Assembly (NCBI GenBank): GCA_030038435.1
Contig: JASHOY010000142.1
Location: forward strand, 1 to 64,000
From: Acidobacteriaceae bacterium
GTDB taxonomy: Bacteria > Acidobacteriota > Terriglobia > Terriglobales > Acidobacteriaceae
Length of the DNA: 64,000 nucleotides
Direction of reading: 5' to 3'
In this document: piece after piece, positions 1 through 64,000 of the stretch
How positions within the stretch are numbered: position 1 is the first letter of the stretch
Layout: the number at the start of each line of letters is the position of its first letter
Translations under genes and position numbers: made by a program
Notes under the pieces: generated by a model
What the model was told of the DNA's origin: nothing
Databases searched by the model: none
The model's input: only the letters and a program-made list of their open reading frames with translations

Positions 1-1135
1 AGCCGGTTATGGTTAAATTTCCAGCCAATGTACTGGCCATCGCCAGCACCAGCCAGCCGTTATGCGCATCGTGAAAACCCGCTGCCAGCGGTTTGAGCAA
101 CATCACCGCCGGCACGTTGCTGACCAAATTTGAAAGCGCCGCTGTAACCACCGTCAGCATGCCTGCATTTTGCATGTTCAGGCGGTCTGCGGCGGCTAAA
201 AGATAGTGCGTCAATCCCGCACTCTCTGCTCCGCCAACAATGAGAAAAAGTCCTACGAAAAATACCAGTACGCCCCAATCCACTTCGTCGTAGATGAGCC
301 GCGGCTCGCGGGTGCGCGTAATGAGCATCAGCGCGGCACCCAAGGCGGCCGTCATGGGAGGCGAAAAACCAGCAAGAAAACCAGCCAGCACCAAAGCGAT
401 CACAATCGCAGATTTGCGTAGCTCGCGCCACGCGATGCGCGGCGTTTCGCCGGAGTGTTCCTTCGGCTCCTCGGGCATGGCAGGACCAAAAATCACTCGA
501 ATGATCAGCCAGTCGAGGATCATCCCGATCAGCGCCACCGGCCCAAGCCGTTCGAGAAACGCCGGATAGCCGATTCCGGAATACGAGCCAATGAGCATGT
601 TTTGCGGATTGCCGGTGATCGTAGCCACGCTGCCGATATTTGAAGCGGTCGCCACCGCCAGTAGATAGGGCAGTGGCTTGATTCCCATGCGCCGCGCCGC
701 CTTGAGCGTTAGCGGAACCATGGCCAGGCAGACAATGTCGTTGACAAAAAATGCCGACAGGGCGCCGGTGAGAAAGATAATGGCCGGCAGCAGATAACCG
801 GGCTGCAGGTGGGCCACTGCCAGACCAGCAATCCAGTCAAAGAATCCGGCCAGGTGCAGGCACCCCACTACCAGCATCATCGAGAAGAGCAGCACAAGCG
901 TGCCAAAATCGATGAAGGACACCGCCTCGGCGGCTGTGACTGCACCGAACGCGACCATGAGCACGGCCCCGATGATGCCCATACCCGGCCGGTCAATTTT
1001 CATGCCGGGCAGTTTGCCCAGCGCGAAGACCACGTAGCTGACAGCAAATACGATGTACGCGGCTGCGATCTGCCAGTTGGCGAGGTGTCCGGGTGCAGCC
1101 GACTGCGCGGCCCGCAAAAGCTCGGGCATGCCCAT
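1..1135 (-). CDS. SLC13/ArsB-NhaD type membrane permease (partial, runs off left edge)
   Basis: I translated this frame by hand because the ORF track lists only shadows here; the gene has no stop inside the window. About 378 codons are visible. The protein is strongly hydrophobic with many membrane spans. It carries paired Asn/Ser-rich re-entrant motifs typical of the ion transporter superfamily (SLC13, ArsB, NhaD): SNIGSVATITGNPQN near residue 165, and SNLVSNVPAVML in the second half. Such permeases move di- or tricarboxylates, arsenite or Na+/H+ across the inner membrane; the substrate cannot be told here. The chosen ATG lies 23 nt after the stop of the SDR gene on the same strand, so the two are probably co-transcribed. 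No clear ribosome binding site was seen. Confidence 0.85.
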   Translation of the reverse strand, partial: MGMPELLRAAQSAAPGHLANWQIAAAYIVFAVSYVVFALGKLPGMKIDRPGMGIIGAVLMVAFGAVTAAEAVSFIDFGTLVLLFSMMLVVGCLHLAGFFDWIAGLAVAHLQPGYLLPAIIFLTGALSAFFVNDIVCLAMVPLTLKAARRMGIKPLPYLLAVATASNIGSVATITGNPQNMLIGSYSGIGYPAFLERLGPVALIGMILDWLIIRVIFGPAMPEEPKEHSGETPRIAWRELRKSAIVIALVLAGFLAGFSPPMTAALGAALMLITRTREPRLIYDEVDWGVLVFFVGLFLIVGGAESAGLTHYLLAAADRLNMQNAGMLTVVTAALSNLVSNVPAVMLLKPLAAGFHDAHNGWLVLAMASTLAGNLTITG

Positions 1136-1158
1136 GATGGCAGTGTACGCGACGGGAG

Positions 1159-1953
1159 CTATAAGATAGCCCGAACTACGCCGCCGTCCACGCGCAAGGC
1201 GGCGCCGTTGGTAGCTGACGACGGCTCGCCGGCAACGTAAGTTACCAGCGCGGCGACTTCGTCGACCGTCGCAAAACGCTTCAACAGCGACGAAGGGCGG
1301 GCATGTTCAAAGAATTCCTCTTCGACTTCTGACTTGCTCTTTCTCTGCTGGCCGGCCATGGATTCGAGGAATTTGCCTACGCCTTCCGACGCCGTCGGTC
1401 CCGCCAATATGCTGTTCGCAGTGACGCCCGTTCCCGCCACGCTCTCTGCGATGCCACGCGCGATGGCCACTTGCGCGGTCTTGGTCATTCCGTAATGCAC
1501 CATTTCCACCGGGATCTGCACCGCCGATTCGCTCGAAATGAAGATGATTCGGCCCCAGTCCTTTTTCAGCATCCCGGGCAGATAGTGTCGTGACAGGCGC
1601 ACCCCGCTCATCACGTTCACCTCGAAGAATCGGTGCCACTCCGCGTCGTCGATTTCGCCAAAGGACTTGACATCGAAGATGCCCACGTTGTTTACCAGCA
1701 CGTCAACCGCGGACAGTGCGGCAACCACTTTCCCCGCACCCTCGGAACTGGAAAAATCCGCCGCGATGCCGTCGACCTTGGCCGCAGAATTCTCCGAGCG
1801 TATTGCCACCAGCGCAGCATCCACGCGCTCCTGGGTTCGTCCATTGACGTAAACGTGTGCGCCCTCGCGAGCCAGCGCCCGCGCAATTCCCAGGCCGATT
1901 CCCGCCGTCGATCCTGTCACCAAGGCAGTTTTTCCGCCAAGTTTCAGGTCCAT
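1159..1953 (-). CDS. SDR family NAD(P)-dependent oxidoreductase
   Basis: Classical short-chain dehydrogenase of 264 residues, a typical length. The cofactor motif TGSTAGIG is at residues 13-20, the NNVG motif near 88-91, the catalytic Ser near 140-141, and the YxxxK pair is Tyr154 and Lys158 (YGMTK). The C-terminal NGAALRVDGG stretch is also usual for the family. Substrate is unknown; proteins of this type reduce keto groups or oxidise alcohols on sugars, acyl chains or xenobiotics. The ATG is preceded by a strong GGGAGGAG ribosome binding site. The permease gene follows directly on the same strand. Confidence 0.93.
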   Translation of the reverse strand: MDLKLGGKTALVTGSTAGIGLGIARALAREGAHVYVNGRTQERVDAALVAIRSENSAAKVDGIAADFSSSEGAGKVVAALSAVDVLVNNVGIFDVKSFGEIDDAEWHRFFEVNVMSGVRLSRHYLPGMLKKDWGRIIFISSESAVQIPVEMVHYGMTKTAQVAIARGIAESVAGTGVTANSILAGPTASEGVGKFLESMAGQQRKSKSEVEEEFFEHARPSSLLKRFATVDEVAALVTYVAGEPSSATNGAALRVDGGVVRAIL

Positions 1954-2190
1954 CGCGCTCCTCCCAAAAAAGACTCAGCCGCTTTGATTCGGGAGCGGCG
2001 CAATGGATTCCATGGATTGGGGAACACAGGTGGGATTGGCCTGCCAACCGCACGGCAAAAGCTGACGCCAGACCGTGATGCAAATACAAAGCGCATCAAC
2101 TCTCCCGCGGGACCGCAATCAAAGGTGTAGGAGCATGTGCGCACCATCTCGCGCGTACCACGCTCTCCGAAGCGGTGTTCCGCTGGCTGC

Positions 2191-2454
2191 TTATTCGGCC
2201 GCCACTGGCTCAATAGAAGCGAAGCGCCCCTTGTTGCCTCGATCACTGAACTTGACGCGCCCAGTCACCTTGGCAAACAGGGTGTCGTCTGAGCCGATCC
2301 CCACGTTGGGGCCCGGCTTGATGCGCGTGCCACGCTGCCGCACGATGATCGAGCCGCCGCTGATCACCTGTCCCGCGAAGGCCTTCACGCCCAAGCGCTG
2401 TGCATTGGAATCACGTCCGTTGGTGGAGCTGCCTCCACCCTTCTTATGTGCCAT
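2191..2454 (-). CDS. rpmA: 50S ribosomal protein L27
   Basis: The 87-residue product starts [16 protein letters not shown], the hallmark N-terminus of L27, which reaches toward the peptidyl transferase centre of the large ribosomal subunit. The rest ([21 protein letters not shown], with KPG and NVG motifs) is colinear with the family. I moved the start from the longer ORF to this ATG because the family begins exactly here, with no Firmicutes-type cleaved leader. It lies downstream of rplU on the same strand, the widely conserved L21-L27 order, separated by 136 nt. Confidence 0.98.
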
Positions 2455-2590
2455 TGCCGAATCCTCATTTGGGCCGTCGGCTTTCCGCCAGACAGCGTAT
2501 ATCGCAACGCTCCCATTCCCGCGCATTCCTAATGAAAGCTGAAGGTCAAGAGCTCAAAAATCGTGGCGCGTCTCAGAATTGCCGCTCGCC

Positions 2591-2926
2591 CTAGCTGGCC
2601 GCCGTCTCCGCATAGGTGATGCCGTCGGCCACAATCGTCTTGATGCGCACTTCGGTCAAATTCTGCCGGTGTCCACGAAGCTTCTTGTACTGCTTCTTCC
2701 GCTTGAGATGAAAGACCAGCACCTTGTCGCCGCGACCTTCGCCCAATACTTCCGCGGTGACCTTGGCGCTCGAGGGCTTGGCAAGCTTCCCCGGTTCGCC
2801 TGAAACCGCCAGCACTTCGCTGAACTCTACTTCCCGGTTCTCTGATGACTTAACGGTCTCGATCTTCAGCACGTCGCCGGGCGTCACCCGGTATTGCTTG
2901 CCTCCGGCACGAATCACTGCGTACAT
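2591..2926 (-). CDS. rplU: 50S ribosomal protein L21
   Basis: 111 residues beginning MYAVIRAGGKQYRV, the conserved L21 start, with the KxKRRKxYxxxxGHRQ-type rRNA-binding stretch near residues 74-90 (KRKKQYKKLRGHRQ). L21 is a structural protein of the 50S subunit that binds 23S rRNA. The ATG is preceded by GGAGG at a suitable distance, so the upstream 55 residues of the ORF are excluded. First gene of the rplU-rpmA unit; a sigma70-like promoter lies about 170 nt upstream. Confidence 0.98.
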   Translation of the reverse strand: MYAVIRAGGKQYRVTPGDVLKIETVKSSENREVEFSEVLAVSGEPGKLAKPSSAKVTAEVLGEGRGDKVLVFHLKRKKQYKKLRGHRQNLTEVRIKTIVADGITYAETAAS

Positions 2927-3101
2927 AACAAATCCTCCAGCGCTGCACATCCGAGCGCGACCATTATTCGTGTGCTTCGATTGGGGCGGATACAGACTGC
3001 GACTGCATCGGAAGCGGGCCGCACATCCGCCGCTCACGGCGGTGAACCCGACACCATTCTGCGCCCCCGACCGGCGGGACCACAGCGCCAAACCATTTGA
3101 T

Positions 3102-3129
3102 TTTATCGTCTACCGACGATCCAGGTCAA
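3102..3129 (-). promoter_or_regulatory. Predicted sigma70 promoter of rplU-rpmA
   Basis: On the minus strand there is TTGACC (5 of 6 to the -35 consensus), a 16-nt spacer and GATAAA (4 of 6 to the -10 consensus). The placement implies a 5' leader of about 165-170 nt before rplU. The leader contains a short GC hairpin (CCGCCG-CTCA-CGGCGG). Whether it is regulatory is not known. Confidence 0.5.
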
Positions 3130-3224
3130 TTTGCAATCCTGACTCGGTTCTGGCATCCTCGGGGGATACCCTCGTTCCCTCATTCGGACCGTCATTATTA
3201 GGAAAACTCTCCTGCTGACTCGCT

Positions 3225-4649
3225 ATGGATCCCCTAAGCTCCGCCGCGATCTCGTGGATTGTCGGACAGACCTTGACCAAGGCTGCCGATGCCCTGCGCG
3301 GTTCCGATGTGGAGCGGGATCTGGACCGCGAATTGAACGAATGGCAGGAGCAGGTTTCGGGTTCATGTAAGGCGACGCTGACAAACATCTTTTCGATTAC
3401 CTCCGTCACCGAAGCCGATAGCCCGCATCTCCTCCGACTTCGGGAGCAGCTCGCTGAAAATCAAATTCCAGCCGTCGAAACCTTCACCAGAGCACTCGTC
3501 GAGAGTTGGGAGCGGGTGCATAGGCAGTCTGAAGTGCAGCCGTTTTTTGCCGCGGAACTGCCCCAAGTCAAGCCTCAGCTGCAAAACCTGGCGAAGCGGT
3601 TCGCTCGGGTATGCCAGACGAACCAGAAGCTGCTTTTCCCGAAGCTTTACGAAGTCATGCAAAGGCTTGATGAGAACCGGCGTGAAGACCGACAAGCGCA
3701 GCGCAAACTTATGCAAATGGTCCAGGACCTCTGGGCCGCGCAAAAGCGTAAGCAAATTGAGGACAGCGACTCAAATTTGCAGTATCCCGCCAGCTTCCTA
3801 TGGCAACCGACTTGGGAACCACGAGAGGCCGTGGAGGGCGCAAATGCTTGCATCGAAGAAGAGGCATCACTTGACGAACTGGCACCCAAGATACCGATTC
3901 TCGTGACCTTTGCTGACAAGCTTTCAACCAGTTGGCAGGACCCGAAACTCGCCTCCATCGCAATTTGGGACAGCAAAGCGGCGATCTCCCGGCCGGTCTA
4001 CCCAACACTCCCGCGTGCTTTGCACGGCAAAGGCCGCGACATGGCGCAACAGAACGACGCCTGGAGCCGATGTTCTCTCTGCATCCCGAGTTACAGCCTG
4101 CCGGTAGAGTGGCGCGTTGAGAGCTATGTGTACTGGCCGCCCTGGAAGGAAGCCAAGAGGCGCGTTGTTCAATCATTCCTGGAAAAGTGCCGCGGCAGGC
4201 AAGTTCGCGGTCTTGTCATCTCCGTACGGCGGGATTCCAATGGTCCGGTGGTGCTCGTGCACTCAACAGATTACGACGATTTCCTGCGGCGGAGCTGGTC
4301 CTATTACAAGGGGCTGGAAGCTGCACTAACCATGGGCGAGTACTACAAATGGAAGACGAGCCGCAGGTCAGAGTCCGCGCTGGAACTTCTTGCCGGGAAT
4401 CTTGCGAAAAGCGGAGAAATCCTCAAGCTTATCCCGCGGCACTACCAAGATCTGTTTGGGGGCCGCAAAATCCAGAAGCAGGATATTCATTTCATGCTGA
4501 CGGGAATCATGCAACGCGAGCAGGAAAGCATCAAACGGCACGAAAGGCCGGCTGCCGGCCACCGTGGCGCCGACAGGTCCGGACCGGCATCTGCGGCCCG
4601 GGCTCCGATCCGGCCAGCGAGGCCCGAAGTGCCTGGCGCGCGTACCTGA
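3225..4649 (+). CDS. Orphan 474-aa protein of unknown function
   Basis: I do not recognise a named family. The first ~165 residues are mostly charged and helical. They begin with a short amphipathic stretch (MDPLSSAAISWIVGQ) and resemble, by eye only, N-terminal helical regions found ahead of STAND/NACHT ATPases in some bacteria. No P-loop follows. The middle (residues ~195-400) is rich in Trp, Tyr and Pro (WQPTW, YVYWPPW, RRSWSYYKG). The last ~35 residues are a Pro/Ala/Arg-rich tail. There is no signal peptide or membrane span. It stands alone: rplU diverges from it and the GT2 gene follows 33 nt later behind its own -10 box. No clear ribosome binding site precedes the ATG. Confidence 0.75.
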   Translation: MDPLSSAAISWIVGQTLTKAADALRGSDVERDLDRELNEWQEQVSGSCKATLTNIFSITSVTEADSPHLLRLREQLAENQIPAVETFTRALVESWERVHRQSEVQPFFAAELPQVKPQLQNLAKRFARVCQTNQKLLFPKLYEVMQRLDENRREDRQAQRKLMQMVQDLWAAQKRKQIEDSDSNLQYPASFLWQPTWEPREAVEGANACIEEEASLDELAPKIPILVTFADKLSTSWQDPKLASIAIWDSKAAISRPVYPTLPRALHGKGRDMAQQNDAWSRCSLCIPSYSLPVEWRVESYVYWPPWKEAKRRVVQSFLEKCRGRQVRGLVISVRRDSNGPVVLVHSTDYDDFLRRSWSYYKGLEAALTMGEYYKWKTSRRSESALELLAGNLAKSGEILKLIPRHYQDLFGGRKIQKQDIHFMLTGIMQREQESIKRHERPAAGHRGADRSGPASAARAPIRPARPEVPGART

Positions 4650-4670
4650 TCCGCAGAGATTCTCGCCCGC

Positions 4671-4676
4671 TATACT
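4671..4676 (+). promoter_or_regulatory. -10 box TATACT placed for leaderless transcription of the GT2 gene
   Basis: TATACT (5 of 6 to TATAAT) ends 6 nt before the ATG at 4683, which would put the transcription start on or next to the A of the start codon. No Shine-Dalgarno sequence is present. The same geometry recurs upstream of other genes in this window. Confidence 0.5.
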
Positions 4677-4682
4677 TGCCCT

Positions 4683-5660
4683 ATGCAGCCCGTTAGCATC
4701 GTGGCCACGGTCCTGAATGAAAAGCAGGACATTGGCCGCATGGTCTCGAGCCTTCTTGCCCAGGAACCACCGGCCGCCGAGGTGGTCATCGTCGACGGCG
4801 GCTCCTCTGACGGCACCTGGGAGTGGCTGGTCGCGGCGCAGGTCTCCGGATCCACCACCGCCAACCGCCTGGTTGCGATCCGCGATGAGTCCTGCAGCCT
4901 CAAATTCTCTCCCGGACCTGTCTCCCGCGGGCGCAACGTCGCCATCACCGCCGCACAATCGGAAATCATCGCCACCGCCGATGCCGGCTGCACCTATGCT
5001 CCCAACTGGCTCGCCAACTTGACCGGGCCGCTGGCGGCCGGCCACGCCCGTTACGCCCTCGGCGGCACCTGTCTTGATCCCGACGACTACACCGTCTGGG
5101 ACGCGGCATCGGCCCCGTTTTTCAGCATCAAGCTGGAGGCCACGGAGCCCACAAAATCCTGCACCGCGCGCTCCATGGCCTTTACCCGCGAACTCTGGCG
5201 GGAGATCGGTGGCTTTCCCGAGAACGTTCTGGTGGGCGAAGACACGCTCTTTGACCTCGAAGCCCGCCGTCGTACCCGGCCCTGCTTCGCCCGCGAAGCC
5301 AAGGCCCTCTATCATCCGCGAAATACTCTCCACTCAGCCGCGCATCAACTGGCTCGCTATGCCATCAGCGACGGGCAGGCCGGCGTGCGCTGGGCGCGCT
5401 TATTCCGTAATGGCGCTCGCTGCCTCGCCGAACTTGCCGCCTTCGCCACTTTACCCTGGACCTGGATTCCGCTCGCCTTGATCTTCTTGCTCGAATGCTG
5501 GTTCGCATTCAAACGGGATTGGCGATTTCTGCCGCGCTTCGGAGTGAAAGCCATATTCGCCCGCTTCGCATTCTCCGTCGCCGTTCCCTGGATCGTTGCC
5601 CTGAATCAGATTCGCGGACAATTCTCCACAGCACGGCTGACCAACAAGCAGAATGCATGA
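4683..5660 (+). CDS. Glycosyltransferase family 2 (GT-A fold)
   Basis: 325 residues. The N-terminus (VSIVATVLNE, then VDGGSSDGT) is the nucleotide-sugar binding start of GT2 enzymes. A DAGC acidic motif near residue 100 takes the place of DxD, and GEDTLFDLEA near 180 is the ED motif of the catalytic base region. The last ~100 residues contain one or two hydrophobic segments, so the enzyme is probably inner-membrane associated. Such enzymes add sugars to lipids or polysaccharides of the envelope; donor and acceptor are unknown. A small membrane protein follows on the same strand. Confidence 0.9.
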   Translation: MQPVSIVATVLNEKQDIGRMVSSLLAQEPPAAEVVIVDGGSSDGTWEWLVAAQVSGSTTANRLVAIRDESCSLKFSPGPVSRGRNVAITAAQSEIIATADAGCTYAPNWLANLTGPLAAGHARYALGGTCLDPDDYTVWDAASAPFFSIKLEATEPTKSCTARSMAFTRELWREIGGFPENVLVGEDTLFDLEARRRTRPCFAREAKALYHPRNTLHSAAHQLARYAISDGQAGVRWARLFRNGARCLAELAAFATLPWTWIPLALIFLLECWFAFKRDWRFLPRFGVKAIFARFAFSVAVPWIVALNQIRGQFSTARLTNKQNA

Positions 5661-5815
5661 TGGGCCAAAGCTGATCGGCAAAGTCATTGGCAACCCCGGT
5701 GCGCAGTTCCCGCCGCCTGCCTGAATCTAACCCCGTTGCGGGGCCGTAAAGGTGAAGCCGAACGCTCATTCGCCGTAAAATGACTGCTACGGGCACGTGC
5801 AAGCGGCAGGCTGAC

Positions 5816-6178
5816 ATGAATAACCGCGACATCACAATTTCTCCCGGCGCTCGCCTTCGCACCGCAATGCTGCTGGCGGTTGGCGCCGACGTGTTGGAGA
5901 TGATCATCCTCCCGTTCTTTGTCGAAGGATTCGATTCTCCAGCCGCCGATCTGCTGGACCTTTGCGTAGGCGGAGCGCTTACCTGGCTGCTGGGCTGGCA
6001 TTGGGAATTTGCGCCGTCTTTTCTCGCCAAGCTCGTCCCCGGCGCCGATCTGGCCCCGCTCTGGACGCTGGCCGTGGCTAACGTGTATCGCAAATCGAGG
6101 CAAATCCGGGAACCCGGCGAAGAACCGCGAGTAGAGCGCCATGTCGGTAGCGGTGAGGCTCATCCACGTCGCTCTTAG
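5816..6178 (+). CDS. Small membrane protein, unknown function
   Basis: 120 residues from the internal ATG (MNNRDITISPG). I prefer this start because the upstream extension reads like non-coding sequence. Hydrophobic stretches lie around residues 17-35 and 45-60, and the C-terminal part is charged. No family was recognised. It sits between the GT2 gene and trpC on the same strand. Codon pattern and ORF quality look real, but there is no independent support. Confidence 0.6.
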   Translation: MNNRDITISPGARLRTAMLLAVGADVLEMIILPFFVEGFDSPAADLLDLCVGGALTWLLGWHWEFAPSFLAKLVPGADLAPLWTLAVANVYRKSRQIREPGEEPRVERHVGSGEAHPRRS

Positions 6179-6253
6179 CGGCGACCGGCGGCATTGAGCT
6201 GTGGTAACACGGGTGCGTTCAGGCGCAACCGACCGTATACTCAACAGAAGAGC

Positions 6254-7066
6254 ATGACCAATCGCCTCGACACCATTCTGGCCGCCACTCGCACCACCAT
6301 ATCCGCCAGCAAGAGCCATACGCCACTGGCGGAACTCGAGCGCTGCGCCGCCCTGCACCGTCCGCGGGGCTGGGCGGAAGCTCTGCGGCGCCACGCAGCC
6401 AAAGGGCCTGCAATCATTGCCGAGATTAAAAAAGCATCGCCGTCAAAAGGCCTGATCCGCGCTGATTTTCAGGTGGAGTGGCTGGCCCGCCGTTATCGTG
6501 CCGGTGGCGCCGCCGCGCTCTCCATCCTCACCGACGAACCCTATTTCCAGGGCAGCCTTCGCAACCTGGAGCTTGCCTCGGATTCCACTCCGCTGCCTTG
6601 CCTGCGCAAGGATTTTGTCGTCGATGAGTACCAGGTGGTCGAGGCCCGCGCTCACCGCGGGGATGCCATCCTGCTCATCGTTGCCGCCCTCACCGACGGC
6701 GAACTCCGCCACTTCGCCGAGGTTGCCCACGGCTTCTCCCTTGATGTTCTCGTAGAGGTGCACTCGGCCAACGAGCTGGACCGCGCCCTCGATGCACTCG
6801 GCTCGACCGGCGCCGATGCCATCGGTGTCAACAACCGCGATCTGCGAACTTTCGAGGTGACGCAGCAAACCTCGCTGGCGCTGGTCGACGGCATCCCCGC
6901 CGGTCCCGTGCGCGTCACCGAAAGTGGCATTTCCACCGCCGAAGACCTTGTCCGCCTGCGCAATGCCGGCTTCGATGCGTTTCTCATTGGCGAGAGTCTC
7001 ATGCGCCAGGCCGATCCCGGCGCAGCGCTGGCTGAACTGCTCGCCGGCTCCGCGGTGACGCGATGA
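6254..7066 (+). CDS. trpC: Indole-3-glycerol phosphate synthase
   Basis: 270 residues, a TIM-barrel enzyme of tryptophan synthesis that closes carboxyphenylamino-deoxyribulose phosphate to indole-3-glycerol phosphate. Seen: IAEIKKASPSKG at residues 55-66 with catalytic Lys, LRKDFVVDEYQ with the second Lys, GVNNRDLRTF, and ESGI near the C-terminus. The start at MTNRLD fits family length and removes 20 odd residues. A TATACT hexamer lies 12 nt before the ATG. trpF follows with a 4-nt ATGA overlap, so the two are translationally coupled. Confidence 0.97.
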   Translation: MTNRLDTILAATRTTISASKSHTPLAELERCAALHRPRGWAEALRRHAAKGPAIIAEIKKASPSKGLIRADFQVEWLARRYRAGGAAALSILTDEPYFQGSLRNLELASDSTPLPCLRKDFVVDEYQVVEARAHRGDAILLIVAALTDGELRHFAEVAHGFSLDVLVEVHSANELDRALDALGSTGADAIGVNNRDLRTFEVTQQTSLALVDGIPAGPVRVTESGISTAEDLVRLRNAGFDAFLIGESLMRQADPGAALAELLAGSAVTR

Positions 7067-7755
7067 GCCTGTGGATCAAAATCTGCGGCAACACTTCACT
7101 TGCCGACGCTCGACTGGCTATCGACTCCGGCGCAAACGCGGTGGGTTTCGTCTTCGCGCCAAGCCCGAGGCAGGTTACGCCCGAGCAGGTTGCGGCCATT
7201 ATCCCAGCGCTGCCGGATTTCGCGGAAAAAATCGGCGTCTTCGCCGAGGCCGATTTCGACGAGATTTCCGCGGTGGCTCGCAGCTCCGCGCTGACCGGCG
7301 TGCAACTGCACTTTGACGCGCCGCTAGAACTCACCGCCCGGCTTCGCAATTCGCTGGGCAGCGAATTGCGCATTCTCCGCGTGCTGCGCATCGGTCATGA
7401 CAACCGGGGTGAATTGTTTGCCTTCACCGCCGATCCGAATGCTGACGCCACCCTGGTCGATTCCTGCTCCAAAACAGGGGCCGGAGGCACCGGCGTCACC
7501 TTTGACTGGACCCTCGCCGCCAAAACCGTCTTTCGCGACGCCAAGGCGAACAGATGCATCGCTGCCGGCGGGCTCAATGCGGTTAACGTGGCCGAGGCGA
7601 TTACCACCCTGCGGCCTTGGGGCGTGGATGTTGCTTCAGGTGTCGAGTCCGTTCCGGGGAAAAAAGATCCGGAGCGATTGCGCGCTTTCATCGCCACAGC
7701 ACGCCAGGCAGACAGCGAATTAGAAACCCGGCCAGCGTCCGCGTTCCGGCACTGA
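7063..7755 (+). CDS. trpF: Phosphoribosylanthranilate isomerase
   Basis: 230 residues. WIKICGNTS at the N-terminus contains the catalytic Cys (KICG). QLHFD and GGLNAVNV near the C-terminus form the phosphate-binding part of the TIM barrel. The enzyme isomerises N-(5-phosphoribosyl)anthranilate in tryptophan synthesis. Its ATG overlaps the trpC stop by 4 nt. It is followed only 5 nt later by the end of an oppositely oriented gene, which splits trpCF from trpBA. Confidence 0.97.
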   Translation: MSLWIKICGNTSLADARLAIDSGANAVGFVFAPSPRQVTPEQVAAIIPALPDFAEKIGVFAEADFDEISAVARSSALTGVQLHFDAPLELTARLRNSLGSELRILRVLRIGHDNRGELFAFTADPNADATLVDSCSKTGAGGTGVTFDWTLAAKTVFRDAKANRCIAAGGLNAVNVAEAITTLRPWGVDVASGVESVPGKKDPERLRAFIATARQADSELETRPASAFRH

Positions 7756-7760
7756 ACGCT

Positions 7761-8795
7761 TCAGTCTGCCCGATCTCTGCTGGCGGGCGTAAGCCTCCGC
7801 AACAAGAACTCCTGTACGATTCCGTTCACCATCCTGCCGCCGGTGGTGATACCGGCATTGACAAACACAAGCTTCGCCCCGCGATTCGTCTCCGGATAAT
7901 ATGCATTCGAAATGGAGCCGGAGATCAGATCTCCGCCCACGCTGGAAAAATTCGGCTGCCAGTGCCCGTTGTCGCCTTTGCAGATGAACGGACTTGATAG
8001 TGCGTGTATCAGGCGCGATCGGGTTGTGCCTTCACCCTGATAGAAGTATCGCGGATCCTGGTGCAGAAGCGAAGGCAGAATAGCGCCTCCAAACATGATG
8101 TCAGTGAACCCGTTGGCATAGAGCGCGCCGAGGCGCTGTCCAAAACCTGCTGCGCCTTCGCCATAATTCGGCGTTGCGCCTTCCTGGTCCAGTCCGGCAA
8201 CAAATCCAGCTCCCAGAAAAGTGACCGGATCGGTCTCGGCGCGCCACGCCAATTTGAATTTAAGCTTCGTGGTCAGGGGCGCCGGATGGTGGTCGTACAC
8301 GACGTAAAAGTTGGGAACGAAGCCGAGCACGCGCTGCTGCTCTTCCATGTGCACCTGCTCGGTGGCAAGCTGCACATCGGACGACGCTGCAGAGACTGTA
8401 ATCGATGTCGCGCCGCCGGCGAGCTTCAATTCGCCGCCGGTGAGAATTTCAAATTGGCCGGGGTTCAGCACAATCGCCGGCGACGTCCAGCTTACGAAAT
8501 GATCGGCGCTGATGGTGACGTGATAAGGCACTCCCGGCTTTAGATTGCTGAACGCGAAGCCTCCATCGCCGTTCGCAATTGTGCTCTGTGTGTCGGCAGG
8601 CGCAGGTCCATCAAGCTCCACACGCGCGCTGGGAACGATCTCACTCTCAGTGTCGACAACTGTGCCGCTGATGGTCGCCGACTGAGCGCTATTGGCGGCT
8701 GACTGCGCGCCGCGCGCCGGCACTTGCTGTCCCCAACCCGAAGTGCAGACAACTATACCGAGGATGACAAAAAGGACGAATGATCTCCTACCCAT
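7761..8795 (-). CDS. Secreted carboxypeptidase-regulatory-like domain protein
   Basis: 344 residues from the ATG that opens a clear signal peptide (MGRRSFVLFVILGIVVCTSG, cleavage near GQQ). Residues about 40-120 form a beta-sandwich of the carboxypeptidase-regulatory-like type (SGTVVDTES, GGFAFSNLKPGVPYHVT). The remaining ~200 residues are of unknown fold and include a Phe/Tyr/Gly-rich stretch. This layout is common in exported acidobacterial proteins; the function is unknown. It is encoded against the trp genes, between trpF and trpB, with a 299-nt divergent intergenic region shared with trpB. Confidence 0.85.
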   Translation of the reverse strand: MGRRSFVLFVILGIVVCTSGWGQQVPARGAQSAANSAQSATISGTVVDTESEIVPSARVELDGPAPADTQSTIANGDGGFAFSNLKPGVPYHVTISADHFVSWTSPAIVLNPGQFEILTGGELKLAGGATSITVSAASSDVQLATEQVHMEEQQRVLGFVPNFYVVYDHHPAPLTTKLKFKLAWRAETDPVTFLGAGFVAGLDQEGATPNYGEGAAGFGQRLGALYANGFTDIMFGGAILPSLLHQDPRYFYQGEGTTRSRLIHALSSPFICKGDNGHWQPNFSSVGGDLISGSISNAYYPETNRGAKLVFVNAGITTGGRMVNGIVQEFLLRRLTPASRDRAD

Positions 8796-9094
8796 GACAG
8801 AGGCGCTCCCGGCTTGAAGAGTGCAACGGCTGTATCGAAGGGACGGGAAACCGCGGTGCCCCTCGTTAGCCGAATAGAAATCCGAATGGATTTCAATTGT
8901 GGCAATGAGATGTTCCAGAATGCGGCTGGGATTCGAGAAACTGCGCCGATTGGACATCAGAAATCCATGAGATTCGGCGAGATTATTTGAAGATTTTCCA
9001 GGCGCGAATGCATCTCGGCCGCCGGAAATCTGCGGCGCCTGCCTGTACACTAAGAGGTTCGCCGACTTTCCGGGCAGAACTGCAGGAGCTCTCC

Positions 9095-10303
9095 ATGGCA
9101 TCGGTCATTCTTCCCGCAAATCCGTCGCCGTCGCGGCCGGGCCGATTCGGCGTGTACGGCGGCCGCTACGTACCGGAGACGCTGGTCGCCGCGCTGGTGG
9201 AACTCGAGCGCGAGTATGAAGCGACGAAGGCCGATGCGGAGTTTCAGGCTGAGCTGCATACGCTGCTGCACGACTATGCCGGCCGTCCCACGCCGCTCTA
9301 CTTCGCCAGCCGTCTCACGCAACAACTCGGCGGCGCAAGAATCTATCTGAAGCGCGAAGACCTGCTGCACACCGGCGCGCACAAAATCAACAACGCGCTG
9401 GGCCAGGGATTGCTCGCCAGGCGCATGGGCAAGAAGCGAGTGATCGCCGAGACTGGCGCCGGCCAGCACGGCGTGGCCACCGCTACCGTGTGTGCGCTGC
9501 TTGGCCTCGAGTGCGTGGTCTACATGGGCGATGTCGATATGGCCCGCCAGGAATTGAACGTGCAGCGTATGCGCCTGCTGGGCGCCGAAGTGCGCGGCGT
9601 CTCCTCGGGTTCCAGGACCTTGAAAGACGCCATCAGTGAGGCTATGCGCGACTGGGTCACCAACGTGCGCACCACGTACTACCTGCTGGGCAGCGCGCTT
9701 GGGGCGCATCCCTATCCGACCATGGTGCGCGACTACCAGCACGTGATCAGCAAAGAAATCAAAGAGCAGATTCTGGAGAAAGAAGGCCGCCTGCCCGCGG
9801 CGGTGATTGCCTGCGTCGGCGGCGGATCCAATGCCATCGGCGCGTTTTATGAATTCATTCCCGAGCGCCAGGTGCGGCTGATCGGCGTGGAAGCCGGCGG
9901 CTGCGGTAGCGAGCTGGGCCAGCACGCGGCGCGCTTCCGCGGAGGAGTGCCCGGAGTGCTGCAGGGTACGTTCTCTTACGTCCTCCAGGACGAAGACGGT
10001 CAGATCGCGATGACGCATTCGGTTTCCGCAGGCCTGGACTATGCTTCTATCGGGCCTGAGCATGCCGCTCTGCATGATTCCGGCCGTGCAGAATACGTCG
10101 CGCAGGACGATTCGGCTGCCCTGGATGCGGTGGTGAGGCTGGCGCGCACCGAAGGCATTCTGCCCGCGCTGGAAAGCGCCCATGCCGTGGCCGAAGCGCT
10201 CAAGATCGCGCCGGCGATGAACCCGCGTGACATACTGGTGGTGAACCTTTCAGGACGCGGCGATAAAGACATGGGGATACTCGCGCGCGAGCTGAAACTT
10301 TAG
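9095..10303 (+). CDS. trpB: Tryptophan synthase beta chain
   Basis: 402 residues from the ATG preceded by GCAGGAGCT. PLP-dependent condensation of indole with serine. The Schiff-base Lys is Lys97 in [12 protein letters not shown]. The phosphate-binding GGGSNAIG loop and the ETGAGQHG motif are intact. It pairs with trpA 14 nt downstream to form the alpha2beta2 complex. The ORF track extends 36 residues upstream, but those overlap the intergenic region and lack family similarity. Confidence 0.98.
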
Positions 10304-10317
10304 AGGTTCATAGAAAG

Positions 10318-11115
10318 ATGCCGATTCGTTTCGATCACAAACCGGGGTTAGTCGTCTATCTGACCGCGGGCGACCCTTCGCTCCAGGCCACGCGCGAGAT
10401 CGCGATAGCCGCTATCGACGCCGGCGCTTCGGTGATCGAACTCGGCGTGCCTTTCAGTGATCCGCTTGGCGACGGGCCGATCATCCAGCGCGCCAGCGAG
10501 CGCGCCCTGGCCCGCGGTACGCGACTGCGCGACGTGCTCTCTGTGGCACGCGAAATCCGCACCGCTCGCCCCGAAGCCGGCCTGATCCTCTTCACTTATC
10601 TGAATCCGATTTTGCGCTACGGGCTCGCTCATTTTGCCGATGATGCCAAAGCCGCCGGTGCGGACGGTGTGCTGGTCATCGACCTCATTGTCGAAGAAGC
10701 CGGCGAGTATCTCGGCGAGATGAACCGCGTTGGTCTGGCGCCAATTTTCCTCGCCGCGCCCACCAGCCCCGATTCCCGCTTGCAGGCGATTGCCGAGCAC
10801 TCCAAAGGTTTTGTTTACGCCATTTCCCGCGTCGGCATCACCGGCACGCAGCAAAGTGTGACCGCTGACGCAGCGGCCCTGGTCACGCGCATCCGGCGAT
10901 GGTCTGGACCCGCTGGAACGGGGCTGCCGGTGGCCGTCGGGTTTGGCATTTCCAATGCGGAGCATTTTGCCCAGGTTGGAGAGTTCGCGGATGCCGCGGT
11001 GATCGGCAGCGCCATTGTAGAGTTGATCGAGCGCTCGGCTCCGGAAACTGCGCCAGACGCAGTCGCCCGATTTATCAAGGGTCTGCGCCTGCCCCATGAG
11101 GCGCTGGCCCGATAA
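10318..11115 (+). CDS. trpA: Tryptophan synthase alpha chain
   Basis: 265 residues, TIM barrel that cleaves indole-3-glycerol phosphate to indole and glyceraldehyde-3-phosphate. Catalytic residues are visible as Glu41 and Asp52 in ELGVPFSDPLGDGP (equivalents of E. coli Glu49 and Asp60). The GFGIS phosphate-binding motif is near the C-terminus. It lies directly downstream of trpB on the same strand. It is followed by a long inverted repeat before the chorismate mutase gene. Confidence 0.97.
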   Translation: MPIRFDHKPGLVVYLTAGDPSLQATREIAIAAIDAGASVIELGVPFSDPLGDGPIIQRASERALARGTRLRDVLSVAREIRTARPEAGLILFTYLNPILRYGLAHFADDAKAAGADGVLVIDLIVEEAGEYLGEMNRVGLAPIFLAAPTSPDSRLQAIAEHSKGFVYAISRVGITGTQQSVTADAAALVTRIRRWSGPAGTGLPVAVGFGISNAEHFAQVGEFADAAVIGSAIVELIERSAPETAPDAVARFIKGLRLPHEALAR

Positions 11116-11123
11116 AGAAGATA

Positions 11124-11223
11124 GCCGCCAGCCATCAGCTTTCAGCCGCCAGCTTGTTCCGTCGCAAATCGAGCATTTAGGCTCGCATCGACACAATCAA
11201 GCTGAAAGCTGATGGCTGACGGC
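11124..11223. repeat. Inverted repeat with 23-nt arms between trpA and chorismate mutase
   Basis: Left arm 11124-11146 and right arm 11201-11223 are reverse complements with one mismatch, separated by a 54-nt spacer. The right arm contains GCTGAAAGCTGATGGCTGA. No T-run follows, so it does not look like a simple Rho-independent terminator; a REP-like or miniature mobile repeat is more likely. Confidence 0.75.
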
Positions 11224-11261
11224 TGAGAGCGGAACGCTCAACCAGCTCAACCGAGGATGGC

Positions 11262-11612
11262 ATGACAATCGAAGAATTGCGAAAGCGCATTGATGTGCTG
11301 GACCGCCAGCTTGTGGAATTGCTCAGCGAGCGGGCGCGTGCCGCCGTCATGATTGGGCATCTGAAAGCCGCCACGTCATTGCCGGTCTACGAACCCAACC
11401 GCGAAAAGGTGATCTACCAGAACATCTGCGCGGCCAATCAGGGTCCGTTGCCGGATAGCGAGCTGACGCATATCTACGAACGCATCATCGACGTGATGCG
11501 CGCCATCCAGAGGGACGAGTTGGCATCGGAAAGAAACGCCCAGGGCCGCCACGGCGATCCCGAGGGCCATGCCGCGGGCGCATCGACGCCCGAGACAGGG
11601 ACGAAGCAATGA
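11262..11612 (+). CDS. Chorismate mutase, AroQ class
   Basis: 116 residues. The first ~85 match the all-helical AroQ domain: LRKRIDVLDRQLVELLSERA with the catalytic Arg, then IGHLK with the active-site Lys, and the ERIIDVMRAIQ third helix. It converts chorismate to prephenate for Phe and Tyr. The last ~25 residues are a flexible Gly/Ala/Glu tail. The stop overlaps the DAHP synthase start by 4 nt (ATGA), so the two are coupled; AroQ domains often bind and regulate type I-beta DAHP synthases. Confidence 0.93.
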   Translation: MTIEELRKRIDVLDRQLVELLSERARAAVMIGHLKAATSLPVYEPNREKVIYQNICAANQGPLPDSELTHIYERIIDVMRAIQRDELASERNAQGRHGDPEGHAAGASTPETGTKQ

Positions 11613-12625
11613 TTGTAGCCATGCTGGAAACGGCCACTGAGGACCAGATCGACGCCGTAATTGACGCTATGACGGAAGCCGGAGTGGATGTGCACCGCAC
11701 CACCGGCAAGATGCAAACCATCCTCGCCGCCGTGGGACCCACGGCCGGTCTCGACTTGAGCAAATTTGAGGTGCTTCCCGGCGTGATGCACGTACATCGC
11801 ATCAGCTCGCCTTACAAGCTCGCCGGCCGCGCCTTTCGCCCTGAAGGCACGGTGGTTGAATTTGCCAAGGAGGTGCACCTGGGAGGCGCTGAAGTGCAGG
11901 TCATCGCCGGCCCTTGCGCGGTCGAGAATCGCGAACAGATCTTCGCCATCGCCAAATGCGTTCAAGCCGCCGGCGCGCACTTCCTCCGCGGCGGAGCATT
12001 CAAGCCGCGCAGTTCGCCTTATTCCTTTCAGGGCCTCGGCATTCCGGGTCTGGAATTGATGCGCGAGGCCGCCGACGCGCACGGCCTCCTGGTGGTCAGC
12101 GAAGTCATGGAGATCGCGCAGATCGAGCCCATGCTGCCCTTCGTCGATTGCTTCCAGGTGGGCGCGCGCAACATGCAGAATTTCAATTTGCTGCGCGAAC
12201 TCGGCCAGATACGCAAGCCGGTGCTGCTCAAGCGCGGCATTGCGGCAACCATCGAGGAGCTCTTGCTCTCCAGTGAATACATCATGTCCGGCGGCAATTA
12301 CCAGGTCATCGTCTGCGAGCGTGGCATCCGCACCTACGAAACTGCGACGCGCAACACCATGGATATCGCGGCCATTCCGGTGCTGAAGAAGCTCTCGCAC
12401 CTGCCGGTGGTGGCCGATCCGTCGCACGGCACCGGACGCCGCGACATGGTCGCGCCCATGGCCAAGGCCGCGGTCGCCGCGGGCGCGGATGCGATTCTCG
12501 TCGAAATCCACCCCAACGCGGATAAGGCCGTCTCCGATGCTGCGCAGACACTGTTTCTGGAACAGTTCGAGGAGCTGGTGAAGGATCTGCGGCTGATCGC
12601 AACCGCGGTGGGACGGACGCTGTAA
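11609..12625 (+). CDS. aroF: 3-deoxy-7-phosphoheptulonate (DAHP) synthase, type I-beta with ferredoxin-like N-domain
   Basis: 338 residues. The first ~70 form the ferredoxin-like regulatory domain seen in Thermotoga-type enzymes (MIVAMLETATEDQIDAVIDAM). The catalytic TIM barrel follows with GPCAVEN, RGGAFKPRSSPYSFQG, GARNMQN, LKRG and DPSHGTGRRD. The enzyme condenses PEP and erythrose-4-phosphate in the first committed step of aromatic synthesis. It is translationally coupled to the preceding chorismate mutase and followed 199 nt later by tyrA. Confidence 0.96.
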   Translation: MIVAMLETATEDQIDAVIDAMTEAGVDVHRTTGKMQTILAAVGPTAGLDLSKFEVLPGVMHVHRISSPYKLAGRAFRPEGTVVEFAKEVHLGGAEVQVIAGPCAVENREQIFAIAKCVQAAGAHFLRGGAFKPRSSPYSFQGLGIPGLELMREAADAHGLLVVSEVMEIAQIEPMLPFVDCFQVGARNMQNFNLLRELGQIRKPVLLKRGIAATIEELLLSSEYIMSGGNYQVIVCERGIRTYETATRNTMDIAAIPVLKKLSHLPVVADPSHGTGRRDMVAPMAKAAVAAGADAILVEIHPNADKAVSDAAQTLFLEQFEELVKDLRLIATAVGRTL

Positions 12626-12824
12626 GATGAAGCGAGTCAGTCACGAAGCAGGTCAGCGAGTCGGCATGTCGGCCGAGTCAATTTGGAGCGAATTCAAAGT
12701 ACAACGTTCATGCGACCGTTGAGTCCTCCACTCGAAACCCGAGCGATCAAACGCCGCAGGTATGCCGACTCTCTTCCCTGCTGACTCGCTGCCTTGCCGA
12801 CCCGTTGCCCCGCTGAAAGGACCC

Positions 12825-13685
12825 ATGATCGAGCGCATCTCCATCGTCGGCACCGGCCTTCTCGGCGCATCTGCTGGATTAGCGCTGCGTCAGGCCGGAT
12901 TCGAGGGCCGCATCACTGGCTGGAACCGCAGCCCGCAGCAAGCCCGCCTGGCGCATCAGATGGGCGCGATCGACGAAGTCGCCGCCGACCCCATTGAAGC
13001 CGCGCGCAGCAGCCAGGTGGTGCTTCTTTCCGTGCCCATTTTCGCCACCCTCGACTTCATGGAGAAGCTCGCGCCAGCGCTCGGCCCTGAGCATCTGGTT
13101 ACCGACGTGGGCAGCACCAAGCGCATGATCGCCGAAACCGCCGCCGAACTCTACAACACGCCCGATCGCGCCGCGTTTCTCCCTGGCCATCCCATGGCCG
13201 GCAAAGAGCGCGGTGGCGCAGCGCTGGCTGACGCCGGCCTCTTTCGCGGCGCGGTGTGGCTGTTCACCGACGCTGGCGGAGCTGGACGTTCCGCTCGCGG
13301 CCAGGAGCTGGTTCAGGCCTGGCGCGACCTGGTCATGGCCATGGGTTCGCGCATCCTCGATCTCGACCCCGCACGCCACGACGAACTGGTTGCCTGGGTC
13401 AGCCACCTGCCGCAATTCACAGCTACGGCGTTAAGCGCGCTTCTCGAAGAAGAAGTGGGCGCCGCGCCGGAGCTCAAGGACGTGGGCGGGCGCGCCCTGC
13501 GCGAGATGACGCGACTTGGCGCCAGTCCTTTCTCCATGTGGCGCGACATCGCCCACACCAACACCGAGGCTGTCGAGCGCGCATTGCTCGCGCTCGAGCA
13601 ACGCCTGGCCTACATCCGCGAAAACCTCCGTACCCCGGCGCTGCGCGAAGAGTTCGAAGTGGCCAACCGCTTCCGGCGCGAATAA
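12825..13685 (+). CDS. tyrA: Prephenate dehydrogenase
   Basis: 286 residues from the ATG after a GAAAGGA ribosome binding site. The Rossmann motif VGTGLLGASAGLAL opens the protein. DVGSTK and the PGHPMAGKE signature that contacts substrate follow, and the C-terminal helical domain contains the HDELVAWVSHLPQ stretch. It oxidises prephenate to 4-hydroxyphenylpyruvate for tyrosine. No ACT domain is attached. It closes the aromatic cluster. Confidence 0.96.
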   Translation: MIERISIVGTGLLGASAGLALRQAGFEGRITGWNRSPQQARLAHQMGAIDEVAADPIEAARSSQVVLLSVPIFATLDFMEKLAPALGPEHLVTDVGSTKRMIAETAAELYNTPDRAAFLPGHPMAGKERGGAALADAGLFRGAVWLFTDAGGAGRSARGQELVQAWRDLVMAMGSRILDLDPARHDELVAWVSHLPQFTATALSALLEEEVGAAPELKDVGGRALREMTRLGASPFSMWRDIAHTNTEAVERALLALEQRLAYIRENLRTPALREEFEVANRFRRE

Positions 13686-13727
13686 CTAGCTCTGCCCGCC
13701 GCCCTCGACATCTTTGGCCGAAGCCAT

Positions 13728-13733
13728 TAGCGT
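13728..13733 (+). promoter_or_regulatory. -10 like TAGCGT placed for leaderless transcription
   Basis: The hexamer fits the loose TANNNT pattern and ends 6 nt before the ATG at 13740. No Shine-Dalgarno sequence is present upstream of that ATG. Confidence 0.35.
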
Positions 13734-13739
13734 GACCCT

Positions 13740-14543
13740 ATGCAAGGTGTGTCACTAGACCTAGCCGGCAAAGCCGCGCTCATCACCGGCGGCGCGCGCG
13801 GCATCGGCGCCGAAACCGTGCGCCTGTTCTGCCAGGCGGGCGCGCGTGTGGCCTTCAATTACCGCCAGTCACGCGACCGTGCCGATGCTCTCGCCGCTGA
13901 ATGCGGCGGCTACGAAAACCCTCCACGCTGCCTGGCCTTCGAGCATGAGCTCAGTTCTCCGGCCGATGGACGCGCGCTGGTGGAAAAGACTGTCGCCGCC
14001 TTCGGCCGCATCGATATTCTTGTGGCCAATCACGGCATCTGGCTCGCGGACGACGCGCCCATCGCATCGATGGCAGAAACGCAATGGCGGCGCACACTGG
14101 CCGTCAATCTCGACGCCGTCTTCGGCCTGGTCCAGGCAGCCGCGGGACACATGCAGCAGCAGGCAGCCCCGGCCGAGGATCAGCCACGCGGCCACATCGT
14201 GCTTATCAGCTCCACGGCCGGCCAGCGCGGCGAAGCCTTCCATGCCGACTATGCCGTGACCAAAGGCGCGCTGATCAGTCTCACCAAAAGCCTGTCCACG
14301 GAGCTGGCTCCGCGGGGCATTCGGGTAAACTGTGTGGCGCCGGGCTGGGTGGCAACGGAGATGTCTGCCGACGCGCTCGCCGACTGCAAACGCGGGCCGG
14401 CGATCCTGGCCGGTATTCCTGTGGGCCGCGTGGCCCACCCGCGTGAGGTGGCCGGTCCGGTACTCTTTCTATGTACGCCGCTGGCCGGCTTTATCTCCGG
14501 CGAGGTGCTGAACGTGAACGGCGGCGCGGTGTTGGTGGGTTGA
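13740..14543 (+). CDS. SDR family oxidoreductase, FabG-like
   Basis: 267 residues. TGGARGIG (cofactor loop), NHG, the catalytic Ser in LISSTAGQ and the YAVTK active-site motif are present, and the C-terminus carries the SGEVLNVNGG motif of FabG-type reductases. Its specific substrate (3-oxoacyl-ACP or another ketone) cannot be assigned. It stands downstream of tyrA with its own -10 like box and is followed 14 nt later by an exported protein gene. Confidence 0.92.
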   Translation: MQGVSLDLAGKAALITGGARGIGAETVRLFCQAGARVAFNYRQSRDRADALAAECGGYENPPRCLAFEHELSSPADGRALVEKTVAAFGRIDILVANHGIWLADDAPIASMAETQWRRTLAVNLDAVFGLVQAAAGHMQQQAAPAEDQPRGHIVLISSTAGQRGEAFHADYAVTKGALISLTKSLSTELAPRGIRVNCVAPGWVATEMSADALADCKRGPAILAGIPVGRVAHPREVAGPVLFLCTPLAGFISGEVLNVNGGAVLVG

Positions 14544-14557
14544 GCGGGAGAAAATTG

Positions 14558-15352
14558 ATGCGCAGAATTTTGCCTTGGATGTCGGGGGTCCTTTTGCTGG
14601 CCGCTCCGGCGATCATCACAAGCCAGACCAACGGCAACGCGGTTGCCACCCAGAACGCCGACCAGGCGCGCGCAGCCCTGAACGCCATGGTGCAGGCGCT
14701 GGGCGGCCAGGCCTGGCTGGACATGAAAAATTCTGAGCGCGACGGCCATGTCGCCGCCTTCTTTCATGGCAATCCCGACCTCGGCACCGAGTCCTTCTTC
14801 GACTATCATCAGTGGCCCGATCACGACCGCATTGAGTTCACCAAGCACAAAGACGACGTCCTCTTCTACATCGGAAACCAGGGATGGGAAGTGACCTATC
14901 GCGGCAAAAAGGCGCTCCCCAGCAAAGATCTGAACGAATTCCTTCGCGACCGCGCCCACTCCATCGAGACGGCCGTCAAAGTGTGGATGAAGGATCCCCG
15001 GACCATACTCATCTACGAAGGTCCGCGCATGGTGGAACGCCATCTGGGTATCCAGGTGTCGCTGGTTGCGGCTAACAACGACGCCCTCACCATCGTGATG
15101 GACAACGATACCCACCTTCCGCTGCGCCGCGAATACCAGTACCGCGACCCCGTCTATCACGACCTCGATACCGAAACCGAGGAGTACGACGACTACCACA
15201 CTGTGGACGGCTTTCCCACCGCCTTTACCCTCACCCGAATCAAAAATGGCGAGACCACACAGCAGCTCTACCTGGTTCGCGTGAGGTACAACCAGGATCT
15301 GCCCGCCAATTTTTGGGATGCGGACGCCGCCGCCCGGAAGATCAAGAGATAG
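14558..15352 (+). CDS. Exported protein of unknown function (possible LolA-like fold)
   Basis: 264 residues from the ATG that follows GAGCGGGAG at good spacing. A signal peptide is evident (MRRILPWMSGVLLLAAPAII). The mature part alternates polar and aromatic residues in beta-strand fashion (FTKHKDDVLFYIGNQGWEVTYRGK). It ends with a domain reading like outer membrane lipoprotein-sorting proteins (LPLRREYQYRD, then DDYHTVDGFPTAFTL). I infer a periplasmic LolA/LppX-like sandwich, not proven. It lies 14 nt behind the SDR gene, probably in one transcript. Confidence 0.8.
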   Translation: MRRILPWMSGVLLLAAPAIITSQTNGNAVATQNADQARAALNAMVQALGGQAWLDMKNSERDGHVAAFFHGNPDLGTESFFDYHQWPDHDRIEFTKHKDDVLFYIGNQGWEVTYRGKKALPSKDLNEFLRDRAHSIETAVKVWMKDPRTILIYEGPRMVERHLGIQVSLVAANNDALTIVMDNDTHLPLRREYQYRDPVYHDLDTETEEYDDYHTVDGFPTAFTLTRIKNGETTQQLYLVRVRYNQDLPANFWDADAAARKIKR

Positions 15353-15528
15353 CGGCATCAAAGGCCGGGAAGCCTGGTTGGCCGGAGTCTTGCCGGGCTG
15401 GAATCTCGCAGTGCATCGCCGGCCGTGGCGGACACTGGGGGCGCAAAGATACCGTCATCCGTCGGTGCGCGGGCGGCGGGAAAGAAGTACCTGTGCGATG
15501 AGATACCCCTGGGGGGGGGCGTAAATCA

Positions 15529-15620
15529 CAAGTGTATGAAAACAGATGGGTTGCAAAGGATGCATTTTGCAAGTGTATGAAAATAAATATCTTGCGCGTA
15601 GATTTGTGATAAGTGTCTCA
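15529..15620 (+). repeat. Phased direct repeats CAAGTGTATGAAAA
   Basis: Two perfect 14-nt copies at 15529-15542 and 15570-15583, 41 nt apart, and a degenerate third copy (AAGTGTCTCA) at 15611, 40 nt further. The spacing is close to four helical turns, which suggests binding sites on one face of the DNA. Confidence 0.6.
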
Positions 15621-15642
15621 ATCATTGGAGGTTACCTGCGAC

Positions 15643-15774
15643 ATGCTGGGCCGCGCGCGAGGCTTTGAATTGCCGGTAAAGTCCTCTGAAGCCGTGGTCG
15701 AAGCCGTGGTTCTGGGGCGCATTTGCGGGTCTTTCCGGGTGCATATATCAAGAGTAGCCAAAGGCAAGAATTAA
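15643..15774 (+). CDS. Candidate 43-codon small ORF
   Basis: Starts ATG CTG GGC and ends with TAA. GGAGG lies 11 nt upstream of the ATG. The peptide reads MLGRARGFELPVKSSE and onward, rather basic, with no membrane span or family similarity. It follows directly after the AAGTGT repeats. It may be a leader peptide or simply chance. Confidence 0.25.
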   Translation: MLGRARGFELPVKSSEAVVEAVVLGRICGSFRVHISRVAKGKN

Positions 15775-15936
15775 TCGGCAAAACGGCGCAGCGATTTCGC
15801 GCTTTGTTGTCATGCGGTTAGAAGAGTTCCTGAAGTTGAGGGGCTTGACACCGCGTGAGCGGAGCGTGAGGAATCCGGCGTCTGCGCGGCATGAGGCGCC
15901 GGGCTAAAAGGGATGGGAGAGGACAAGCGCCTTATT

Positions 15937-15942
15937 TATAAT
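15937..15942 (+). promoter_or_regulatory. Perfect -10 box TATAAT upstream of fabZ
   Basis: TATAAT lies 52 nt before the fabZ ATG and implies a leader of about 46 nt. No good -35 hexamer was found at 17 nt. Confidence 0.45.
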
Positions 15943-15994
15943 CCGGTAGAGCGCGAGGGCGTCTGTGTCCCGGCAGCTCGCCGGAGTCGAGAGA

Positions 15995-16510
15995 ATGACC
16001 TTTACCATCCAGGAAATCCTGGATTTCCTGCCCCATCGCTACCCGTTTCTGCTCATTGACCGGGTGGTGGAGTTCGAACGGGCCAGGCGGCTGGTGGCCA
16101 TCAAAAACGTGACCATCAATGAGCCATTTTTCCAGGGACATTTTCCTGGCTATCCGATCATGCCGGGTGTGCTGGTGGTGGAAGCCATGGCCCAGGCCGG
16201 CGGCATCATACTCATGCACGAACTGGCCGATCGTCATCAAAAACTGGTGGTTTTCACGGGCATCGAGCGTGCCAAGTTCCGCCGTCCTGTGACCCCAGGC
16301 GATCAGTTGCGCATCGAGATCGAGGTGCTTTCCTTTCGTCCGCGCGCCGGCCGCATCGCCGGCCGTGCCCTGGTGGACGGCAAGCTGGCCTGCGAAGCCA
16401 CGCTAACCTGCCAGGTGGTGCCACGCAGGCGCCAAGAGAGCTCCGGAGACCATTCCGTTTCGCAGTCCGAAGCCGGGTCCGCGCCAGCCGCGGCGGAGAT
16501 CGCCGAGTGA
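15995..16510 (+). CDS. fabZ: 3-hydroxyacyl-ACP dehydratase FabZ
   Basis: 171 residues from the ATG after GAGAGA. The hot-dog fold signature is clear: HRYPFLLIDRV, then GHFPGYPIMPGVLVVEAMAQ with catalytic His and Glu. It dehydrates 3-hydroxyacyl-ACP in fatty acid elongation. The C-terminal ~25 residues are a low-complexity Ser/Ala/Glu tail beyond the usual FabZ end. The stop overlaps the lpxA GTG start by 4 nt, the common fabZ-lpxA coupling that links fatty acid and lipid A synthesis. Confidence 0.97.
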   Translation: MTFTIQEILDFLPHRYPFLLIDRVVEFERARRLVAIKNVTINEPFFQGHFPGYPIMPGVLVVEAMAQAGGIILMHELADRHQKLVVFTGIERAKFRRPVTPGDQLRIEIEVLSFRPRAGRIAGRALVDGKLACEATLTCQVVPRRRQESSGDHSVSQSEAGSAPAAAEIAE

Positions 16511-17277
16511 GCGTGCATTCGAGCGCGGTGATCGCTTCCGGCGCTCAGGTTCCCGCCTCCTGCACCGTTGGCCCTTTCTGCACCATCGGCCCCGAGGTGC
16601 TGCTGGGCGAAAATTGCACTCTTATCTCGCACGTTGTCCTCGACGGCCGTACCCGCATCGGCGCACGGAATGTCTTCTATCCATTCTGCTCGGTGGGCGT
16701 GGCGCCGCAGGACCTGAAATATCGCGGTGAGCCCACGGAAACCATCCTCGGTGACGACAACACCATCCGCGAGAGCGTCACCATCAGCCGCGGCACGGTA
16801 GGTGGCGGCGGGGCCACGCGCATCGGCTCCAACTGCCTGTTGATGACCTGCGCCCACGTGGGCCATGACAGCCAGATTGGCGACCATTGCATACTGGCCA
16901 ATGCCGCCACGCTGGCCGGCCACGTCACCATTGAAGACTATGTGACGCTGGGCGCGTTTTGCCCCGTGCATCAGCATTGCGTCATTGGCCGCTATGCCTT
17001 CATCGGCGGCGGCACCATCGTCACTCAGGACGTGTTGCCGTTCTCGCTTACCTCGGCGCGGCGCGAAAACAAGGCCTTCGGCATCAACAAAATTGGCCTG
17101 GAGCGCCGCGGCTTTGCGCCGGACCGGCTGAATGCGCTGCAAAAGGCATTCCGTGTACTGCTCTCATCGAAGCAGAACACTGCCCAGGCCCTGGAAAAGC
17201 TGCGGGGGATGGAAAATGAAGACGTCGCGGAACTGGTGGCATTCGTTCAACGCAGCGAGCGCGGAGTGATCAGGTAG
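16507..17277 (+). CDS. lpxA: UDP-N-acetylglucosamine acyltransferase LpxA
   Basis: 256 residues starting with GTG inside the fabZ stop overlap. The sequence is a run of hexapeptide repeats forming a left-handed beta-helix. It contains HVGHDSQIGDHCILAN and PVHQHCVIG with the catalytic His, then a helical C-terminal domain. It transfers 3-hydroxyacyl chains from ACP to UDP-GlcNAc, the first step of lipid A synthesis, so the organism should make lipopolysaccharide. Confidence 0.97.
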   Translation: MSVHSSAVIASGAQVPASCTVGPFCTIGPEVLLGENCTLISHVVLDGRTRIGARNVFYPFCSVGVAPQDLKYRGEPTETILGDDNTIRESVTISRGTVGGGGATRIGSNCLLMTCAHVGHDSQIGDHCILANAATLAGHVTIEDYVTLGAFCPVHQHCVIGRYAFIGGGTIVTQDVLPFSLTSARRENKAFGINKIGLERRGFAPDRLNALQKAFRVLLSSKQNTAQALEKLRGMENEDVAELVAFVQRSERGVIR

Positions 17278-17511
17278 TCACGCGTTGAGGGCAACAGGGA
17301 CATTTCTTAGAACAATCTAACGTGACGCAGCTTACATTCGCGGTCCGCTGCGAAGTCCTAGAATCCGTGAAAACTCAACTTCTGTGCGAGCGAAAGAGGT
17401 ACAACGCACGGTTTGGGGTGTTGTCTCTTTCAGGGCCGGATCGCCGTAAGAGCTGACCGGCGGAGTTTGGCGCCTGCGATTTCCCAGAATCTGCTGCAGG
17501 GTGGATGTGGC

Positions 17512-20500
17512 ATGGTTGTGGGAAGGCGGAGCCGGACGGAATGGCTTATGGCGGCCGTGTTGCTCGCATGGGCGGTCGTGACTCAGTCTGCCCGATCGCA
17601 AGGTCACGTTGTCGAATCGGACGGAACGGGCTCGCTCTCAGGAAAACTGACTGACTTGCACTCCACGCCGATGGGCGGCGCCACGGTGATTCTGCGCAAC
17701 CAGGCGACCGGTGCGGAGGTGCGCTCGACGACGGCGCGGAACGGGGCCTACCGCTTTACGGCTCTGGCGCCAGGCGAGTATACGCTGATGGCCGACTCGG
17801 CAAGGCGCGGGCACGGCAGCCTGGATGGGATTGAAATTGATGCCGGTGCGGAGGCGAGGATTGAGACGGCCATGCGGTTTGAGACGCCCCCGCCGGCCGT
17901 GGAGAGAGTCCTGGCTGTAAACCGGGGTGAAGTCTCTGCGCACGGTCAGGCCGAGATGCAGGCGGCGCCTGCTGCCGCTTCGCCGCGTGAGCCGGCTTGG
18001 CCTTCAAACGCCGCATCGCAGCCATCGGGTGTGGCGGCTGAAGCGGAACGGGTTTCCGCAAACACGCCTGCAGTCGCTGCCAGGCCATCGCCAGTGGTCG
18101 CTCCGCGACCCGAAGTCGCACCGTCTGAGGCGCCGGCGCAGAACTTGCCCATGGTTGCTCTGTCCTTTGAGCCCTTATCTCCGGCGGTATTAAGAATTGG
18201 GATGGGTGGCGCGGGCGGGATGGGCGGCAGCCGGGCAGCGAGCGAGCTGGCGGTGGAGGGATTAAACCTGCCCATGCAGCTCAGCCAGCTTCCGCCGCCG
18301 CGGATCCTGACCGCGGCGCAGCAACCCGATCCTGTGGCTGCGGCGGTGACGACGACCATGAGCGGAGCGGAGCTTCAGTCCTTGCCGGTCAGCGGCAGGC
18401 GCTGGGAGGATTTTGTCCTCGATTCGCCCGCCGCGTCGACCGAAGCGGGAGGCGCAGCGCAAACTTCGATCCGCGGTTCAGCCACCGCCCCCGTCGCGAC
18501 GACGGTTGACGGCATCGATATGCAATTGGCATTCGGGAATACCGGAAGCAATCGAGGCGCGGATTCCGGCGATAGCGGAGATGGTCCCAACAACATGGGC
18601 CAGGCATGGGGCGGGCGCGGCGCGCCGCTCAGCGAAGCCGCCATCCACCAGGTGCAGACCGTTGCCGGCAATGTGGAAGCACAGGCTTCGCGAGGCGCGG
18701 GTGGACGCGTGGAGGTGACCACCCAAAGCGGCTCGAATCAACTGCACGGGCAGGCCTTCGCCTTCGACCGGCAAAATACATGGGGAGCACAGAACCCGTT
18801 CACGCAGTGGGTGAAAGAGACGGCGCCGGCGACCAATTCCACCACGCCGGTGTTCACGCCGGAGCCCTATACGCCGCCGGATCACGAGACGACGCTGGGC
18901 GTTGGCGCAGGCGGGCGCATCCGCCGCGACCGGCTGTTCTGGTTTGCCGCGCTCGACGCCAACCACCGCAACGATCCGGGACTTGCGATGGTGAAGCTTC
19001 CGAATATGTTTTTTGCCCAGCCCTCGAATGATGAAATGCAGGTATTGAGCGCGCGACTGGGCATGAGCAGCGTGAACCCCGTTGCCGAAGGGCTGGGCGC
19101 GTATTCGCAGATGCTGGAAACGCTGGATGGATTGCTGGGACCGGCGCCGCGCACATCGGCCGAATGGGTCGGGTTTGGGCGAGTGGACTGGAAAGCGACG
19201 GAGCGGCAGACGTTTACCTTGGAAGGCGTGGGCGCAAGCTGGAACGCGCCGGGCGGGGGCATGCGCGGCGTGTCGGAAACCTATGGCAACCACAGCTTCG
19301 GGTCGAGCGCGGCGAGCCAGGAGTGGCTGCTGGCACGCTGGGAAGCCTTCGTTACACCGAATCTGCTGGCTGTGACGCAGGGATCGGCGGGGCGCGCGGA
19401 GATGAACGCGCGGCCGGAGCCGCCTTCGAGCTTTGAACAGACGCTGGTGCAAAGCGCCTGGGGGCAGTTGCCGCAGATCGTCGCCGATTCGCGGTATGGG
19501 TTCACCATCGGCAATCCGGCGCGGTTCGGGCAGGGCAGCTATCCCGCGGAAGACATTCTGCACGCACAGGAGATGGTGGACTGGGCCCACAATGACTTGT
19601 TGGCGAGGGCGGGTATTGAGTTAGAGCACAACGCCGATTCCACCAGCCTGCTGCGCAATCAGACGGGAACTTATCATTACGCCAGCGTTTACAATTTTGC
19701 CTCGGATGCGCTGGCTTTTGGCGGGTATGGGCTCCCGGGGCTGTTGAACCCGGCCAGTCCGCATGGCTGCGATGAAACGGGGAAGGTCTGGCGCGACTCG
19801 GCGGGCGAGTTGCGCGGCCTGGGCAACTTGCCGTGCTACTCCTACTACACGCAGACGATGGGGCCGGCAAACTGGCATTTGAGCACCAATGATTGGGCCG
19901 GCTACGCGACCGCACAATGGCAGCCAAAGAAGCTGGTGGTAGTGTCAGCCGGCCTGCGCGGGGAGCGCGAGCAGATGCCGCCGCCGATAGCCAAGCTGGT
20001 GAATCCGGAGCTTCCGCTGGCGGAGAAGCTGCCAGACCCGGGAAATGAGTGGAGTCCGCGGATAAGCATGGCCGTGGGCAACGGCGACAGTCGATGGCCG
20101 GTGCTTCGGCTCGGCTATGGGATGTACTACGGGCGCAGCGAGAACGCCACGCTGGAGAGCGCACTGACGCAATCGGGCTCGATGAACGGCGACTTAAACT
20201 TTTTCATCCGGCCCACAGACGGTTTCAATTCATTTTCCGCAAGCAGCGGCGCGCCGCTGTTTCCTTATGTGCTCCAGGGCGAGCCCCTGAATGTGATCAA
20301 GCCCGGAGCGGTGGAATTTGCGCCGGGGTTCCGCAATCCCGAAGTGCACCAGGCGGTGACCGCAATCGAAGAGAAGTTGCCGGCTCATTTGCACCTGAGC
20401 GCCAGCGCGCTGGTGAGCCTGGGACGGCGGCTGCCCGTGGAGATGGATACAAATTTCGATCCGGCAGTGAACCCAAAGACAATCACCTACGCAGTCGTGG

Positions 20501-21372
20501 ACGGATCGGGGAAAGGACCGATCAAGACGCCGCAGATCACCGTGCCGTTTTATGCCACTTGGCCTTCGGCGGCCGGTGCAACCGGGAGACTGAATCCCGA
20601 TTACCAGCAGATTTCCCAGGTAGAAAGCCGGGCAAATTCAACCTACGATGCCGCTGTGGTGCGGTTGGCGAGGTACGGGCGCGGCCTTTCGTTTTCGGCC
20701 CATTACACCTACGCCCACGCCATGGACTGGAATCCCGATGAAAGTACTTACCTGGGTGGCAGCGGGGTTTTTGACCCCGGGGATTTCAGCGCCGAATACG
20801 GCACCAGCAATCTCGATATAAGGCACTCCGGCGGGGCTATGCTGGCGCTGGAGGCGCCCTGGAAGCTGCACGGGGAGGCCGGCCGCTTGGCCAATGGCTG
20901 GCGGCTCTCGGGCACCGGGTATTTTCGCAGCGGGCTGCCATACACTATGCGGACCTCAGGGTCCCTGGCCGAAGAATTCACCGCGAGCGGCGAAGCCATT
21001 GTGGCGCTGGGACCGGGGATGAACGGCTCGGGCGGCGACAACCGGGTTTACGGCGTGGGCCGGAACACTTACCGCTATCCGTGGACATGGAAGGCGGATA
21101 CGCGGCTCGGCAAGAGCTTTGACCTGGGACACATGCGCCAGCTTGAGTTGCTGGCCGAAAGCTTCAACTTGTTCAACCACCAGAATGTGACCCGGATCGA
21201 GACCACAGGTTATTACATTGAGCCAGGCAGCGCGTCGGGCGGTTTCCCAACGCTGAATTTTTTCACCGGATTGAAGGCTAACACCACGGCATTCGGGCAG
21301 CCGCTGACCATCAACGCCACGAATTTCTTTCGGGAACGGCAGATTCAATTCGGGCTGCGGATGAAATTTTGA
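17512..21372 (+). CDS. TonB-dependent receptor, Oar-like, with carboxypeptidase-regulatory-like N-domain
   Basis: 1286 residues from the ATG opening a signal peptide (LMAAVLLAWAVVTQSARSQG). Residues ~45-115 form a carboxypeptidase-regulatory-like sandwich (SGKLTDLHSTPMGGATVILRN). Then comes a ~100-residue Ala/Pro/Glu low-complexity linker and a Gly/Met-rich patch (GMGGAGGMGG). The plug and 22-strand barrel region follow, ending in FGLRMKF with the terminal aromatic expected of outer-membrane barrels. Ligand unknown; such receptors import glycans or siderophores or serve as surface proteins. It converges with the radical SAM gene, with only 15 nt between them. Confidence 0.9.
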   Translation: MVVGRRSRTEWLMAAVLLAWAVVTQSARSQGHVVESDGTGSLSGKLTDLHSTPMGGATVILRNQATGAEVRSTTARNGAYRFTALAPGEYTLMADSARRGHGSLDGIEIDAGAEARIETAMRFETPPPAVERVLAVNRGEVSAHGQAEMQAAPAAASPREPAWPSNAASQPSGVAAEAERVSANTPAVAARPSPVVAPRPEVAPSEAPAQNLPMVALSFEPLSPAVLRIGMGGAGGMGGSRAASELAVEGLNLPMQLSQLPPPRILTAAQQPDPVAAAVTTTMSGAELQSLPVSGRRWEDFVLDSPAASTEAGGAAQTSIRGSATAPVATTVDGIDMQLAFGNTGSNRGADSGDSGDGPNNMGQAWGGRGAPLSEAAIHQVQTVAGNVEAQASRGAGGRVEVTTQSGSNQLHGQAFAFDRQNTWGAQNPFTQWVKETAPATNSTTPVFTPEPYTPPDHETTLGVGAGGRIRRDRLFWFAALDANHRNDPGLAMVKLPNMFFAQPSNDEMQVLSARLGMSSVNPVAEGLGAYSQMLETLDGLLGPAPRTSAEWVGFGRVDWKATERQTFTLEGVGASWNAPGGGMRGVSETYGNHSFGSSAASQEWLLARWEAFVTPNLLAVTQGSAGRAEMNARPEPPSSFEQTLVQSAWGQLPQIVADSRYGFTIGNPARFGQGSYPAEDILHAQEMVDWAHNDLLARAGIELEHNADSTSLLRNQTGTYHYASVYNFASDALAFGGYGLPGLLNPASPHGCDETGKVWRDSAGELRGLGNLPCYSYYTQTMGPANWHLSTNDWAGYATAQWQPKKLVVVSAGLRGEREQMPPPIAKLVNPELPLAEKLPDPGNEWSPRISMAVGNGDSRWPVLRLGYGMYYGRSENATLESALTQSGSMNGDLNFFIRPTDGFNSFSASSGAPLFPYVLQGEPLNVIKPGAVEFAPGFRNPEVHQAVTAIEEKLPAHLHLSASALVSLGRRLPVEMDTNFDPAVNPKTITYAVVDGSGKGPIKTPQITVPFYATWPSAAGATGRLNPDYQQISQVESRANSTYDAAVVRLARYGRGLSFSAHYTYAHAMDWNPDESTYLGGSGVFDPGDFSAEYGTSNLDIRHSGGAMLALEAPWKLHGEAGRLANGWRLSGTGYFRSGLPYTMRTSGSLAEEFTASGEAIVALGPGMNGSGGDNRVYGVGRNTYRYPWTWKADTRLGKSFDLGHMRQLELLAESFNLFNHQNVTRIETTGYYIEPGSASGGFPTLNFFTGLKANTTAFGQPLTINATNFFRERQIQFGLRMKF

Positions 21373-21387
21373 GAGGCTGCCGGCACC

Positions 21388-22419
21388 TCAGTCGCCGGTC
21401 TGGATGTTGACCAGAACCCCGTCGCCACCGGGTGAAATGGTGCTGGTCTGCGGGGCGCGCCAATGGTCAATGTGGCTGACTTGGTGCACGCAACTGATGG
21501 TGCAGTTGGGCGCGCAGCTTTTGGCGGTGACGAACTCGCGCTGGAGATGGGCGCGGGTATATTCGGCGATGGGCACGCCAGGGGAGCCGCGCTGCTGCGA
21601 ACAGTAATGCACCAGGCCGTCTTCGCAGATGTAAAGGTAGCGCGAGCCGGCGCGGCATCGCCAATCGTTTGGCCGGCCCTGGGCGATGGCCTCCTGAAAC
21701 TGGTTGAAGCGCGAGTAATTGCGCTTTTTCATGCGCCGCATTTCGAAATAAACCCGGGCTTCGTCGCGCTTGAGAGGCTTGAGCTGGCCGTCGCCATCGT
21801 GAATGATGCCGATGGTCGAGGTAAATCCCAGCGCCAGCGCGCGCTTGCCGATCACCAGCGCGTCGTTGGGATTGCGGATGCCGCCGCCGACCACGGAATT
21901 GATGTTAACGTGGAACTCGGCGTATTCGGCCAGCATCTGCAGCTTCTTGTCCAGGACCTTCAGGCTTTTCATCGACACATCATCGGGTTCCAGGTTGTCG
22001 ATGGAAATCTGCATGTGATCCAGGCCGGCGCGGTTGAGCCGCTCGATGCGTTCGCGGTTGAGCAGATAGCCGTTGGTGATCATGCCGGCCAGCGCCCCGG
22101 TACGGCGAATGCGGCGGATGACGAGATCGAGCTCGGGGTGGGTCAGCGGTTCGCCGCCGGAAATGGTGATGATGCTGGTGCCGAGGCGCCCCAGGTGGTC
22201 GATGCGCCGGTTCATTTCGTCGATGGGAACCGGCGGCGAAACCTTGTCGAACTCGTTGCAATAAGCGCAGCTCAGGTTGCAGAAGCGCATGGGGATGATC
22301 TGCGCCATCACCGGATGATCGGTGAAGAGCAGAGCCCGGCCCACCAGCGCAACTTCGCGCACCTTGCGCGCGGCGGCTTTGAGCCGGCCGCGAATTGTCG
22401 ATCTCCTGGGTCTGGCCAT
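21388..22419 (-). CDS. Radical SAM protein
   Basis: 343 residues. CNLSCAYC near residue 48 is the CxxxCxxC that binds the SAM-cleaving 4Fe-4S cluster. GGEPLTHPEL is the GGE motif, and ITNGYLL and QISIDN are the strand motifs of the partial TIM barrel. The C-terminal third holds additional Cys (CRAGSRYLYICEDG, YCSQQRG, then C-x3-C-x3-C), which suggests an auxiliary SPASM-like cluster domain. Substrate unknown; no precursor peptide was seen nearby. It is 31 nt downstream of the next gene on the same strand, so an operon is possible. Confidence 0.88.
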   Translation of the reverse strand: MARPRRSTIRGRLKAAARKVREVALVGRALLFTDHPVMAQIIPMRFCNLSCAYCNEFDKVSPPVPIDEMNRRIDHLGRLGTSIITISGGEPLTHPELDLVIRRIRRTGALAGMITNGYLLNRERIERLNRAGLDHMQISIDNLEPDDVSMKSLKVLDKKLQMLAEYAEFHVNINSVVGGGIRNPNDALVIGKRALALGFTSTIGIIHDGDGQLKPLKRDEARVYFEMRRMKKRNYSRFNQFQEAIAQGRPNDWRCRAGSRYLYICEDGLVHYCSQQRGSPGVPIAEYTRAHLQREFVTAKSCAPNCTISCVHQVSHIDHWRAPQTSTISPGGDGVLVNIQTGD

Positions 22420-22450
22420 CTATTCTATTGAAACATATTAAGGGCAGAGG

Positions 22451-23245
22451 CTACGGCTTGGCGCTTTTTGTATACCCGGCCGTCATTATGCGGAGCAGCA
22501 GTCCGCTTCCGCTGTAGAGCACAATCTTGCTTTTGTCTGAGCTGAGGACGATCATGCCAAGCGGGTCACTTCTACCGGCGTGATCGATGCGGATGCTGGT
22601 GTAACCGTAAACGCCGCAGGCTTGCGTGGAAAAGAGCCACCAGGCCTGCAGCCGGCGGTTGCCTTCCACAACGCCTCGGCACGGGTCGCCGGGCCCGGTT
22701 AGCGGGAGCCCAAGGATTCCGTAAGGCGTCGGCCGGCCCACGGTTCTGATTCCGATTGCCACCGGGCCGCCTCCGCGGTAAACCTCTTCGCCCCCGATTT
22801 GCCTGAAGGTTGCCACTTCCGGCGGCAATCCCCGCGAAGCCTCCTCCTCGGGCGTCTGTGCTTCGCTTACCTCAATTGGCGAAGCCAGCGCACGCAGGTC
22901 GAAGCGCAGCGGGATCAGCCTTCCTTTCACTTTCACTGCCTCGAAGACAATTTCGAGACGCGCCGGCACGATGCCGGCACCGCTTGCCTCCACCACGCGA
23001 CCCTCGACTTTAGTCCTTCTGCGAACCGGCGTGCCAGGGACGTTTTGCATCACGGTGGCCTGGATCCGGCGGCCGGCCCGCACCTTGGCGGAGTTCAGCA
23101 CTCCATCAAGGCTGACGGGAAGAATCGTTCCCGGCGGAATGGAGCTTCGCGCTGCTGCGGTGAGGGGCATCGACAACACCATGGCAAGGACGCGGGAAAT
23201 GCGCCTGGCGCATTCCCAGTCGAATTTGACCTTCAGCGTGATCAC
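22451..23245 (-). CDS. Exported protein with TrbI/VirB10-like beta-barrel features
   Basis: 264 residues with a GTG start. A hydrophobic N-terminal stretch (VLAMVLSMPLTAAARSS) looks like a signal peptide or anchor. The following IPPGTILPVSLDGVLNSAKV and GRRIQATVMQNVPG resemble the strand pattern of VirB10/TrbI conjugation proteins, a domain acidobacteria also carry in stand-alone exported proteins. No other secretion gene is nearby. A second protein with a similar pattern is at 50472. The gene diverges from the macrodomain gene and may be co-transcribed with the radical SAM gene. Confidence 0.7.
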   Translation of the reverse strand: MITLKVKFDWECARRISRVLAMVLSMPLTAAARSSIPPGTILPVSLDGVLNSAKVRAGRRIQATVMQNVPGTPVRRRTKVEGRVVEASGAGIVPARLEIVFEAVKVKGRLIPLRFDLRALASPIEVSEAQTPEEEASRGLPPEVATFRQIGGEEVYRGGGPVAIGIRTVGRPTPYGILGLPLTGPGDPCRGVVEGNRRLQAWWLFSTQACGVYGYTSIRIDHAGRSDPLGMIVLSSDKSKIVLYSGSGLLLRIMTAGYTKSAKP

Positions 23246-23345
23246 AGCGTCGCCTCTTACAGGATTACACTTTCAGCCAGGCAGCGGTACCCTTTCTGGG
23301 ATGGAGAGCGAAATGGCGCAGCCAACCGATGCGCAGGAGGCGGCG

Positions 23346-23864
23346 ATGGACAGGATTTCAGTGCTGAAGACGGATATCACGACGCTCGATGTGGACGCGA
23401 TTGTGAATGCAGCCAATACCACTTTGCTTGGTGGGGGAGGGGTGGATGGGGCGATTCATCGCGCTGCGGGAGCGGAGCTTTACGACGAATGCGCCGGGCT
23501 GGGAGGCTGCGAAACCGGCGGCGCCAAACTGACCAAAGGCTACCGGCTGCCGGCACGCTATGTAATTCACACCGTCGGTCCGGTGTGGACCGGCGGCGAT
23601 CGCGGCGAGCGCGATCTGCTGGCAAGCTGCTATCGCGAGTGTTTCAGGATTGCCCGCGAGCGGGGCTTCAAGACCATTGCCTTTCCTGCCATCAGTTGCG
23701 GCGTTTATCGTTTTCCCGTGGACGAAGCGGTAAGAATCGCCTTGCGCGAAACGCAGGAGGCGCTGAAGACAAACGGGCACATTGAAAAGGTGATCTTCGC
23801 ATGTTTTGGAGAGGATACCTATGAGGCTTATCGAAGTTATTTGCGTACGCCGAAGGGCGCATGA
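23346..23864 (+). CDS. Macrodomain (ADP-ribose-binding) protein
   Basis: 172 residues from the ATG preceded by AGGAGG, which decides against the longer ORF starts. The sequence follows the YmdB/MacroD pattern: DAIVNAANTTLLGGGGVDGAIHR (ligand loop), then VIHTVGPVW and FPAISCGVYRFP. Such enzymes hydrolyse O-acetyl-ADP-ribose or remove mono-ADP-ribose from proteins or nucleic acids in the cytosol. Convergent with the TonB receptor gene, with a terminator between them. Confidence 0.95.
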   Translation: MDRISVLKTDITTLDVDAIVNAANTTLLGGGGVDGAIHRAAGAELYDECAGLGGCETGGAKLTKGYRLPARYVIHTVGPVWTGGDRGERDLLASCYRECFRIARERGFKTIAFPAISCGVYRFPVDEAVRIALRETQEALKTNGHIEKVIFACFGEDTYEAYRSYLRTPKGA

Positions 23865-23886
23865 ATTCCATCGCGGTATCTAATGC

Positions 23887-23915
23887 AAAAACGGGCAGGC
23901 GATCGGGCCTGCCCG
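23887..23915 (-). terminator. Rho-independent terminator of the TonB receptor gene
   Basis: Perfect 9-bp stem (CGGGCAGGC / GCCTGCCCG) with a 6-nt loop, followed on the minus strand by five T. It lies just after the receptor stop at 23955. Confidence 0.85.
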
Positions 23916-23954
23916 TGGTTTGATGATCAAGCTTTTCGGGTTTCCGACTACGAG

Positions 23955-26756
23955 TTAGAAGTTAAATGTAAGCTTGGCCGACATTGTCCGCGGAGTCACA
24001 TAGTGCGTGCCGCTGAAAGTCGACAGGAAGTTATATAGCGCGTACTTATCCGCTATGTTGATGGCCGTAAGGTCAAGATCAACCTTGTAATGGTCGGCGT
24101 GGAAGATGTTATTCATGCCCACGGAGACGTCGAACAGATTGCGCGGCGCGATGCGCGGCGGGTTGTGGTCGTTGTTGCCCGTACCCGGCGCGGGAACATT
24201 GATCAGGGACGAGGAAAACTCGTTTGCCGGGCACACTGACGGCAACGGGCTGTTTGGAGTTGCCTTCACTCCGTTACACTCAAAACCGGCCTGAAACTCC
24301 TCGTCCGCAGTCAGCGGAAGATATGCCGCAGCTCCTGTGACCGGGTTAGTCGTGGGCGGTATGTTATCGTCGACCATGGCCACAGCGGGTTGGCCGTTGA
24401 GGGTTGTCGAAGTGCCGGGGCAGGCAGTATTGGGATCAGTTACGTTGTAGCAGGGCGCCGATCCGGCAACCAGGCCCGAGTCGAAATGCCAGTTGAATCC
24501 GCCCCAAATCCCGCTCCACAACTTGGAGCCGGGTAGCGTGTACTGCCAATGCGTGGTTTCGTTGTATTTCTCATCATGATCGATGCGGAAAGGCAGTCCC
24601 ACCTGGCCGCCGGTCGCTCCGGCGCCTGCCACCTGCGGCGGGAAGAAGCGCGCCGCCACCGACGACATGACCGTATAGGCGCTGAAGTTGTGGTAGTTAG
24701 GTACTTCCAGATGCAATGCGTACCCTGGGATCTTCGAGTTATGCCAGTCGATGGGGAAGGTGATCGGCGTGTTGCCAAGCACGCTGAAATCGAAGGCATT
24801 GTGCGTGTACTTCCAGATGTATTCGCCGCTGAAGACGAAGTATTTGCCGAAGGCCTGCTGCACGTCGGCGTGAAATTCGTTTCTATAACCGGGCGCCATA
24901 ACGCTCGATACTCCCGACGCGCAATTGAGCAGCGGTGCGAGCACTTCGTTCGAACAGCCGTTGCTGGACAGCACCAGGTTTTCGTTGAAGGGTGTTTCCA
25001 GCGTACGTGCGTAGGAGACGCCTAACACAGTCTTGGTGGGTTCGACCCGGTAGGCGATGCCCAGGCGTGGCTCTATCTGGTTGGCGTCAGTCAAGCCGTT
25101 GTAGACATCTTCGCGCAGCCCGAGGCTATAGTGCCAGTTGCCAATGCGGAGCTGATCTTCAACATAGAGCGCCAGCTCTTTAACGTCGGTGTGACCGAAG
25201 AAGTTATAGAAGCTTCCGCCGCGGGTCAAGTCGTAGGGCGCCAGCACGGAAAGAAAGTTCGGGTTCTGGCCTGCTGCGCCGCCCGGGCACTGCGATTGAT
25301 TACCGTAGCCGGGCAAAGGAACGCCGGTGAGGGGATTCATGCACGGCGAATTGTAGGTGTTGTCCACTATCCCGAGATTGTCGTGTTCGCGCAAGAAGGT
25401 CTGCTCGTAATCGGACCCGATCAGCAGGTTCTGTATTCCTCTCGCGTAGGTGTAATCGGCGTGGATTCCAGAGTTGGTCAGAGTGCGATATTGCCCGATC
25501 GAGGAAGTTTGCAGATTGGCGGGACCGAGGTCCGCCAGCGGATCGCCGCTCGGAACATAATCGTAATCGTCTTTACGCAGATACAGTCCCATGTTGAAAA
25601 CCGCATAAGTGCTGATGACTCGCGTGTAAGTGGGCGCGACGTTGAAGGTGTCGATTTTGGAGCGCTGGTCTGTGTTTCCCACATCGCCGAAGACCGGTGC
25701 TGCGCTGGCGCCGCTGTTGTCAATTACATTCTGCACGTTCAGGTTCTGGAAGGCATTTGGAGTTTGAAACCAGGAACGGCTGTAGTTGAGATCGGTGTGG
25801 ATGGAATTGGCCGGATTGAAATCGTAATCCACGTGATCGAAGACATTGCCTTCATTTCCCTTGGCGTGAAAGACGCTGAATTCAGGCGTATCGAGAAAGC
25901 GGCCGGTATCCAGTCCGTCGGCCTCGAAGAAGTTACCCCAGTTCGTGCCGCCATAGGAGATATTGAAGCCGGAGGTGCCGGTGCCGAAGGCTCCATAGGA
26001 GGCGTAAACGGAGCCGGTGGGCTTGGTCACGCCCTGGCCGGAGCGGGTGGTGGCCACGATCACCAGGCTGGTCTTGTCGCCGTACTGGGCCGGGGGCGCG
26101 CCTTCGATCACCTGGATCGATTGAATCGCGTTGGAGGGGAGCTGGTTGGAGAAGACTTTGCTCTGTTGGTCGGTGACGGGCTGGCCATCAATAGAAAACG
26201 AGTTGGAGGCGTGGTCGCCGAGACCGTGGAAAAGACCGTTGGAGTCGGCCGAAACGCCCGGAGTTGTCATAGTAACCAGCGAGCTGAGGCTGGAAGACTG
26301 GCTCTCCAGCGGAACTTTGATGAACATATCGCGCGAAATGTCAGTGTGATAAGTGGACGTGTCTTCAACCAGCGGTCCCGTAGACTCGACCGTCACAGTA
26401 GAAGTGGAACCGGCGATGTGCAGCACTAACGTAGCCTTGACCGGGACCGCAGATTGGATGACCACGGTCTGGCTCAGGGGGGCAAAGCCCACCGCGCGGG
26501 CGTTCACGGTGTAGCTGCTGAAGGGAATGTTGCTGAACGCGAATTGACCGGTAGAGTTGCTGGTCACGGAACGGGTGAATCCGCTCATCGCATTCTTCAG
26601 GGTCACCGTTGCATTGGGAATCACTGCTCCTGTGGGATCGGTGACTGTGCCCGCCACGGCGCCGGCAGCGCCGGCCTGGCTGAAAGCGGGAAGGGTGGCG
26701 AGCATCAGCATGGAGAGGGGAAGGATACGCGCGAGGGTGCGGAGATGATGCCTCAT
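23955..26756 (-). CDS. TonB-dependent receptor with carboxypeptidase-regulatory-like N-domain
   Basis: 933 residues from the ATG preceded by CAGGAG; the 99 upstream residues of the ORF are not coding-like. A signal peptide (ILPLSMLMLATLPAFSQAG) leads into a regulatory-like sandwich (GTVTDPTGAVIPNATVTLKN). The plug domain (IQVIEGAPPAQYGDKTS) and a long beta-barrel ending in KLTFNF complete it. The pattern is that of an outer-membrane receptor with a TonB-energised plug. A DUF2946-like small protein is encoded just upstream on the same strand, a pairing often seen with metal- or copper-linked receptors. The ligand is not known. Confidence 0.93.
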   Translation of the reverse strand: MRHHLRTLARILPLSMLMLATLPAFSQAGAAGAVAGTVTDPTGAVIPNATVTLKNAMSGFTRSVTSNSTGQFAFSNIPFSSYTVNARAVGFAPLSQTVVIQSAVPVKATLVLHIAGSTSTVTVESTGPLVEDTSTYHTDISRDMFIKVPLESQSSSLSSLVTMTTPGVSADSNGLFHGLGDHASNSFSIDGQPVTDQQSKVFSNQLPSNAIQSIQVIEGAPPAQYGDKTSLVIVATTRSGQGVTKPTGSVYASYGAFGTGTSGFNISYGGTNWGNFFEADGLDTGRFLDTPEFSVFHAKGNEGNVFDHVDYDFNPANSIHTDLNYSRSWFQTPNAFQNLNVQNVIDNSGASAAPVFGDVGNTDQRSKIDTFNVAPTYTRVISTYAVFNMGLYLRKDDYDYVPSGDPLADLGPANLQTSSIGQYRTLTNSGIHADYTYARGIQNLLIGSDYEQTFLREHDNLGIVDNTYNSPCMNPLTGVPLPGYGNQSQCPGGAAGQNPNFLSVLAPYDLTRGGSFYNFFGHTDVKELALYVEDQLRIGNWHYSLGLREDVYNGLTDANQIEPRLGIAYRVEPTKTVLGVSYARTLETPFNENLVLSSNGCSNEVLAPLLNCASGVSSVMAPGYRNEFHADVQQAFGKYFVFSGEYIWKYTHNAFDFSVLGNTPITFPIDWHNSKIPGYALHLEVPNYHNFSAYTVMSSVAARFFPPQVAGAGATGGQVGLPFRIDHDEKYNETTHWQYTLPGSKLWSGIWGGFNWHFDSGLVAGSAPCYNVTDPNTACPGTSTTLNGQPAVAMVDDNIPPTTNPVTGAAAYLPLTADEEFQAGFECNGVKATPNSPLPSVCPANEFSSSLINVPAPGTGNNDHNPPRIAPRNLFDVSVGMNNIFHADHYKVDLDLTAINIADKYALYNFLSTFSGTHYVTPRTMSAKLTFNF

Positions 26757-26949
26757 AAAAGAACTCCTGAAATGGCTGAAGTGCGCGAGGTGGAGAGCCG
26801 CGGCGCGGGGGCCAGACGGCATCTTCAGTGCGAAGGAGCAACTCTTTCCGATCAGACAGCCCGGGAGTGGGAATGAATGCGGGTGTGCCGTGCCGAGTTT
26901 AGAAGCGAGCACGGGCTTTTGCTGCGAATCGGGATCTTGGAAAGAGTGG

Positions 26950-27213
26950 CTAGCAGCCGGCTGGAGGAGGCCTGGTGAAGAACTTGGGGCGCCAGAAACG
27001 AATGATCGCACGCGATTTGAAAAGCTGGGCTGGCCGACCGATGGGAACGACAACGACTATCGCCGCGGTGGGGGCAACGGGCGCGGCCGTGTGCAGCACA
27101 ATGCACAAGGGGCAATGGCTGGTGTCGGCTCCGACCTTGTGTACGTGTGTGACCTCGATTGTGGCTATCAGCGCAGCCAGCAGCACACAGATAACCCCCA
27201 GGAGCGGCTTCAT
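26950..27213 (-). CDS. Small exported DUF2946-like protein
   Basis: 87 residues from an internal ATG with AAAGGA upstream. The start MKPLLGVICVLLAALIATIEVTH reads as a signal peptide or membrane anchor. It is followed by an HxH and CPLC motif (HVHKV, SHCPLC) and a second hydrophobic segment. This is the usual layout of the short DUF2946-like proteins found beside TonB receptors. The His and Cys residues suggest metal binding, which is inference. It lies 193 nt upstream of the receptor gene, likely the same transcript. Confidence 0.65.
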   Translation of the reverse strand: MKPLLGVICVLLAALIATIEVTHVHKVGADTSHCPLCIVLHTAAPVAPTAAIVVVVPIGRPAQLFKSRAIIRFWRPKFFTRPPPAGC

Positions 27214-27391
27214 CCGTCCTTTGGGGAACCCTCTCGGCTGCGAATCTTGCTGGTCTTCGATCACACTATCCCTTACAACAAGAATACACACAATTGGACG
27301 TACCAGGTCCGGCGCAGGTTGCGCCCAAACCGAATATCCACTGCGCGCACGCCCACCCATCGGGCACGGGTTTCGTCTAAACTGGGATGCC

Positions 27392-28522
27392 ATGAGGCGA
27401 ATTCCTCATCTGCGGCATTCTTCGCTTCCGGTTCTGGCGGTGCTGCTGGGACTGACGGCATCTTTTGCCGCCGGGCAGAATCAGAGCCAGGGCCAGCAGC
27501 CGGATGCATCGCAGAATCAGAGCCAGACGATGCAGGACCAAAGCCGTGCGGGCCAGACTCCCTTGCCCCTCAGTCCTGATCTGAACGGGCTGCACAGAAA
27601 CCACCGCCTGATCCTCAAGGATGGCAGCTACCAGGTAGTAACCCAGTACCAGATCGTCGGCGACCGCGTGCGTTACTTCTCGCAGGATCGCCAGGATTGG
27701 GAAGAGATCCCCGTGAGCCTGGTGGACTGGGCTGCAACCCGCAAATGGGAGCAGGACCACAATCCATTGAGTGCGAATCAGATCTCGCCTGGGATGAAAG
27801 AGGCGGCCACGCTGGACGCTGAGGAGACCGCGGAGCGCGCCGACCAGAAAGCGCGCATGCCGGAGGTAGCCACGGGGCTGAATCTTCCTGACCAGGACGG
27901 GGTATTCGTGCTGGACACCTACCAGGGCACTCCGGAACTGGTGCAGTTGAATCCCAGCGACATCGATATGGGAGCCAAGGCGCACCACGGGGTCGAGTCA
28001 CTGAACCCGATGACCGGGGCGCGAACACGGCTCGAACTGGATGGCGAGCACGCCAAAGTTCATCTGCACGTAGATGAACCCGTGTTCTATCTTTCCCTCG
28101 ACACGCCGCACGCAGCTGACGATAAGGAACCGGTGCTGACCAATCCCGTTACCGTGCAGACGGTCAGCGAACAGGCGATCAAGGGTCGCGACTGGGGCGC
28201 CCACTCGGCCAGTTCTCACTTTGCCATCGTACATCTCGACGAGCGCATTGCCATGCGCTTTGTGGGTCCGGTGGAAGTGAGTTCATCGGGTGCCGTGGTG
28301 GCAGACCCCAACGTTATCCCAGCCGCGGTGCAGATCCTGACCGGCGGGCGTTGGCTGCGCGTGGAGCCGACCCGTCCTCTCATGATCGGCGAGTATGCGC
28401 TGGTGGAGATACTTTCTCCCACGGAGATGAATCCATCGGTGTGGGATTTCGAAGTGAATCCGGCGACCGGCGACAACCCCGGCTCCATGGGGCCGATTCT
28501 GGAAAACTCCAGCCGGCGGTAG
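27392..28522 (+). CDS. Secreted protein of unknown function
   Basis: 376 residues from an ATG that opens a signal peptide (LPVLAVLLGLTASFAAGQNQ). The first mature residues are a Gln/Asn/Ser-rich linker. A section reading LILKDGSYQVVTQYQIVGDRVRY follows and looks like a small beta-rich repeat domain common in exported acidobacterial proteins. The C-terminal half has no family I recognise. The ORF track starts far upstream because the frame stays open. A TAAACT hexamer 8 nt before the ATG may be its -10 box. Confidence 0.8.
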   Translation: MRRIPHLRHSSLPVLAVLLGLTASFAAGQNQSQGQQPDASQNQSQTMQDQSRAGQTPLPLSPDLNGLHRNHRLILKDGSYQVVTQYQIVGDRVRYFSQDRQDWEEIPVSLVDWAATRKWEQDHNPLSANQISPGMKEAATLDAEETAERADQKARMPEVATGLNLPDQDGVFVLDTYQGTPELVQLNPSDIDMGAKAHHGVESLNPMTGARTRLELDGEHAKVHLHVDEPVFYLSLDTPHAADDKEPVLTNPVTVQTVSEQAIKGRDWGAHSASSHFAIVHLDERIAMRFVGPVEVSSSGAVVADPNVIPAAVQILTGGRWLRVEPTRPLMIGEYALVEILSPTEMNPSVWDFEVNPATGDNPGSMGPILENSSRR

Positions 28523-28675
28523 GCGGCAGACTTCCGGCCACATCCTCGTGAACGCAAAGCCAGGAATGCATGACTGAAGCCAAGCGCCTCTTCCGGGGGA
28601 GATCTGCGGCGTTCGGGGACCTCTCGGATTTCGTATGATAGGAACTTCGATAACTCACTTCGAGGTCATAATCCC

Positions 28676-29092
28676 ATGGCAGCATCGGGCGGCAACATGC
28701 GTAATTCGCTGGGCCTGCTTTTACTGCGCGTAATGGTTGGCTGGATCTTTCTTTCCGAGGGCATACAGAAGTTTCTCTACCCCGCAGCCCTGGGTGCCGG
28801 CCGCTTTCACAGGATCGGCATCCCCCTGGCGCGGTTTGCCGGGCCGTTTGTGGGCGTGGTGGAGATTGTCTGCGGGGCGCTGTTAATTCTCGGCCTGGCC
28901 ACGGGCGTGGCCGTCACTGCGTTGCTGATCGATATTGCAGTTGCGATTTTCAAAACCAAAGTGCCGTTACTAAGGCATGGCTTTTGGGGTGCCATGCACC
29001 ATGCGCGCACGGATTTCTGCATGTTTTTCGGCCTTATCGCCATTGCCCTGTTAGGCGCGGGCGGCTTGTCTTTCGGCGGCAGACGGGGATGA
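28676..29092 (+). CDS. DoxX family membrane protein
   Basis: 138 residues with four predicted membrane segments. The DoxX pattern is visible: LLLLRVMVGWIFLSEGIQKF at the N-terminus, GPFVGVVEIVCGALLILGL in the middle and TDFCMFFGLIAIALLG at the end. DoxX proteins act in membrane thiol or quinone-linked redox processes, but the role of this member is unknown. ATG start after TCATAATCCC, without a good ribosome binding site. Confidence 0.88.
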   Translation: MAASGGNMRNSLGLLLLRVMVGWIFLSEGIQKFLYPAALGAGRFHRIGIPLARFAGPFVGVVEIVCGALLILGLATGVAVTALLIDIAVAIFKTKVPLLRHGFWGAMHHARTDFCMFFGLIAIALLGAGGLSFGGRRG

Positions 29093-29216
29093 TGATGCCG
29101 TTTGCTGAGGTTGCAACTTTTGCGCCATGCGAAAAGATCGGCAAAGTCTTATGGTGGAAGTGGAAAAGCTGCGTTGGCACATCTGAAGGGCACAACGCTC
29201 AGAGGTTCGTGGGGAA

Positions 29217-29957
29217 ATGGAATTTGCGAGCGGAAACCACTGTGCGACGGAGTTGCCTGATTACTACGAACTCCTTCAGATCAGTCCTTCCGCCGCGCCT
29301 GACACCATTCATCGCATATATCGATTCCTGGCTGCGCGGTTCCACCCAGACAACCCTGACACCGGTGACCTGGACAAATTCCATCAGGTGAAGACCGCGT
29401 ACGATGTGCTTTCCAACCCCGAACGCCGGGCGGCTTACGACGGCGTGCGCGGCGGAGAGATGAAGGCATCCACCCCGCTTTCTTCCACCATTGACTTCAT
29501 GGATGACATCGAAGGCGAGATGAACCGTCGGCTCGCGCTTCTGGCGGTGCTCTACACGCGGCGCCGCACCAGCCCGCACGCCCCCGAAGTCTCTTTGACG
29601 GAGGTGGAAACCTATCTTGGATTTCCACGCGATTATCTGGATTTCACCACCTGGTATCTGTCAAAGAAGGGATACATTACGCGCGCAGACAACGCCGATT
29701 TCACGCTGACGGTTGCCGGCGTGGATTACGTGGAAAGCCAGCGCGCGAACCTGCCTATTCTCAACCGGCTGCTGACCAGCGGCCATCTTCGCGCCAGTGC
29801 GTTCAACGGGGAGCGGAGGGTCAAACAACGGGACCGGCGCATGAACCTTCCCGACGAACGCGTCGACAAGACGGAGCGTCGCGTCAACAAGAGGGATCGA
29901 CGCCGAAGCCAGACCGACGCCCGCAATGTGCGATACGGGGCTCACGAAGTGCAATAG
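29217..29957 (+). CDS. J-domain (DnaJ-like) protein with winged-helix-like middle
   Basis: 246 residues. Residues ~14-76 are a J domain with the HPD motif (AARFHPDNPDTGD) and the AYDVLSNPERRAAYDG helix, so it should stimulate an Hsp70 ATPase. There is no Gly/Phe region, zinc domain or DnaJ C-domain. The middle (~95-190) reads like a small winged helix (SLTEVETYLGFPRDYLDFTTWYLSKKGYI). The tail is highly charged Arg/Lys/Glu/Asp and could bind nucleic acid. Proposed as a specialised co-chaperone; the client is unknown. Confidence 0.85.
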   Translation: MEFASGNHCATELPDYYELLQISPSAAPDTIHRIYRFLAARFHPDNPDTGDLDKFHQVKTAYDVLSNPERRAAYDGVRGGEMKASTPLSSTIDFMDDIEGEMNRRLALLAVLYTRRRTSPHAPEVSLTEVETYLGFPRDYLDFTTWYLSKKGYITRADNADFTLTVAGVDYVESQRANLPILNRLLTSGHLRASAFNGERRVKQRDRRMNLPDERVDKTERRVNKRDRRRSQTDARNVRYGAHEVQ

Positions 29958-30019
29958 TTCGCCCCTCGATCGCGCAGCGGCTGAGTCCCGCCCTTCGATC
30001 TCCGCAAGCGATGCCGGGG

Positions 30020-31375
30020 TTATTCCCGCACCCCGATGCCCAGAGCCTTCATTTTGCGGTAAAGATGGCTGCGCTCGAGGCCGAGCAGCTCGGCGGCGTG
30101 ACTGATGTTGTTGCGGGCTTCTTCAATTTTCTTCAGGATGTATTCGCGCTCATAGGCGTCGCGCGCCTGCTGCAGGGAGGAGAATTCCTCGGCGGCGCGC
30201 GCCGGCGGCTTTTGCGACAGCGGAGGCAAATGCTTGCGCTCGATGCGGAGCACGCGGGGATTGAGAATCAGCACCCTCTCAATTACATTTTTGAGCTCGC
30301 GCACATTGCCGGGCCAGTGGTAGTGGGCCAGGGCATCGAGCGCGTCTTCGCCGATCTCCATGCGGGGACGGCCGTATTGGCGCCCAAACTCGGAGAGGAA
30401 TTCGCGCACCAGAAGGGGGATGTCCTGCCTGCGCTCGCGCAGCGGCGGCACGAAGAAGGGCACGACGTTGAGACGGTAAAAAAGATCTTCGCGAAAATTA
30501 CCCTTGGCGATTTCCTCTTCCAGATCCTTATTGGTGGAGGCGATGAGACGCACATCGACGCGCAGGGGCTGGGTGCCGCCCACCGGGGTAAAGAGTTGCT
30601 CGTCGAGGGCGCTGAGCACTTTCGCCTGGGTCTTCAGGCTCATGTCGCCGACCTCGTCGAGGAACAGAGTTCCGCCGTCGGCGCGTTCGAGCGTGCCGCG
30701 CTGTTCGGGCAAACCGCCCGGCGGTGCACCATGCCGGAAGCCGAAGAGTTCGGCTTCGATATGCGCTTCGGGAATTGCGGCGCAGTTCAACTCTACAAAT
30801 ACGCGTTCCCGGCGCAAGCTCTCGGCATGTATGGAGCGGGCAATGAGCTCTTTACCGGTGCCGCTCTCGCCGTAGATGAGCACCCGGCCGTTGGTAGGCG
30901 CCATGAGGCGAATCTGTTGACGCAAAGCCTTTACCGGCACGCTTTCGCCGGTCAGCACAGAGGCGGCGCTGAACTGGCGCTTGAATTCCTGGTTTTCCGC
31001 CCGCAGACGGCGCGCCTCGGCGGCATTTTTGATGACGATCAGGGTGCGATCGAGCGAAAGCGGCTTCTCGAGGAAGTCGTATGCGCCCAGCTTGGTGGCC
31101 TTGACCGCCGATTCAATGGTGCCGTGACCGCTAACGATTACCACTTCCGGCCGCAGCTCGGGATCGAGACGGCGCAGGTCGGCGAGAACATCGAGGCCAT
31201 CGCGGTCAGGGAGCCAGATGTCGAGCAGAACCACGTCGTAAGGCACGTCCTGCAAGAGCAACAGGGCTTCAGCCGCGCTTCCCGCTCCGGCCACGCTGTA
31301 GCCCTCCTCGGCAAGAATTTCCTCGAGCGAGCTGCGAATCTCCGCTTCGTCGTCCACCACCAGGATGTGGTTCAT
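30020..31375 (-). CDS. NtrC/NtrX-family response regulator with AAA+ domain and degenerate GAFTGA loop
   Basis: 451 residues. Receiver domain with phospho-acceptor Asp52 (VVLLDIWLP) and Lys104; AAA+ domain with Walker A GESGTGKE (169-176), Walker B GGTLFLDEV (234-242) and ELFG; Fis-type HTH at the C-terminus (NNISHAAELLGLERSHLYRKM). The sigma54-contacting GAFTGA loop reads GAPPGG at residues 216-221, a striking change confirmed in the DNA. The ATG overlaps the upstream kinase stop by 4 nt. The pair resembles NtrYX, which senses nitrogen or redox state. With this loop it may not activate sigma54 in the usual way. Confidence 0.93.
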   Translation of the reverse strand: MNHILVVDDEAEIRSSLEEILAEEGYSVAGAGSAAEALLLLQDVPYDVVLLDIWLPDRDGLDVLADLRRLDPELRPEVVIVSGHGTIESAVKATKLGAYDFLEKPLSLDRTLIVIKNAAEARRLRAENQEFKRQFSAASVLTGESVPVKALRQQIRLMAPTNGRVLIYGESGTGKELIARSIHAESLRRERVFVELNCAAIPEAHIEAELFGFRHGAPPGGLPEQRGTLERADGGTLFLDEVGDMSLKTQAKVLSALDEQLFTPVGGTQPLRVDVRLIASTNKDLEEEIAKGNFREDLFYRLNVVPFFVPPLRERRQDIPLLVREFLSEFGRQYGRPRMEIGEDALDALAHYHWPGNVRELKNVIERVLILNPRVLRIERKHLPPLSQKPPARAAEEFSSLQQARDAYEREYILKKIEEARNNISHAAELLGLERSHLYRKMKALGIGVRE

Positions 31376-33633
31376 GAATGGATTTCCTTGAGACGCACGG
31401 AATCATCTTCCGGTGCCGCATGTGCCATCTCCATCAATGGCAGGCGCAGCAGAAAACAGGCGCCCTTGGGGCTGTTGGATTCGGCACGGATTGAGCCGCC
31501 GTGCTCTTGCGCAATCTTGGCAGCAATGGAGAGCCCCAACCCCGTGCCGCGATGCTTGGTGGAGTAAAAAGGCAGAAACAGGCGCTCGCGTATCTCGTCG
31601 GTAATGCCGTGGCCGGTATCGGAGACGGTGATCTCAACTGCTTCTCCGTCTTCGCTCAATGCGCTGCGCACGCCGAGCACGCGCAGCAGGCTGCCCTGCA
31701 TGGCTTCGGCGGCGTTGTCAATGAGATTAGCCAGCGCCCGCCGGATCGCATCCTGATCGGCAAGAATCGTGGGCAGATGAGGATCGAGATCAAGTTGGAG
31801 GGTGATGCCGTCAAGTCTGCCCGCAAACAGGGCCAACGCCTCCTCCGCGACTCGGTTCATGTCGCAGGGGCGCGGTTGCGGCGCGGGAAATTGAGCCAGC
31901 GCGGAGAACTGGTCGACCAGCCTGCGCAGCGAACCCACGCACGACAATATGACTTCACTGCATTTGCGGATCACGCCGGGCGAGTCGGGCTGGGCGCGGT
32001 CAAGGTGTTTGCCGATGCGCTCAGCGCTGAGCGCGATCGGGGTGAGCGGGTTCTTGATTTCGTGAGCGACACGCTGCGCCACTTCTTTCCAGGCGAGCTG
32101 GCGCTGCGCACGCAGCAGGTCGGTGGTGTCTTCGACCACCAGAACGGTTCCGGGCTGGCCGCGCTCCAGTTCCAGCCGCGCGCTGGTGACGGCCAGATGC
32201 ATGGTGCGGCCCCGCGCGTAAACGTTGATCTCGGTCGATGCGGCTCCCATCCGCCGGCTGCGCCGGATGACTCCGGCGATGTCTTCCGCGCAGTCAGCGG
32301 GAAGCAGCGTTTCAATTTTCAGCCCCACCGGATTGTCGCCATGCCCGATCAGCTCAGCAAAGGCGTGATTGCATTGCAGCACCACACCGGAAGCGTCGAG
32401 CGTAACCACGCCGCTGGGGATGGTCTCGACGATGGTCTCCAGCTCACGGCGCCGCTCTTCAACGGAGCGGTTCGCGGCGGTCAGTTGCGCCTGCGTGCTC
32501 TCCGCCAACTGGCGGCTGGCTTCAAGATCCGCGGCCATGTGATTGAACGAGCACACCAGGTCCGCCATTTCGCCAGTCGCAACCAATGCCACCCGCTGCG
32601 CATATTTGCCGGCGGCAATTTCATCCATGGCATCGGCAAGCGCTTCGACGGGGCGCGTGATCTGCTTGGAGAGAAACATGGCCAGCCACACGCTGGAGAA
32701 GAAGATCACAACGGTGATGATCAATAGCATCAGGAAGAAAGTGGTGCGCACGCGGTTGCGGGTGCGGAAGAGCTGCCAATACTCATTCACTCCCGAAAGG
32801 ATGCGGGTTGTGGTCTGACTCAGGCCCCGTGGCATGGGCAGCGCCACTACCACCGATTTTCCCGATGAAGTAGCTGATATGCCCAGAGCATATTCCTGTC
32901 CTCCAACTTTGAGCACGGGGGCATCGCCGCGCCGTGCAGCGGAAAGCAGAATCTCCGCGAGGGTGCCATGGAGCGGAAGGCGGCCTTCCATGCCGTTCTC
33001 GATCCCTGTAACCAGCATGGCGGGACTGGATGGGGATGGCGCCTGAAATCCCGCCAACTCCCGTCCTTGGCGATCGTAAACCACCACAAAGCCCCCGGCC
33101 AGCGTGATGCGATGCGAGCTCAGTTCCGCTTCCAACTTGCGCTGGTTCCACTCCGGCGCCCCCGAAGCCGAGATCGACTCGGCCTCCACACGCGCATTGC
33201 TGGCGACATATTGCACCAGTTCCAGCACTACACTGCGTGAGTCGTCGCGCAGTTCCGACACGTTCGGTGAAAACCACCGGTCTATGGAGCGGTTCATCAA
33301 CTGGAAGCTGAACAGGAACATGAACACCGCGGGCATCAGCGCGATGAGCGCGGCGCCGGCGACCATGCGGTTGCGTAATCGTGCACCCAGGGCGGTGCTG
33401 GCCTGTCCGGCGTAGAGCTTGAAGATGTTCCTCAGCAACATCATCAGCAGCACAATAAGCAGCAGGAAGATGACCACCGTGAAGCCGGTGAAGGCCAGCG
33501 TTTCCCCTGAGGTGTTGGGATTAAGAAAGTGAATGTTGAATGCCTGGAGCGCGCCCAGCAGTGCGAAAAACAGGAGGGCACCACCGGCAAGCAGAGCTAC
33601 CGATCGCCGCCGGGAATCGCCAAGGAACGGCAT
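31372..33633 (-). CDS. NtrY-like sensor histidine kinase
   Basis: 753 residues. Three or four N-terminal membrane spans lead into an extracytoplasmic region, then another span, a HAMP linker (FLSKQITRPVEALADAMDEIAAGKY), a PAS-like segment (LETIVETIPSGVVTLDASG) and the kinase core. The H-box is VAHEIKNPLTPI, the N-box LANLIDNAAEAM, and the G-boxes are VSDTGHGI and GTGLGLSIA. It autophosphorylates on His and passes phosphate to the response regulator encoded downstream with a 4-nt overlap. The ATG has a perfect TATAAT box 6 nt upstream and no Shine-Dalgarno, suggesting a leaderless mRNA. Confidence 0.94.
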   Translation of the reverse strand: MPFLGDSRRRSVALLAGGALLFFALLGALQAFNIHFLNPNTSGETLAFTGFTVVIFLLLIVLLMMLLRNIFKLYAGQASTALGARLRNRMVAGAALIALMPAVFMFLFSFQLMNRSIDRWFSPNVSELRDDSRSVVLELVQYVASNARVEAESISASGAPEWNQRKLEAELSSHRITLAGGFVVVYDRQGRELAGFQAPSPSSPAMLVTGIENGMEGRLPLHGTLAEILLSAARRGDAPVLKVGGQEYALGISATSSGKSVVVALPMPRGLSQTTTRILSGVNEYWQLFRTRNRVRTTFFLMLLIITVVIFFSSVWLAMFLSKQITRPVEALADAMDEIAAGKYAQRVALVATGEMADLVCSFNHMAADLEASRQLAESTQAQLTAANRSVEERRRELETIVETIPSGVVTLDASGVVLQCNHAFAELIGHGDNPVGLKIETLLPADCAEDIAGVIRRSRRMGAASTEINVYARGRTMHLAVTSARLELERGQPGTVLVVEDTTDLLRAQRQLAWKEVAQRVAHEIKNPLTPIALSAERIGKHLDRAQPDSPGVIRKCSEVILSCVGSLRRLVDQFSALAQFPAPQPRPCDMNRVAEEALALFAGRLDGITLQLDLDPHLPTILADQDAIRRALANLIDNAAEAMQGSLLRVLGVRSALSEDGEAVEITVSDTGHGITDEIRERLFLPFYSTKHRGTGLGLSIAAKIAQEHGGSIRAESNSPKGACFLLRLPLMEMAHAAPEDDSVRLKEIHS

Positions 33634-33639
33634 GCGGCG

Positions 33640-33645
33640 ATTATA
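33640..33645 (-). promoter_or_regulatory. Consensus -10 box TATAAT 6 nt before the kinase start
   Basis: On the minus strand TATAAT-CGCCGC-ATG. The distance puts the transcript start at the start codon. This is the clearest case of the leaderless-type arrangement in the window. Confidence 0.6.
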
Positions 33646-33744
33646 GAGCGGAGCGTTGCAGGGTAACATCCCTGAGTGGGCGCGACGGTGGAAAGCGGCA
33701 TTGCGGCAGTGCAGGGGATTTGCTCAGGCCGGGAGCCTGGGCGG

Positions 33745-35217
33745 CTATTTCCAGATAAATGTGGCGACTGCGCCTGCGGGCAGAATCGTTGTCGCTGATT
33801 TGTGATGGAAGACGATGGCGAAGGTCTGGCCGTGGTTGGCGGCATTCAATGCATAGAGAACGACGGAGCCGTCGGGATTAAGAAAAGCGACGTTTTTCAA
33901 TTGCGTGCCGGCCGGCTGGTTTGACGCGATGCGGACGGCGCCGGGCAGGACGAAAGCGCTGGCCTGGCCGAGCACGTAAAAATCCGGCTCGCGATGGACG
34001 ATGGGATTTTGCGGGTTTGCAAGATCAATCGTGACCACGCCGCGGCAAGCGTTGCAGCCGCCGACGTGCGGACCGTGATTCTGGTCGGTGGCGATGGTCC
34101 AAAGCACGTAGCTTCTTGACCAGTTACGCATGACTTCAATCAGCTCGGCAGCTTCCTGGGTAACAATGCTGCCGGTTTGCCAGGTTCCGCCGCCGGCCTC
34201 CGTTTCCCACTCGCCTTTACTGGGGAATTGGTTGTGAAATGCGGTCATGACAGAGGGATTACCGCCGTAGTGGTGCCACGCGGTGCCGGCGGCGAGCGCG
34301 CGGGCCCTGCGATCCTTGAGCACGGCAGCGGGATACTCGGGGTGGTCCCAGTTGTGGTCGTAAACCAGGACCTTGGTTTTGAGGTGAGCCGCAGCCATAG
34401 CGGGCGCCAGCGCGTTGCCGAGGAACGCGGCCTGCTGCGCGGCGGACATGTACATGCCGCTGTAATCGGGCGCGGCGTAGAGGGGCTCGTTCTGCACGCT
34501 TATGGCATACACGGGTACGCCGGCGGCCAGATAGCCTTCAATGGTTTTGACCAGGTAATGGGCGTAGGCCCCATAAAAGCGCGGCAGCAGTGTAGAAGGC
34601 CGTCTGGTCACAGGGTCGAGGCCAAGCATAGAACCCGAAGTCTTCATCCAGCCCGGAGGGCTCCACGGCGTAAGCATGATCTTGATTTGGGGGTTGATGG
34701 CTAGGGCTTTACGCAGCAGGGGCAGAATGTACTCCTGATCGTGGGCGAGAGAGAAGTGGGTCAAGTCAGGATCAGCGATGCCCGGGGGCGTGGCGCAGGC
34801 GGTGGTGGTTTGCCTACAGAGATCGTCGTAGGAGTAGAACGTGACGGCAAGATCCGAAGAGCCGATGGGTTGGCGCAGGAAGCTAAGCCCGATGCCGTAT
34901 TTGCGGCTAAAGAGAGATTCGAAGGTCGAATCAGTAACCTCAGCGGGGAGCTTTCTGGCAAACAGCCACGCTGCGGCATCGGTCAGTGAAGCTCCGAAGC
35001 CGTCGATTTGCTGGTAGCGTTTGGAGGGCTGGACGGTGATGAACGGAATCTGCGTCTGGCTGCGGCGCTCAGAGCGGAAACGCAGCTTGGCGAGCTGGGT
35101 CATGGACTCGAGCAGATCGGGAGTTGTCTGGTAGGCGGCGATGCTTTGCGATAGGGCGTGGGGGGCGGCAAAAACGAAGGGAACAAGACAAACGATAGAC
35201 AGCAAAGAGCGCTGCAT
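33745..35217 (-). CDS. Secreted glycoside hydrolase family 30 enzyme
   Basis: 490 residues from the ATG preceded by GAGAGGAG. Signal peptide (LLSIVCLVPFVFAAPHALSQ). A TIM barrel with side beta-domain follows. IDGFGASLTDAAAW is the GH30 opening motif, the acid/base is Glu244 in VQNEPLYA, and the nucleophile is Glu340 in the WETEAGGG segment. PWSPPGWMKTSG is another family motif. The family cleaves beta-glucosidic, beta-1,6-glucan or related bonds; this one acts outside the cytoplasm, probably on fungal or plant polymers. Monocistronic, upstream of the kinase gene on the same strand. Confidence 0.93.
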   Translation of the reverse strand: MQRSLLSIVCLVPFVFAAPHALSQSIAAYQTTPDLLESMTQLAKLRFRSERRSQTQIPFITVQPSKRYQQIDGFGASLTDAAAWLFARKLPAEVTDSTFESLFSRKYGIGLSFLRQPIGSSDLAVTFYSYDDLCRQTTTACATPPGIADPDLTHFSLAHDQEYILPLLRKALAINPQIKIMLTPWSPPGWMKTSGSMLGLDPVTRRPSTLLPRFYGAYAHYLVKTIEGYLAAGVPVYAISVQNEPLYAAPDYSGMYMSAAQQAAFLGNALAPAMAAAHLKTKVLVYDHNWDHPEYPAAVLKDRRARALAAGTAWHHYGGNPSVMTAFHNQFPSKGEWETEAGGGTWQTGSIVTQEAAELIEVMRNWSRSYVLWTIATDQNHGPHVGGCNACRGVVTIDLANPQNPIVHREPDFYVLGQASAFVLPGAVRIASNQPAGTQLKNVAFLNPDGSVVLYALNAANHGQTFAIVFHHKSATTILPAGAVATFIWK

Positions 35218-35344
35218 GGGCACTCCTCTCAATCGGTTGAGAATCATAATCCATTTGGCCGGCTGCTTGCGGACGCGGGTGGCGCTCTTGGGGCGCGATT
35301 GCGCGCAGAAGCAGGCGCAGGACCTGCCCTGTGCGCAGCGCGAA

Positions 35345-35836
35345 TCAGCCAAGCTCGCCGGCTCGGACGAAGTCTCCGCTTTTACCGCCGGACTTGGATT
35401 CGAGTTTCAGGTCGCGGATGACGATGGCTTTGTCGAGGGCCTTGGTCATGTCATAGACAGTAAGTGCCGCAACCGCGGCTGCGGTAAGAGCCTCCATCTC
35501 AACTCCGGTGGGGCCGGTGGTGGCAGCGCTGGCTTCGATGCGAATCCCGCTTTCGACAATCTCGGCGCGAACGTCAACGTGCGTGAGCGGGAGAGGATGG
35601 CACATGGGGATGAGGTCGGAAGTGCGCTTGGCGGCCTGAATGCCGGCGATGCGCGCGACTTCGAGAGGGTCACCCTTGGGGTTGGCGGGCAAGGCGGCGA
35701 GTACAGCGGCGGAAAGTTCGACGAAGGCGGAAGCAGCGGCGGTGCGGCGCGTGGGCTGCTTGGCACTGACGTCAACCATGGCCGCGCGACCGGACTGATC
35801 GTAATGAGAGAGCTGAGATCTGCGGGCTTTGGTCAT
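35345..35836 (-). CDS. moaC: Cyclic pyranopterin monophosphate synthase MoaC
   Basis: 163 residues. MVDVSAK at the N-terminus, [17 protein letters not shown] (active-site Lys, His) and [19 protein letters not shown] are the full MoaC signature. It converts the cyclised GTP product of MoaA into cyclic pyranopterin monophosphate in molybdenum cofactor synthesis. The start lies 7 nt after the moeA stop on the same strand, so both are co-transcribed. Confidence 0.97.
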
Positions 35837-35843
35837 GGCATCC

Positions 35844-37121
35844 TCACGAAAGCAATATGCGGACGGTTGTACCGGCATCGAGAGCCTGGGAGGCGTCATC
35901 AGGCAGAACCAGAAAACAGTTGGCGCGTGCCAGGGCGGCGAGGTCACCCGAGCCCTGCCAGGAAACCAGAGCGACTTCAGGCAGGCTTTCGGGGTGAGAA
36001 CCGAAGGTGCAAAAGGCGGGGAGGAAACGCGTGAGCCCGGCTTTGGGGCGGCGATCAGGCGCGGCGCTGAGGCGGGCGAGTGCGAACCGCGGACCGAGAT
36101 GGACGCGACCGCTGAGCGCGTCGAGAACGGGCGACGCGAAAAGCAGGAAGGTTACAGCCGAGGAGATGGGATTTCCGGGAAGGCCGAAGACCGGCAGAGG
36201 CCTCTTGTCGGCTTCCCAATGCGCAGCCCTCTTATGCTTTGGAATTTCGGCGAAGACCAGGGGCTTGCCCGGCTGGATGCGGACACCCGTGCAATGAAAG
36301 TGAGCACCGGCACGGGCGAGGGCGGGCTCGACAAGATCGTACTTGCCCGCCGAGACACCGCCGGTGATGAGGAGGAGATCGGCGGTGACGGCCTGGTGAA
36401 TTGCCGCGTCGAGTGCCGCGTCGGAGTCGGCGGCAATGGGCAGAATCCAGGGTCCCCCCCCGCCGGCGGCAACCATAGCGGCGAGCATGGGACTGCTGGA
36501 GTTGCGGATTTGGCCGGGACCAGGTTCACAGTCGATGGGGACAAGCTCGTCGCCGGTGGAAAGAATGGCTACACGCGGCCGGGCGAAGACGTCAAGAGCA
36601 CTTTTACCGCAGGAGGCGGCAAGTGCGATCTGGCCGGCGGTGATCAGCACTCCGGGCGCGAGCAATTCGTCGCCGGCACGAGCCTGCGCGCCGCGCGCCA
36701 CGACGTTTTCCCCGGCTTCGAGCTTACGCGGCGCATGAAGGCGCACCCCACAGGCGGAAGCTTCGACGTGCTCGACCATCATTACGGCATCAGCACCGTC
36801 GGGGATTGGCGCGCCGGTCATAATCTCCCATGCGGCGCCGGGCGGCAGCGGGCCCGGAGGCGGCTGGCCGGCACGAATTGAGCCAGCCACAGGGAGCATT
36901 GCGTGCGTTGAGGCTTCGCGGGCGCGGCAGGCAAAGCCGTCGCGGGTGGAGCGCGCGAAGGGCGGCTGATCCTGATCTGCGTAGAGCGGGCTGGCGAGGA
37001 CGCGACCGGCTGCGGCGAGCAGATCGACGCGCTCAATTGCCGGCGGGATATTGCGCAGGCGCGCGGCATGTTCTGCAACCAGCGCAGCAGCTTCCTGATA
37101 AGTGAGCAGATCGGCGCTCAT
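35844..37121 (-). CDS. moeA: Molybdopterin molybdenumtransferase MoeA
   Basis: 425 residues. [12 protein letters not shown] and the [20 protein letters not shown] segment belong to the N-terminal domains. The central domain has LSTGDELV and [10 protein letters not shown], followed by GLPGNPISS. It inserts molybdate into adenylylated molybdopterin. The ORF track extends 29 residues upstream; I chose the ATG at MSADLLT, which has a TACAAT box 7 nt before it. moaC follows. Confidence 0.96.
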
Positions 37122-37247
37122 GCATTGGATTGTAGTGGGTTGCTCAGGTAGGAAACGAAAAGTTGCCGGCGGGGAAACTGATCTTGTCCCGGGGCGCACA
37201 CAGGGCAACGCCGAACCAGGGATCTTGACAGACGTTCAGAGGTGCGC

Positions 37248-37299
37248 AAAACGAAACGCGCCTCATCTCACCGGAACTTTCACCGGCAAGATGAGGCGC
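37248..37299 (-). terminator. Terminator after the TPR-protein gene
   Basis: Perfect 11-bp stem (GCGCCTCATCT / AGATGAGGCGC) with a 20-nt loop that holds a second small CCGG pairing. A T-rich stretch (GTTTCGTTTTG) follows on the minus strand; the plus side also has a T-run, so it may work both ways. Confidence 0.75.
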
Positions 37300-37320
37300 A
37301 TTTGTTTTTACCAGCCGCGC

Positions 37321-38556
37321 TTAGCGCTTTTTACCAGCCTTGTACGACGAACTGACCTTTTCGCCGGCCTGGGCCAGGATGCCTTGCACCTCGGCGGCAA
37401 ACTGGCCGTCGGGCGCGAGTTGAAGGTACTTCTGATAGGCATCTTCGCACTCGGGCGGCAGAACGATCCGCTGGGTTTTGGGGTCGATGGTGGCGTTCTG
37501 CACCAAGCCCTGGCCTTTGATGTAGTAGAGTAGCGCCTTGACCGGGTCAGGCAGGTTGGGATCGGATTTAATCGCCTCGTCGGCCGCTGCTACCTGCGCC
37601 GGGCCATTGTGCTCCTGGAAGAAGATGACGGCTTGGTTGCGGTAATACATCTGAGCGTGCGTCGGATCGTCCTTTACCGCAGCCTCAAAGGCCTGGTTGG
37701 CCTGGGGAACCTGGCCGCTCCGCGCGTAGCACTCGCCGAGACCCGATTCGATGCTGCCCAGGATCTCCGGTGCGGGCTTCTTCGATGCCTGTTCGAGACT
37801 GAGAGCCTTCTGATAGTTGGCTTCAGCGTCACTGTATTGCTTGAGGCCCTTCTGCCCGTTCGCCAGCTCCGTCCAAAGCAACGGCTCGTCGGGTTTCAGC
37901 GCCGTGTCTTTCTTCATGAGGGTGACGACGTCGGTGTATTTGGCGGTCTGGATGTCGCCGGCTTTGGCATCCACGGCGGCAGGCGTTGCCGAAGACCCGA
38001 GCTGCTGAATCGCCGTTGCGCGCGCGTTTTCCGCGTCCGTCATATCCGCGTTCACGCTTTTCAGATCGGCGTTCAGCGAGGCGATAACCTTGTTGGCGGC
38101 CAGTGCCGATTCATTCTGCTTCCTGAGCTCCTCAAGCTGCTTCTGCTGCTCCGGCGACATCTTGGCGATATAGGCTGCGCGCGACATATCGATGTCCGCA
38201 GTGGTGTCCTGGCCGGCGACGATTTTTACATTCTCGAGATCGTCGACCATCTTTCCCTCAGGCGTGTTCTGTTCGCGATAAATGACGGTGTACGTGCCCG
38301 GAGGCGCCTGACCGGAGTATTGGCCGTTGTCGTCGACGGGGAAGGTGTACTTGAGGGTCTTGCCGCCGTCGGTCGAGAGGCCGATTTCGCCGCCAGGCTG
38401 AGCCTGGCCGGTCGGATTCGTCACCTGACCGTGGATTTTGCCCATCGTGGCGGCGTTGGAAGCGGCATTTTGCTGCGCAAGCGCGGGCAAAACAGCAAAT
38501 GCCAGCAGGCCCGCCGCGACGGGCAGGCTCAGCCAAAGTGAAAATCTACGTTTCAT
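37321..38556 (-). CDS. Exported carboxypeptidase-regulatory-like / TPR protein
   Basis: 411 residues with a signal peptide (LWLSLPVAAGLLAFAVLPALAQ) and a good GAGAGAAGAGG ribosome binding site. Residues ~38-95 form a regulatory-like sandwich (GKIHGQVTNPTGQAQPGG). A charged helical segment follows (SPEQQKQLEELRKQNESALAANK), and three or so TPR repeats fill the rest (AEANYQKALSLEQ, ESGLGECYARSGQVPQANQAFEAA). Probably a periplasmic scaffold; the partner is unknown. Followed by a strong terminator and then moeA. Confidence 0.88.
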   Translation of the reverse strand: MKRRFSLWLSLPVAAGLLAFAVLPALAQQNAASNAATMGKIHGQVTNPTGQAQPGGEIGLSTDGGKTLKYTFPVDDNGQYSGQAPPGTYTVIYREQNTPEGKMVDDLENVKIVAGQDTTADIDMSRAAYIAKMSPEQQKQLEELRKQNESALAANKVIASLNADLKSVNADMTDAENARATAIQQLGSSATPAAVDAKAGDIQTAKYTDVVTLMKKDTALKPDEPLLWTELANGQKGLKQYSDAEANYQKALSLEQASKKPAPEILGSIESGLGECYARSGQVPQANQAFEAAVKDDPTHAQMYYRNQAVIFFQEHNGPAQVAAADEAIKSDPNLPDPVKALLYYIKGQGLVQNATIDPKTQRIVLPPECEDAYQKYLQLAPDGQFAAEVQGILAQAGEKVSSSYKAGKKR

Positions 38557-38970
38557 CCTCTTCTCTCCTTAAGAGCCGCGCGAGACGTACCGCTCGCGCG
38601 CTCGAATAAATCGTTGCGGCCGTCCCCCCGTTTGTCGGCTTGCCGCCGTTGGGGGCGCCGGAATCGGCGCATGGACGACTGCGCATGAGGTCAACCGGAA
38701 AGGGCTGCGCAGGTTCGCGACGCTTAGGGCGCTACGTTCCTCCGCTCCTCTGCTGGCAGACCCAAGTTAAATCCAATCCACCGTCGGGCACAAGGGCCGT
38801 GCTCGAATCACCGTGGTTTGCCGGCTAACCTTCGCCAGATCAATGCCATGTTGCGCCGAACGGCAAGCCGCTGATCTCCGGACGCCGGACCCGCTTTCAC
38901 ATTCACGATCGATCGTAAGAGGGCGTGCCTGATGCCCGGTGTGGCGCGTATCACACACTAGAATAAACGC
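38557..38970. other. 414-nt intergenic region, no gene seen
   Basis: Divergent region between the TPR gene and the GNAT gene. No convincing ORF, tRNA or long hairpin. The right end holds the TAGAAT box of the GNAT gene. Confidence 0.6.
38959..38964 (+). promoter_or_regulatory. -10 box TAGAAT placed for leaderless transcription of the GNAT gene
   Basis: TAGAAT (5 of 6 to consensus) ends 6 nt before the ATG at 38971. No Shine-Dalgarno sequence. Confidence 0.5.
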
Positions 38971-39474
38971 ATGGCAATGGCAATTCGCAACGCAATTGAA
39001 GCCGATGTCCCTGAAATTCTGGCGTTTATACGTGCTTTGGCGAAATATGAACGCGCCCCCGACGCGGTGACAGCTACCGAGGGGGACCTGCGGAGCCACG
39101 GATTCGGTCCGAATCCGTTCTATCAGTGCCTGATTGCCGAAGAGGACGGACGGCCGACGGGATTTGCCTTTTTTTTCTTCGACTACTCGACGTGGATAGG
39201 ACGGCCGGGAATTTATCTCGAAGATATTTTTGTCTATCCGGAATTTCGTGGCCGCGGAATCGGCAAGGCGCTGCTGCAGCGCGTGGCGGCGATTGCCGTG
39301 CAGAAGGGCTGCGCGCGGCTGAAATGGGAAGTGCTGGACTGGAATACCCCGGCGATCGAGTTTTACAGCGCGATGGGCGCGCAATTGATGGACGAGTGGC
39401 GATCGATGCGAGTGACGGGCGAGGCCCTGGCGCGGCTGGCTGGCGATGCGGTGAGCGCGGAGACGGCGTCTTGA
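38971..39474 (+). CDS. GNAT family N-acetyltransferase, SAT2-like
   Basis: 167 residues. The acetyl-CoA pyrophosphate loop is RGRGIGKALL, preceded by YLEDIFVYPEFRG. The N-terminus (IRNAIEADVPEILAFIRALAKYER) and the end of the domain (WNTPAIEFYSAMGA) match the diamine/thialysine acetyltransferase branch. The likely substrate is a small amine, but this is inference. Its TGA overlaps the TTG start of trmFO by 3 shared bases (TTGA), so the two are coupled. Confidence 0.92.
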   Translation: MAMAIRNAIEADVPEILAFIRALAKYERAPDAVTATEGDLRSHGFGPNPFYQCLIAEEDGRPTGFAFFFFDYSTWIGRPGIYLEDIFVYPEFRGRGIGKALLQRVAAIAVQKGCARLKWEVLDWNTPAIEFYSAMGAQLMDEWRSMRVTGEALARLAGDAVSAETAS

Positions 39475-40865
39475 GGATTCGCGTGATCGGCGGAGGGTTG
39501 GCCGGGCCGGAGGCTGCTTTAACCGCGGCGCGGCTGGGCTGCCAGGTGGATCTCTACGAGATGCGTGCGGTGGTGGATGGCAGGCCACGGCTGACGCCCG
39601 CGCATCAGACAACGGAATTCGGCGAGCTGGTGTGTTCGAATTCGCTGAAGAGCGAATCGCCTCATACGGCTCCCTGGCTGCTGAAGCAGGAGATGCGGTG
39701 CGGGCACTGCGCGCTTTTACGACTCGCCGATGAAACCGCGGTCCCGGCAGGGCACGCGCTGGCAGTGGACCGCGTAGAGTTTTCGCGGCGCATCTCCGAG
39801 GAGATCGCGGCGGAGCCGGCGATTCGCGTAATTCGCAAAGAGGTGACGCGACTGGATGCGCCGGAATCGGGTGACGCAGCGTTAACCATTGTGGCGACGG
39901 GGCCGCTGACCTCGGATGCGCTGAGCGCAGAGATCGAGCGCATTACGGGTGCGGGGCGCCTGGCGTTTTACGATTCGATCTCGCCCATCGTGGATGCCGA
40001 TTCGATCAACATGGAGCGGGTGTATTTTGCGGCGCGTTGGGACAAAGGGACGGCCGATTACATCAACTGCCCCATGGACCGTGGCGAGTACGACCGTTTT
40101 GTGGATGCTCTGCTCGCGGCGGAGCCGGCGGAGAGCCGGGAATGGGAGAAGCTGGATTATTTTGAGGGCTGTTTGCCCATCGAAGTGCTCGCCGCGCGCG
40201 GGCGCGACACACTGCGCTTCGGGCCCATGAAGCCGGTAGGGTTGCGCGATCCGCGAACCGGGAAGACACCGTGGGCGGTGGTGCAACTGCGCAAGGAAAA
40301 TCTGCGCGCATTGAGCTACAACCTGGTGGGATTCCAGAATCACCTCAAATTCGGCGAGCAGGCCCGGGTATTGCGTTTGATTCCGGGGCTGGAGAATGCG
40401 CAGTTTCTGCGTTACGGGCAGATTCACCGCAACACCTATCTATGCGCGCCGGCGCTGCTGGATGAGACGCTGCGCCTGAAGCAAGCCCCGTGGCTGATGT
40501 TCGCCGGACAGATCTGCGGTGTGGAGGGATACACGGAATCCATCGCCGCAGGCATGCTGGCGGGGATCTATGCGGCGGCAATCGCGCGCGGCCAGGAGCC
40601 GGTGCCGGTGCCGCGGGCTACGGCGCTGGGCTCGCTGATGCACTACATTACACACGCCGAGCAAAAGAATTTTCAGCCTGCGAATATCACCTTTGATCTG
40701 CTTGAACCGCTGGAAGAGGAAACGCGCAGGAAGGTGCGCGACAAGAAAGAGCGCCACCGAATACAGTGCGAGCGGGCGCTTGAGGCTTTCGATGCATGGA
40801 AGGCGGCACTGGAAGAACGCCTCAGCGCCGCCACGGTTTCTCGGGCGGGCAGGGAAGGCCTTTGA
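39471..40865 (+). CDS. trmFO: Methylenetetrahydrofolate-tRNA-(uracil-5-)-methyltransferase
   Basis: 464 residues. I set the start at a TTG codon inside the GNAT stop overlap because the family begins a few residues before the FAD motif VIGGGLAGPEAA, exactly as here; the ORF track instead reads through from the other frame. EFGELVCSNSLKSE, FEGCLPIEVLAARG and RFGPMKPVGL are TrmFO signatures. The enzyme makes m5U54 in the T-loop of tRNA using folate and FAD. It converges with ldcA with only 3 nt between them, so no terminator fits there. Confidence 0.95.
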   Translation: MRIRVIGGGLAGPEAALTAARLGCQVDLYEMRAVVDGRPRLTPAHQTTEFGELVCSNSLKSESPHTAPWLLKQEMRCGHCALLRLADETAVPAGHALAVDRVEFSRRISEEIAAEPAIRVIRKEVTRLDAPESGDAALTIVATGPLTSDALSAEIERITGAGRLAFYDSISPIVDADSINMERVYFAARWDKGTADYINCPMDRGEYDRFVDALLAAEPAESREWEKLDYFEGCLPIEVLAARGRDTLRFGPMKPVGLRDPRTGKTPWAVVQLRKENLRALSYNLVGFQNHLKFGEQARVLRLIPGLENAQFLRYGQIHRNTYLCAPALLDETLRLKQAPWLMFAGQICGVEGYTESIAAGMLAGIYAAAIARGQEPVPVPRATALGSLMHYITHAEQKNFQPANITFDLLEPLEEETRRKVRDKKERHRIQCERALEAFDAWKAALEERLSAATVSRAGREGL

Positions 40866-40868
40866 CTC

Positions 40869-41810
40869 CTATCGCGTGACCGCCGGTTCCATCACGCGCA
40901 ATTGGGGCTCCTTGCCGAGGTCGAGTTCTGCTTTCACACCAAAGGTCAGAGTGACATTCTGGCGCGATACATGACCGCTGCGCAGGCCGATGCCGATGGG
41001 AATGTCGAGGTCGCGAAAGACGTGCAGTATTGTTTGCTCGAGCAGATCGGCAGCGGCGCCGGGGGAAACGCAGTCGATCATCTCGCCGAAGACGATGCCG
41101 CGTACGCGCCTGAACTTGCCCGCCTGGCGCAACTGCCAGAGAAGGCGATCGACCTGGTAGGGTTTGACACCGGTGTCTTCAAGGAAGAGGATTTTGCCTT
41201 CGGTCTGCGGCTCATAAGGCGTGCCCACCAGGGCGGCGAGAATGCTGAGACAACCGCCGTAAAGTATGCCGCGGGCGGTTCCGCGCTTGAGCGTGCGCAG
41301 ACCCTCAGCGGGGCCCACGGCGTAGGGCTCGCCGGCCAGCGCGGCGCGGAAGCTGTCCCATTGAACACCCTCTTGGGAGTCGAAATCGGCGGCGACCATG
41401 GGGCCGTGGAAAGCCGGCAGCCCGATTTTGTCGAGCAGGAGCAGTTGCAGGCCGGTGAGATCGCTGTATGCAAAGAAGGGCTTGGGATGGCGCGCAATGA
41501 GCCGCAGGTCGAGCTTCTCGAGAAGATAGTTTGAGCCGTAGCCACCGCGCAGCGAGGCGACCATGCGCGTAGATTTTGCGGAGAACGCGGCGTGCAGTTC
41601 GGCGAGGCGCCTCGCCGGCGGGCCGGCGAAGTAGAGGGGTCCGTGTCTAAGGGTGCCGCGCCCGATATGCGGCGTGAACTGGAGATTGCGCAAGGCCTGG
41701 ATGCCGCGCTCGGTGCGCTCGGAGAGGGCAAAGGACGCGGGAGCAATGATGCTGACACCGGCTCCGGCAGCAACGGCAGGAGGCTTGAGCAAACGCGTCA
41801 TGCGGACCAT
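40869..41810 (-). CDS. ldcA: LD-carboxypeptidase (peptidase S66)
   Basis: 313 residues. The nucleophile Ser lies in RGGYGSNYLLEKLD. The Glu is in LFLEDTGVKPYQVDR and the His in SGHVSRQN, completing the Ser-Glu-His triad of the S66 family. It removes the terminal D-Ala from murein tetrapeptides in the cytoplasm during cell-wall recycling. The 5' end overlaps the dapF homologue by 13 nt, so both come from one transcript and both deal with diaminopimelate-containing material. Confidence 0.92.
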   Translation of the reverse strand: MVRMTRLLKPPAVAAGAGVSIIAPASFALSERTERGIQALRNLQFTPHIGRGTLRHGPLYFAGPPARRLAELHAAFSAKSTRMVASLRGGYGSNYLLEKLDLRLIARHPKPFFAYSDLTGLQLLLLDKIGLPAFHGPMVAADFDSQEGVQWDSFRAALAGEPYAVGPAEGLRTLKRGTARGILYGGCLSILAALVGTPYEPQTEGKILFLEDTGVKPYQVDRLLWQLRQAGKFRRVRGIVFGEMIDCVSPGAAADLLEQTILHVFRDLDIPIGIGLRSGHVSRQNVTLTFGVKAELDLGKEPQLRVMEPAVTR

Positions 41811-42622
41811 GCCTCGCCGCGCGCGATCAGTGCAGCCGGTCCGGTAAGTTGGAGTTCATCGCCAGGGCCGCTGCAGGCGACGGTTTGCGGGCCACCGGGG
41901 GCAACAACCTTCAGTGGAGATTTGCAGCCGTGCAGGGCCAGGGCCGCAGCGGCTGCAGCCGAAGTGCCGGTGCCGGAGGAAAGCGTGGGGCCAACGCCGC
42001 GCTCGAAGATGCGGATTTCAATTTCAGATGGCGTGAGCACGCGCAGAAATTCGACATTGGTCTGGCTGGGAAAATCAGGATGGGCGCAGATTTGCGCGCC
42101 GATAAGCTGCCACGCCTTTCCGGCGACATCGAACATCTCGTTATCGACCGCGATTACAAAGTGAGGATTGCCGGTGGAGACTTCTGCGCCCTCAATTTCG
42201 AGTCCAGCGGCGAGCTTTACGGTGCGCGGCGCGATGGTCGGAATGCCCATGCGGGTAGTGATGTCGACGGAGAAACCGGCGGTGCGATGGATGCCGTTGA
42301 CGCGGCAGATGCGTAGCCCGGCATCGGTGGTGATTTCCAGTGTGTCGCCTGGCGGCGAGGCGAGCGCTTCGGCCATCCATGCGGCGACGCAGCGCGTGCC
42401 GTTGCCGCTGATTTCCGCAATGGAACCGTCGGCGTTGTAGAGGCGGATGCGGCCGGCGCGGGGGCCGGTCCAGGAGAAGAACTCGATGCCGTCAGCGCCG
42501 ATGCCGGTATTGCGTGCGCAGAGACGGCGGGTGAGCTCAGCGCGGTCGTGATTGCCCGCGGCTTCTTCGCTGACGATGAGGAAATCGTTGCCGCAGGCGT
42601 GCGCTTTGGTGAAGGGGATCAA
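41798..42622 (-). CDS. dapF: Diaminopimelate epimerase homologue with both catalytic Cys replaced by Ser
   Basis: 274 residues with a TTG start after GGAGG. The DapF fold is clear: KAHACGNDFLIV, NADGSIAEISGNGTR, TGNPHFVIAVDNE and ERGVGPTLSSGTGTS. In known DapF enzymes the two catalytic Cys (73 and 217 in H. influenzae) lie in xCGNGxR and xxCGTG. Here the codons are AGC and TCC, giving Ser72 and Ser216. The fold and substrate motifs are otherwise intact. Such Cys-to-Ser changes abolish epimerisation in studied enzymes, so the name may be wrong in function. It overlaps ldcA and stands at the end of a long minus-strand directon. Confidence 0.88.
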   Translation of the reverse strand: MIPFTKAHACGNDFLIVSEEAAGNHDRAELTRRLCARNTGIGADGIEFFSWTGPRAGRIRLYNADGSIAEISGNGTRCVAAWMAEALASPPGDTLEITTDAGLRICRVNGIHRTAGFSVDITTRMGIPTIAPRTVKLAAGLEIEGAEVSTGNPHFVIAVDNEMFDVAGKAWQLIGAQICAHPDFPSQTNVEFLRVLTPSEIEIRIFERGVGPTLSSGTGTSAAAAAALALHGCKSPLKVVAPGGPQTVACSGPGDELQLTGPAALIARGEAWSA

Positions 42623-42704
42623 ACATCCTCCGGAGGACGGGATTGGTAAATTAGGCGATGTTTGCGGCTCCCGGTCGCGCCGCGCATGTTCTCTACTACA
42701 CGCT

Positions 42705-44426
42705 TTAGCCCGATGCTAACACCGGCTGCGTTGTGGTGCGGTGCGCGCGCGCCTGCCCACTTACGTCCAGGTGCGAAACATAGACGCTGGCCGTAGGCTG
42801 CCCCTTGGCGGTGAAGCGGCCAACCAGCTTCAGTCCCTGCGGATGGGCTTTGACGGCGCGGTCTACAGCGTCGCCGTTAAAGGTAACCACGATGGCGGCG
42901 TGCACTGCCGGATGGGCGAGCGCCGCGGTGAAGAACTGTTTGTCGCTTTCATTGAGCGTCTGGCGCAGCGGAATGCGGGTGCGGGAGACGAGTTCGGGAT
43001 AGATCGATGTGTTCATAAGGATGATGCCGTCCGGGTGTGCAGCCAGCAGCGAGCGTAAAACGGGGGGGATGGCGAGGTCATACGGCCGGCGCGCGGCGAG
43101 ATTCTTGGTGCCCTCCACATAGACAAGCGGGTGCTGGCGGAGCATCTGCGCAATGTTGAAGGTGATGAGCGCGGCGAAGATCGCAATGGCTGCGTTGCGC
43201 CAGCGCAGTCCGGCCGCTGAAGGTTTGAATTCACGCACCAGGGCAAGGGCAACATGGGCAGCAAAAGCCAGTCCCAGGGCAATCGCGGGCAGCAGCTCCA
43301 TGCCGTAGCGGGTGTTGTACCAGGAGTGCGGCCACCACGGCGGAATGAAGATGGGCACGGAGCCGTAGGCGACGGCGTAGGCATAAAACGGAACCGGGAT
43401 CCAGAGCAGCAAGGCCCAGTTGAAGGCGCGGCGGCGATGGAAGATCCACGCCCAGGCGGCGCCGAGGACGCTGACGGCGAGCAGTAAATTGCCAAAAGCC
43501 GCGGCAGCGGAATCAAGCTCGGAGACTTTGAGAAAGTAAAGCAGCGAAAGCCAGGGATTGTGCCATCCGGGATGTGGCGGATAACCGGGTGGCGCGGTGC
43601 GCAGCTCGATGGCTTTGGCGGAAAACGGGCCGCGGGCGAAATCGAGCCAATCGCCGAAAAATGCCGCATTGTAAGCGAACCATGCGGCGGGTGCGGCGGC
43701 GAGCAGCACGCTGGCCATCCAGAACCCGGGCGAACGAAGCCGGCCGCGGCGGGCCAGGGTGACGAACATTGCGATCCATACGACAAATGCCATAACCCAG
43801 CCGTCGTAGCGGGTAAAGACGGCGGCGATGAGTGTGGCAAAGGTTAGCCAGAGCAAACGGCCGGAGCGTGCCGGCGCAGCGTCGAGGCTGGTGCGCCATT
43901 CCGCGGTGAGCACCACGATCCAGATCGCCTCGCAGAGAAAGAGCGGCTCGGTCATGGCCGTGGTTTGCAAATAGAGCAGGTTGGGATTGAGCGCGAAGAA
44001 GGCCAGCCCGAGGGATGCCGGCGCAGGCGAGAGCCAGCGGCGGGCCAGGCGGTAAAAGCCGAGGCAGGCGGCGAGGTATGCAAATGCCGAAGGGATGGCT
44101 CCGGCAATGCCGTTGGCCCACCAGGCATAGACCTGCACAAAAGGCACCATGAGCAGGTGGGGCAGCGGGAGCCAGACCGAACCTAGCTGGCTTAGTCCGG
44201 GACGATGCGAATCGAAGATGCGGCGGGCAATGTGGAGATGGCCAACCGCATCGCCGTAGTTGAGCATGGCGTGGTGCTGCCAGCTCCAGAATTGCGCGGC
44301 GAGCGAGGCCGCAGCGCATGCCAGCGCCACGACGAGATATTCGCGGCATGCGGGCGCTCCCGCGGGCACGGATTTGGCGATGGATTGCGGTTGCGTGCGG
44401 CGCGGGAGGGTGAGCGGTTCAGTCAA
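42705..44426 (-). CDS. GT39/ArnT-like membrane glycosyltransferase
   Basis: 573 residues with ten or more hydrophobic segments. The acidic residue after the first span lies in YGDAVGHLHIARRIFD, where polyprenyl-phosphate-dependent mannosyl and arabinosyl transferases carry their catalytic Asp. It should move a sugar from a lipid carrier on the outer face of the inner membrane; the acceptor is unknown. The start appears to be TTG inside an 8-nt overlap with the stop of the kinase gene upstream. A ~100-residue soluble C-terminal domain follows the last span. Confidence 0.85.
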   Translation of the reverse strand: MTEPLTLPRRTQPQSIAKSVPAGAPACREYLVVALACAAASLAAQFWSWQHHAMLNYGDAVGHLHIARRIFDSHRPGLSQLGSVWLPLPHLLMVPFVQVYAWWANGIAGAIPSAFAYLAACLGFYRLARRWLSPAPASLGLAFFALNPNLLYLQTTAMTEPLFLCEAIWIVVLTAEWRTSLDAAPARSGRLLWLTFATLIAAVFTRYDGWVMAFVVWIAMFVTLARRGRLRSPGFWMASVLLAAAPAAWFAYNAAFFGDWLDFARGPFSAKAIELRTAPPGYPPHPGWHNPWLSLLYFLKVSELDSAAAAFGNLLLAVSVLGAAWAWIFHRRRAFNWALLLWIPVPFYAYAVAYGSVPIFIPPWWPHSWYNTRYGMELLPAIALGLAFAAHVALALVREFKPSAAGLRWRNAAIAIFAALITFNIAQMLRQHPLVYVEGTKNLAARRPYDLAIPPVLRSLLAAHPDGIILMNTSIYPELVSRTRIPLRQTLNESDKQFFTAALAHPAVHAAIVVTFNGDAVDRAVKAHPQGLKLVGRFTAKGQPTASVYVSHLDVSGQARAHRTTTQPVLASG

Positions 44427-45345
44427 GGTGAGTGAGCTCGCGGAATAGATTGAAGCGGCCGTCGATCTCCTGACGCGAGAGCTGCTGCAGGCGCTCGGTG
44501 CCGAAGCGCTCGACCGCGAATGAGCCCATCACGCTGCCGTAGAACATGGCGCGGCGGAAAACGCCAGGCGTGAGCTGCGGCTGCGAGGCGAGGTAGCCGA
44601 AGAAGCCGCCGGCAAAGCTGTCGCCGGCGCCGGTGGGATCAACCACTTCGTCGAGCGGCATCGCCGGGGCGCGAAAAGTGCGCTCCGCGCTTCCACCTTT
44701 TGGACCCGCGCCGTGAAACAATGTCGCTCCATATTCGCCGTGCTTGACGATGAGCGCGCGTGGCCCCATGGCCATGACCGCGCGGGCGGCGCGGACGAGA
44801 TTGTTGTCGCCGGCCAGCATGCGTGCCTCGGTGTCGTTGATGAGCAGGACGTCGAGGCCCTTGAGCACTTCCAGCAGCGCCGGGCGGTGGTCCTTGATCC
44901 AGTAATTCATGGTGTCGCCGGCAACCAGTTTTACGTCGGGCATGGTCTCGCGTACGCGCCGCTGCAGAACGGGATCGATGTTGGCGAGGAAGAGAAACTG
45001 CGAGTCACGATAGGCAGCGGGAATCTTGGGCTCGAATGCGGCGAAAACGTTCAGCTCGGTATTGTGGGTTTTGGCTTCGTTGAGGTTATCGAGATAAGAG
45101 CCTTCCCAGAAGAAGCTCTTGCCGGCGGCGCGCTCGATGCCGCGGGTATCAATGTTGCGCGCGGCGAAGACGGCCTCCTGCTCGGGACCGAAGTCTTCGC
45201 CGACCACGGCGATGACGCGGACGTCGGTGAAAAAGCTGGCGGCGAGAGAAAAATAGGTAGCTGCGCCGCCGAGACAGCGGTCGCGGCGGCCGGCGGGGGT
45301 TTCAATGGAATCGTAAGCGACACTGCCGACTACGGTGATGGACAT
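44419..45345 (-). CDS. PfkB family carbohydrate kinase
   Basis: 308 residues from the ATG preceded by GAGGAGG (spacing is short). VVGSVAYDSIETP and the GGAATYFSL substrate loop open the ribokinase-type fold. DPTGAGDSFAGGFFG near residue 240 is the second PfkB signature with the catalytic Asp. Substrate unknown; it could phosphorylate a nucleoside or sugar alcohol. It lies two genes downstream of the methylthioadenosine phosphorylase gene, so a link to purine or methylthioribose salvage is possible but unproven. Confidence 0.92.
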   Translation of the reverse strand: MSITVVGSVAYDSIETPAGRRDRCLGGAATYFSLAASFFTDVRVIAVVGEDFGPEQEAVFAARNIDTRGIERAAGKSFFWEGSYLDNLNEAKTHNTELNVFAAFEPKIPAAYRDSQFLFLANIDPVLQRRVRETMPDVKLVAGDTMNYWIKDHRPALLEVLKGLDVLLINDTEARMLAGDNNLVRAARAVMAMGPRALIVKHGEYGATLFHGAGPKGGSAERTFRAPAMPLDEVVDPTGAGDSFAGGFFGYLASQPQLTPGVFRRAMFYGSVMGSFAVERFGTERLQQLSRQEIDGRFNLFRELTHLD

Positions 45346-45381
45346 GGACCTCCTCAAAGACTGAACTCATATTCGCGCGGC

Positions 45382-45615
45382 TCAGGGTGTGTAAATGTGT
45401 CCGTCGATTTTCACGACCGAGCACCAGAAGCAGAATCGCACTTGTTTTTGAGGTGCGATCGAAATTGTGTCGAGCGAGCGCCAGCGGTGCAAACCTGCTT
45501 TGCAAAGCAAGCCGCTTAACGACGGCGCCTCATGCTCACGATGCGGCCAGAGCTTTGCCAGACAGGTGGCGAGCTCCTGATCCGTAAGCGGCGCAGATTG
45601 TGCTGTCATCATCAT
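45382..45615 (-). CDS. Small Cys/His zinc-ribbon-like protein
   Basis: 77 residues from the first of three consecutive ATG codons. It holds LCKAGLHRW near the middle and FCFWCSVVKIDG near the C-terminus. The C-x4-H-W followed by CxxC is the shape of a short zinc ribbon of the DUF1660 kind, which is a resemblance only. It sits between mtnP (25 nt gap) and the PfkB kinase (36 nt gap), all on one strand. Function unknown. Confidence 0.65.
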   Translation of the reverse strand: MMMTAQSAPLTDQELATCLAKLWPHREHEAPSLSGLLCKAGLHRWRSLDTISIAPQKQVRFCFWCSVVKIDGHIYTP

Positions 45616-45640
45616 CGCGTTCTCACGGCCGATTTGTAGT

Positions 45641-46507
45641 TTACCAGCCGTGGTACTTGCCAAAGAGCAGTTTCAGACGTTCCCGGGCCGCCTTCGGAAT
45701 GGCATCCGGCTGGGTGAGCACAGCGTATCTCGCCGCCGTCGCGCAGGAGCACGATCGTTCGCGGGGCATGGCGGCAACGGCGGCTTTGACCACCTTGGCG
45801 GCGTTCTCTGCGTTCTGATGCAGCACGGCTACAATCTGCTCCACGGTCACCGCATCGTGGCCTTCGCGCCAGCAGTCGTAATCGGTGACCATGGCGATGG
45901 TGGCATAGCAGATTTCGGCCTCGCGGGCGAGCTTGGCTTCCTGCAGATTCGTCATGCCGATCACGTCGGCGCCCCAACTGCGATAAAGATTCGATTCAGC
46001 CTTGGTGGAAAATTGGGGGCCTTCCATGCAGACGTAGGTTCCGCCGGTCTTGCCGGTCACGCCCGCAGCCGCACACGCGCCGGATGCGGCTTTGGCCACC
46101 GTGGCGCAAACCGGATCTCCGAATGCAACATGGCCGACGATGCCCTCGCCGAAAAATGTGGAGATGCGCTGAAAGGTGCGGTCGATGAACTGGTCGGGGA
46201 TGACGAAATCTGTGGGCTTGTGCTCTTCCTTGAGCGAGCCCACGGCGGAGACGGAGATGATGCGCTCGACGCCAAGTTTTTTGAAGGCATAAATGTTGGC
46301 GCGGAAGTTGAGTTCGGAGGGAAGGATGCGATGGCCACGGCCGTGGCGCGCAAGAAATGCCACTTTGCGGCCCTCGAGTTCGCCCAGCACGAAGACTTCC
46401 GACGGCTCACCAAAGGGAGTTTCGACTCGCTGCTCGTGAACGCTGGTGAATCCGGGCATGGCGTAGAGTCCGCTGCCTCCGATAATGCCGATTTCCGCTT
46501 CCGCCAA
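45641..46507 (-). CDS. mtnP: S-methyl-5'-thioadenosine phosphorylase
   Basis: 288 residues. [10 protein letters not shown] opens the fold, [20 protein letters not shown] is the phosphate- and substrate-binding stretch, [13 protein letters not shown] is the purine-site motif, and [30 protein letters not shown] completes the signature of MTAP rather than purine nucleoside phosphorylase. It splits methylthioadenosine from polyamine and methionine metabolism into adenine and methylthioribose-1-phosphate. The start codon is TTG with AGGAG 6 nt upstream. Confidence 0.95.
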
Positions 46508-46590
46508 GTTTCGCTCCTGTTGGGTAGTTGGTCAGCTTCGCGTTTGTTTCCTTCAGATGGTCGTGGGTTTAAATCCACGCCGGCGGCGCG

Positions 46591-47385
46591 TTAAACGGCC
46601 GCTTCTTCTTTCTTCCTTTTGTGCGAGGGGTGCACCCGCCAGGCCACCACGATGCCGATGAAGTAGAGACCAAGCATGGGGATGGCGTAGATGCACATGG
46701 TCCAGGGGTCGGGGCTGGGAGTGATGATGGCGGCCACAATGAACACCGCCAGAATTGCGTAGCGGATATTCTTCCACAGAAATTTGGGGCTGACGATACC
46801 GAACAGGGCCAGGAAGAAGATGAGGATCGGAAGCTCAAAGCTGATGCCCAGGCCGAGGATCACAGAAAGAAAAAAGCTGGTGTAATCCTCGATGCTGATC
46901 ATGGGTGTGAAATTGTGGCCGAAATCCACGACAAGGATTTTGATGGCTGCGGGAAGCACCCAGAAGTAGCCGAACGCCGCGCCGCTGAGGAATAGACCCA
47001 CGGTCGCCGTCATGAACGGTATAACAAAGCGCCGCTCCCTCTGATAGAGTCCGGGTGCTATGAAGAGCCACACCTGGTAAAGGATGAACGGCGAGGCAAG
47101 GATCGCTCCTGCCACAAGCGAGGCCTGCAGGTAGAGATTGAGCGCATCCATAGGATGCGTGAACATCAGTGTTTTGCCAATGTGGATCAGCGGCGCCTGG
47201 AAGAGTTCCACGATCCGGTTGTGAAAGACCCAGGCTATGCCGAAGCCGCAGGCCAGATAGATGGCTGAGTGGACGATGCGCTTGCGGAGCTCGTCGAGAT
47301 GCTCCATAAGGCTCATGCCCGGCAGCTCGGCGCGCTCGGTTACCGCTGCCCGCGCCTTTTCAATTGCGTCAGCGGGATCAACCAT
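46591..47385 (-). CDS. tatC: Sec-independent translocase subunit TatC
   Basis: 264 residues with six membrane segments. MSLMEHLDELRKRI is the conserved N-terminal motif that recognises twin-Arg signal peptides. MDALNLYLQASLVAGAILASPFILYQVW and FELPILIFFLALFGIVSP follow the family. TatC forms the receptor complex with TatB in the inner membrane for folded protein export. Its ATG lies within an 8-nt overlap with the tatB-like gene. Confidence 0.97.
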   Translation of the reverse strand: MVDPADAIEKARAAVTERAELPGMSLMEHLDELRKRIVHSAIYLACGFGIAWVFHNRIVELFQAPLIHIGKTLMFTHPMDALNLYLQASLVAGAILASPFILYQVWLFIAPGLYQRERRFVIPFMTATVGLFLSGAAFGYFWVLPAAIKILVVDFGHNFTPMISIEDYTSFFLSVILGLGISFELPILIFFLALFGIVSPKFLWKNIRYAILAVFIVAAIITPSPDPWTMCIYAIPMLGLYFIGIVVAWRVHPSHKRKKEEAAV

Positions 47386-48058
47386 GGTGTGTGGCCGGCT
47401 CCGTTTCCGCGCCGGCTTCGCTTGCCGCAGGGTTTTCAGGCGCCGGACGCTTGGCGCTCACCGCTTCGGAATGAGAGATTGCGGCCTCGTCGCCGGAGGG
47501 CGAAGATTCCAGGGCGGCTTCTTCTTCAGGTTCGGCAGACTGAGCGGGATCGGCCGCGGCGCGGCTGGTGGGCGGCTGGGCGGGAACCGGGGCGCCGGTC
47601 TCGGGTGGCTGCACCCGCAGCCCTGGCGGTTCAGCCTCAGCTTCATAGGCGGGGGTTTGGTTGTGATAATGCTCGTAGGCGGCTTCGTCGTAAGAGCAGG
47701 GAATGTCGGGCTCGCCAGTCTCTGGGTAATCCTCGTGTCGCTCAGCAGCGGGGGCTTCCGCTGGCTGAGTGGAGGCGGCAATCTGGGCGGGCGGGGCGGC
47801 AGAGGCGGCAGCAAGCGCACGCTGGCGCTCGGCCTCTTCCCGCTGGCGCCGGTCGGCCTCCTCGGCGTTGCGCAATTCCTCTTCCATCTGGAAGCGGAAA
47901 TCGTTCGAGGCCTTGCGAAACTCGTACATGAGCTTGCCAATCTGACGGCCGATCTTGGGCAGACGGCGCGGGCCGAATACCACCAGCGCCATGATCATCA
48001 CGATCATGGTGTCCCACATGCTTAGCGTGGCGACCTCGATTGTCGGGTGTATGCCCAT
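47378..48058 (-). CDS. tatB: Twin-arginine translocase subunit TatA/TatB
   Basis: 226 residues from the ATG preceded by GGAGCTTC; the ORF track starts 14 residues earlier. One N-terminal membrane helix (MWDTMIVMIMALVVFGPRRLPKIG) with the FGPxxLP turn, then an amphipathic helix (GKLMYEFRKASNDFRFQMEEEL), as in TatA/TatB. The remaining ~140 residues are a disordered Pro/Glu/Ala-rich tail, long even for TatB. The Pro near the turn and the length suggest TatB. Translationally coupled to tatC by an 8-nt overlap. Confidence 0.93.
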   Translation of the reverse strand: MGIHPTIEVATLSMWDTMIVMIMALVVFGPRRLPKIGRQIGKLMYEFRKASNDFRFQMEEELRNAEEADRRQREEAERQRALAAASAAPPAQIAASTQPAEAPAAERHEDYPETGEPDIPCSYDEAAYEHYHNQTPAYEAEAEPPGLRVQPPETGAPVPAQPPTSRAAADPAQSAEPEEEAALESSPSGDEAAISHSEAVSAKRPAPENPAASEAGAETEPATHHG

Positions 48059-48293
48059 GAAGCTCCATGATACCTTTCCCCGCAGCGCGCTCACAAACAC
48101 GCACTACGAGGCCGCAGCCGTCCCATATGGCACGAACCGTTCGCTCAAAAGTGTACCGCGGCAGATGGGCGAAGGCCGGCCGGCGTGCGGAGGAACATAT
48201 ATTACGAATGGGTTACAATAAGGCTAGCGGCCGTGACGGAAACCGGTGAGGGATCTCCCTCAGGACGACGGTTTGGCGGCATGGCTGCGGACA
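48059..48293. other. Divergent intergenic region between tatB and nadA
   Basis: No gene seen. A TACAAT hexamer at about 48213 could be the -10 box for the riboswitch transcript; no good -35 was found. Confidence 0.4.
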
Positions 48294-48406
48294 GGCTGCA
48301 ACATCCCCGTGGGTGGGGAAATCGCCGAGCGGTATTCGGCGAGGTCAGCGCATCCACTGCGGCCGTGATTGCTTTCAACATCCCCGTCCGGAAACGGACT
48401 GAAGGC
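48294..48406 (+). ncRNA. Tandem NAD+-I riboswitch (nadA motif) controlling nadA
   Basis: Two adjacent copies of the nadA RNA motif. Domain 1 (48294-48364) has P1 GGCTGC/GCGGCC, the conserved CAACATCCCCGT and GTCAGCG, and a hairpin arm. Domain 2 (48371-48406) has P1 GCTTTC/GAAGGC, TTTCAACATCCCCGT and a GTCCG-GAAA-CGGAC hairpin. The conserved CAACANCCCCGT and CACTG/GACTG elements match the class found in Acidobacteria before nadA. Domain 2 closes over AAGGCGGA, the ribosome binding site of the GTG start at 48415, so NAD+ binding probably blocks translation. The class is known to come as a tandem pair. Confidence 0.92.
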
Positions 48407-48414
48407 GGAACAGA

Positions 48415-49548
48415 GTGAATCTTGCGATTGACGAGCTGACGGCGCCCGCTTTGGCGGACGAAGGCGTTTGCAGCCTTGAAAACTATCTGGCGATGCCGGA
48501 CCACTCGATGGACGGCCGCATCGCCCAGGCGCGCGCCAAACTGGGCGCGACCACGGTGGTGCTCGGGCACCACTACCAGCGTGACGAAGTTGTGCGCTTT
48601 GCTGATTTTATGGGCGATAGTTACAGGCTTTCCCAGAATGCAGCGGCGACCGGCGCCAAGTATATCGTCTTTTGCGGCGTGCACTTTATGGCGGAAAGCG
48701 CGGATGTGCTGGGGCGCGATGGGCAGCAGGTGATCCTGCCTGACCTGAACGCGGGCTGCTCGATGGCCGATATGGCGGAGATCTCCCAGGTGGAGGATTG
48801 CTGGGAGGCGCTGGAACGCGCCGGGCTGGCGGATGAGACGATTCCCGTCACCTACATTAACTCGACGGCGGCGATCAAGGCGTTTTGCGGCGAGCGCGGC
48901 GGTCTGGTGTGCACGTCGTCGAGCGCGCGTGCGGCAATGGAGTGGGCGTTTGCCCGCGGCAGGCGGGTTTTGTTTCTGCCCGACCAGCACCTGGGGCGAA
49001 ATACGGGTTATGCGATGGGGATTCCGCTGCACGAAATGGCGGTTTGGGATCCCTGGGCGCTGCAGGGTGGGCAGAGCAAAGAAATGCTGGCCGCCAGCCG
49101 GGTGCTGCTGTGGAAAGGGCACTGTTCCGTGCACCAACGTTTTTTGCCCGGCCACGTCGACCAGGTGCGGGCCAAGTATCCGGGAATTCAGGTGATTGTG
49201 CATCCCGAATGCCGATTCGAGGTCTGCCAGAAAGCGGATGCCCTGGGCTCGACGGAACGGCTGATTGCGCTGGTGGAACAGGCGCCGGCGGGAACCATGT
49301 TCGCGGTGGGGACGGAGATCCACCTTGTGAACCGCATGGCGAAGCGCTTTGCCGCGCAAGACAAGCGCATTATTACCCTCGACGACACCGGCTGCCTGTG
49401 CACCACCATGTACCGTATTACCCCGCAGCATCTGGCGTGGGCGTTGGAAAATCTTGTCGAGGGGCAGGTTGTGAACCGGATACAAGTGCGTGCCGAGGTG
49501 AAGCGCTGGGCGCGAGTGGCGCTGGACCGCATGCTGGAATTGCGCTAA
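48415..49548 (+). CDS. nadA: Quinolinate synthase A
   Basis: 377 residues with a GTG start. The three-fold pseudo-symmetric NadA fold is evident: GHHYQRDEVV, the first cluster Cys in VFCGVHFMAE, the AGCSMADM loop, YINSTAAIKAF, HPECRFEVC with the second Cys, and DDTGCLCTTMY with the third. The three Cys hold a 4Fe-4S cluster needed to condense iminoaspartate with dihydroxyacetone phosphate to quinolinate for NAD synthesis. It sits under the tandem NAD+-I riboswitch, so the pathway product controls its own synthesis. Confidence 0.97.
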   Translation: MNLAIDELTAPALADEGVCSLENYLAMPDHSMDGRIAQARAKLGATTVVLGHHYQRDEVVRFADFMGDSYRLSQNAAATGAKYIVFCGVHFMAESADVLGRDGQQVILPDLNAGCSMADMAEISQVEDCWEALERAGLADETIPVTYINSTAAIKAFCGERGGLVCTSSSARAAMEWAFARGRRVLFLPDQHLGRNTGYAMGIPLHEMAVWDPWALQGGQSKEMLAASRVLLWKGHCSVHQRFLPGHVDQVRAKYPGIQVIVHPECRFEVCQKADALGSTERLIALVEQAPAGTMFAVGTEIHLVNRMAKRFAAQDKRIITLDDTGCLCTTMYRITPQHLAWALENLVEGQVVNRIQVRAEVKRWARVALDRMLELR

Positions 49549-49559
49549 AGCCGCGGGGA

Positions 49560-49606
49560 GTCAGGCGTGACCGCGGTCAGCGATGATCTTCGCGGTGACC
49601 ACTGAC
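49560..49606. repeat. Imperfect hairpin after nadA
   Basis: Arms GTCAGGCGTGACCGCG (49560-49575) and CGCGGTGACCACTGAC (49591-49606) pair at 13 of 16 positions with a 15-nt loop. A C/T-rich TGACCCCTG-type stretch follows. It may end the nadA transcript or be a dispersed repeat. Confidence 0.4.
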
Positions 49607-49686
49607 TCCTGACCCCTGTCCACAAACACCTGAATCCTGTTCCCTGATCCTTGCTTTTCCCGTATCCTAGGTTGCAGGAACCGCCG

Positions 49687-50124
49687 ATGAAGACATTTAC
49701 GCTCGATGAAGCGCAGTCACTGCTGCCGGTGCTGGAATCGTTGCTCAAGCGAGCGATCGAAAGCAAGCGCGCGGCGGAAACCCTGGAGACGGATCTCTCG
49801 GAGTTGGCGCGGCAGATCTATATCTCAGGCGGTATGAAAGTAGATACTGCGAAGGTAGCGAAAACGCGTGCCGAGATGGAGAACCATCTTCAGGGGGTGC
49901 GCGAGAATATTGCGGAGATCGACGCCATCGGCGTGCAGGTAAAAGATCTCGACTCCGGACTGCTGGATTTTCCTTTTCGTCTTGACGACGAGGTGGTGCT
50001 GCTTTGCTGGCAGATGGGCGAACCCTCGATCGAACACTGGCACACAACCGATGCGGGTTTCAAGGGACGCCACCCGGTAGATGAACGTTTTCGCCGGCGG
50101 CCGACGGGCGGGCGGCCAAACTGA
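49687..50124 (+). CDS. DUF2203 family protein
   Basis: 145 residues from the ATG after CAGGAA. The sequence is mostly helical and charged at the start (TLDEAQSLLPVLESLLKRAIESK). The GVQVKDLDSGLLDFPF and LCWQMGEPSIEHWH stretches are the hallmark of DUF2203. Biochemical role unknown. It follows nadA with its own TATCCT-like box upstream. Confidence 0.88.
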   Translation: MKTFTLDEAQSLLPVLESLLKRAIESKRAAETLETDLSELARQIYISGGMKVDTAKVAKTRAEMENHLQGVRENIAEIDAIGVQVKDLDSGLLDFPFRLDDEVVLLCWQMGEPSIEHWHTTDAGFKGRHPVDERFRRRPTGGRPN

Positions 50125-50471
50125 CCGACGTTGGTTCGCCAACTTCATATTGAGAATATGAAATGCCAGGCGCGGGCAGGCTGCGCCCGATCAAAGAGCC
50201 GCGAGCGGTTCTTTCTTCCCGTGTTCCCCATGCGCGGCCTGCAACGCATTCATTCCTGCAAGATTCGCGCGAGTTACTGCAAGTCCTGCGCCGGTCAGTT
50301 TGCTTTTTGAGTGAATCAAAACCCAATGCGAAATATTTCGAGCGTTTCGCAATGCGCGGAGAAAAGGGATCTCCGGTCAAAGGCTCCTCGTCTAACCGAA
50401 TAGAGCGATGTGCCTCTGCAATCCTGAAGCGCGGAGACATGGGTAATTCAAGTTAGAGGAGATTCTTAGAC
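50125..50471. other. 347-nt region with two small dyads
   Basis: No gene I can support (the ORF 50163-50456 lacks coding character). It contains a perfect 8-bp dyad TTCATATT-GAG-AATATGAA at 50144-50162 and the palindrome CGAAATATTTCG at 50329-50340, both AT-rich against the background. Confidence 0.5.
50144..50162. promoter_or_regulatory. Perfect 19-nt dyad, candidate operator
   Basis: TTCATATT and AATATGAA are exact reverse complements around GAG. It lies 20 nt after the DUF2203 stop and about 310 nt before the next gene. No known box matches exactly; it could be a repressor site or a weak terminator hairpin. Confidence 0.35.
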
Positions 50472-51146
50472 ATGAAATATCGATCTAGCCTAGTGCTGCC
50501 AATTGCGGCGGCTTGCCTGGTGTTTTTGGGCCCGAATTTTGCCGCGGCCGGAAACGCCACAGACGTAAATGCGGCTGTAACCACTCCAAGCGCTGGACAC
50601 ATGGAGGCAATGGAGATGGTGCCTGCGCGTGCCACGTTAACCAAAAGGCTTGACGCCCGAGATATGCGAGCGGGTCAAGCTTTCGAAGCTAAGTTATCCA
50701 GCAAAGTAGAGCTGAAAAACGGTCCCGTGCTGCCCAAAGGCACTGAGCTTATGGGCAGAGTGATCAAGGACCAGATGGATCAGAACGGCCAGCCTTCGAT
50801 CCTTACGCTCCGCTTCACCCAGGCGGATCTGAAAAACGGCAACAAGATTCCGATCAAGGCAACCATCGTTGGCCTTTACGCGGGAGTGAATCCCTATACC
50901 GCTACTTATAACCAGGTCGAGATGCCGAATTACTGGACTCCGAAGACTCTGCGAGTGGACCAGATCAATGCTCTCCACAATGTAGACCTTCACAGCCGGA
51001 TAGCTGCGCATAACTCGGGTGTTCTGAGAACCACAAAGAAAAACATACAGTTTGCTCAGGGAACTGAGTTTGCGCTAGCAATCGCAGCACGCGGAAACGG
51101 AATGCACGAATCCCACGCCATGCAGGGGATGGGCGGAGGCGCCTAA
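50472..51146 (+). CDS. Exported protein, TrbI/VirB10-like beta-domain
   Basis: 224 residues after a good GAGGAG ribosome binding site. Signal peptide (SSLVLPIAAACLVFLGPNFAAAG). The core (LTKRLDARDMRAGQAFEAKLSSKV, then VLPKGTELMGRVIKDQ) has the same two-strand pattern as the exported protein at 22451-23245 and as VirB10/TrbI domains: a phrase giving small residues plus charged strand, then LPxGTxLxG. The C-terminus ends in a Met/His/Gly-rich tail (MHESHAMQGMGGG) that could bind metal. Function unknown. Confidence 0.75.
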   Translation: MKYRSSLVLPIAAACLVFLGPNFAAAGNATDVNAAVTTPSAGHMEAMEMVPARATLTKRLDARDMRAGQAFEAKLSSKVELKNGPVLPKGTELMGRVIKDQMDQNGQPSILTLRFTQADLKNGNKIPIKATIVGLYAGVNPYTATYNQVEMPNYWTPKTLRVDQINALHNVDLHSRIAAHNSGVLRTTKKNIQFAQGTEFALAIAARGNGMHESHAMQGMGGGA

Positions 51147-51578
51147 CCGAGCAGGGATAGAAACGGCGCAGCAAACAGGTTTTTGATTCCAGCGGCAATC
51201 AATTCTCCGCGGGGGAAACATATGCTCGATCCCTTAGCCGTGGGAACGAGCCTCATGCCAGAAGAAGGATCTACTGCTCCGCGCTTGCGATGTAACCGTC
51301 ATCGCCGGCGCGGGGCATGTTCCTGTAAGTCATCCAACCGCACTCCCAATCCTGAGAGAGATCCACCGCAGCCGAGTCACACTCATTTGCGCCGGACGTT
51401 GCTGTCCGAGGGCAGTCTTCGCCTGTCGAGCGAAGACGCGTTCCGCCCCGTCTTTACGTTGCATTCGTACCCTGAATTGGAATTGCGGGCCGGGACAGAT
51501 GGCGTCCTGTAGCTATAGGCTCTTTGTTAGTTGCACCGCAAAGCAAGGGCGTAGGAAGACGTGAGGCGTGGGGGCGGC
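51147..51578. other. 432-nt region, no intact gene
   Basis: No full gene seen. One frame at about 51244-51390 reads DVTVIAGAGHVPVSH, reminiscent of the C-terminal His region of an alpha/beta hydrolase, possibly a relic. Confidence 0.4.
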
Positions 51579-52727
51579 ATGAAGATGGGGCGCTGGTTAA
51601 CAATCGCAGCGATGGCGTCGTTGCTGGCAGGGTGTAAGGGCTTCTGGCAGCCGGTAAGTTCGTCGAGCGGATCAGGCGGGACGGGCGCATCGGGAGGAGT
51701 GTTTTACGTGGCCAACGAGGCGACCGACCAGGTGGCGGCGTTTTCCATTGTTTCGGGCACGCTGACCAAGGTCTCCGGCAGTCCATACACGCTGACCGCG
51801 GCGCCGCTGGCGCTGGCGGTGGCGCCAAGCGGGAATTTCCTTTATGTCGCGACAGCGCAGGGAATTTTTCTTTATACCGTGGGGACGGGTGGGGGATTGA
51901 CTCTGGCCAATAGCGGAAACGTGATTTCTTCCGACCTGGCGACCACGATGCAGGTGGACGCGACCGGAGCATGGCTGCTGGAGAGCGGGCCGGATTTGGG
52001 CGAGCTGATGGCGATTCCCATCAATTCTGTCACCGGCGCTCCGGCCTCGACCACGGAGCAGACAGCAATGTTGCCGGCGACGACCGTGCAACAACTGGCC
52101 ATCGCTCCTGACAACGCCAATATTTTTGTCACCCTCGGGTCGGCGGGTACGGAAGAGTTGACGTTTAATGCCAGCAGCGGAACACCCTTCAGTTCGGAAA
52201 AGAACCTTGCGGTGAAGAACACCGCCGGAGCGGCAATCGCAGTGGCGGTCGACCCGGAGAAGCGGCTGGTGTACGTGGGCGAAACGGCCGCCGTGTCGGG
52301 AACAAACACCGGCGGGCTCCGGGTATTCAATTACAGCACCATGGCGGAGATTTCAGGCTCGCCGTTTGCGAGCGGTGGGCTGGGTCCCTATTCGATCTTG
52401 CCGCTATCCAACGGGGATTATGTGTATGTTGCTAACCGCACGATAAGCGGAAGTTCGGCAGGCAATATTGCCGGCTTTGCCGTGACCACAACCGGGACCT
52501 CGACTTCTCTTTCCGCGTTGAGCACCACGGCAACCACCGGTGTGGACCCGGTGAGCATGGCTGCCGAGTCCACCGGCAGTTACCTGCTGGCGGTAGATTT
52601 TGGCGGGAGCCCGGATCTGGAGGCCTATACTTTCGACACCACAACGGCAGGCAAGCTGGATTCAGCTTTGACCGCGGCCACCGGAACCGATCCCGTGGAG
52701 GCAACGGCGATAGCCGCATTGCCGTGA
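51579..52727 (+). CDS. Beta-propeller lipoprotein (YncE/lactonase-like)
   Basis: 382 residues. The N-terminus has a lipobox (ASLLAGC) for lipid attachment, then a Ser/Gly linker. The rest is a series of ~45-residue repeats each with GxxLYVA or VYVAN strands (FYVANEATDQVAAFSI, NFLYVATAQG, DYVYVANRT), forming a seven-blade-like propeller. Such proteins are common, poorly characterised outer-layer lipoproteins in acidobacteria. I chose the second ATG in frame rather than the GTG at 51561. It converges with the holin-like gene, with 14 nt between them. Confidence 0.85.
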   Translation: MKMGRWLTIAAMASLLAGCKGFWQPVSSSSGSGGTGASGGVFYVANEATDQVAAFSIVSGTLTKVSGSPYTLTAAPLALAVAPSGNFLYVATAQGIFLYTVGTGGGLTLANSGNVISSDLATTMQVDATGAWLLESGPDLGELMAIPINSVTGAPASTTEQTAMLPATTVQQLAIAPDNANIFVTLGSAGTEELTFNASSGTPFSSEKNLAVKNTAGAAIAVAVDPEKRLVYVGETAAVSGTNTGGLRVFNYSTMAEISGSPFASGGLGPYSILPLSNGDYVYVANRTISGSSAGNIAGFAVTTTGTSTSLSALSTTATTGVDPVSMAAESTGSYLLAVDFGGSPDLEAYTFDTTTAGKLDSALTAATGTDPVEATAIAALP

Positions 52728-52741
52728 GCTAGGAAAGCCGT

Positions 52742-53086
52742 TCAGGCGGCTCGGGTGAGCCAGCGGATGATCATACCCAGAATGGCCAGGACGATTGCGC
52801 CCCAGAAGGCGGGGAAAAATCCGCGCACATCGAAGCCACGGACAATGCTGGAAGCGAGCAGGATCATCAACCCGTTGATGACCAGCAGAAAGATTCCCAG
52901 CGTAAGGATGCTCAAGGGAAAAGTGACGATCTTCAGCACAAAACCCAAGGTAGCGTTGAGAAAGCCGATGACCAGCGCGGCAATCAGCGCGGGCCACAGG
53001 CCACGGACGTCGAATCCGGGCACAATCTTGGAAACAACGAGCAGGGCGACGGCGTAGAGGACCCACTGGAACAGAAGGGCGAGCAT
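52742..53086 (-). CDS. Phage holin superfamily IV / YvlD-like membrane protein
   Basis: 114 residues with four membrane segments, including VVSKIVPGFDVRGLWPALIAALVIGFLNATLG and SILTLGIFLLVINGLMILLASSIVRGFDVRGF. The repeated PGFDVRG and RGFDVRG turns are the family signature. Although named after phage holins, these proteins are widespread in chromosomes; the true function is unknown. A lysozyme gene lies upstream on the same strand, separated by one opposite small gene. Confidence 0.9.
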   Translation of the reverse strand: MLALLFQWVLYAVALLVVSKIVPGFDVRGLWPALIAALVIGFLNATLGFVLKIVTFPLSILTLGIFLLVINGLMILLASSIVRGFDVRGFFPAFWGAIVLAILGMIIRWLTRAA

Positions 53087-53126
53087 GTCAGAGTCTTTCC
53101 TCCGGGCGGCACTGGCGCGGCCGGTT

Positions 53127-53132
53127 TAGAGT
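53127..53132 (+). promoter_or_regulatory. -10 like TAGAGT placed for leaderless transcription
   Basis: TAGAGT ends 6 nt before the ATG at 53139, the same geometry as the GT2 and GNAT genes. Confidence 0.35.
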
Positions 53133-53138
53133 AAGACC

Positions 53139-53417
53139 ATGTTCGCACGGCGGCTGTCGATTGAGCGAGTGGATGCCGAGGGCGCCCGGCATACCTGTCC
53201 GGTGAAGTGGATTGACTCGTTTGCTATGCGGAACTTCACCAACGATGCGATCTTCGACGACACGCTGCCGGTGGGGGACGGGGCGCTCGAGGCGGGCATC
53301 CGTGTGCCCCTTGATCGGCTGCAGGAGGCCATGGAGGACTGGTTCCGGCGCAAGGGCTACCTGAAGCCCGGCGAGCGGCTGGTGGTAGTGGAGAGCCGGC
53401 GGGATAGCAGCGGCTGA
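53139..53417 (+). CDS. Hypothetical 92-aa protein
   Basis: Balanced composition of charged and hydrophobic residues (IERVDAEGARHTCPVKWIDSF, then LDRLQEAMEDWFRRKGYLKPGERLVVVE). No signal peptide, membrane span or family recognised. The minus-strand ORF across it is Pro/Ser/Ala-rich and looks like a shadow, and the leaderless-type -10 box supports this gene. It lies between the holin-like and lysozyme genes in the opposite direction. Confidence 0.6.
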   Translation: MFARRLSIERVDAEGARHTCPVKWIDSFAMRNFTNDAIFDDTLPVGDGALEAGIRVPLDRLQEAMEDWFRRKGYLKPGERLVVVESRRDSSG

Positions 53418-53473
53418 CGGGCGCACAGTTGCACAGTTGCACATTCAAAAAACGAGCATGCGCGGGTTTTGCG

Positions 53474-53929
53474 TCAGGCGGTCTGAGGCGCAGAAACATT
53501 GGCGCCCCACAGGGCGAATTCGGCCTGACGTCGGACTTGCAGGCCGGGCACGACCTGGGTTCCGGAGTGATCCCAGAGAAGCAGTTGCTGGCGGGCGGCA
53601 TCGAATTCGCCGGCATTGAGATCACGCAGGAGTGTCGAGCCGCCGAGCCTTCCCTGTCCGAGGTTGAAGCAGAAGTCGACAAGGGCGTCGAACTGGCTCT
53701 GGCTGAGAGTGACGGTGACCAGCCGCTCCACAGCCTGGCCGGCAACGGCGGCGTCGGAGGCGAGAAGTTGCTCGGCCTGGGCCTCGGTGATGCCGTTGGG
53801 GTAGCTTTCGCCGGGAAGCAGCTTATGGCCATAGCCGATGGTCGGTATCCCGGCGGGATCGTTGTAGGTGGTGGAACGAAAGCCTTCGGAATTCCTGATC
53901 AAGGTCAATCCTGCATCGCTGACTTGCAT
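53474..53929 (-). CDS. GH24 phage-type lysozyme (endolysin)
   Basis: 151 residues, a complete T4-type lysozyme. Glu15, Asp24 and Thr30 (NSEGF, YNDPAG, TIGYGH) keep the 9- and 6-residue spacing of the T4 Glu11-Asp20-Thr26 triad. It hydrolyses the MurNAc-GlcNAc bond of peptidoglycan. There is no signal peptide, so export would need a holin or cell lysis. Isolated from any other phage gene except the holin-like protein downstream; probably a domesticated phage gene. Confidence 0.94.
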   Translation of the reverse strand: MQVSDAGLTLIRNSEGFRSTTYNDPAGIPTIGYGHKLLPGESYPNGITEAQAEQLLASDAAVAGQAVERLVTVTLSQSQFDALVDFCFNLGQGRLGGSTLLRDLNAGEFDAARQQLLLWDHSGTQVVPGLQVRRQAEFALWGANVSAPQTA

Positions 53930-54129
53930 ACGTACTCCCGCGCGCCTTTCGGGCGGTTTCAGGTATTTGGAACTGTTTTTGGATCTGAGTCAAGGGTAAA
54001 TTGCGGCGAGCCGGACGAATCGCGCAGCGCAGGCGGAGTCTGTGCTGCGCGATTCATGACACATAATTTCTCAGGATGTCCCTTTCGTGACATTGCCTGT
54101 GACCGCGCGGCACGATAGCATCTGGCGCT

Positions 54130-55215
54130 ATGCAAGAGCGTATCGTGGCACTCGACGGCTGGCGCGGCATCGCCATCCTCATGGTGCTGGCGTTCCACAA
54201 CTTTGGAGCGCCGCTCTCGCTCACCTATCCCCATAACTTCCTCGTGCATCTGCTCGCCTTCGGCTGGTGCGGAGTGGACCTGTTTTTCGTTCTCTCCGGA
54301 TTCCTGATCGGGGGCATTCTGCTCGATCATCTCGATTCACCAAGCTATTACCGAACTTTCTATCTGCGCCGCGCCTGTCGCATCCTGCCGCCGTATCTGC
54401 TGGTCGCGTTGACCATCGAACTTCTGGTTCGTTATCTCGGCATGCCCCACACTCCCTGGTACACCTATGCCTTCACCGCCAACTTTGCCTGCACCTTCGG
54501 AATCATCTGGGTGGGCATGTGGCATCTCTGGTCCCTTTCCGCGGAAGAGCAGTTCTACCTGATGCTGCCACCGCTCCTCCGCTTGAAGAAGCAGGCCATC
54601 CCCGTCATCGCCGGCGCCGTGCTGGTTCTGTCGCCAGTCATCCGCGACTTCGAGTGGCACAAGTGGGGCTACCTGGGCGCGCGCTTTCTGCCCTTCGGCC
54701 ATATGGACGGGCTCTTCGCCGGAGTGCTTCTGGCATACCTGATGCGCACTGCGCCCGAGCTGGTCAGGCGGATTCAGCCTCATTTCGGCTGGATCATCGC
54801 CGCCTTGATCGGCGTGCTTCTTGTCTTTGCCGCCCTAGGATGGACAAATCGCAAACTGCCCGCTGCGGTTTTCGGCTGCTCGCTTCTGATTCTGCTTTTC
54901 ACGACTCTTATTGCCGCCACCGTGCTTGCACCCGAGCGCTGGAGCTGGCTGCGCGACCCGCAGCTGGTCCGCATTGGCCGCTATTCCTACATGATCTATC
55001 TGCTGCACGCCCCGATCTTCTGGCTGTTGGCACCGGTGTCGGTGCCGCTGGCCATCTCTGCCAGCGCGGCAATCTCTTTTGGCGTCGCAGCACTTTCTTT
55101 CCGCTTCCTTGAATCGCCCATCATCGCCTTGGGTCACACCTTCGGTTACAAGACCAGGCCGAAAATAAAGGCCTTCCGGCTGGTGGCGGACGAAGTTCCC
55201 GCGCCGGCCGACTAA
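54130..55215 (+). CDS. Acyltransferase 3 family membrane protein (OafA/YrhL type)
   Basis: 361 residues with about ten membrane spans. LDGWRGIAILMVLAFHNFG is the N-terminal motif with the catalytic His. GVDLFFVLSGFLIGG and RRACRILPPYLLVAL follow, then WSLSAEEQFYLMLP with the conserved Glu. These enzymes move acetyl or other acyl groups onto envelope glycans such as O-antigen or peptidoglycan. A TAGCAT box lies 8 nt before the ATG. Confidence 0.93.
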   Translation: MQERIVALDGWRGIAILMVLAFHNFGAPLSLTYPHNFLVHLLAFGWCGVDLFFVLSGFLIGGILLDHLDSPSYYRTFYLRRACRILPPYLLVALTIELLVRYLGMPHTPWYTYAFTANFACTFGIIWVGMWHLWSLSAEEQFYLMLPPLLRLKKQAIPVIAGAVLVLSPVIRDFEWHKWGYLGARFLPFGHMDGLFAGVLLAYLMRTAPELVRRIQPHFGWIIAALIGVLLVFAALGWTNRKLPAAVFGCSLLILLFTTLIAATVLAPERWSWLRDPQLVRIGRYSYMIYLLHAPIFWLLAPVSVPLAISASAAISFGVAALSFRFLESPIIALGHTFGYKTRPKIKAFRLVADEVPAPAD

Positions 55216-55466
55216 CCGCCCCGGCTGACATCGTCTTCCCAGGCTCCATTCCCATCTGCTATGAATTCAAAGCTACACACTTGCAGGAGATAATCGGCAA
55301 AAGTGGCCGGATTGCAAGCGGTTGAAAAAGCGCGGGTTGAGAAAAAAGTGTCGGGTAATGGGCTTGACATCCGGGCAGCGCCGAGGCCGGAGCACAGCCC
55401 CGGCCCCACCCGATCTGCAATTGATCGAGTGAACCCGACCGATTCCGGCAAAGCTGCAACCCGCAG

Positions 55467-56057
55467 CTACTTGTGGGCGAGCTGCTGCACGACCTCCAAC
55501 GCCTTTTGCACATGTTCGGGCGGGGTCAAATGATCTGCGTCGGAAGAGAACTCCGCGGCGACCTTGCCATCTTTGGCGACCACGAAGGTGGTGCGCGCAA
55601 AGAAGCCGTGGTCGATGGCGACGCCGCGCACGTCTTTCAAGCCCGCCCTTCCGGGAGAGGACTTGACGCCGTAGGCAGCGCCGATTTTGCCGCTGGGATC
55701 GGAAGCGACGGGGAAACGGCCGGCGCAATACTTGGGATCGGCGGAAAACTGATCGAGGCGCGCGATGCTGTCTTCGGAAACGCCGATGATGCTGGCGCCG
55801 GCAGCGGTGAACTGGTCCTTGTCTTCAGAAAAGGTATGGGCTTCGAGGTCGCAGCCGCCGGTGTAAGCGGAGGGGTAGAAGTAGACGACGACGGGGCCCT
55901 TCTGCAGGGCGTGGCGCAGCGAGAAGTGGAACTGCCTGCCCGCCAGCGAAGCGGGGGCGGAAAACTCGGGGGCGCGGTCACCTGCTGAGAGGGCGGCGAG
56001 GGCGGGAATGCAGAGTGCGGCGGAGATCGCCAGGCCGAAGAAGAGATTTTTCTTCAC
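55467..56057 (-). CDS. Periplasmic peroxiredoxin (BCP-like)
   Basis: 196 residues with a signal peptide (NLFFGLAISAALCIPALAALS). The thioredoxin fold of the AhpC/TSA group follows (GDRAPEFSAP). The peroxidatic Cys is Cys69 in YPSAYTGGCDLEA, equivalent to the PxxxTPGC motif. A second Cys at 111 (PKYCAGRFP) is not at the classic BCP +5 position but could act as resolving Cys. It should reduce peroxides outside the cytoplasm; the electron donor is unknown. Confidence 0.92.
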   Translation of the reverse strand: MKKNLFFGLAISAALCIPALAALSAGDRAPEFSAPASLAGRQFHFSLRHALQKGPVVVYFYPSAYTGGCDLEAHTFSEDKDQFTAAGASIIGVSEDSIARLDQFSADPKYCAGRFPVASDPSGKIGAAYGVKSSPGRAGLKDVRGVAIDHGFFARTTFVVAKDGKVAAEFSSDADHLTPPEHVQKALEVVQQLAHK

Positions 56058-56666
56058 GAGAATCCTCCGTGCTAGCTGAGACTGAATGGGGATGGGCGCG
56101 GCGCTGAAGCAGAAACGCCGTCAGGCCTACGAGGATAGCAGAGCGGCCGGGGGCGCTGCCTGGATTGTCGAAGTGCGGAGCGCGGAAAAGCTTTATGGCG
56201 GATCGTTGAGAGGTTGATTTTTGAGGTTCGGGAAGCCGACTTATCAGGAGCGATCCGTGGCAACCGGGAGGTTGCAGCTTTCCCAGGTCTCAGAAGCGAG
56301 ACACGGGGCACCCAAATTATGTTAGTAAACGGAGATGGGGCACCCAAATTATGTTAGTAAACGGAGATGGCTCCGGGGCACCTGGCGCAACAGCAAGATG
56401 ACTCCCCGTAAGCGGGTTCTCGACAAGTTTTTACGGTCGATAAAGGGCTAGCGGCAAGCTGGTGCGATGCCATTATTCCTGAACTGATCGAATGTTTCTA
56501 CACCAGCCTCTCAAGTGGGGTTTGTGGTCTCCGGGCCGGACGGAGCCGGCTGGGGAGAGTGGAGACGTTCCACCCATTGTCGCTAAAGGGAAGACGCGGC
56601 GAGCGTAGAGCACCCCTTGTCGCGGGAACCGGGTGGTGGGTGTGCGCGTACAATGGGAGTATCACG
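56058..56666. other. 609-nt intergenic region with a tandem repeat
   Basis: Divergent region between the peroxiredoxin and YgcG genes. No gene seen. It holds a perfect 32-nt tandem duplication and stretches that look like an eroded mobile-element end. Confidence 0.5.
56305..56368. repeat. Perfect 32-nt tandem duplication
   Basis: The unit GGGGCACCCAAATTATGTTA plus 12 more bases occurs twice without a break (56305-56336 and 56337-56368). A truncated third start (GGGGCACC) follows at about 56375. The AT-rich centre stands out from the GC-rich surroundings. Confidence 0.9.
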
Positions 56667-57494
56667 ATGACAGGCAACCGGCGCGCCCAATCGAAGGTAC
56701 TTTGGCTGCTTTTTGCGGCTTTCCTTGCAATTCCGGCGGTTCCGTTGCGCGCGCAGAGCGTGGCCAGCCTTCCTGCAAAACCCAGCGACTACGTGAGCGA
56801 TTTCGCCCATGTGTTTTCGCCGCAGACGATTGACCAATTGGATAACATCTGCAGCCAACTGGACCACACCAAGGCCGACGCGCAGATGGCCATTGTGACG
56901 GTGAACAACCTGGGCGGCGACGACATCGATGACTACGCGGACGAGCTCGAAGGTAAGTGGAAGATGGGGAAAAAAGGCTCGGACCGCGGCGTGCTGGTGC
57001 TGCTGGACGTGGGCGAGCACAAGTACCGCATCGAGGACGGATACGGGCTGGAAGGCATTCTGAACGACGCCAAGATTGGCGACATCGGGCGGTCGATGGT
57101 GCCGGACCTGAAGGCCGGCGACTACGACGACGCGGTGATGCTGGCAGTGGGCCAGCTTGCCCAGGATATTGCGGCTGACCGGGGCGTGACGCTGAACCTG
57201 AACGGCACGGCGGCGGTGCCTGAGCCTGTGGAGCAGCGGCCGCACGGCTCGCCGCTGGGCAAGCTGATTCTGTTCTTGCTGGTGCTCGTCTTTTTTGGCG
57301 GGTTCTCGATCATCCGCATGCTGCTGGGAGCAGGGTTGTTCTTCGGCGGCTGGGGCGGCCCGTGGGGCGGACCGTGGATGGGCGGCGGCATGGGCGGCGG
57401 CAACTGGGGCGGCGGAGGCGGCGGTGGTGGTGATGGATTCGGCGGCTTCGGCGGCGGGAGTTTTGGCGGCGGCGGGGCCGGAGGGTCGTGGTAG
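56667..57494 (+). CDS. TPM domain protein, YgcG family
   Basis: 275 residues from the ATG after GGGAGTATCACG. Signal peptide (VLWLLFAAFLAIPAVPLRAQS). The TPM/Repair_PSII domain runs about 30-165 (YVSDFAHVFSPQTIDQLDNI, GVLVLLDVGEHKYRIEDGYGLEGILND). A membrane span follows (LILFLLVLVFFGGFSII), then a long Gly/Trp-rich tail. It may act with the LemA protein encoded next in membrane stress or turnover, but the role is unsettled in the family. Confidence 0.92.
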   Translation: MTGNRRAQSKVLWLLFAAFLAIPAVPLRAQSVASLPAKPSDYVSDFAHVFSPQTIDQLDNICSQLDHTKADAQMAIVTVNNLGGDDIDDYADELEGKWKMGKKGSDRGVLVLLDVGEHKYRIEDGYGLEGILNDAKIGDIGRSMVPDLKAGDYDDAVMLAVGQLAQDIAADRGVTLNLNGTAAVPEPVEQRPHGSPLGKLILFLLVLVFFGGFSIIRMLLGAGLFFGGWGGPWGGPWMGGGMGGGNWGGGGGGGGDGFGGFGGGSFGGGGAGGSW

Positions 57495-57699
57495 AGCACT
57501 CAGGCTGAGATTTTGAGAGCTGGTCCGGATCTCGGGAACGAGCGCGGGTGCGCTCGGATGTGCTGGTGATGGAAGCGTTGAGACGTCCCACCCTTGCGAC
57601 AGAAAGAAGTTGCAAGCTTGGGCACAGAGTTAGGCGGCAGTTGAGGCGCGGCGCGGCTTTTTAGGTCCCCAAACCTGGACCGGAGGAGAAGAACTTTTT

Positions 57700-58278
57700 A
57701 TGCGACGTGGACTTTATGTGATGCTGGCGGTGCTGGGGGTGCTGGTGCTGGCGGCGCTGATGGTGTTTGGCAGTTATGTGAGTGCGCGCAACCAGATGGT
57801 GGCGAAAGACCAGTCAGTAAAGCAGAACTGGTCGGAAGTGTCCATTCAAATGCAGCGGCGCGCCGACCTGATTCCCAACCTGGTGGAGACGGTCAAAGGA
57901 TTTACCAAGGAAGAGAGCGGAGTCTACGGCGAGATTGCGCAGGCGCGGGACGGCCTGATGAACGCGCAGACGCCGCAGCAGAAGATTGCCGCCAACGGGC
58001 AACTGGATGGCGCGCTGGCCAAGGTGCTGGTGCTGACGGAGAATTATCCGCAACTGCGTTCGAGCGACCAGTTCATGCGGCTGCAGGACGAGTTGGCGGG
58101 AACCGAAAACCGCATTGCCGTAGCGCGCAAACGGTATAACGACGCGCTGCAGGACTACAACACGTTTATTCTGCAGTTCCCCAACAACATCTGGGCGGGG
58201 ATGGCGGGATTCCAGCAGAACACCGCGTACTTCACGGCGAGCGCGGGCGCGCAGAATGTGCCGGCGGTGAAGTTCTGA
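57700..58278 (+). CDS. lemA: LemA family protein
   Basis: 192 residues after a strong GGAGGAGAAGAAC site. One N-terminal membrane span, then a long helical domain with the LemA hallmarks: YVSARNQMVAKDQSVKQNWSEVSIQMQRRADLIPNLVETVKGF and ENYPQLRSSDQFMRLQDELAGTENRIAVARKRYNDALQDYNTFI. Often paired with TPM proteins, as here. Molecular function not established. Confidence 0.95.
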   Translation: MRRGLYVMLAVLGVLVLAALMVFGSYVSARNQMVAKDQSVKQNWSEVSIQMQRRADLIPNLVETVKGFTKEESGVYGEIAQARDGLMNAQTPQQKIAANGQLDGALAKVLVLTENYPQLRSSDQFMRLQDELAGTENRIAVARKRYNDALQDYNTFILQFPNNIWAGMAGFQQNTAYFTASAGAQNVPAVKF

Positions 58279-58511
58279 CGCGATGCGTCACACTATGCTA
58301 GATTGAAAGACGCCTTGTGCGCAGTAACTTTTCCGGTGCGAAAAGCGGCGACTGCCGGCAGGAAGGCGAGGTGCCGGGATGGGGTCGAGCCCGGTACAGG
58401 TTGAATCTTTCCGTGTCAGTGAATTGTCAAAACCAAACGGTCAGCAGGCGCTAACTGGTTGTGTTGATTCCCAAATCTGCCCCGCCGGGTATTCCTGGCG
58501 AAGGAGCAGCC

Positions 58512-59837
58512 ATGCGTTATGAAGACATCCCCAAGCTTGCGACCTGGAAGAACGATACCTCAGTGTTGCGAAGATCGGCTTCCGGCAGCACGTTAAACAA
58601 GATCGACGCGGATATCGACAACTACTGGAAGAGCTACTCGTCCATGGTCAAGCGGAATCTGCTGACCGACGTCAACAGCAACATCCGTAACTGGGAGAAC
58701 ATCAACGGCACGACGGTATCCTTCCATCCCGTCGTGGTCGCGCTGAAAGAGGTGATCACCCGCAAACTGCGGGAACTTTCGCCTTCGGCATACAGGTACA
58801 GGCAAGTGATGTGCCTGGGATTCCGCGTGGGCTGCAATACGGTCACGGATGAGTATTTCCGCTATTCGCCCAACGATGGCGTGGACATGCGCAAGAAATG
58901 CGATGAAATGATGCACGCCATCCGCTGCGCGCAAGGCTTTGTTGCCGCTTCAGGCATGGACAGCGACGAAACCCTGAAGATTTTCATGGCGCCGGAATTC
59001 TATTTTCGCGGGGCAAACGGCGCATATTCGCACGACCTGGTGGCAAGCATTCTTCCCACGATGACGGGGCTGGGAATGGGCGGCAATGCTTATGAACACT
59101 GGCTGTTTGTATACGGCACGGCGATTGCCGCCAGCGAGGAGGAGTTCACCTGCTGCCGGGTCTGCGGCCCCAACCCGAACACGGTGGAGTTTATCCGCGA
59201 TCCGACGAGCCGCCTGAGTGCGACGGGGATTCACAAAAAAACCCAGGCGGTATGCAAGACGAATCCCGCGCACCCCATCGAGATGAGAACTTACGGTGCT
59301 GAAGTTCAGAACGTGGCGTTGATTCAGAAAGGCACCGACATGCACATGGTGGTGAAGGAATACATATCGGGTATTGATTACAAGGGCAACCAGGTAAATG
59401 TGATTGAGGGGAAAGGAAAAAATCGCATTGTGAAGACATTGAACGCAATTGCACCGCAGGGCAGCAACATGAGCCGGATCGCTTCCAAATTTCAGGACGA
59501 GCGCATGGGCGGCGGTGTATTTACGATGGACGGGATTACATTCGGCATGGAGATTTGTCTGGATCATATCCAGTCCACTGGCGCGGCGGGGCGCCTGGGG
59601 CCCTATGCCAGCACCATTCAGGTGCTGCTGATCCCGTCGTATGGAATGGACATTACCCACCACTCCTGCGTTTCGGGCGGGGTCATCTTCAATGTGGACG
59701 GGCGAGGCGCCGGAACATCCAACGTTGTTGTGAAGGGGCACACGGGGGTGCCGATCACGGGGACTTCAATTGCGGCGCCCAATACCGGCGGCCAGATTGA
59801 GAGATGGGGACCGTTCCCCATTCCCAGGCGGGGATGA
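58512..59837 (+). CDS. Orphan divergent nitrilase-superfamily (carbon-nitrogen hydrolase) protein
   Basis: 441 residues from the ATG after AAGGAG at good spacing. I recognise the nitrilase triad: Glu162 in APEFYFRG, Lys282 in QNVALIQKG...VVKEYIS, and Cys349 in FGMEICLDH, followed by VLLIPSYGMD as in C-N hydrolases. Order and spacing fit a nitrilase fold. The insert between Glu and Lys is long and Cys-rich (TCCRVCG, then a distant Cys), unlike classical members, and an extra ~95 residues precede the fold. No signal peptide, so cytosolic. Substrate unknown; a C-N bond hydrolase or amidase is inferred. It stands alone with a terminator after it. Confidence 0.75.
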   Translation: MRYEDIPKLATWKNDTSVLRRSASGSTLNKIDADIDNYWKSYSSMVKRNLLTDVNSNIRNWENINGTTVSFHPVVVALKEVITRKLRELSPSAYRYRQVMCLGFRVGCNTVTDEYFRYSPNDGVDMRKKCDEMMHAIRCAQGFVAASGMDSDETLKIFMAPEFYFRGANGAYSHDLVASILPTMTGLGMGGNAYEHWLFVYGTAIAASEEEFTCCRVCGPNPNTVEFIRDPTSRLSATGIHKKTQAVCKTNPAHPIEMRTYGAEVQNVALIQKGTDMHMVVKEYISGIDYKGNQVNVIEGKGKNRIVKTLNAIAPQGSNMSRIASKFQDERMGGGVFTMDGITFGMEICLDHIQSTGAAGRLGPYASTIQVLLIPSYGMDITHHSCVSGGVIFNVDGRGAGTSNVVVKGHTGVPITGTSIAAPNTGGQIERWGPFPIPRRG

Positions 59838-59902
59838 CGAATCGCAGCGCCGGCGGCGATGTCTGACTGCTTCGGCGCAATCCAGCGGCGCCTTGGGGCA
59901 GC

Positions 59903-59943
59903 GCAGAAAAGGCCATCCCGGCGGGCAGGATGGCCTTTTCTGC
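59903..59943. terminator. Bidirectional terminator between nitrilase-like and STAS genes
   Basis: Perfect 16-bp stem (GCAGAAAAGGCCATCC / GGATGGCCTTTTCTGC) with a 9-nt loop, between convergent genes. The A and T runs lie inside the arms, so it can serve both strands. Confidence 0.85.
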
Positions 59944-59973
59944 GAATCTCGTGAAGCGTGATCTGGGATGAAT

Positions 59974-60318
59974 CTACTTGAACGATGCGATGGCGCTGGC
60001 CTCGTCGTCGTAGATATCAAAGACGGTGTAGAGCTTGGTGAGCTGAAGCAGGTCGTGGACCTTCTTCGTGAGCTTGAGCAGTTTGAGCTTGGCACCCTGG
60101 TTGCGGGCGGTGGTGTAGGCGCTGACCAACTCGCCGAGGCCTGAGCTGTCGATGTAGTTGACATCGCCGAGATTGGCCAGGATGTTTTTCTGGCCTTTTC
60201 CGATCAGGTCGCGAACGGCGTCTCGCAACTGCACGCTGCCCTCGCCCAGAGTGATCCGTCCGCTCAGGTCCAGAACGGTGACGCCGTCGACTTCACGGGA
60301 AGCAATTGATAGTGCCAC
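59974..60318 (-). CDS. Anti-sigma factor antagonist (STAS domain, RsbV-like)
   Basis: 114 residues with a GTG start preceded by GGAGG. STAS fold with VLDLSGRITLGEG and the phosphorylation site region YIDSSGLGELVSAYT (candidate Ser in DSSGLG). Such proteins bind an anti-sigma kinase when unphosphorylated and release the sigma factor. The partner kinase-like gene lies upstream on the same strand, 117 nt away. No sigma factor gene was seen nearby. Confidence 0.9.
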   Translation of the reverse strand: MALSIASREVDGVTVLDLSGRITLGEGSVQLRDAVRDLIGKGQKNILANLGDVNYIDSSGLGELVSAYTTARNQGAKLKLLKLTKKVHDLLQLTKLYTVFDIYDDEASAIASFK

Positions 60319-60435
60319 GGAAAGAATCCTCCTTCTTCGGTACATACGGTTATAGCATGCTGGCGGCACAAGGCAGCAAGCCCGATGCTGCGGATGAGAG
60401 AACAGGTGCGGGCCGGCTGCGCAGGCGCCAATCTA

Positions 60436-60879
60436 TTAGTTGCCGGCTGGCGCCAGACGTTTCACCATTGTCAACTCGGTGCCGGGATGCAATTGCCGGA
60501 AATGGACCTCATCCATGAAGGAGCGAATGAGGAAGATGCCGCGGCCGGTGCCGCGGAGCAGGTTTTCCGGGGCCAGCGGGTCAGGGAGGGTATCGGGATC
60601 GAGGCCTTTGCCCTGGTCGGCGATGGTGAAGACCAGAGCAGAGCCGGTGTTTTCGAGGCTGAAAGCGATTTGCCTGGAGGGGTCGTACTCATTGCCGTGG
60701 AGAACGGCGTTAACGGCGGCTTCGCGCACGGCCATGGTGACGTGAAAGCGCTCATCCTCGTCGAGGCCGGCCTCTTCGGCCAGCTTGTCTGCGGCGGCTT
60801 CCACTTCTGACACGCTGTCCATGGTGGAGCTGAGCGTGAAGCTGCGCCGGCCTGTCTTGGGTGCACTCAAAAGGGTCAC
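60436..60879 (-). CDS. Anti-sigma regulatory factor (RsbW-like serine kinase)
   Basis: 147 residues, GTG start. HATPase_c fold of the GHKL type: N-box AVREAAVNAVLHGN, G1 box ADQGKGLDP and G2 box GTGRGIFLI. It should phosphorylate the STAS protein encoded downstream and bind a sigma factor. The pair is a partner-switching module without its sigma factor in this window. Confidence 0.9.
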   Translation of the reverse strand: MTLLSAPKTGRRSFTLSSTMDSVSEVEAAADKLAEEAGLDEDERFHVTMAVREAAVNAVLHGNEYDPSRQIAFSLENTGSALVFTIADQGKGLDPDTLPDPLAPENLLRGTGRGIFLIRSFMDEVHFRQLHPGTELTMVKRLAPAGN

Positions 60880-61101
60880 AATCCGCCTGGATTATTGGGA
60901 TGCAGAACCGGCGGAAGCCGCCTCTCAACCCTTGAAACCTGCTGGCAGTTTCGTCGCTGAAAGGGATTGTGTCAAGCAACAATTGGGTTAGCATAACATC
61001 GAAGTTGATTTGAAGCAGCTCCCCGGGGAGTCGGGGTGCAGGCGGAGTCGGTCGCGGGCCTAAGGTCTGTGGTCTGCCCTGCCCGGAAAGAGGCGAACGG
61101 A

Positions 61102-62358
61102 ATGGAAGCGCGCACGACAGCACGCATTAGCCTCACGGCGCTGGTAGGCACGCCGGTCACCGACGCATCGGGGCGGCTGCGCGGGCGGCTGAAAGACATC
61201 GCCGTGGCTACTGGACCAGAGGCGGGCAAGGTTGCGGGTCTGGTACTGAAAACACGGACGGGGTTGTCGCTGGTGCCTTCGCAAGACGTAATGGAGACGC
61301 CCTCGGGCGCGCTGGAGCTGCGTTCCGCCGGCGAGTTGCCGCCGTTGAAGGACGGCGGCAATTACCTCTTTTTGCAGCAGGACCTGGTAGACCGGCAGAT
61401 CATCGACATCCACGGGCGCAAGGTGGTGCGCGCCAACGATGTGGACCTGGAGTGGATGGGGCACGGTGCGGCGCATCTGCTGCGCGTGGCCGAAGTGGAA
61501 GTGGGGATGCGCGGGGCGTTTCGGCGCGTCTTCAAAGGCCTGCTGCCCAAGCACCGGCTGGAGGCGCTTTCGCGCAAGCTGGCGGCGCACGCGATTCCCT
61601 GGCAGTTCGTTGATGTGATCGAGGTGGACCCGGCGCGGCGGGTCAAGCTACGCATCGAGTACGAGCGGCTGGCGCGGATTCATCCCTCGGAGCTGGCCGA
61701 TATTCTGGAAGACCTGGCGCCGGCGGAACGCGAGGCGGTATTCACCTCGCTCGATGAAGAAGTGGCCGCGGAGACACTCGAAGAGGTCGATCCCAAGCTG
61801 CAGAAGGCGCTGCTGGAAAAGCTGGACGAAGAGAAGATCGCCGATATCGTCGAAGAGATGGATCCGGGCGTGGCCGCCGATCTGCTGGCGGAGCTGCCCG
61901 AGGAGCGGTCCGACGCCATTCTCGAAGAGATGGAGCCGGAAGAGCGGCAGGAAGTGGAGGAACTGCTCGAGTTCGATGAGAGGTCTGCGGCCGGCTTCAT
62001 GACCACGGAATTTGTGCACGTAAGTGTAAACGCGACCGTCGCCACAGCGGTACAGGCGCTGCGGAGTTTCGATGGCGATCCGGAGAGCGTGACCGAAATC
62101 TTTCTGCTCGATGACAAAGAAATCCTGCGCGGATCGATTCCGCTGGCGCGGATGGTGATGGCGCAGCCGGATACGCGGCTCCTGGTGCTGGCGGAGCCGC
62201 GCGTGCTCTCCTGTCCCGCGGATCTGAACCAGAACGAAGTGGCCGAGATGTTCGACAAGTACAACCTGCACGCGCTGCCGGTAGTGGACCAGCAGGGGCG
62301 GATGGTCGGCGTGGTTCAGTCGGACCAGGTGATTACGTTTTTGCGGGAGAAACTGTAG
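61102..62358 (+). CDS. Soluble MgtE-N / CBS protein with PRC-barrel start
   Basis: 418 residues from the ATG after GAGGCGAACGGA. The first ~80 residues look like a PRC barrel (LVGTPVTDASGRLRGRLKDIAV, then LVPSQDV). The middle is the MgtE N-terminal superhelix (HPSELADILEDLAPAEREAVFTSLDEE, with repeated ADLLAELPEERSDAILEEM). The C-terminal part is a CBS pair (DERSAAGFMTTEFVHVSVNATV, then HALPVVDQQGRMVGVVQSD). There is no membrane transport domain, so this is a free-standing Mg-sensing type regulator, not a complete MgtE channel. Partner unknown. Confidence 0.88.
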   Translation: MEARTTARISLTALVGTPVTDASGRLRGRLKDIAVATGPEAGKVAGLVLKTRTGLSLVPSQDVMETPSGALELRSAGELPPLKDGGNYLFLQQDLVDRQIIDIHGRKVVRANDVDLEWMGHGAAHLLRVAEVEVGMRGAFRRVFKGLLPKHRLEALSRKLAAHAIPWQFVDVIEVDPARRVKLRIEYERLARIHPSELADILEDLAPAEREAVFTSLDEEVAAETLEEVDPKLQKALLEKLDEEKIADIVEEMDPGVAADLLAELPEERSDAILEEMEPEERQEVEELLEFDERSAAGFMTTEFVHVSVNATVATAVQALRSFDGDPESVTEIFLLDDKEILRGSIPLARMVMAQPDTRLLVLAEPRVLSCPADLNQNEVAEMFDKYNLHALPVVDQQGRMVGVVQSDQVITFLREKL

Positions 62359-62409
62359 CGATTTCGAGAAAACCCATGGCTTCCGCGGAAATTGTGAAAC
62401 AATCGATAG

Positions 62410-63879
62410 ATGCTCCAGTTACCGCGGATTATTCAAGGCGGCATGGGTGTCGGTGTGTCCAATTGGCGCCTGGCCAATGCGGTCTCGAAACTCGGCCAGC
62501 TCGGCGTGGTTTCTGGCACGGCGCTCGACCAGGTATTTGTGCGCCGGCTTGCCGATGGCGATGAGGGCGGGCATATGCGCCGGGGACTGGACGCGTTTCC
62601 GTTTCCCGCGATGGCGCGGCGCATCTGGCGGGAATATTTCATCGCGGGCGGCAAAGCTGCCGGCAGGTCCTATCCCACCGTCGTCATGCACCAGCGGCGC
62701 TGCCCGCGCAAGCTGGTAGAGCTTTGCATGGTAAGCAACTTCGTCGAGGTATTTCTGGCCAGAGAGGGCCACCGGAATCCGGTGGGCATCAACTTTCTGG
62801 AGAAGGTGCAGATGCCGCTTCTGCCCTCGATTTATGGCGCCATGCTGGCCGGAGTGGGCTACGTGCTGATGGGGGCGGGCATTCCGCTGCACGTCCCCGC
62901 GGTGCTGGACGCTTTTGCGGCGCATGTTGTGGCGGAGTACAAGCTGGCTGTGGCCGGCGCGTCGCGCGGCGAGGCGGAAATGGACACCACGATGCGCCTC
63001 GATCCGGCGGAATATGCGGAAGGGCCGCTGCCGGTGCTGGTCCGGCCGAGGTTCCTGGCGATTGTTTCGTCGAACACGCTGGCGTCGACGATGCTGCGGC
63101 GGGCGAGCGGGCGCGTGGATGGACTGGTGATCGAAAGCCCGACGGCCGGAGGACACAATGCGCCGCCGCGGGGCAAGATGCAATTGAATGCCGCGGGCGA
63201 ACCGGTGTATGGCGAACGCGATCAGGTGAACATGGCGGGATTGCGCGCATTGGGCGCCCCTTTCTGGATGGCCGGCGGGTATGGAAGCGCGGCCAAGCTG
63301 CGGGAGGCGCTGCTTGAGGGGGCCACAGGGATCCAGGCGGGAACGGCGTTTGCGTTTTCGAATGAGTCGGGCTTGCGGGCGGATTTGAAGAAGAAGCTGC
63401 TGGCGCGGGCGGCGGCGGGAACGGGTGATGTGTTTACCGATCCGCTGGCTTCGCCTACCGGATTTCCGTTCAAAGTGGCGCGGCTTGAAGGGACCAGTTC
63501 GGTGCCGGAGATCTACCAGGAGCGGAGACGGATTTGCAATCTCGGCTATTTGCGCGAGGCTTACCTTGCGGACGATGCCCGGATTTCGTACCGTTGTTCG
63601 GCGGAACCGGTGGCAAATTATGTAGCCAAGGGCGGCAAGGCCGAGGATACGGTGGGACGAAAATGTCTTTGCAATGCGCTGATGGCCAACATCGGGTATG
63701 CGCAGAAGCGCGATCAACAGGCAGACGAGCCTCCGCTGGTGACGGTGGGGAACGACCTTAATTCCATCGCCCAGTTTCTGAAGCCGGGGCGTACGACATA
63801 CAGCGCAGCCGAGGTGATTGAGTCGCTGCTTGGACTCAGTGGCGATGCTGCAGGGCTGGCTCTGGCGGTCTCAGCGTAG
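62410..63879 (+). CDS. Nitronate monooxygenase / FabK-type flavoenzyme
   Basis: 489 residues. TIM-barrel flavoprotein: PRIIQGGMGVGVSNWRLANAV opens the barrel with the FMN-binding GGMG, VDGLVIESPTAGGHN holds the conserved His, and PFWMAGGYGSA plus TGIQAGTAFAFSNES are the phosphate-binding loops. The family oxidises nitronates or reduces enoyl groups (PfaD and FabK relatives). This member is longer than typical NMO (about 350) with a Cys-rich C-terminal portion (GRKCLCNALMANIG), so it fits the PfaD-like branch. A weak -10 like box lies 6 nt before the ATG. Confidence 0.85.
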   Translation: MLQLPRIIQGGMGVGVSNWRLANAVSKLGQLGVVSGTALDQVFVRRLADGDEGGHMRRGLDAFPFPAMARRIWREYFIAGGKAAGRSYPTVVMHQRRCPRKLVELCMVSNFVEVFLAREGHRNPVGINFLEKVQMPLLPSIYGAMLAGVGYVLMGAGIPLHVPAVLDAFAAHVVAEYKLAVAGASRGEAEMDTTMRLDPAEYAEGPLPVLVRPRFLAIVSSNTLASTMLRRASGRVDGLVIESPTAGGHNAPPRGKMQLNAAGEPVYGERDQVNMAGLRALGAPFWMAGGYGSAAKLREALLEGATGIQAGTAFAFSNESGLRADLKKKLLARAAAGTGDVFTDPLASPTGFPFKVARLEGTSSVPEIYQERRRICNLGYLREAYLADDARISYRCSAEPVANYVAKGGKAEDTVGRKCLCNALMANIGYAQKRDQQADEPPLVTVGNDLNSIAQFLKPGRTTYSAAEVIESLLGLSGDAAGLALAVSA

Positions 63880-63897
63880 AGCTGAATCGGCGCTCGG

Positions 63898-63999
63898 CTA
63901 ATTGCTGACAGTTGCTACTCCTCCTTCCACCTCGAAGACCCTGGGCACGCGATCGGCGGGTGTGGGCAGAGCTGGAAACGGCGCGTGGGGCTCGGTCTG
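63898..63999 (-). CDS. C-terminal fragment of an unidentified gene running off the right edge
   Basis: One minus-strand frame stays open to the window edge and ends with TAG at 63898-63900. It reads FPALPTPADRVPRVFEVEGG near its end. Too short to name; it converges with the flavoenzyme gene. Confidence 0.35.
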   Translation of the reverse strand, partial: QTEPHAPFPALPTPADRVPRVFEVEGGVATVSN

Positions 64000-64000
64000 G

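What the first reader, a model, noticed from the sequence alone, without database searches (positions are those of the whole stretch)
3225..4649. Orphan 474-aa protein with STAND-like N-terminal helices but no NTPase
I recognise no family. The N-terminal ~165 residues resemble helical regions ahead of NACHT/STAND ATPases in bacterial immune-type proteins, but no P-loop follows; instead there is a Trp/Tyr-rich domain and a basic tail. It is monocistronic and inserted between rplU and a GT2 gene. A stand-alone adaptor or effector role is possible and speculative.
Basis: inference. Interest (0 to 1): 0.6.

Follow-up and report, generated by a model that had tools for sequence, protein, structure and literature searches.

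The report
Orphan gene inserted beside rplU
A real protein-coding gene with no detectable relative anywhere searched sits alone on a 1.5-kb stretch of DNA, absent at this spot in every relative where the spot could be read, between a ribosomal-protein gene and a sugar-transferase gene; what it does is unknown, and the suggested kinship to bacterial immune (STAND) proteins found no support.

Summary
The ORF is real: clear codon bias in one frame only, 474 aa, no P-loop. It is a genuine ORFan. Pfam, NCBIfam, PHROGs and PDB sequences give nothing; weak PADLOC matches are reproduced by shuffled and reversed controls. Searches of genus, family, phylum, Pseudomonadota and Verrucomicrobiota genome samples, plasmids, phages and IMG/VR found no relative. 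The strongest result is an empty site. In the relative with the closest GT2 protein, rplU and the GT2 gene are divergent neighbours 239 bp apart. Homology runs to window 3132, three bases outside the rplU -35 box, and resumes at 4667, at the GT2 -10 box; the 1,534 bp between, holding only this gene, replace 17 bp. Nine other same-genus relatives with this gene pair also lack it, and one of those carries an IS1-like transposon in the same gap. The gene was therefore probably gained. The N-terminal part is predicted helical with a coiled-coil-like end, but a link to NACHT/STAND N-termini is unsupported: no family match, no similarity to NACHT proteins of the same bacterial family. Structure prediction failed (pLDDT 36-41). 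Function stays open; a stand-alone accessory or conflict-type protein is plausible but unproven. Low to moderate interest.

The parts
3133..4666 (.). Inserted segment (1,534 bp) that carries only this gene; absent from the corresponding gap in the relative with the closest GT2 protein, where 17 bp stand in its place
   Evidence: Local alignment of window to L026 (G053): left homology 2927-3132 score 182 (shuffle max 23), right homology 4667-4681 score 30 (shuffle max 27); no homology in the middle. Single copy in the genome. No inverted repeats at the ends, no target duplication longer than 5 bp.
3225..4649 (+). ORFan gene, 474 aa, soluble (no transmembrane stretch)
   Evidence: no relatives.
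3225..3770 (+). Residues 1-182: predicted all-helical region ending in a long, coiled-coil-like helix (about 134-180)
   Evidence: Propensity and heptad scores; single-sequence AF2, helices only, mean pLDDT 41. Low confidence.
3771..4544 (+). Residues 183-440: Trp/Tyr-rich, mixed alpha/beta region of unknown fold
   Evidence: 10 W and 11 Y in 258 residues; AF2 pLDDT 36, no usable fold.
4545..4646 (+). Residues 441-474: Arg/Pro/Ala-rich, probably disordered tail; GC 78%, second codon positions 85% GC, so perhaps read-through into non-coding DNA
   Evidence: the read-through idea is inference.
3100..3129 (-). Probable rplU promoter (TTGACC, 18, TAAAAT); the insertion begins 3 bp outside its -35 box
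   Evidence: Consensus scan; the stretch is conserved in relatives.
4671..4676 (+). Probable GT2 -10 box (TATACT), 6 nt before the GT2 ATG; conserved GCTATACT or GTTATACT in the gaps of the relatives; the insertion ends just before it
   Evidence: Gap sequences of nine relatives and L047; the function as a promoter is inference.
2591..2926 (-). rplU (ribosomal protein L21), left neighbour
   Evidence: Recognised from the sequence; same-genus matches at 70-82% identity.
4683..5660 (+). Family 2 glycosyltransferase gene, right neighbour
   Evidence: Pfam PF00535 1.5e-16; present in 19 other same-genus genomes at 1e-30.

Best explanation
This is a recently gained, species-restricted accessory gene: a single-gene insertion of foreign DNA into the gap between the divergent rplU and GT2 promoters. 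SHOWN: it is a coding frame, it has no detectable relative, and the relative with the closest GT2 protein has the uninterrupted gap. INFERRED: it came by horizontal transfer from a poorly sampled source (phage, plasmid or uncultured bacterium) and joined by illegitimate recombination, since no transposon ends are seen. INFERRED, weak: the product is a cytoplasmic protein in which the helical, coiled-coil-like N-terminal region brings copies together and the aromatic-rich alpha/beta region does the work (binding or catalysis). A stand-alone conflict or defence role is my leading guess for the function, at roughly one in four; the rest is spread over other accessory roles and no role at all.
For: Codon bias in this frame only. 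Empty site in G053/L026 with sharp borders at 3132 and 4667. Ten same-genus genomes keep rplU next to GT2 and none has this gene there. None of the 58 same-genus genomes searched has it anywhere, nor do samples of the phylum, family and class, Pseudomonadota (its one weak match is low-complexity) or Verrucomicrobiota. GC 0.564 lies in the lowest 3% of equal-sized stretches of the window; tetranucleotide usage is only mildly unusual (10% are further off). The same gap holds a 2,988-bp IS1-like transposon with passengers in G057 (L047:2076-5063, 8-bp target duplication TACACACC) and short extra sequence in G041 and G054, so the gap tolerates insertions. That bacterial ORFans can be horizontally acquired is the subject of PMC2275313 (abstract only seen).
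Against: No donor or intermediate was found, so transfer is inferred from absence and composition. No insertion machinery is visible. Codon usage is not far from that of the neighbours. Nothing direct speaks for any function: no family, fold, partner gene or defence neighbourhood. The borders rest on one close relative; the right-hand match is short (15 bp, score 30 against a shuffle maximum of 27), though the conserved promoter-like motif supports it.
Confidence: 0.6

Rival explanations
1. A stand-alone relative of the helical N-terminal regions of NACHT/STAND immune proteins that has lost or never had the ATPase and serves as adaptor or effector.
For: Helical, coiled-coil-like N-terminal region; the architecture loosely recalls the region ahead of NACHT in L058 (by eye only); sporadic occurrence.
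Against: No Pfam, NCBIfam or PADLOC match above noise; weak PADLOC hits are equalled or exceeded by class-shuffled and reversed sequences (up to 4e-5 for a shuffle); no similarity to NACHT loci of the same family (132 of 500 shuffles score as high against L058); no P-loop; no defence genes nearby.
Confidence: 0.1
2. An old gene of the lineage that evolves fast and was lost in the relatives sampled.
For: Codon usage is not strongly foreign; tetranucleotide usage is within the range of the window.
Against: Ten same-genus genomes with the rplU-GT2 pair all lack it, and none of 58 has it anywhere; the sharp 17-bp alternative in G053 fits insertion better than repeated clean deletion.
Confidence: 0.12
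3. A gene left behind by a phage or other mobile element, with a structural or regulatory role for the element and no benefit to the host.
For: The site takes up mobile DNA in G057; ORFans of this kind are common on mobile elements (general knowledge).
Against: No PHROGs match, no relative in IMG/VR, phage or plasmid records; no integrase or transposon ends. Cannot be excluded; it overlaps with the best explanation as to origin.
Confidence: 0.2
4. A chance open frame or a gene born from non-coding DNA.
For: No relatives; the last 34 codons look non-coding (GC 78%).
Against: 474 codons open with sustained third-position and codon bias along the body; shuffles reach at most 275 codons; the DNA itself is not present in relatives as non-coding sequence.
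Confidence: 0.04

Closest known systems
Horizontally acquired bacterial ORFans (PMC2275313; taxonomically restricted genes, PMC1824705)
   Same: Coding frame without relatives, lower GC than the surroundings, found in one genome only, inserted between conserved genes
   Different: Longer (474 aa) than I would expect of a typical ORFan (recalled, not tested), with an apparent two-part layout; no mobile element attached
NACHT/STAND NTPases of bacterial antiphage systems
   Same: A helical N-terminal region with a coiled-coil-like end (prediction only)
   Different: No P-loop NTPase, no repeat region recognised, no detectable sequence similarity
PbeC (PADLOC PDLC02753; PbeABCD archaeal antiviral system, PMC6459918) and VakA (PDLC02911)
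   Same: Weak HMM scores over the helical stretch (E 0.002-0.04)
   Different: Controls with shuffled or reversed sequence score as well against other helical models; no partner genes seen; treated as noise

Membership tests
NACHT/STAND NTPase | Walker A (P-loop) and Walker B motifs | tested here: not met
   No GxxxxGK[ST], no loose P-loop, no hydrophobic-D[DE] motif
NACHT/STAND NTPase | Profile match to NACHT or another STAND domain | tested here: not met
   Pfam, NCBIfam, PADLOC: nothing
N-terminal helical regions of NACHT proteins | Sequence or profile similarity | tested here: not met
   No Pfam match; phmmer against open frames of 30 NACHT-matching loci of the same family: best E 0.03, in a different frame from the NACHT protein; L058 alignment at chance level. 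Distant relatives would be missed.
N-terminal helical regions of NACHT proteins | Shared fold | tested here: inconclusive
   Model pLDDT 41, pTM 0.26; too poor for a fold search
Known antiphage defence protein | PADLOC match above the noise of composition controls | tested here: not met
   PbeC 0.0024 and VakA 0.006 against control sequences with 4.2e-5, 0.008, 0.012
Known antiphage defence protein | Protection in a phage challenge | not testable with these tools
   Needs experiment
Horizontally acquired ORFan | Coding frame without relatives in databases | tested here: met
   limits: collection scans depend on short exact motifs, genome samples are partial
Horizontally acquired ORFan | Empty site in a close relative | tested here: met
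   G053/L026
Horizontally acquired ORFan | Atypical composition | tested here: inconclusive
   GC in lowest 3% of the window, tetranucleotides only at the 10% mark
Transposon cargo | Terminal inverted repeats, target duplication, transposase | tested here: not met
   None at the borders; single copy

The most novel reading that the evidence does not exclude
The gene encodes a new family and perhaps a new fold of single-gene defence effector: the coiled-coil-like N-terminal part oligomerises and the aromatic-rich domain senses or attacks an invader, carried as a one-gene insertion.
Probability: 0.1. Interest if true: 0.6.

Novelty: new member of a known kind. Interest (0 to 1): 0.25.

Why it matters
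It is a clean case of a single-gene insertion of a sequence-unique protein, with an empty site in a relative, placed between two probable promoters; and it shows that this rplU-GT2 gap takes up foreign DNA in more than one species. If the protein proved active against phages it would be a defence family invisible to present profile libraries; nothing here shows that.

Tried and rejected
Profile libraries Pfam, NCBIfam, PADLOC, PHROGs and PDB sequences: nothing above noise; PADLOC hits rejected after shuffle control. tblastn in plasmids and phages: none. Motif scans of IMG/VR and GTDB genomes with the protein, and of IMG/VR with two synthetic alignments carrying conservative substitutions: no relative. 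Weak family hits at E 0.01-0.1 often have stops and lie at scattered positions; taken as chance. The Pseudomonadota match covers the low-complexity tail region and was not reproduced by tblastn on the locus. Structure prediction of residues 180-446 and 1-182 without relatives: pLDDT 36 and 41; no fold search was run on them, as matches would be meaningless. Motif searches for nuclease signatures gave only chance-level patterns.

Full report
THE OBSERVATION. The frame 3225-4649 (+) encodes 474 residues. Its GC by codon position (0.62/0.45/0.66) follows the pattern of the neighbouring genes, and its codon-adaptation index against seven neighbouring genes is 0.58, against 0.40-0.53 for the other five frames, each of which holds 8-13 stops; the longest open run in 200 shuffles of the region was 275 codons. 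I take it as a real gene. The last 34 codons are different (GC 78%, second positions 85%), which hints at read-through into non-coding DNA (inference).

NO RELATIVES. Pfam gives nothing better than E 0.28, NCBIfam 0.077, PHROGs none, PDB sequences 0.23. PADLOC shows PbeC at 0.008 and VakA at 0.043, sharpening to 0.0024 and 0.006 when only the first 190 residues are given. In that same search, one of six class-shuffled copies reached 4.2e-5 with ZorA, another 0.012 with a type I specificity subunit, and the reversed sequence 0.008 with PD-T4-6; the weak hits are what a helix-rich sequence of this make-up can yield. Whole-genome searches found only the gene itself: 58 same-genus genomes and 40 further ones, 396 of the phylum, 300 of the family, 278 of the class with residues 180-446, 399 in the phylum of a Pseudomonas genome (its single match covers the low-complexity tail region) and 267 in the phylum of a Verrucomicrobia genome. 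The samples around the window's own genome overlap. Plasmids, phages, IMG/VR and a GTDB motif scan were also empty. There is no second copy of the DNA or of the N-terminal part in the genome. The collection scans need short conserved motifs, so distant relatives may have been missed.

THE EMPTY SITE. The GT2 gene to the right is found in 19 other same-genus genomes. In ten of them rplU lies next to it, divergently, without the orphan. In G053 (L026), the relative with the closest GT2 (78% identical), the gap is 239 bp: its first 206 bp align with window 2927-3132 (score 182, shuffle maximum 23) and its end aligns with 4667-4681 (score 30, shuffle maximum 27); between them G053 has 17 bp where the window has 1,534 bp. 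The left border is 3 bp outside the predicted rplU -35 box and the right border lies just before a TATACT motif that is conserved in the relatives and sits 6 nt before the GT2 start (promoter function inferred). So the insertion fits between two divergent promoters. No inverted repeats or target duplication longer than 5 bp mark its ends.

THE SITE TAKES UP OTHER DNA. In G057 the same gap is 3.2 kb long and holds a 2,988-bp element with inverted ends (GGTAGTGTCC), an 8-bp target duplication (TACACACC), an IS1-like transposase (Pfam 2e-5) and two passenger proteins without Pfam match. In G041 and G054 the gap is 611 and 530 bp and holds a short frame that reads as a membrane protein. In most of the other same-genus genomes fetched, GT2 is not found within about 4 kb of rplU. 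GC of the orphan body is 0.564, in the lowest 3% of equal stretches of the window; tetranucleotide usage is only mildly odd.

WHAT THE PROTEIN MAY BE. Residues 1-182 are helical by propensity and in a low-confidence model, with a heptad-like stretch near 140-175; residues 183-440 are mixed and rich in Trp and Tyr; no transmembrane stretch. Models of both parts fail (pLDDT 36 and 41), so no fold statement is made and no fold search was run.

THE STAND READING. I searched NACHT in 120 genomes of the family and compared the open frames of 30 matching loci with the orphan. The best score (E 0.03) is in another frame than the NACHT protein; the one locus with a similar-looking helical N-terminus, L058, aligns no better than shuffles of it (132 of 500 as good). 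There is no P-loop or Walker B. The neighbourhood is ribosomal protein, SDR, GT2 and trp genes. The reading is not supported; it is not excluded either, since single-sequence comparison cannot see remote kinship.

VERDICT. A real, sequence-unique gene, gained by its genome as a one-gene insertion in a gap that takes up other DNA in relatives. Its function is unknown; I put a conflict or defence role at about one in four and give low to moderate interest.

Noticed in passing
L047 (G057) 2076-5063: IS1-like transposon of 2,988 bp with two passenger genes of unknown family, inserted in the same rplU-GT2 gap, 8-bp target duplication TACACACC.
   Followed up: partly
L029 (G041) and L035 (G054), rplU-GT2 gap: Extra 300-350 bp with a short frame that reads as a membrane protein, similar to each other by eye.
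   Followed up: no
window 58461-59837 (+): 458-aa frame with no Pfam match at 0.01; by eye it recalls carbon-nitrogen hydrolases.
   Followed up: no
window 22971-23864 (+): Macro-domain protein (PF01661, 2.8e-46).
   Followed up: no
window 5780-6178 (+): 132-aa frame between GT2 and trpC without Pfam match; not seen next to GT2 in the relatives' loci examined.
   Followed up: no
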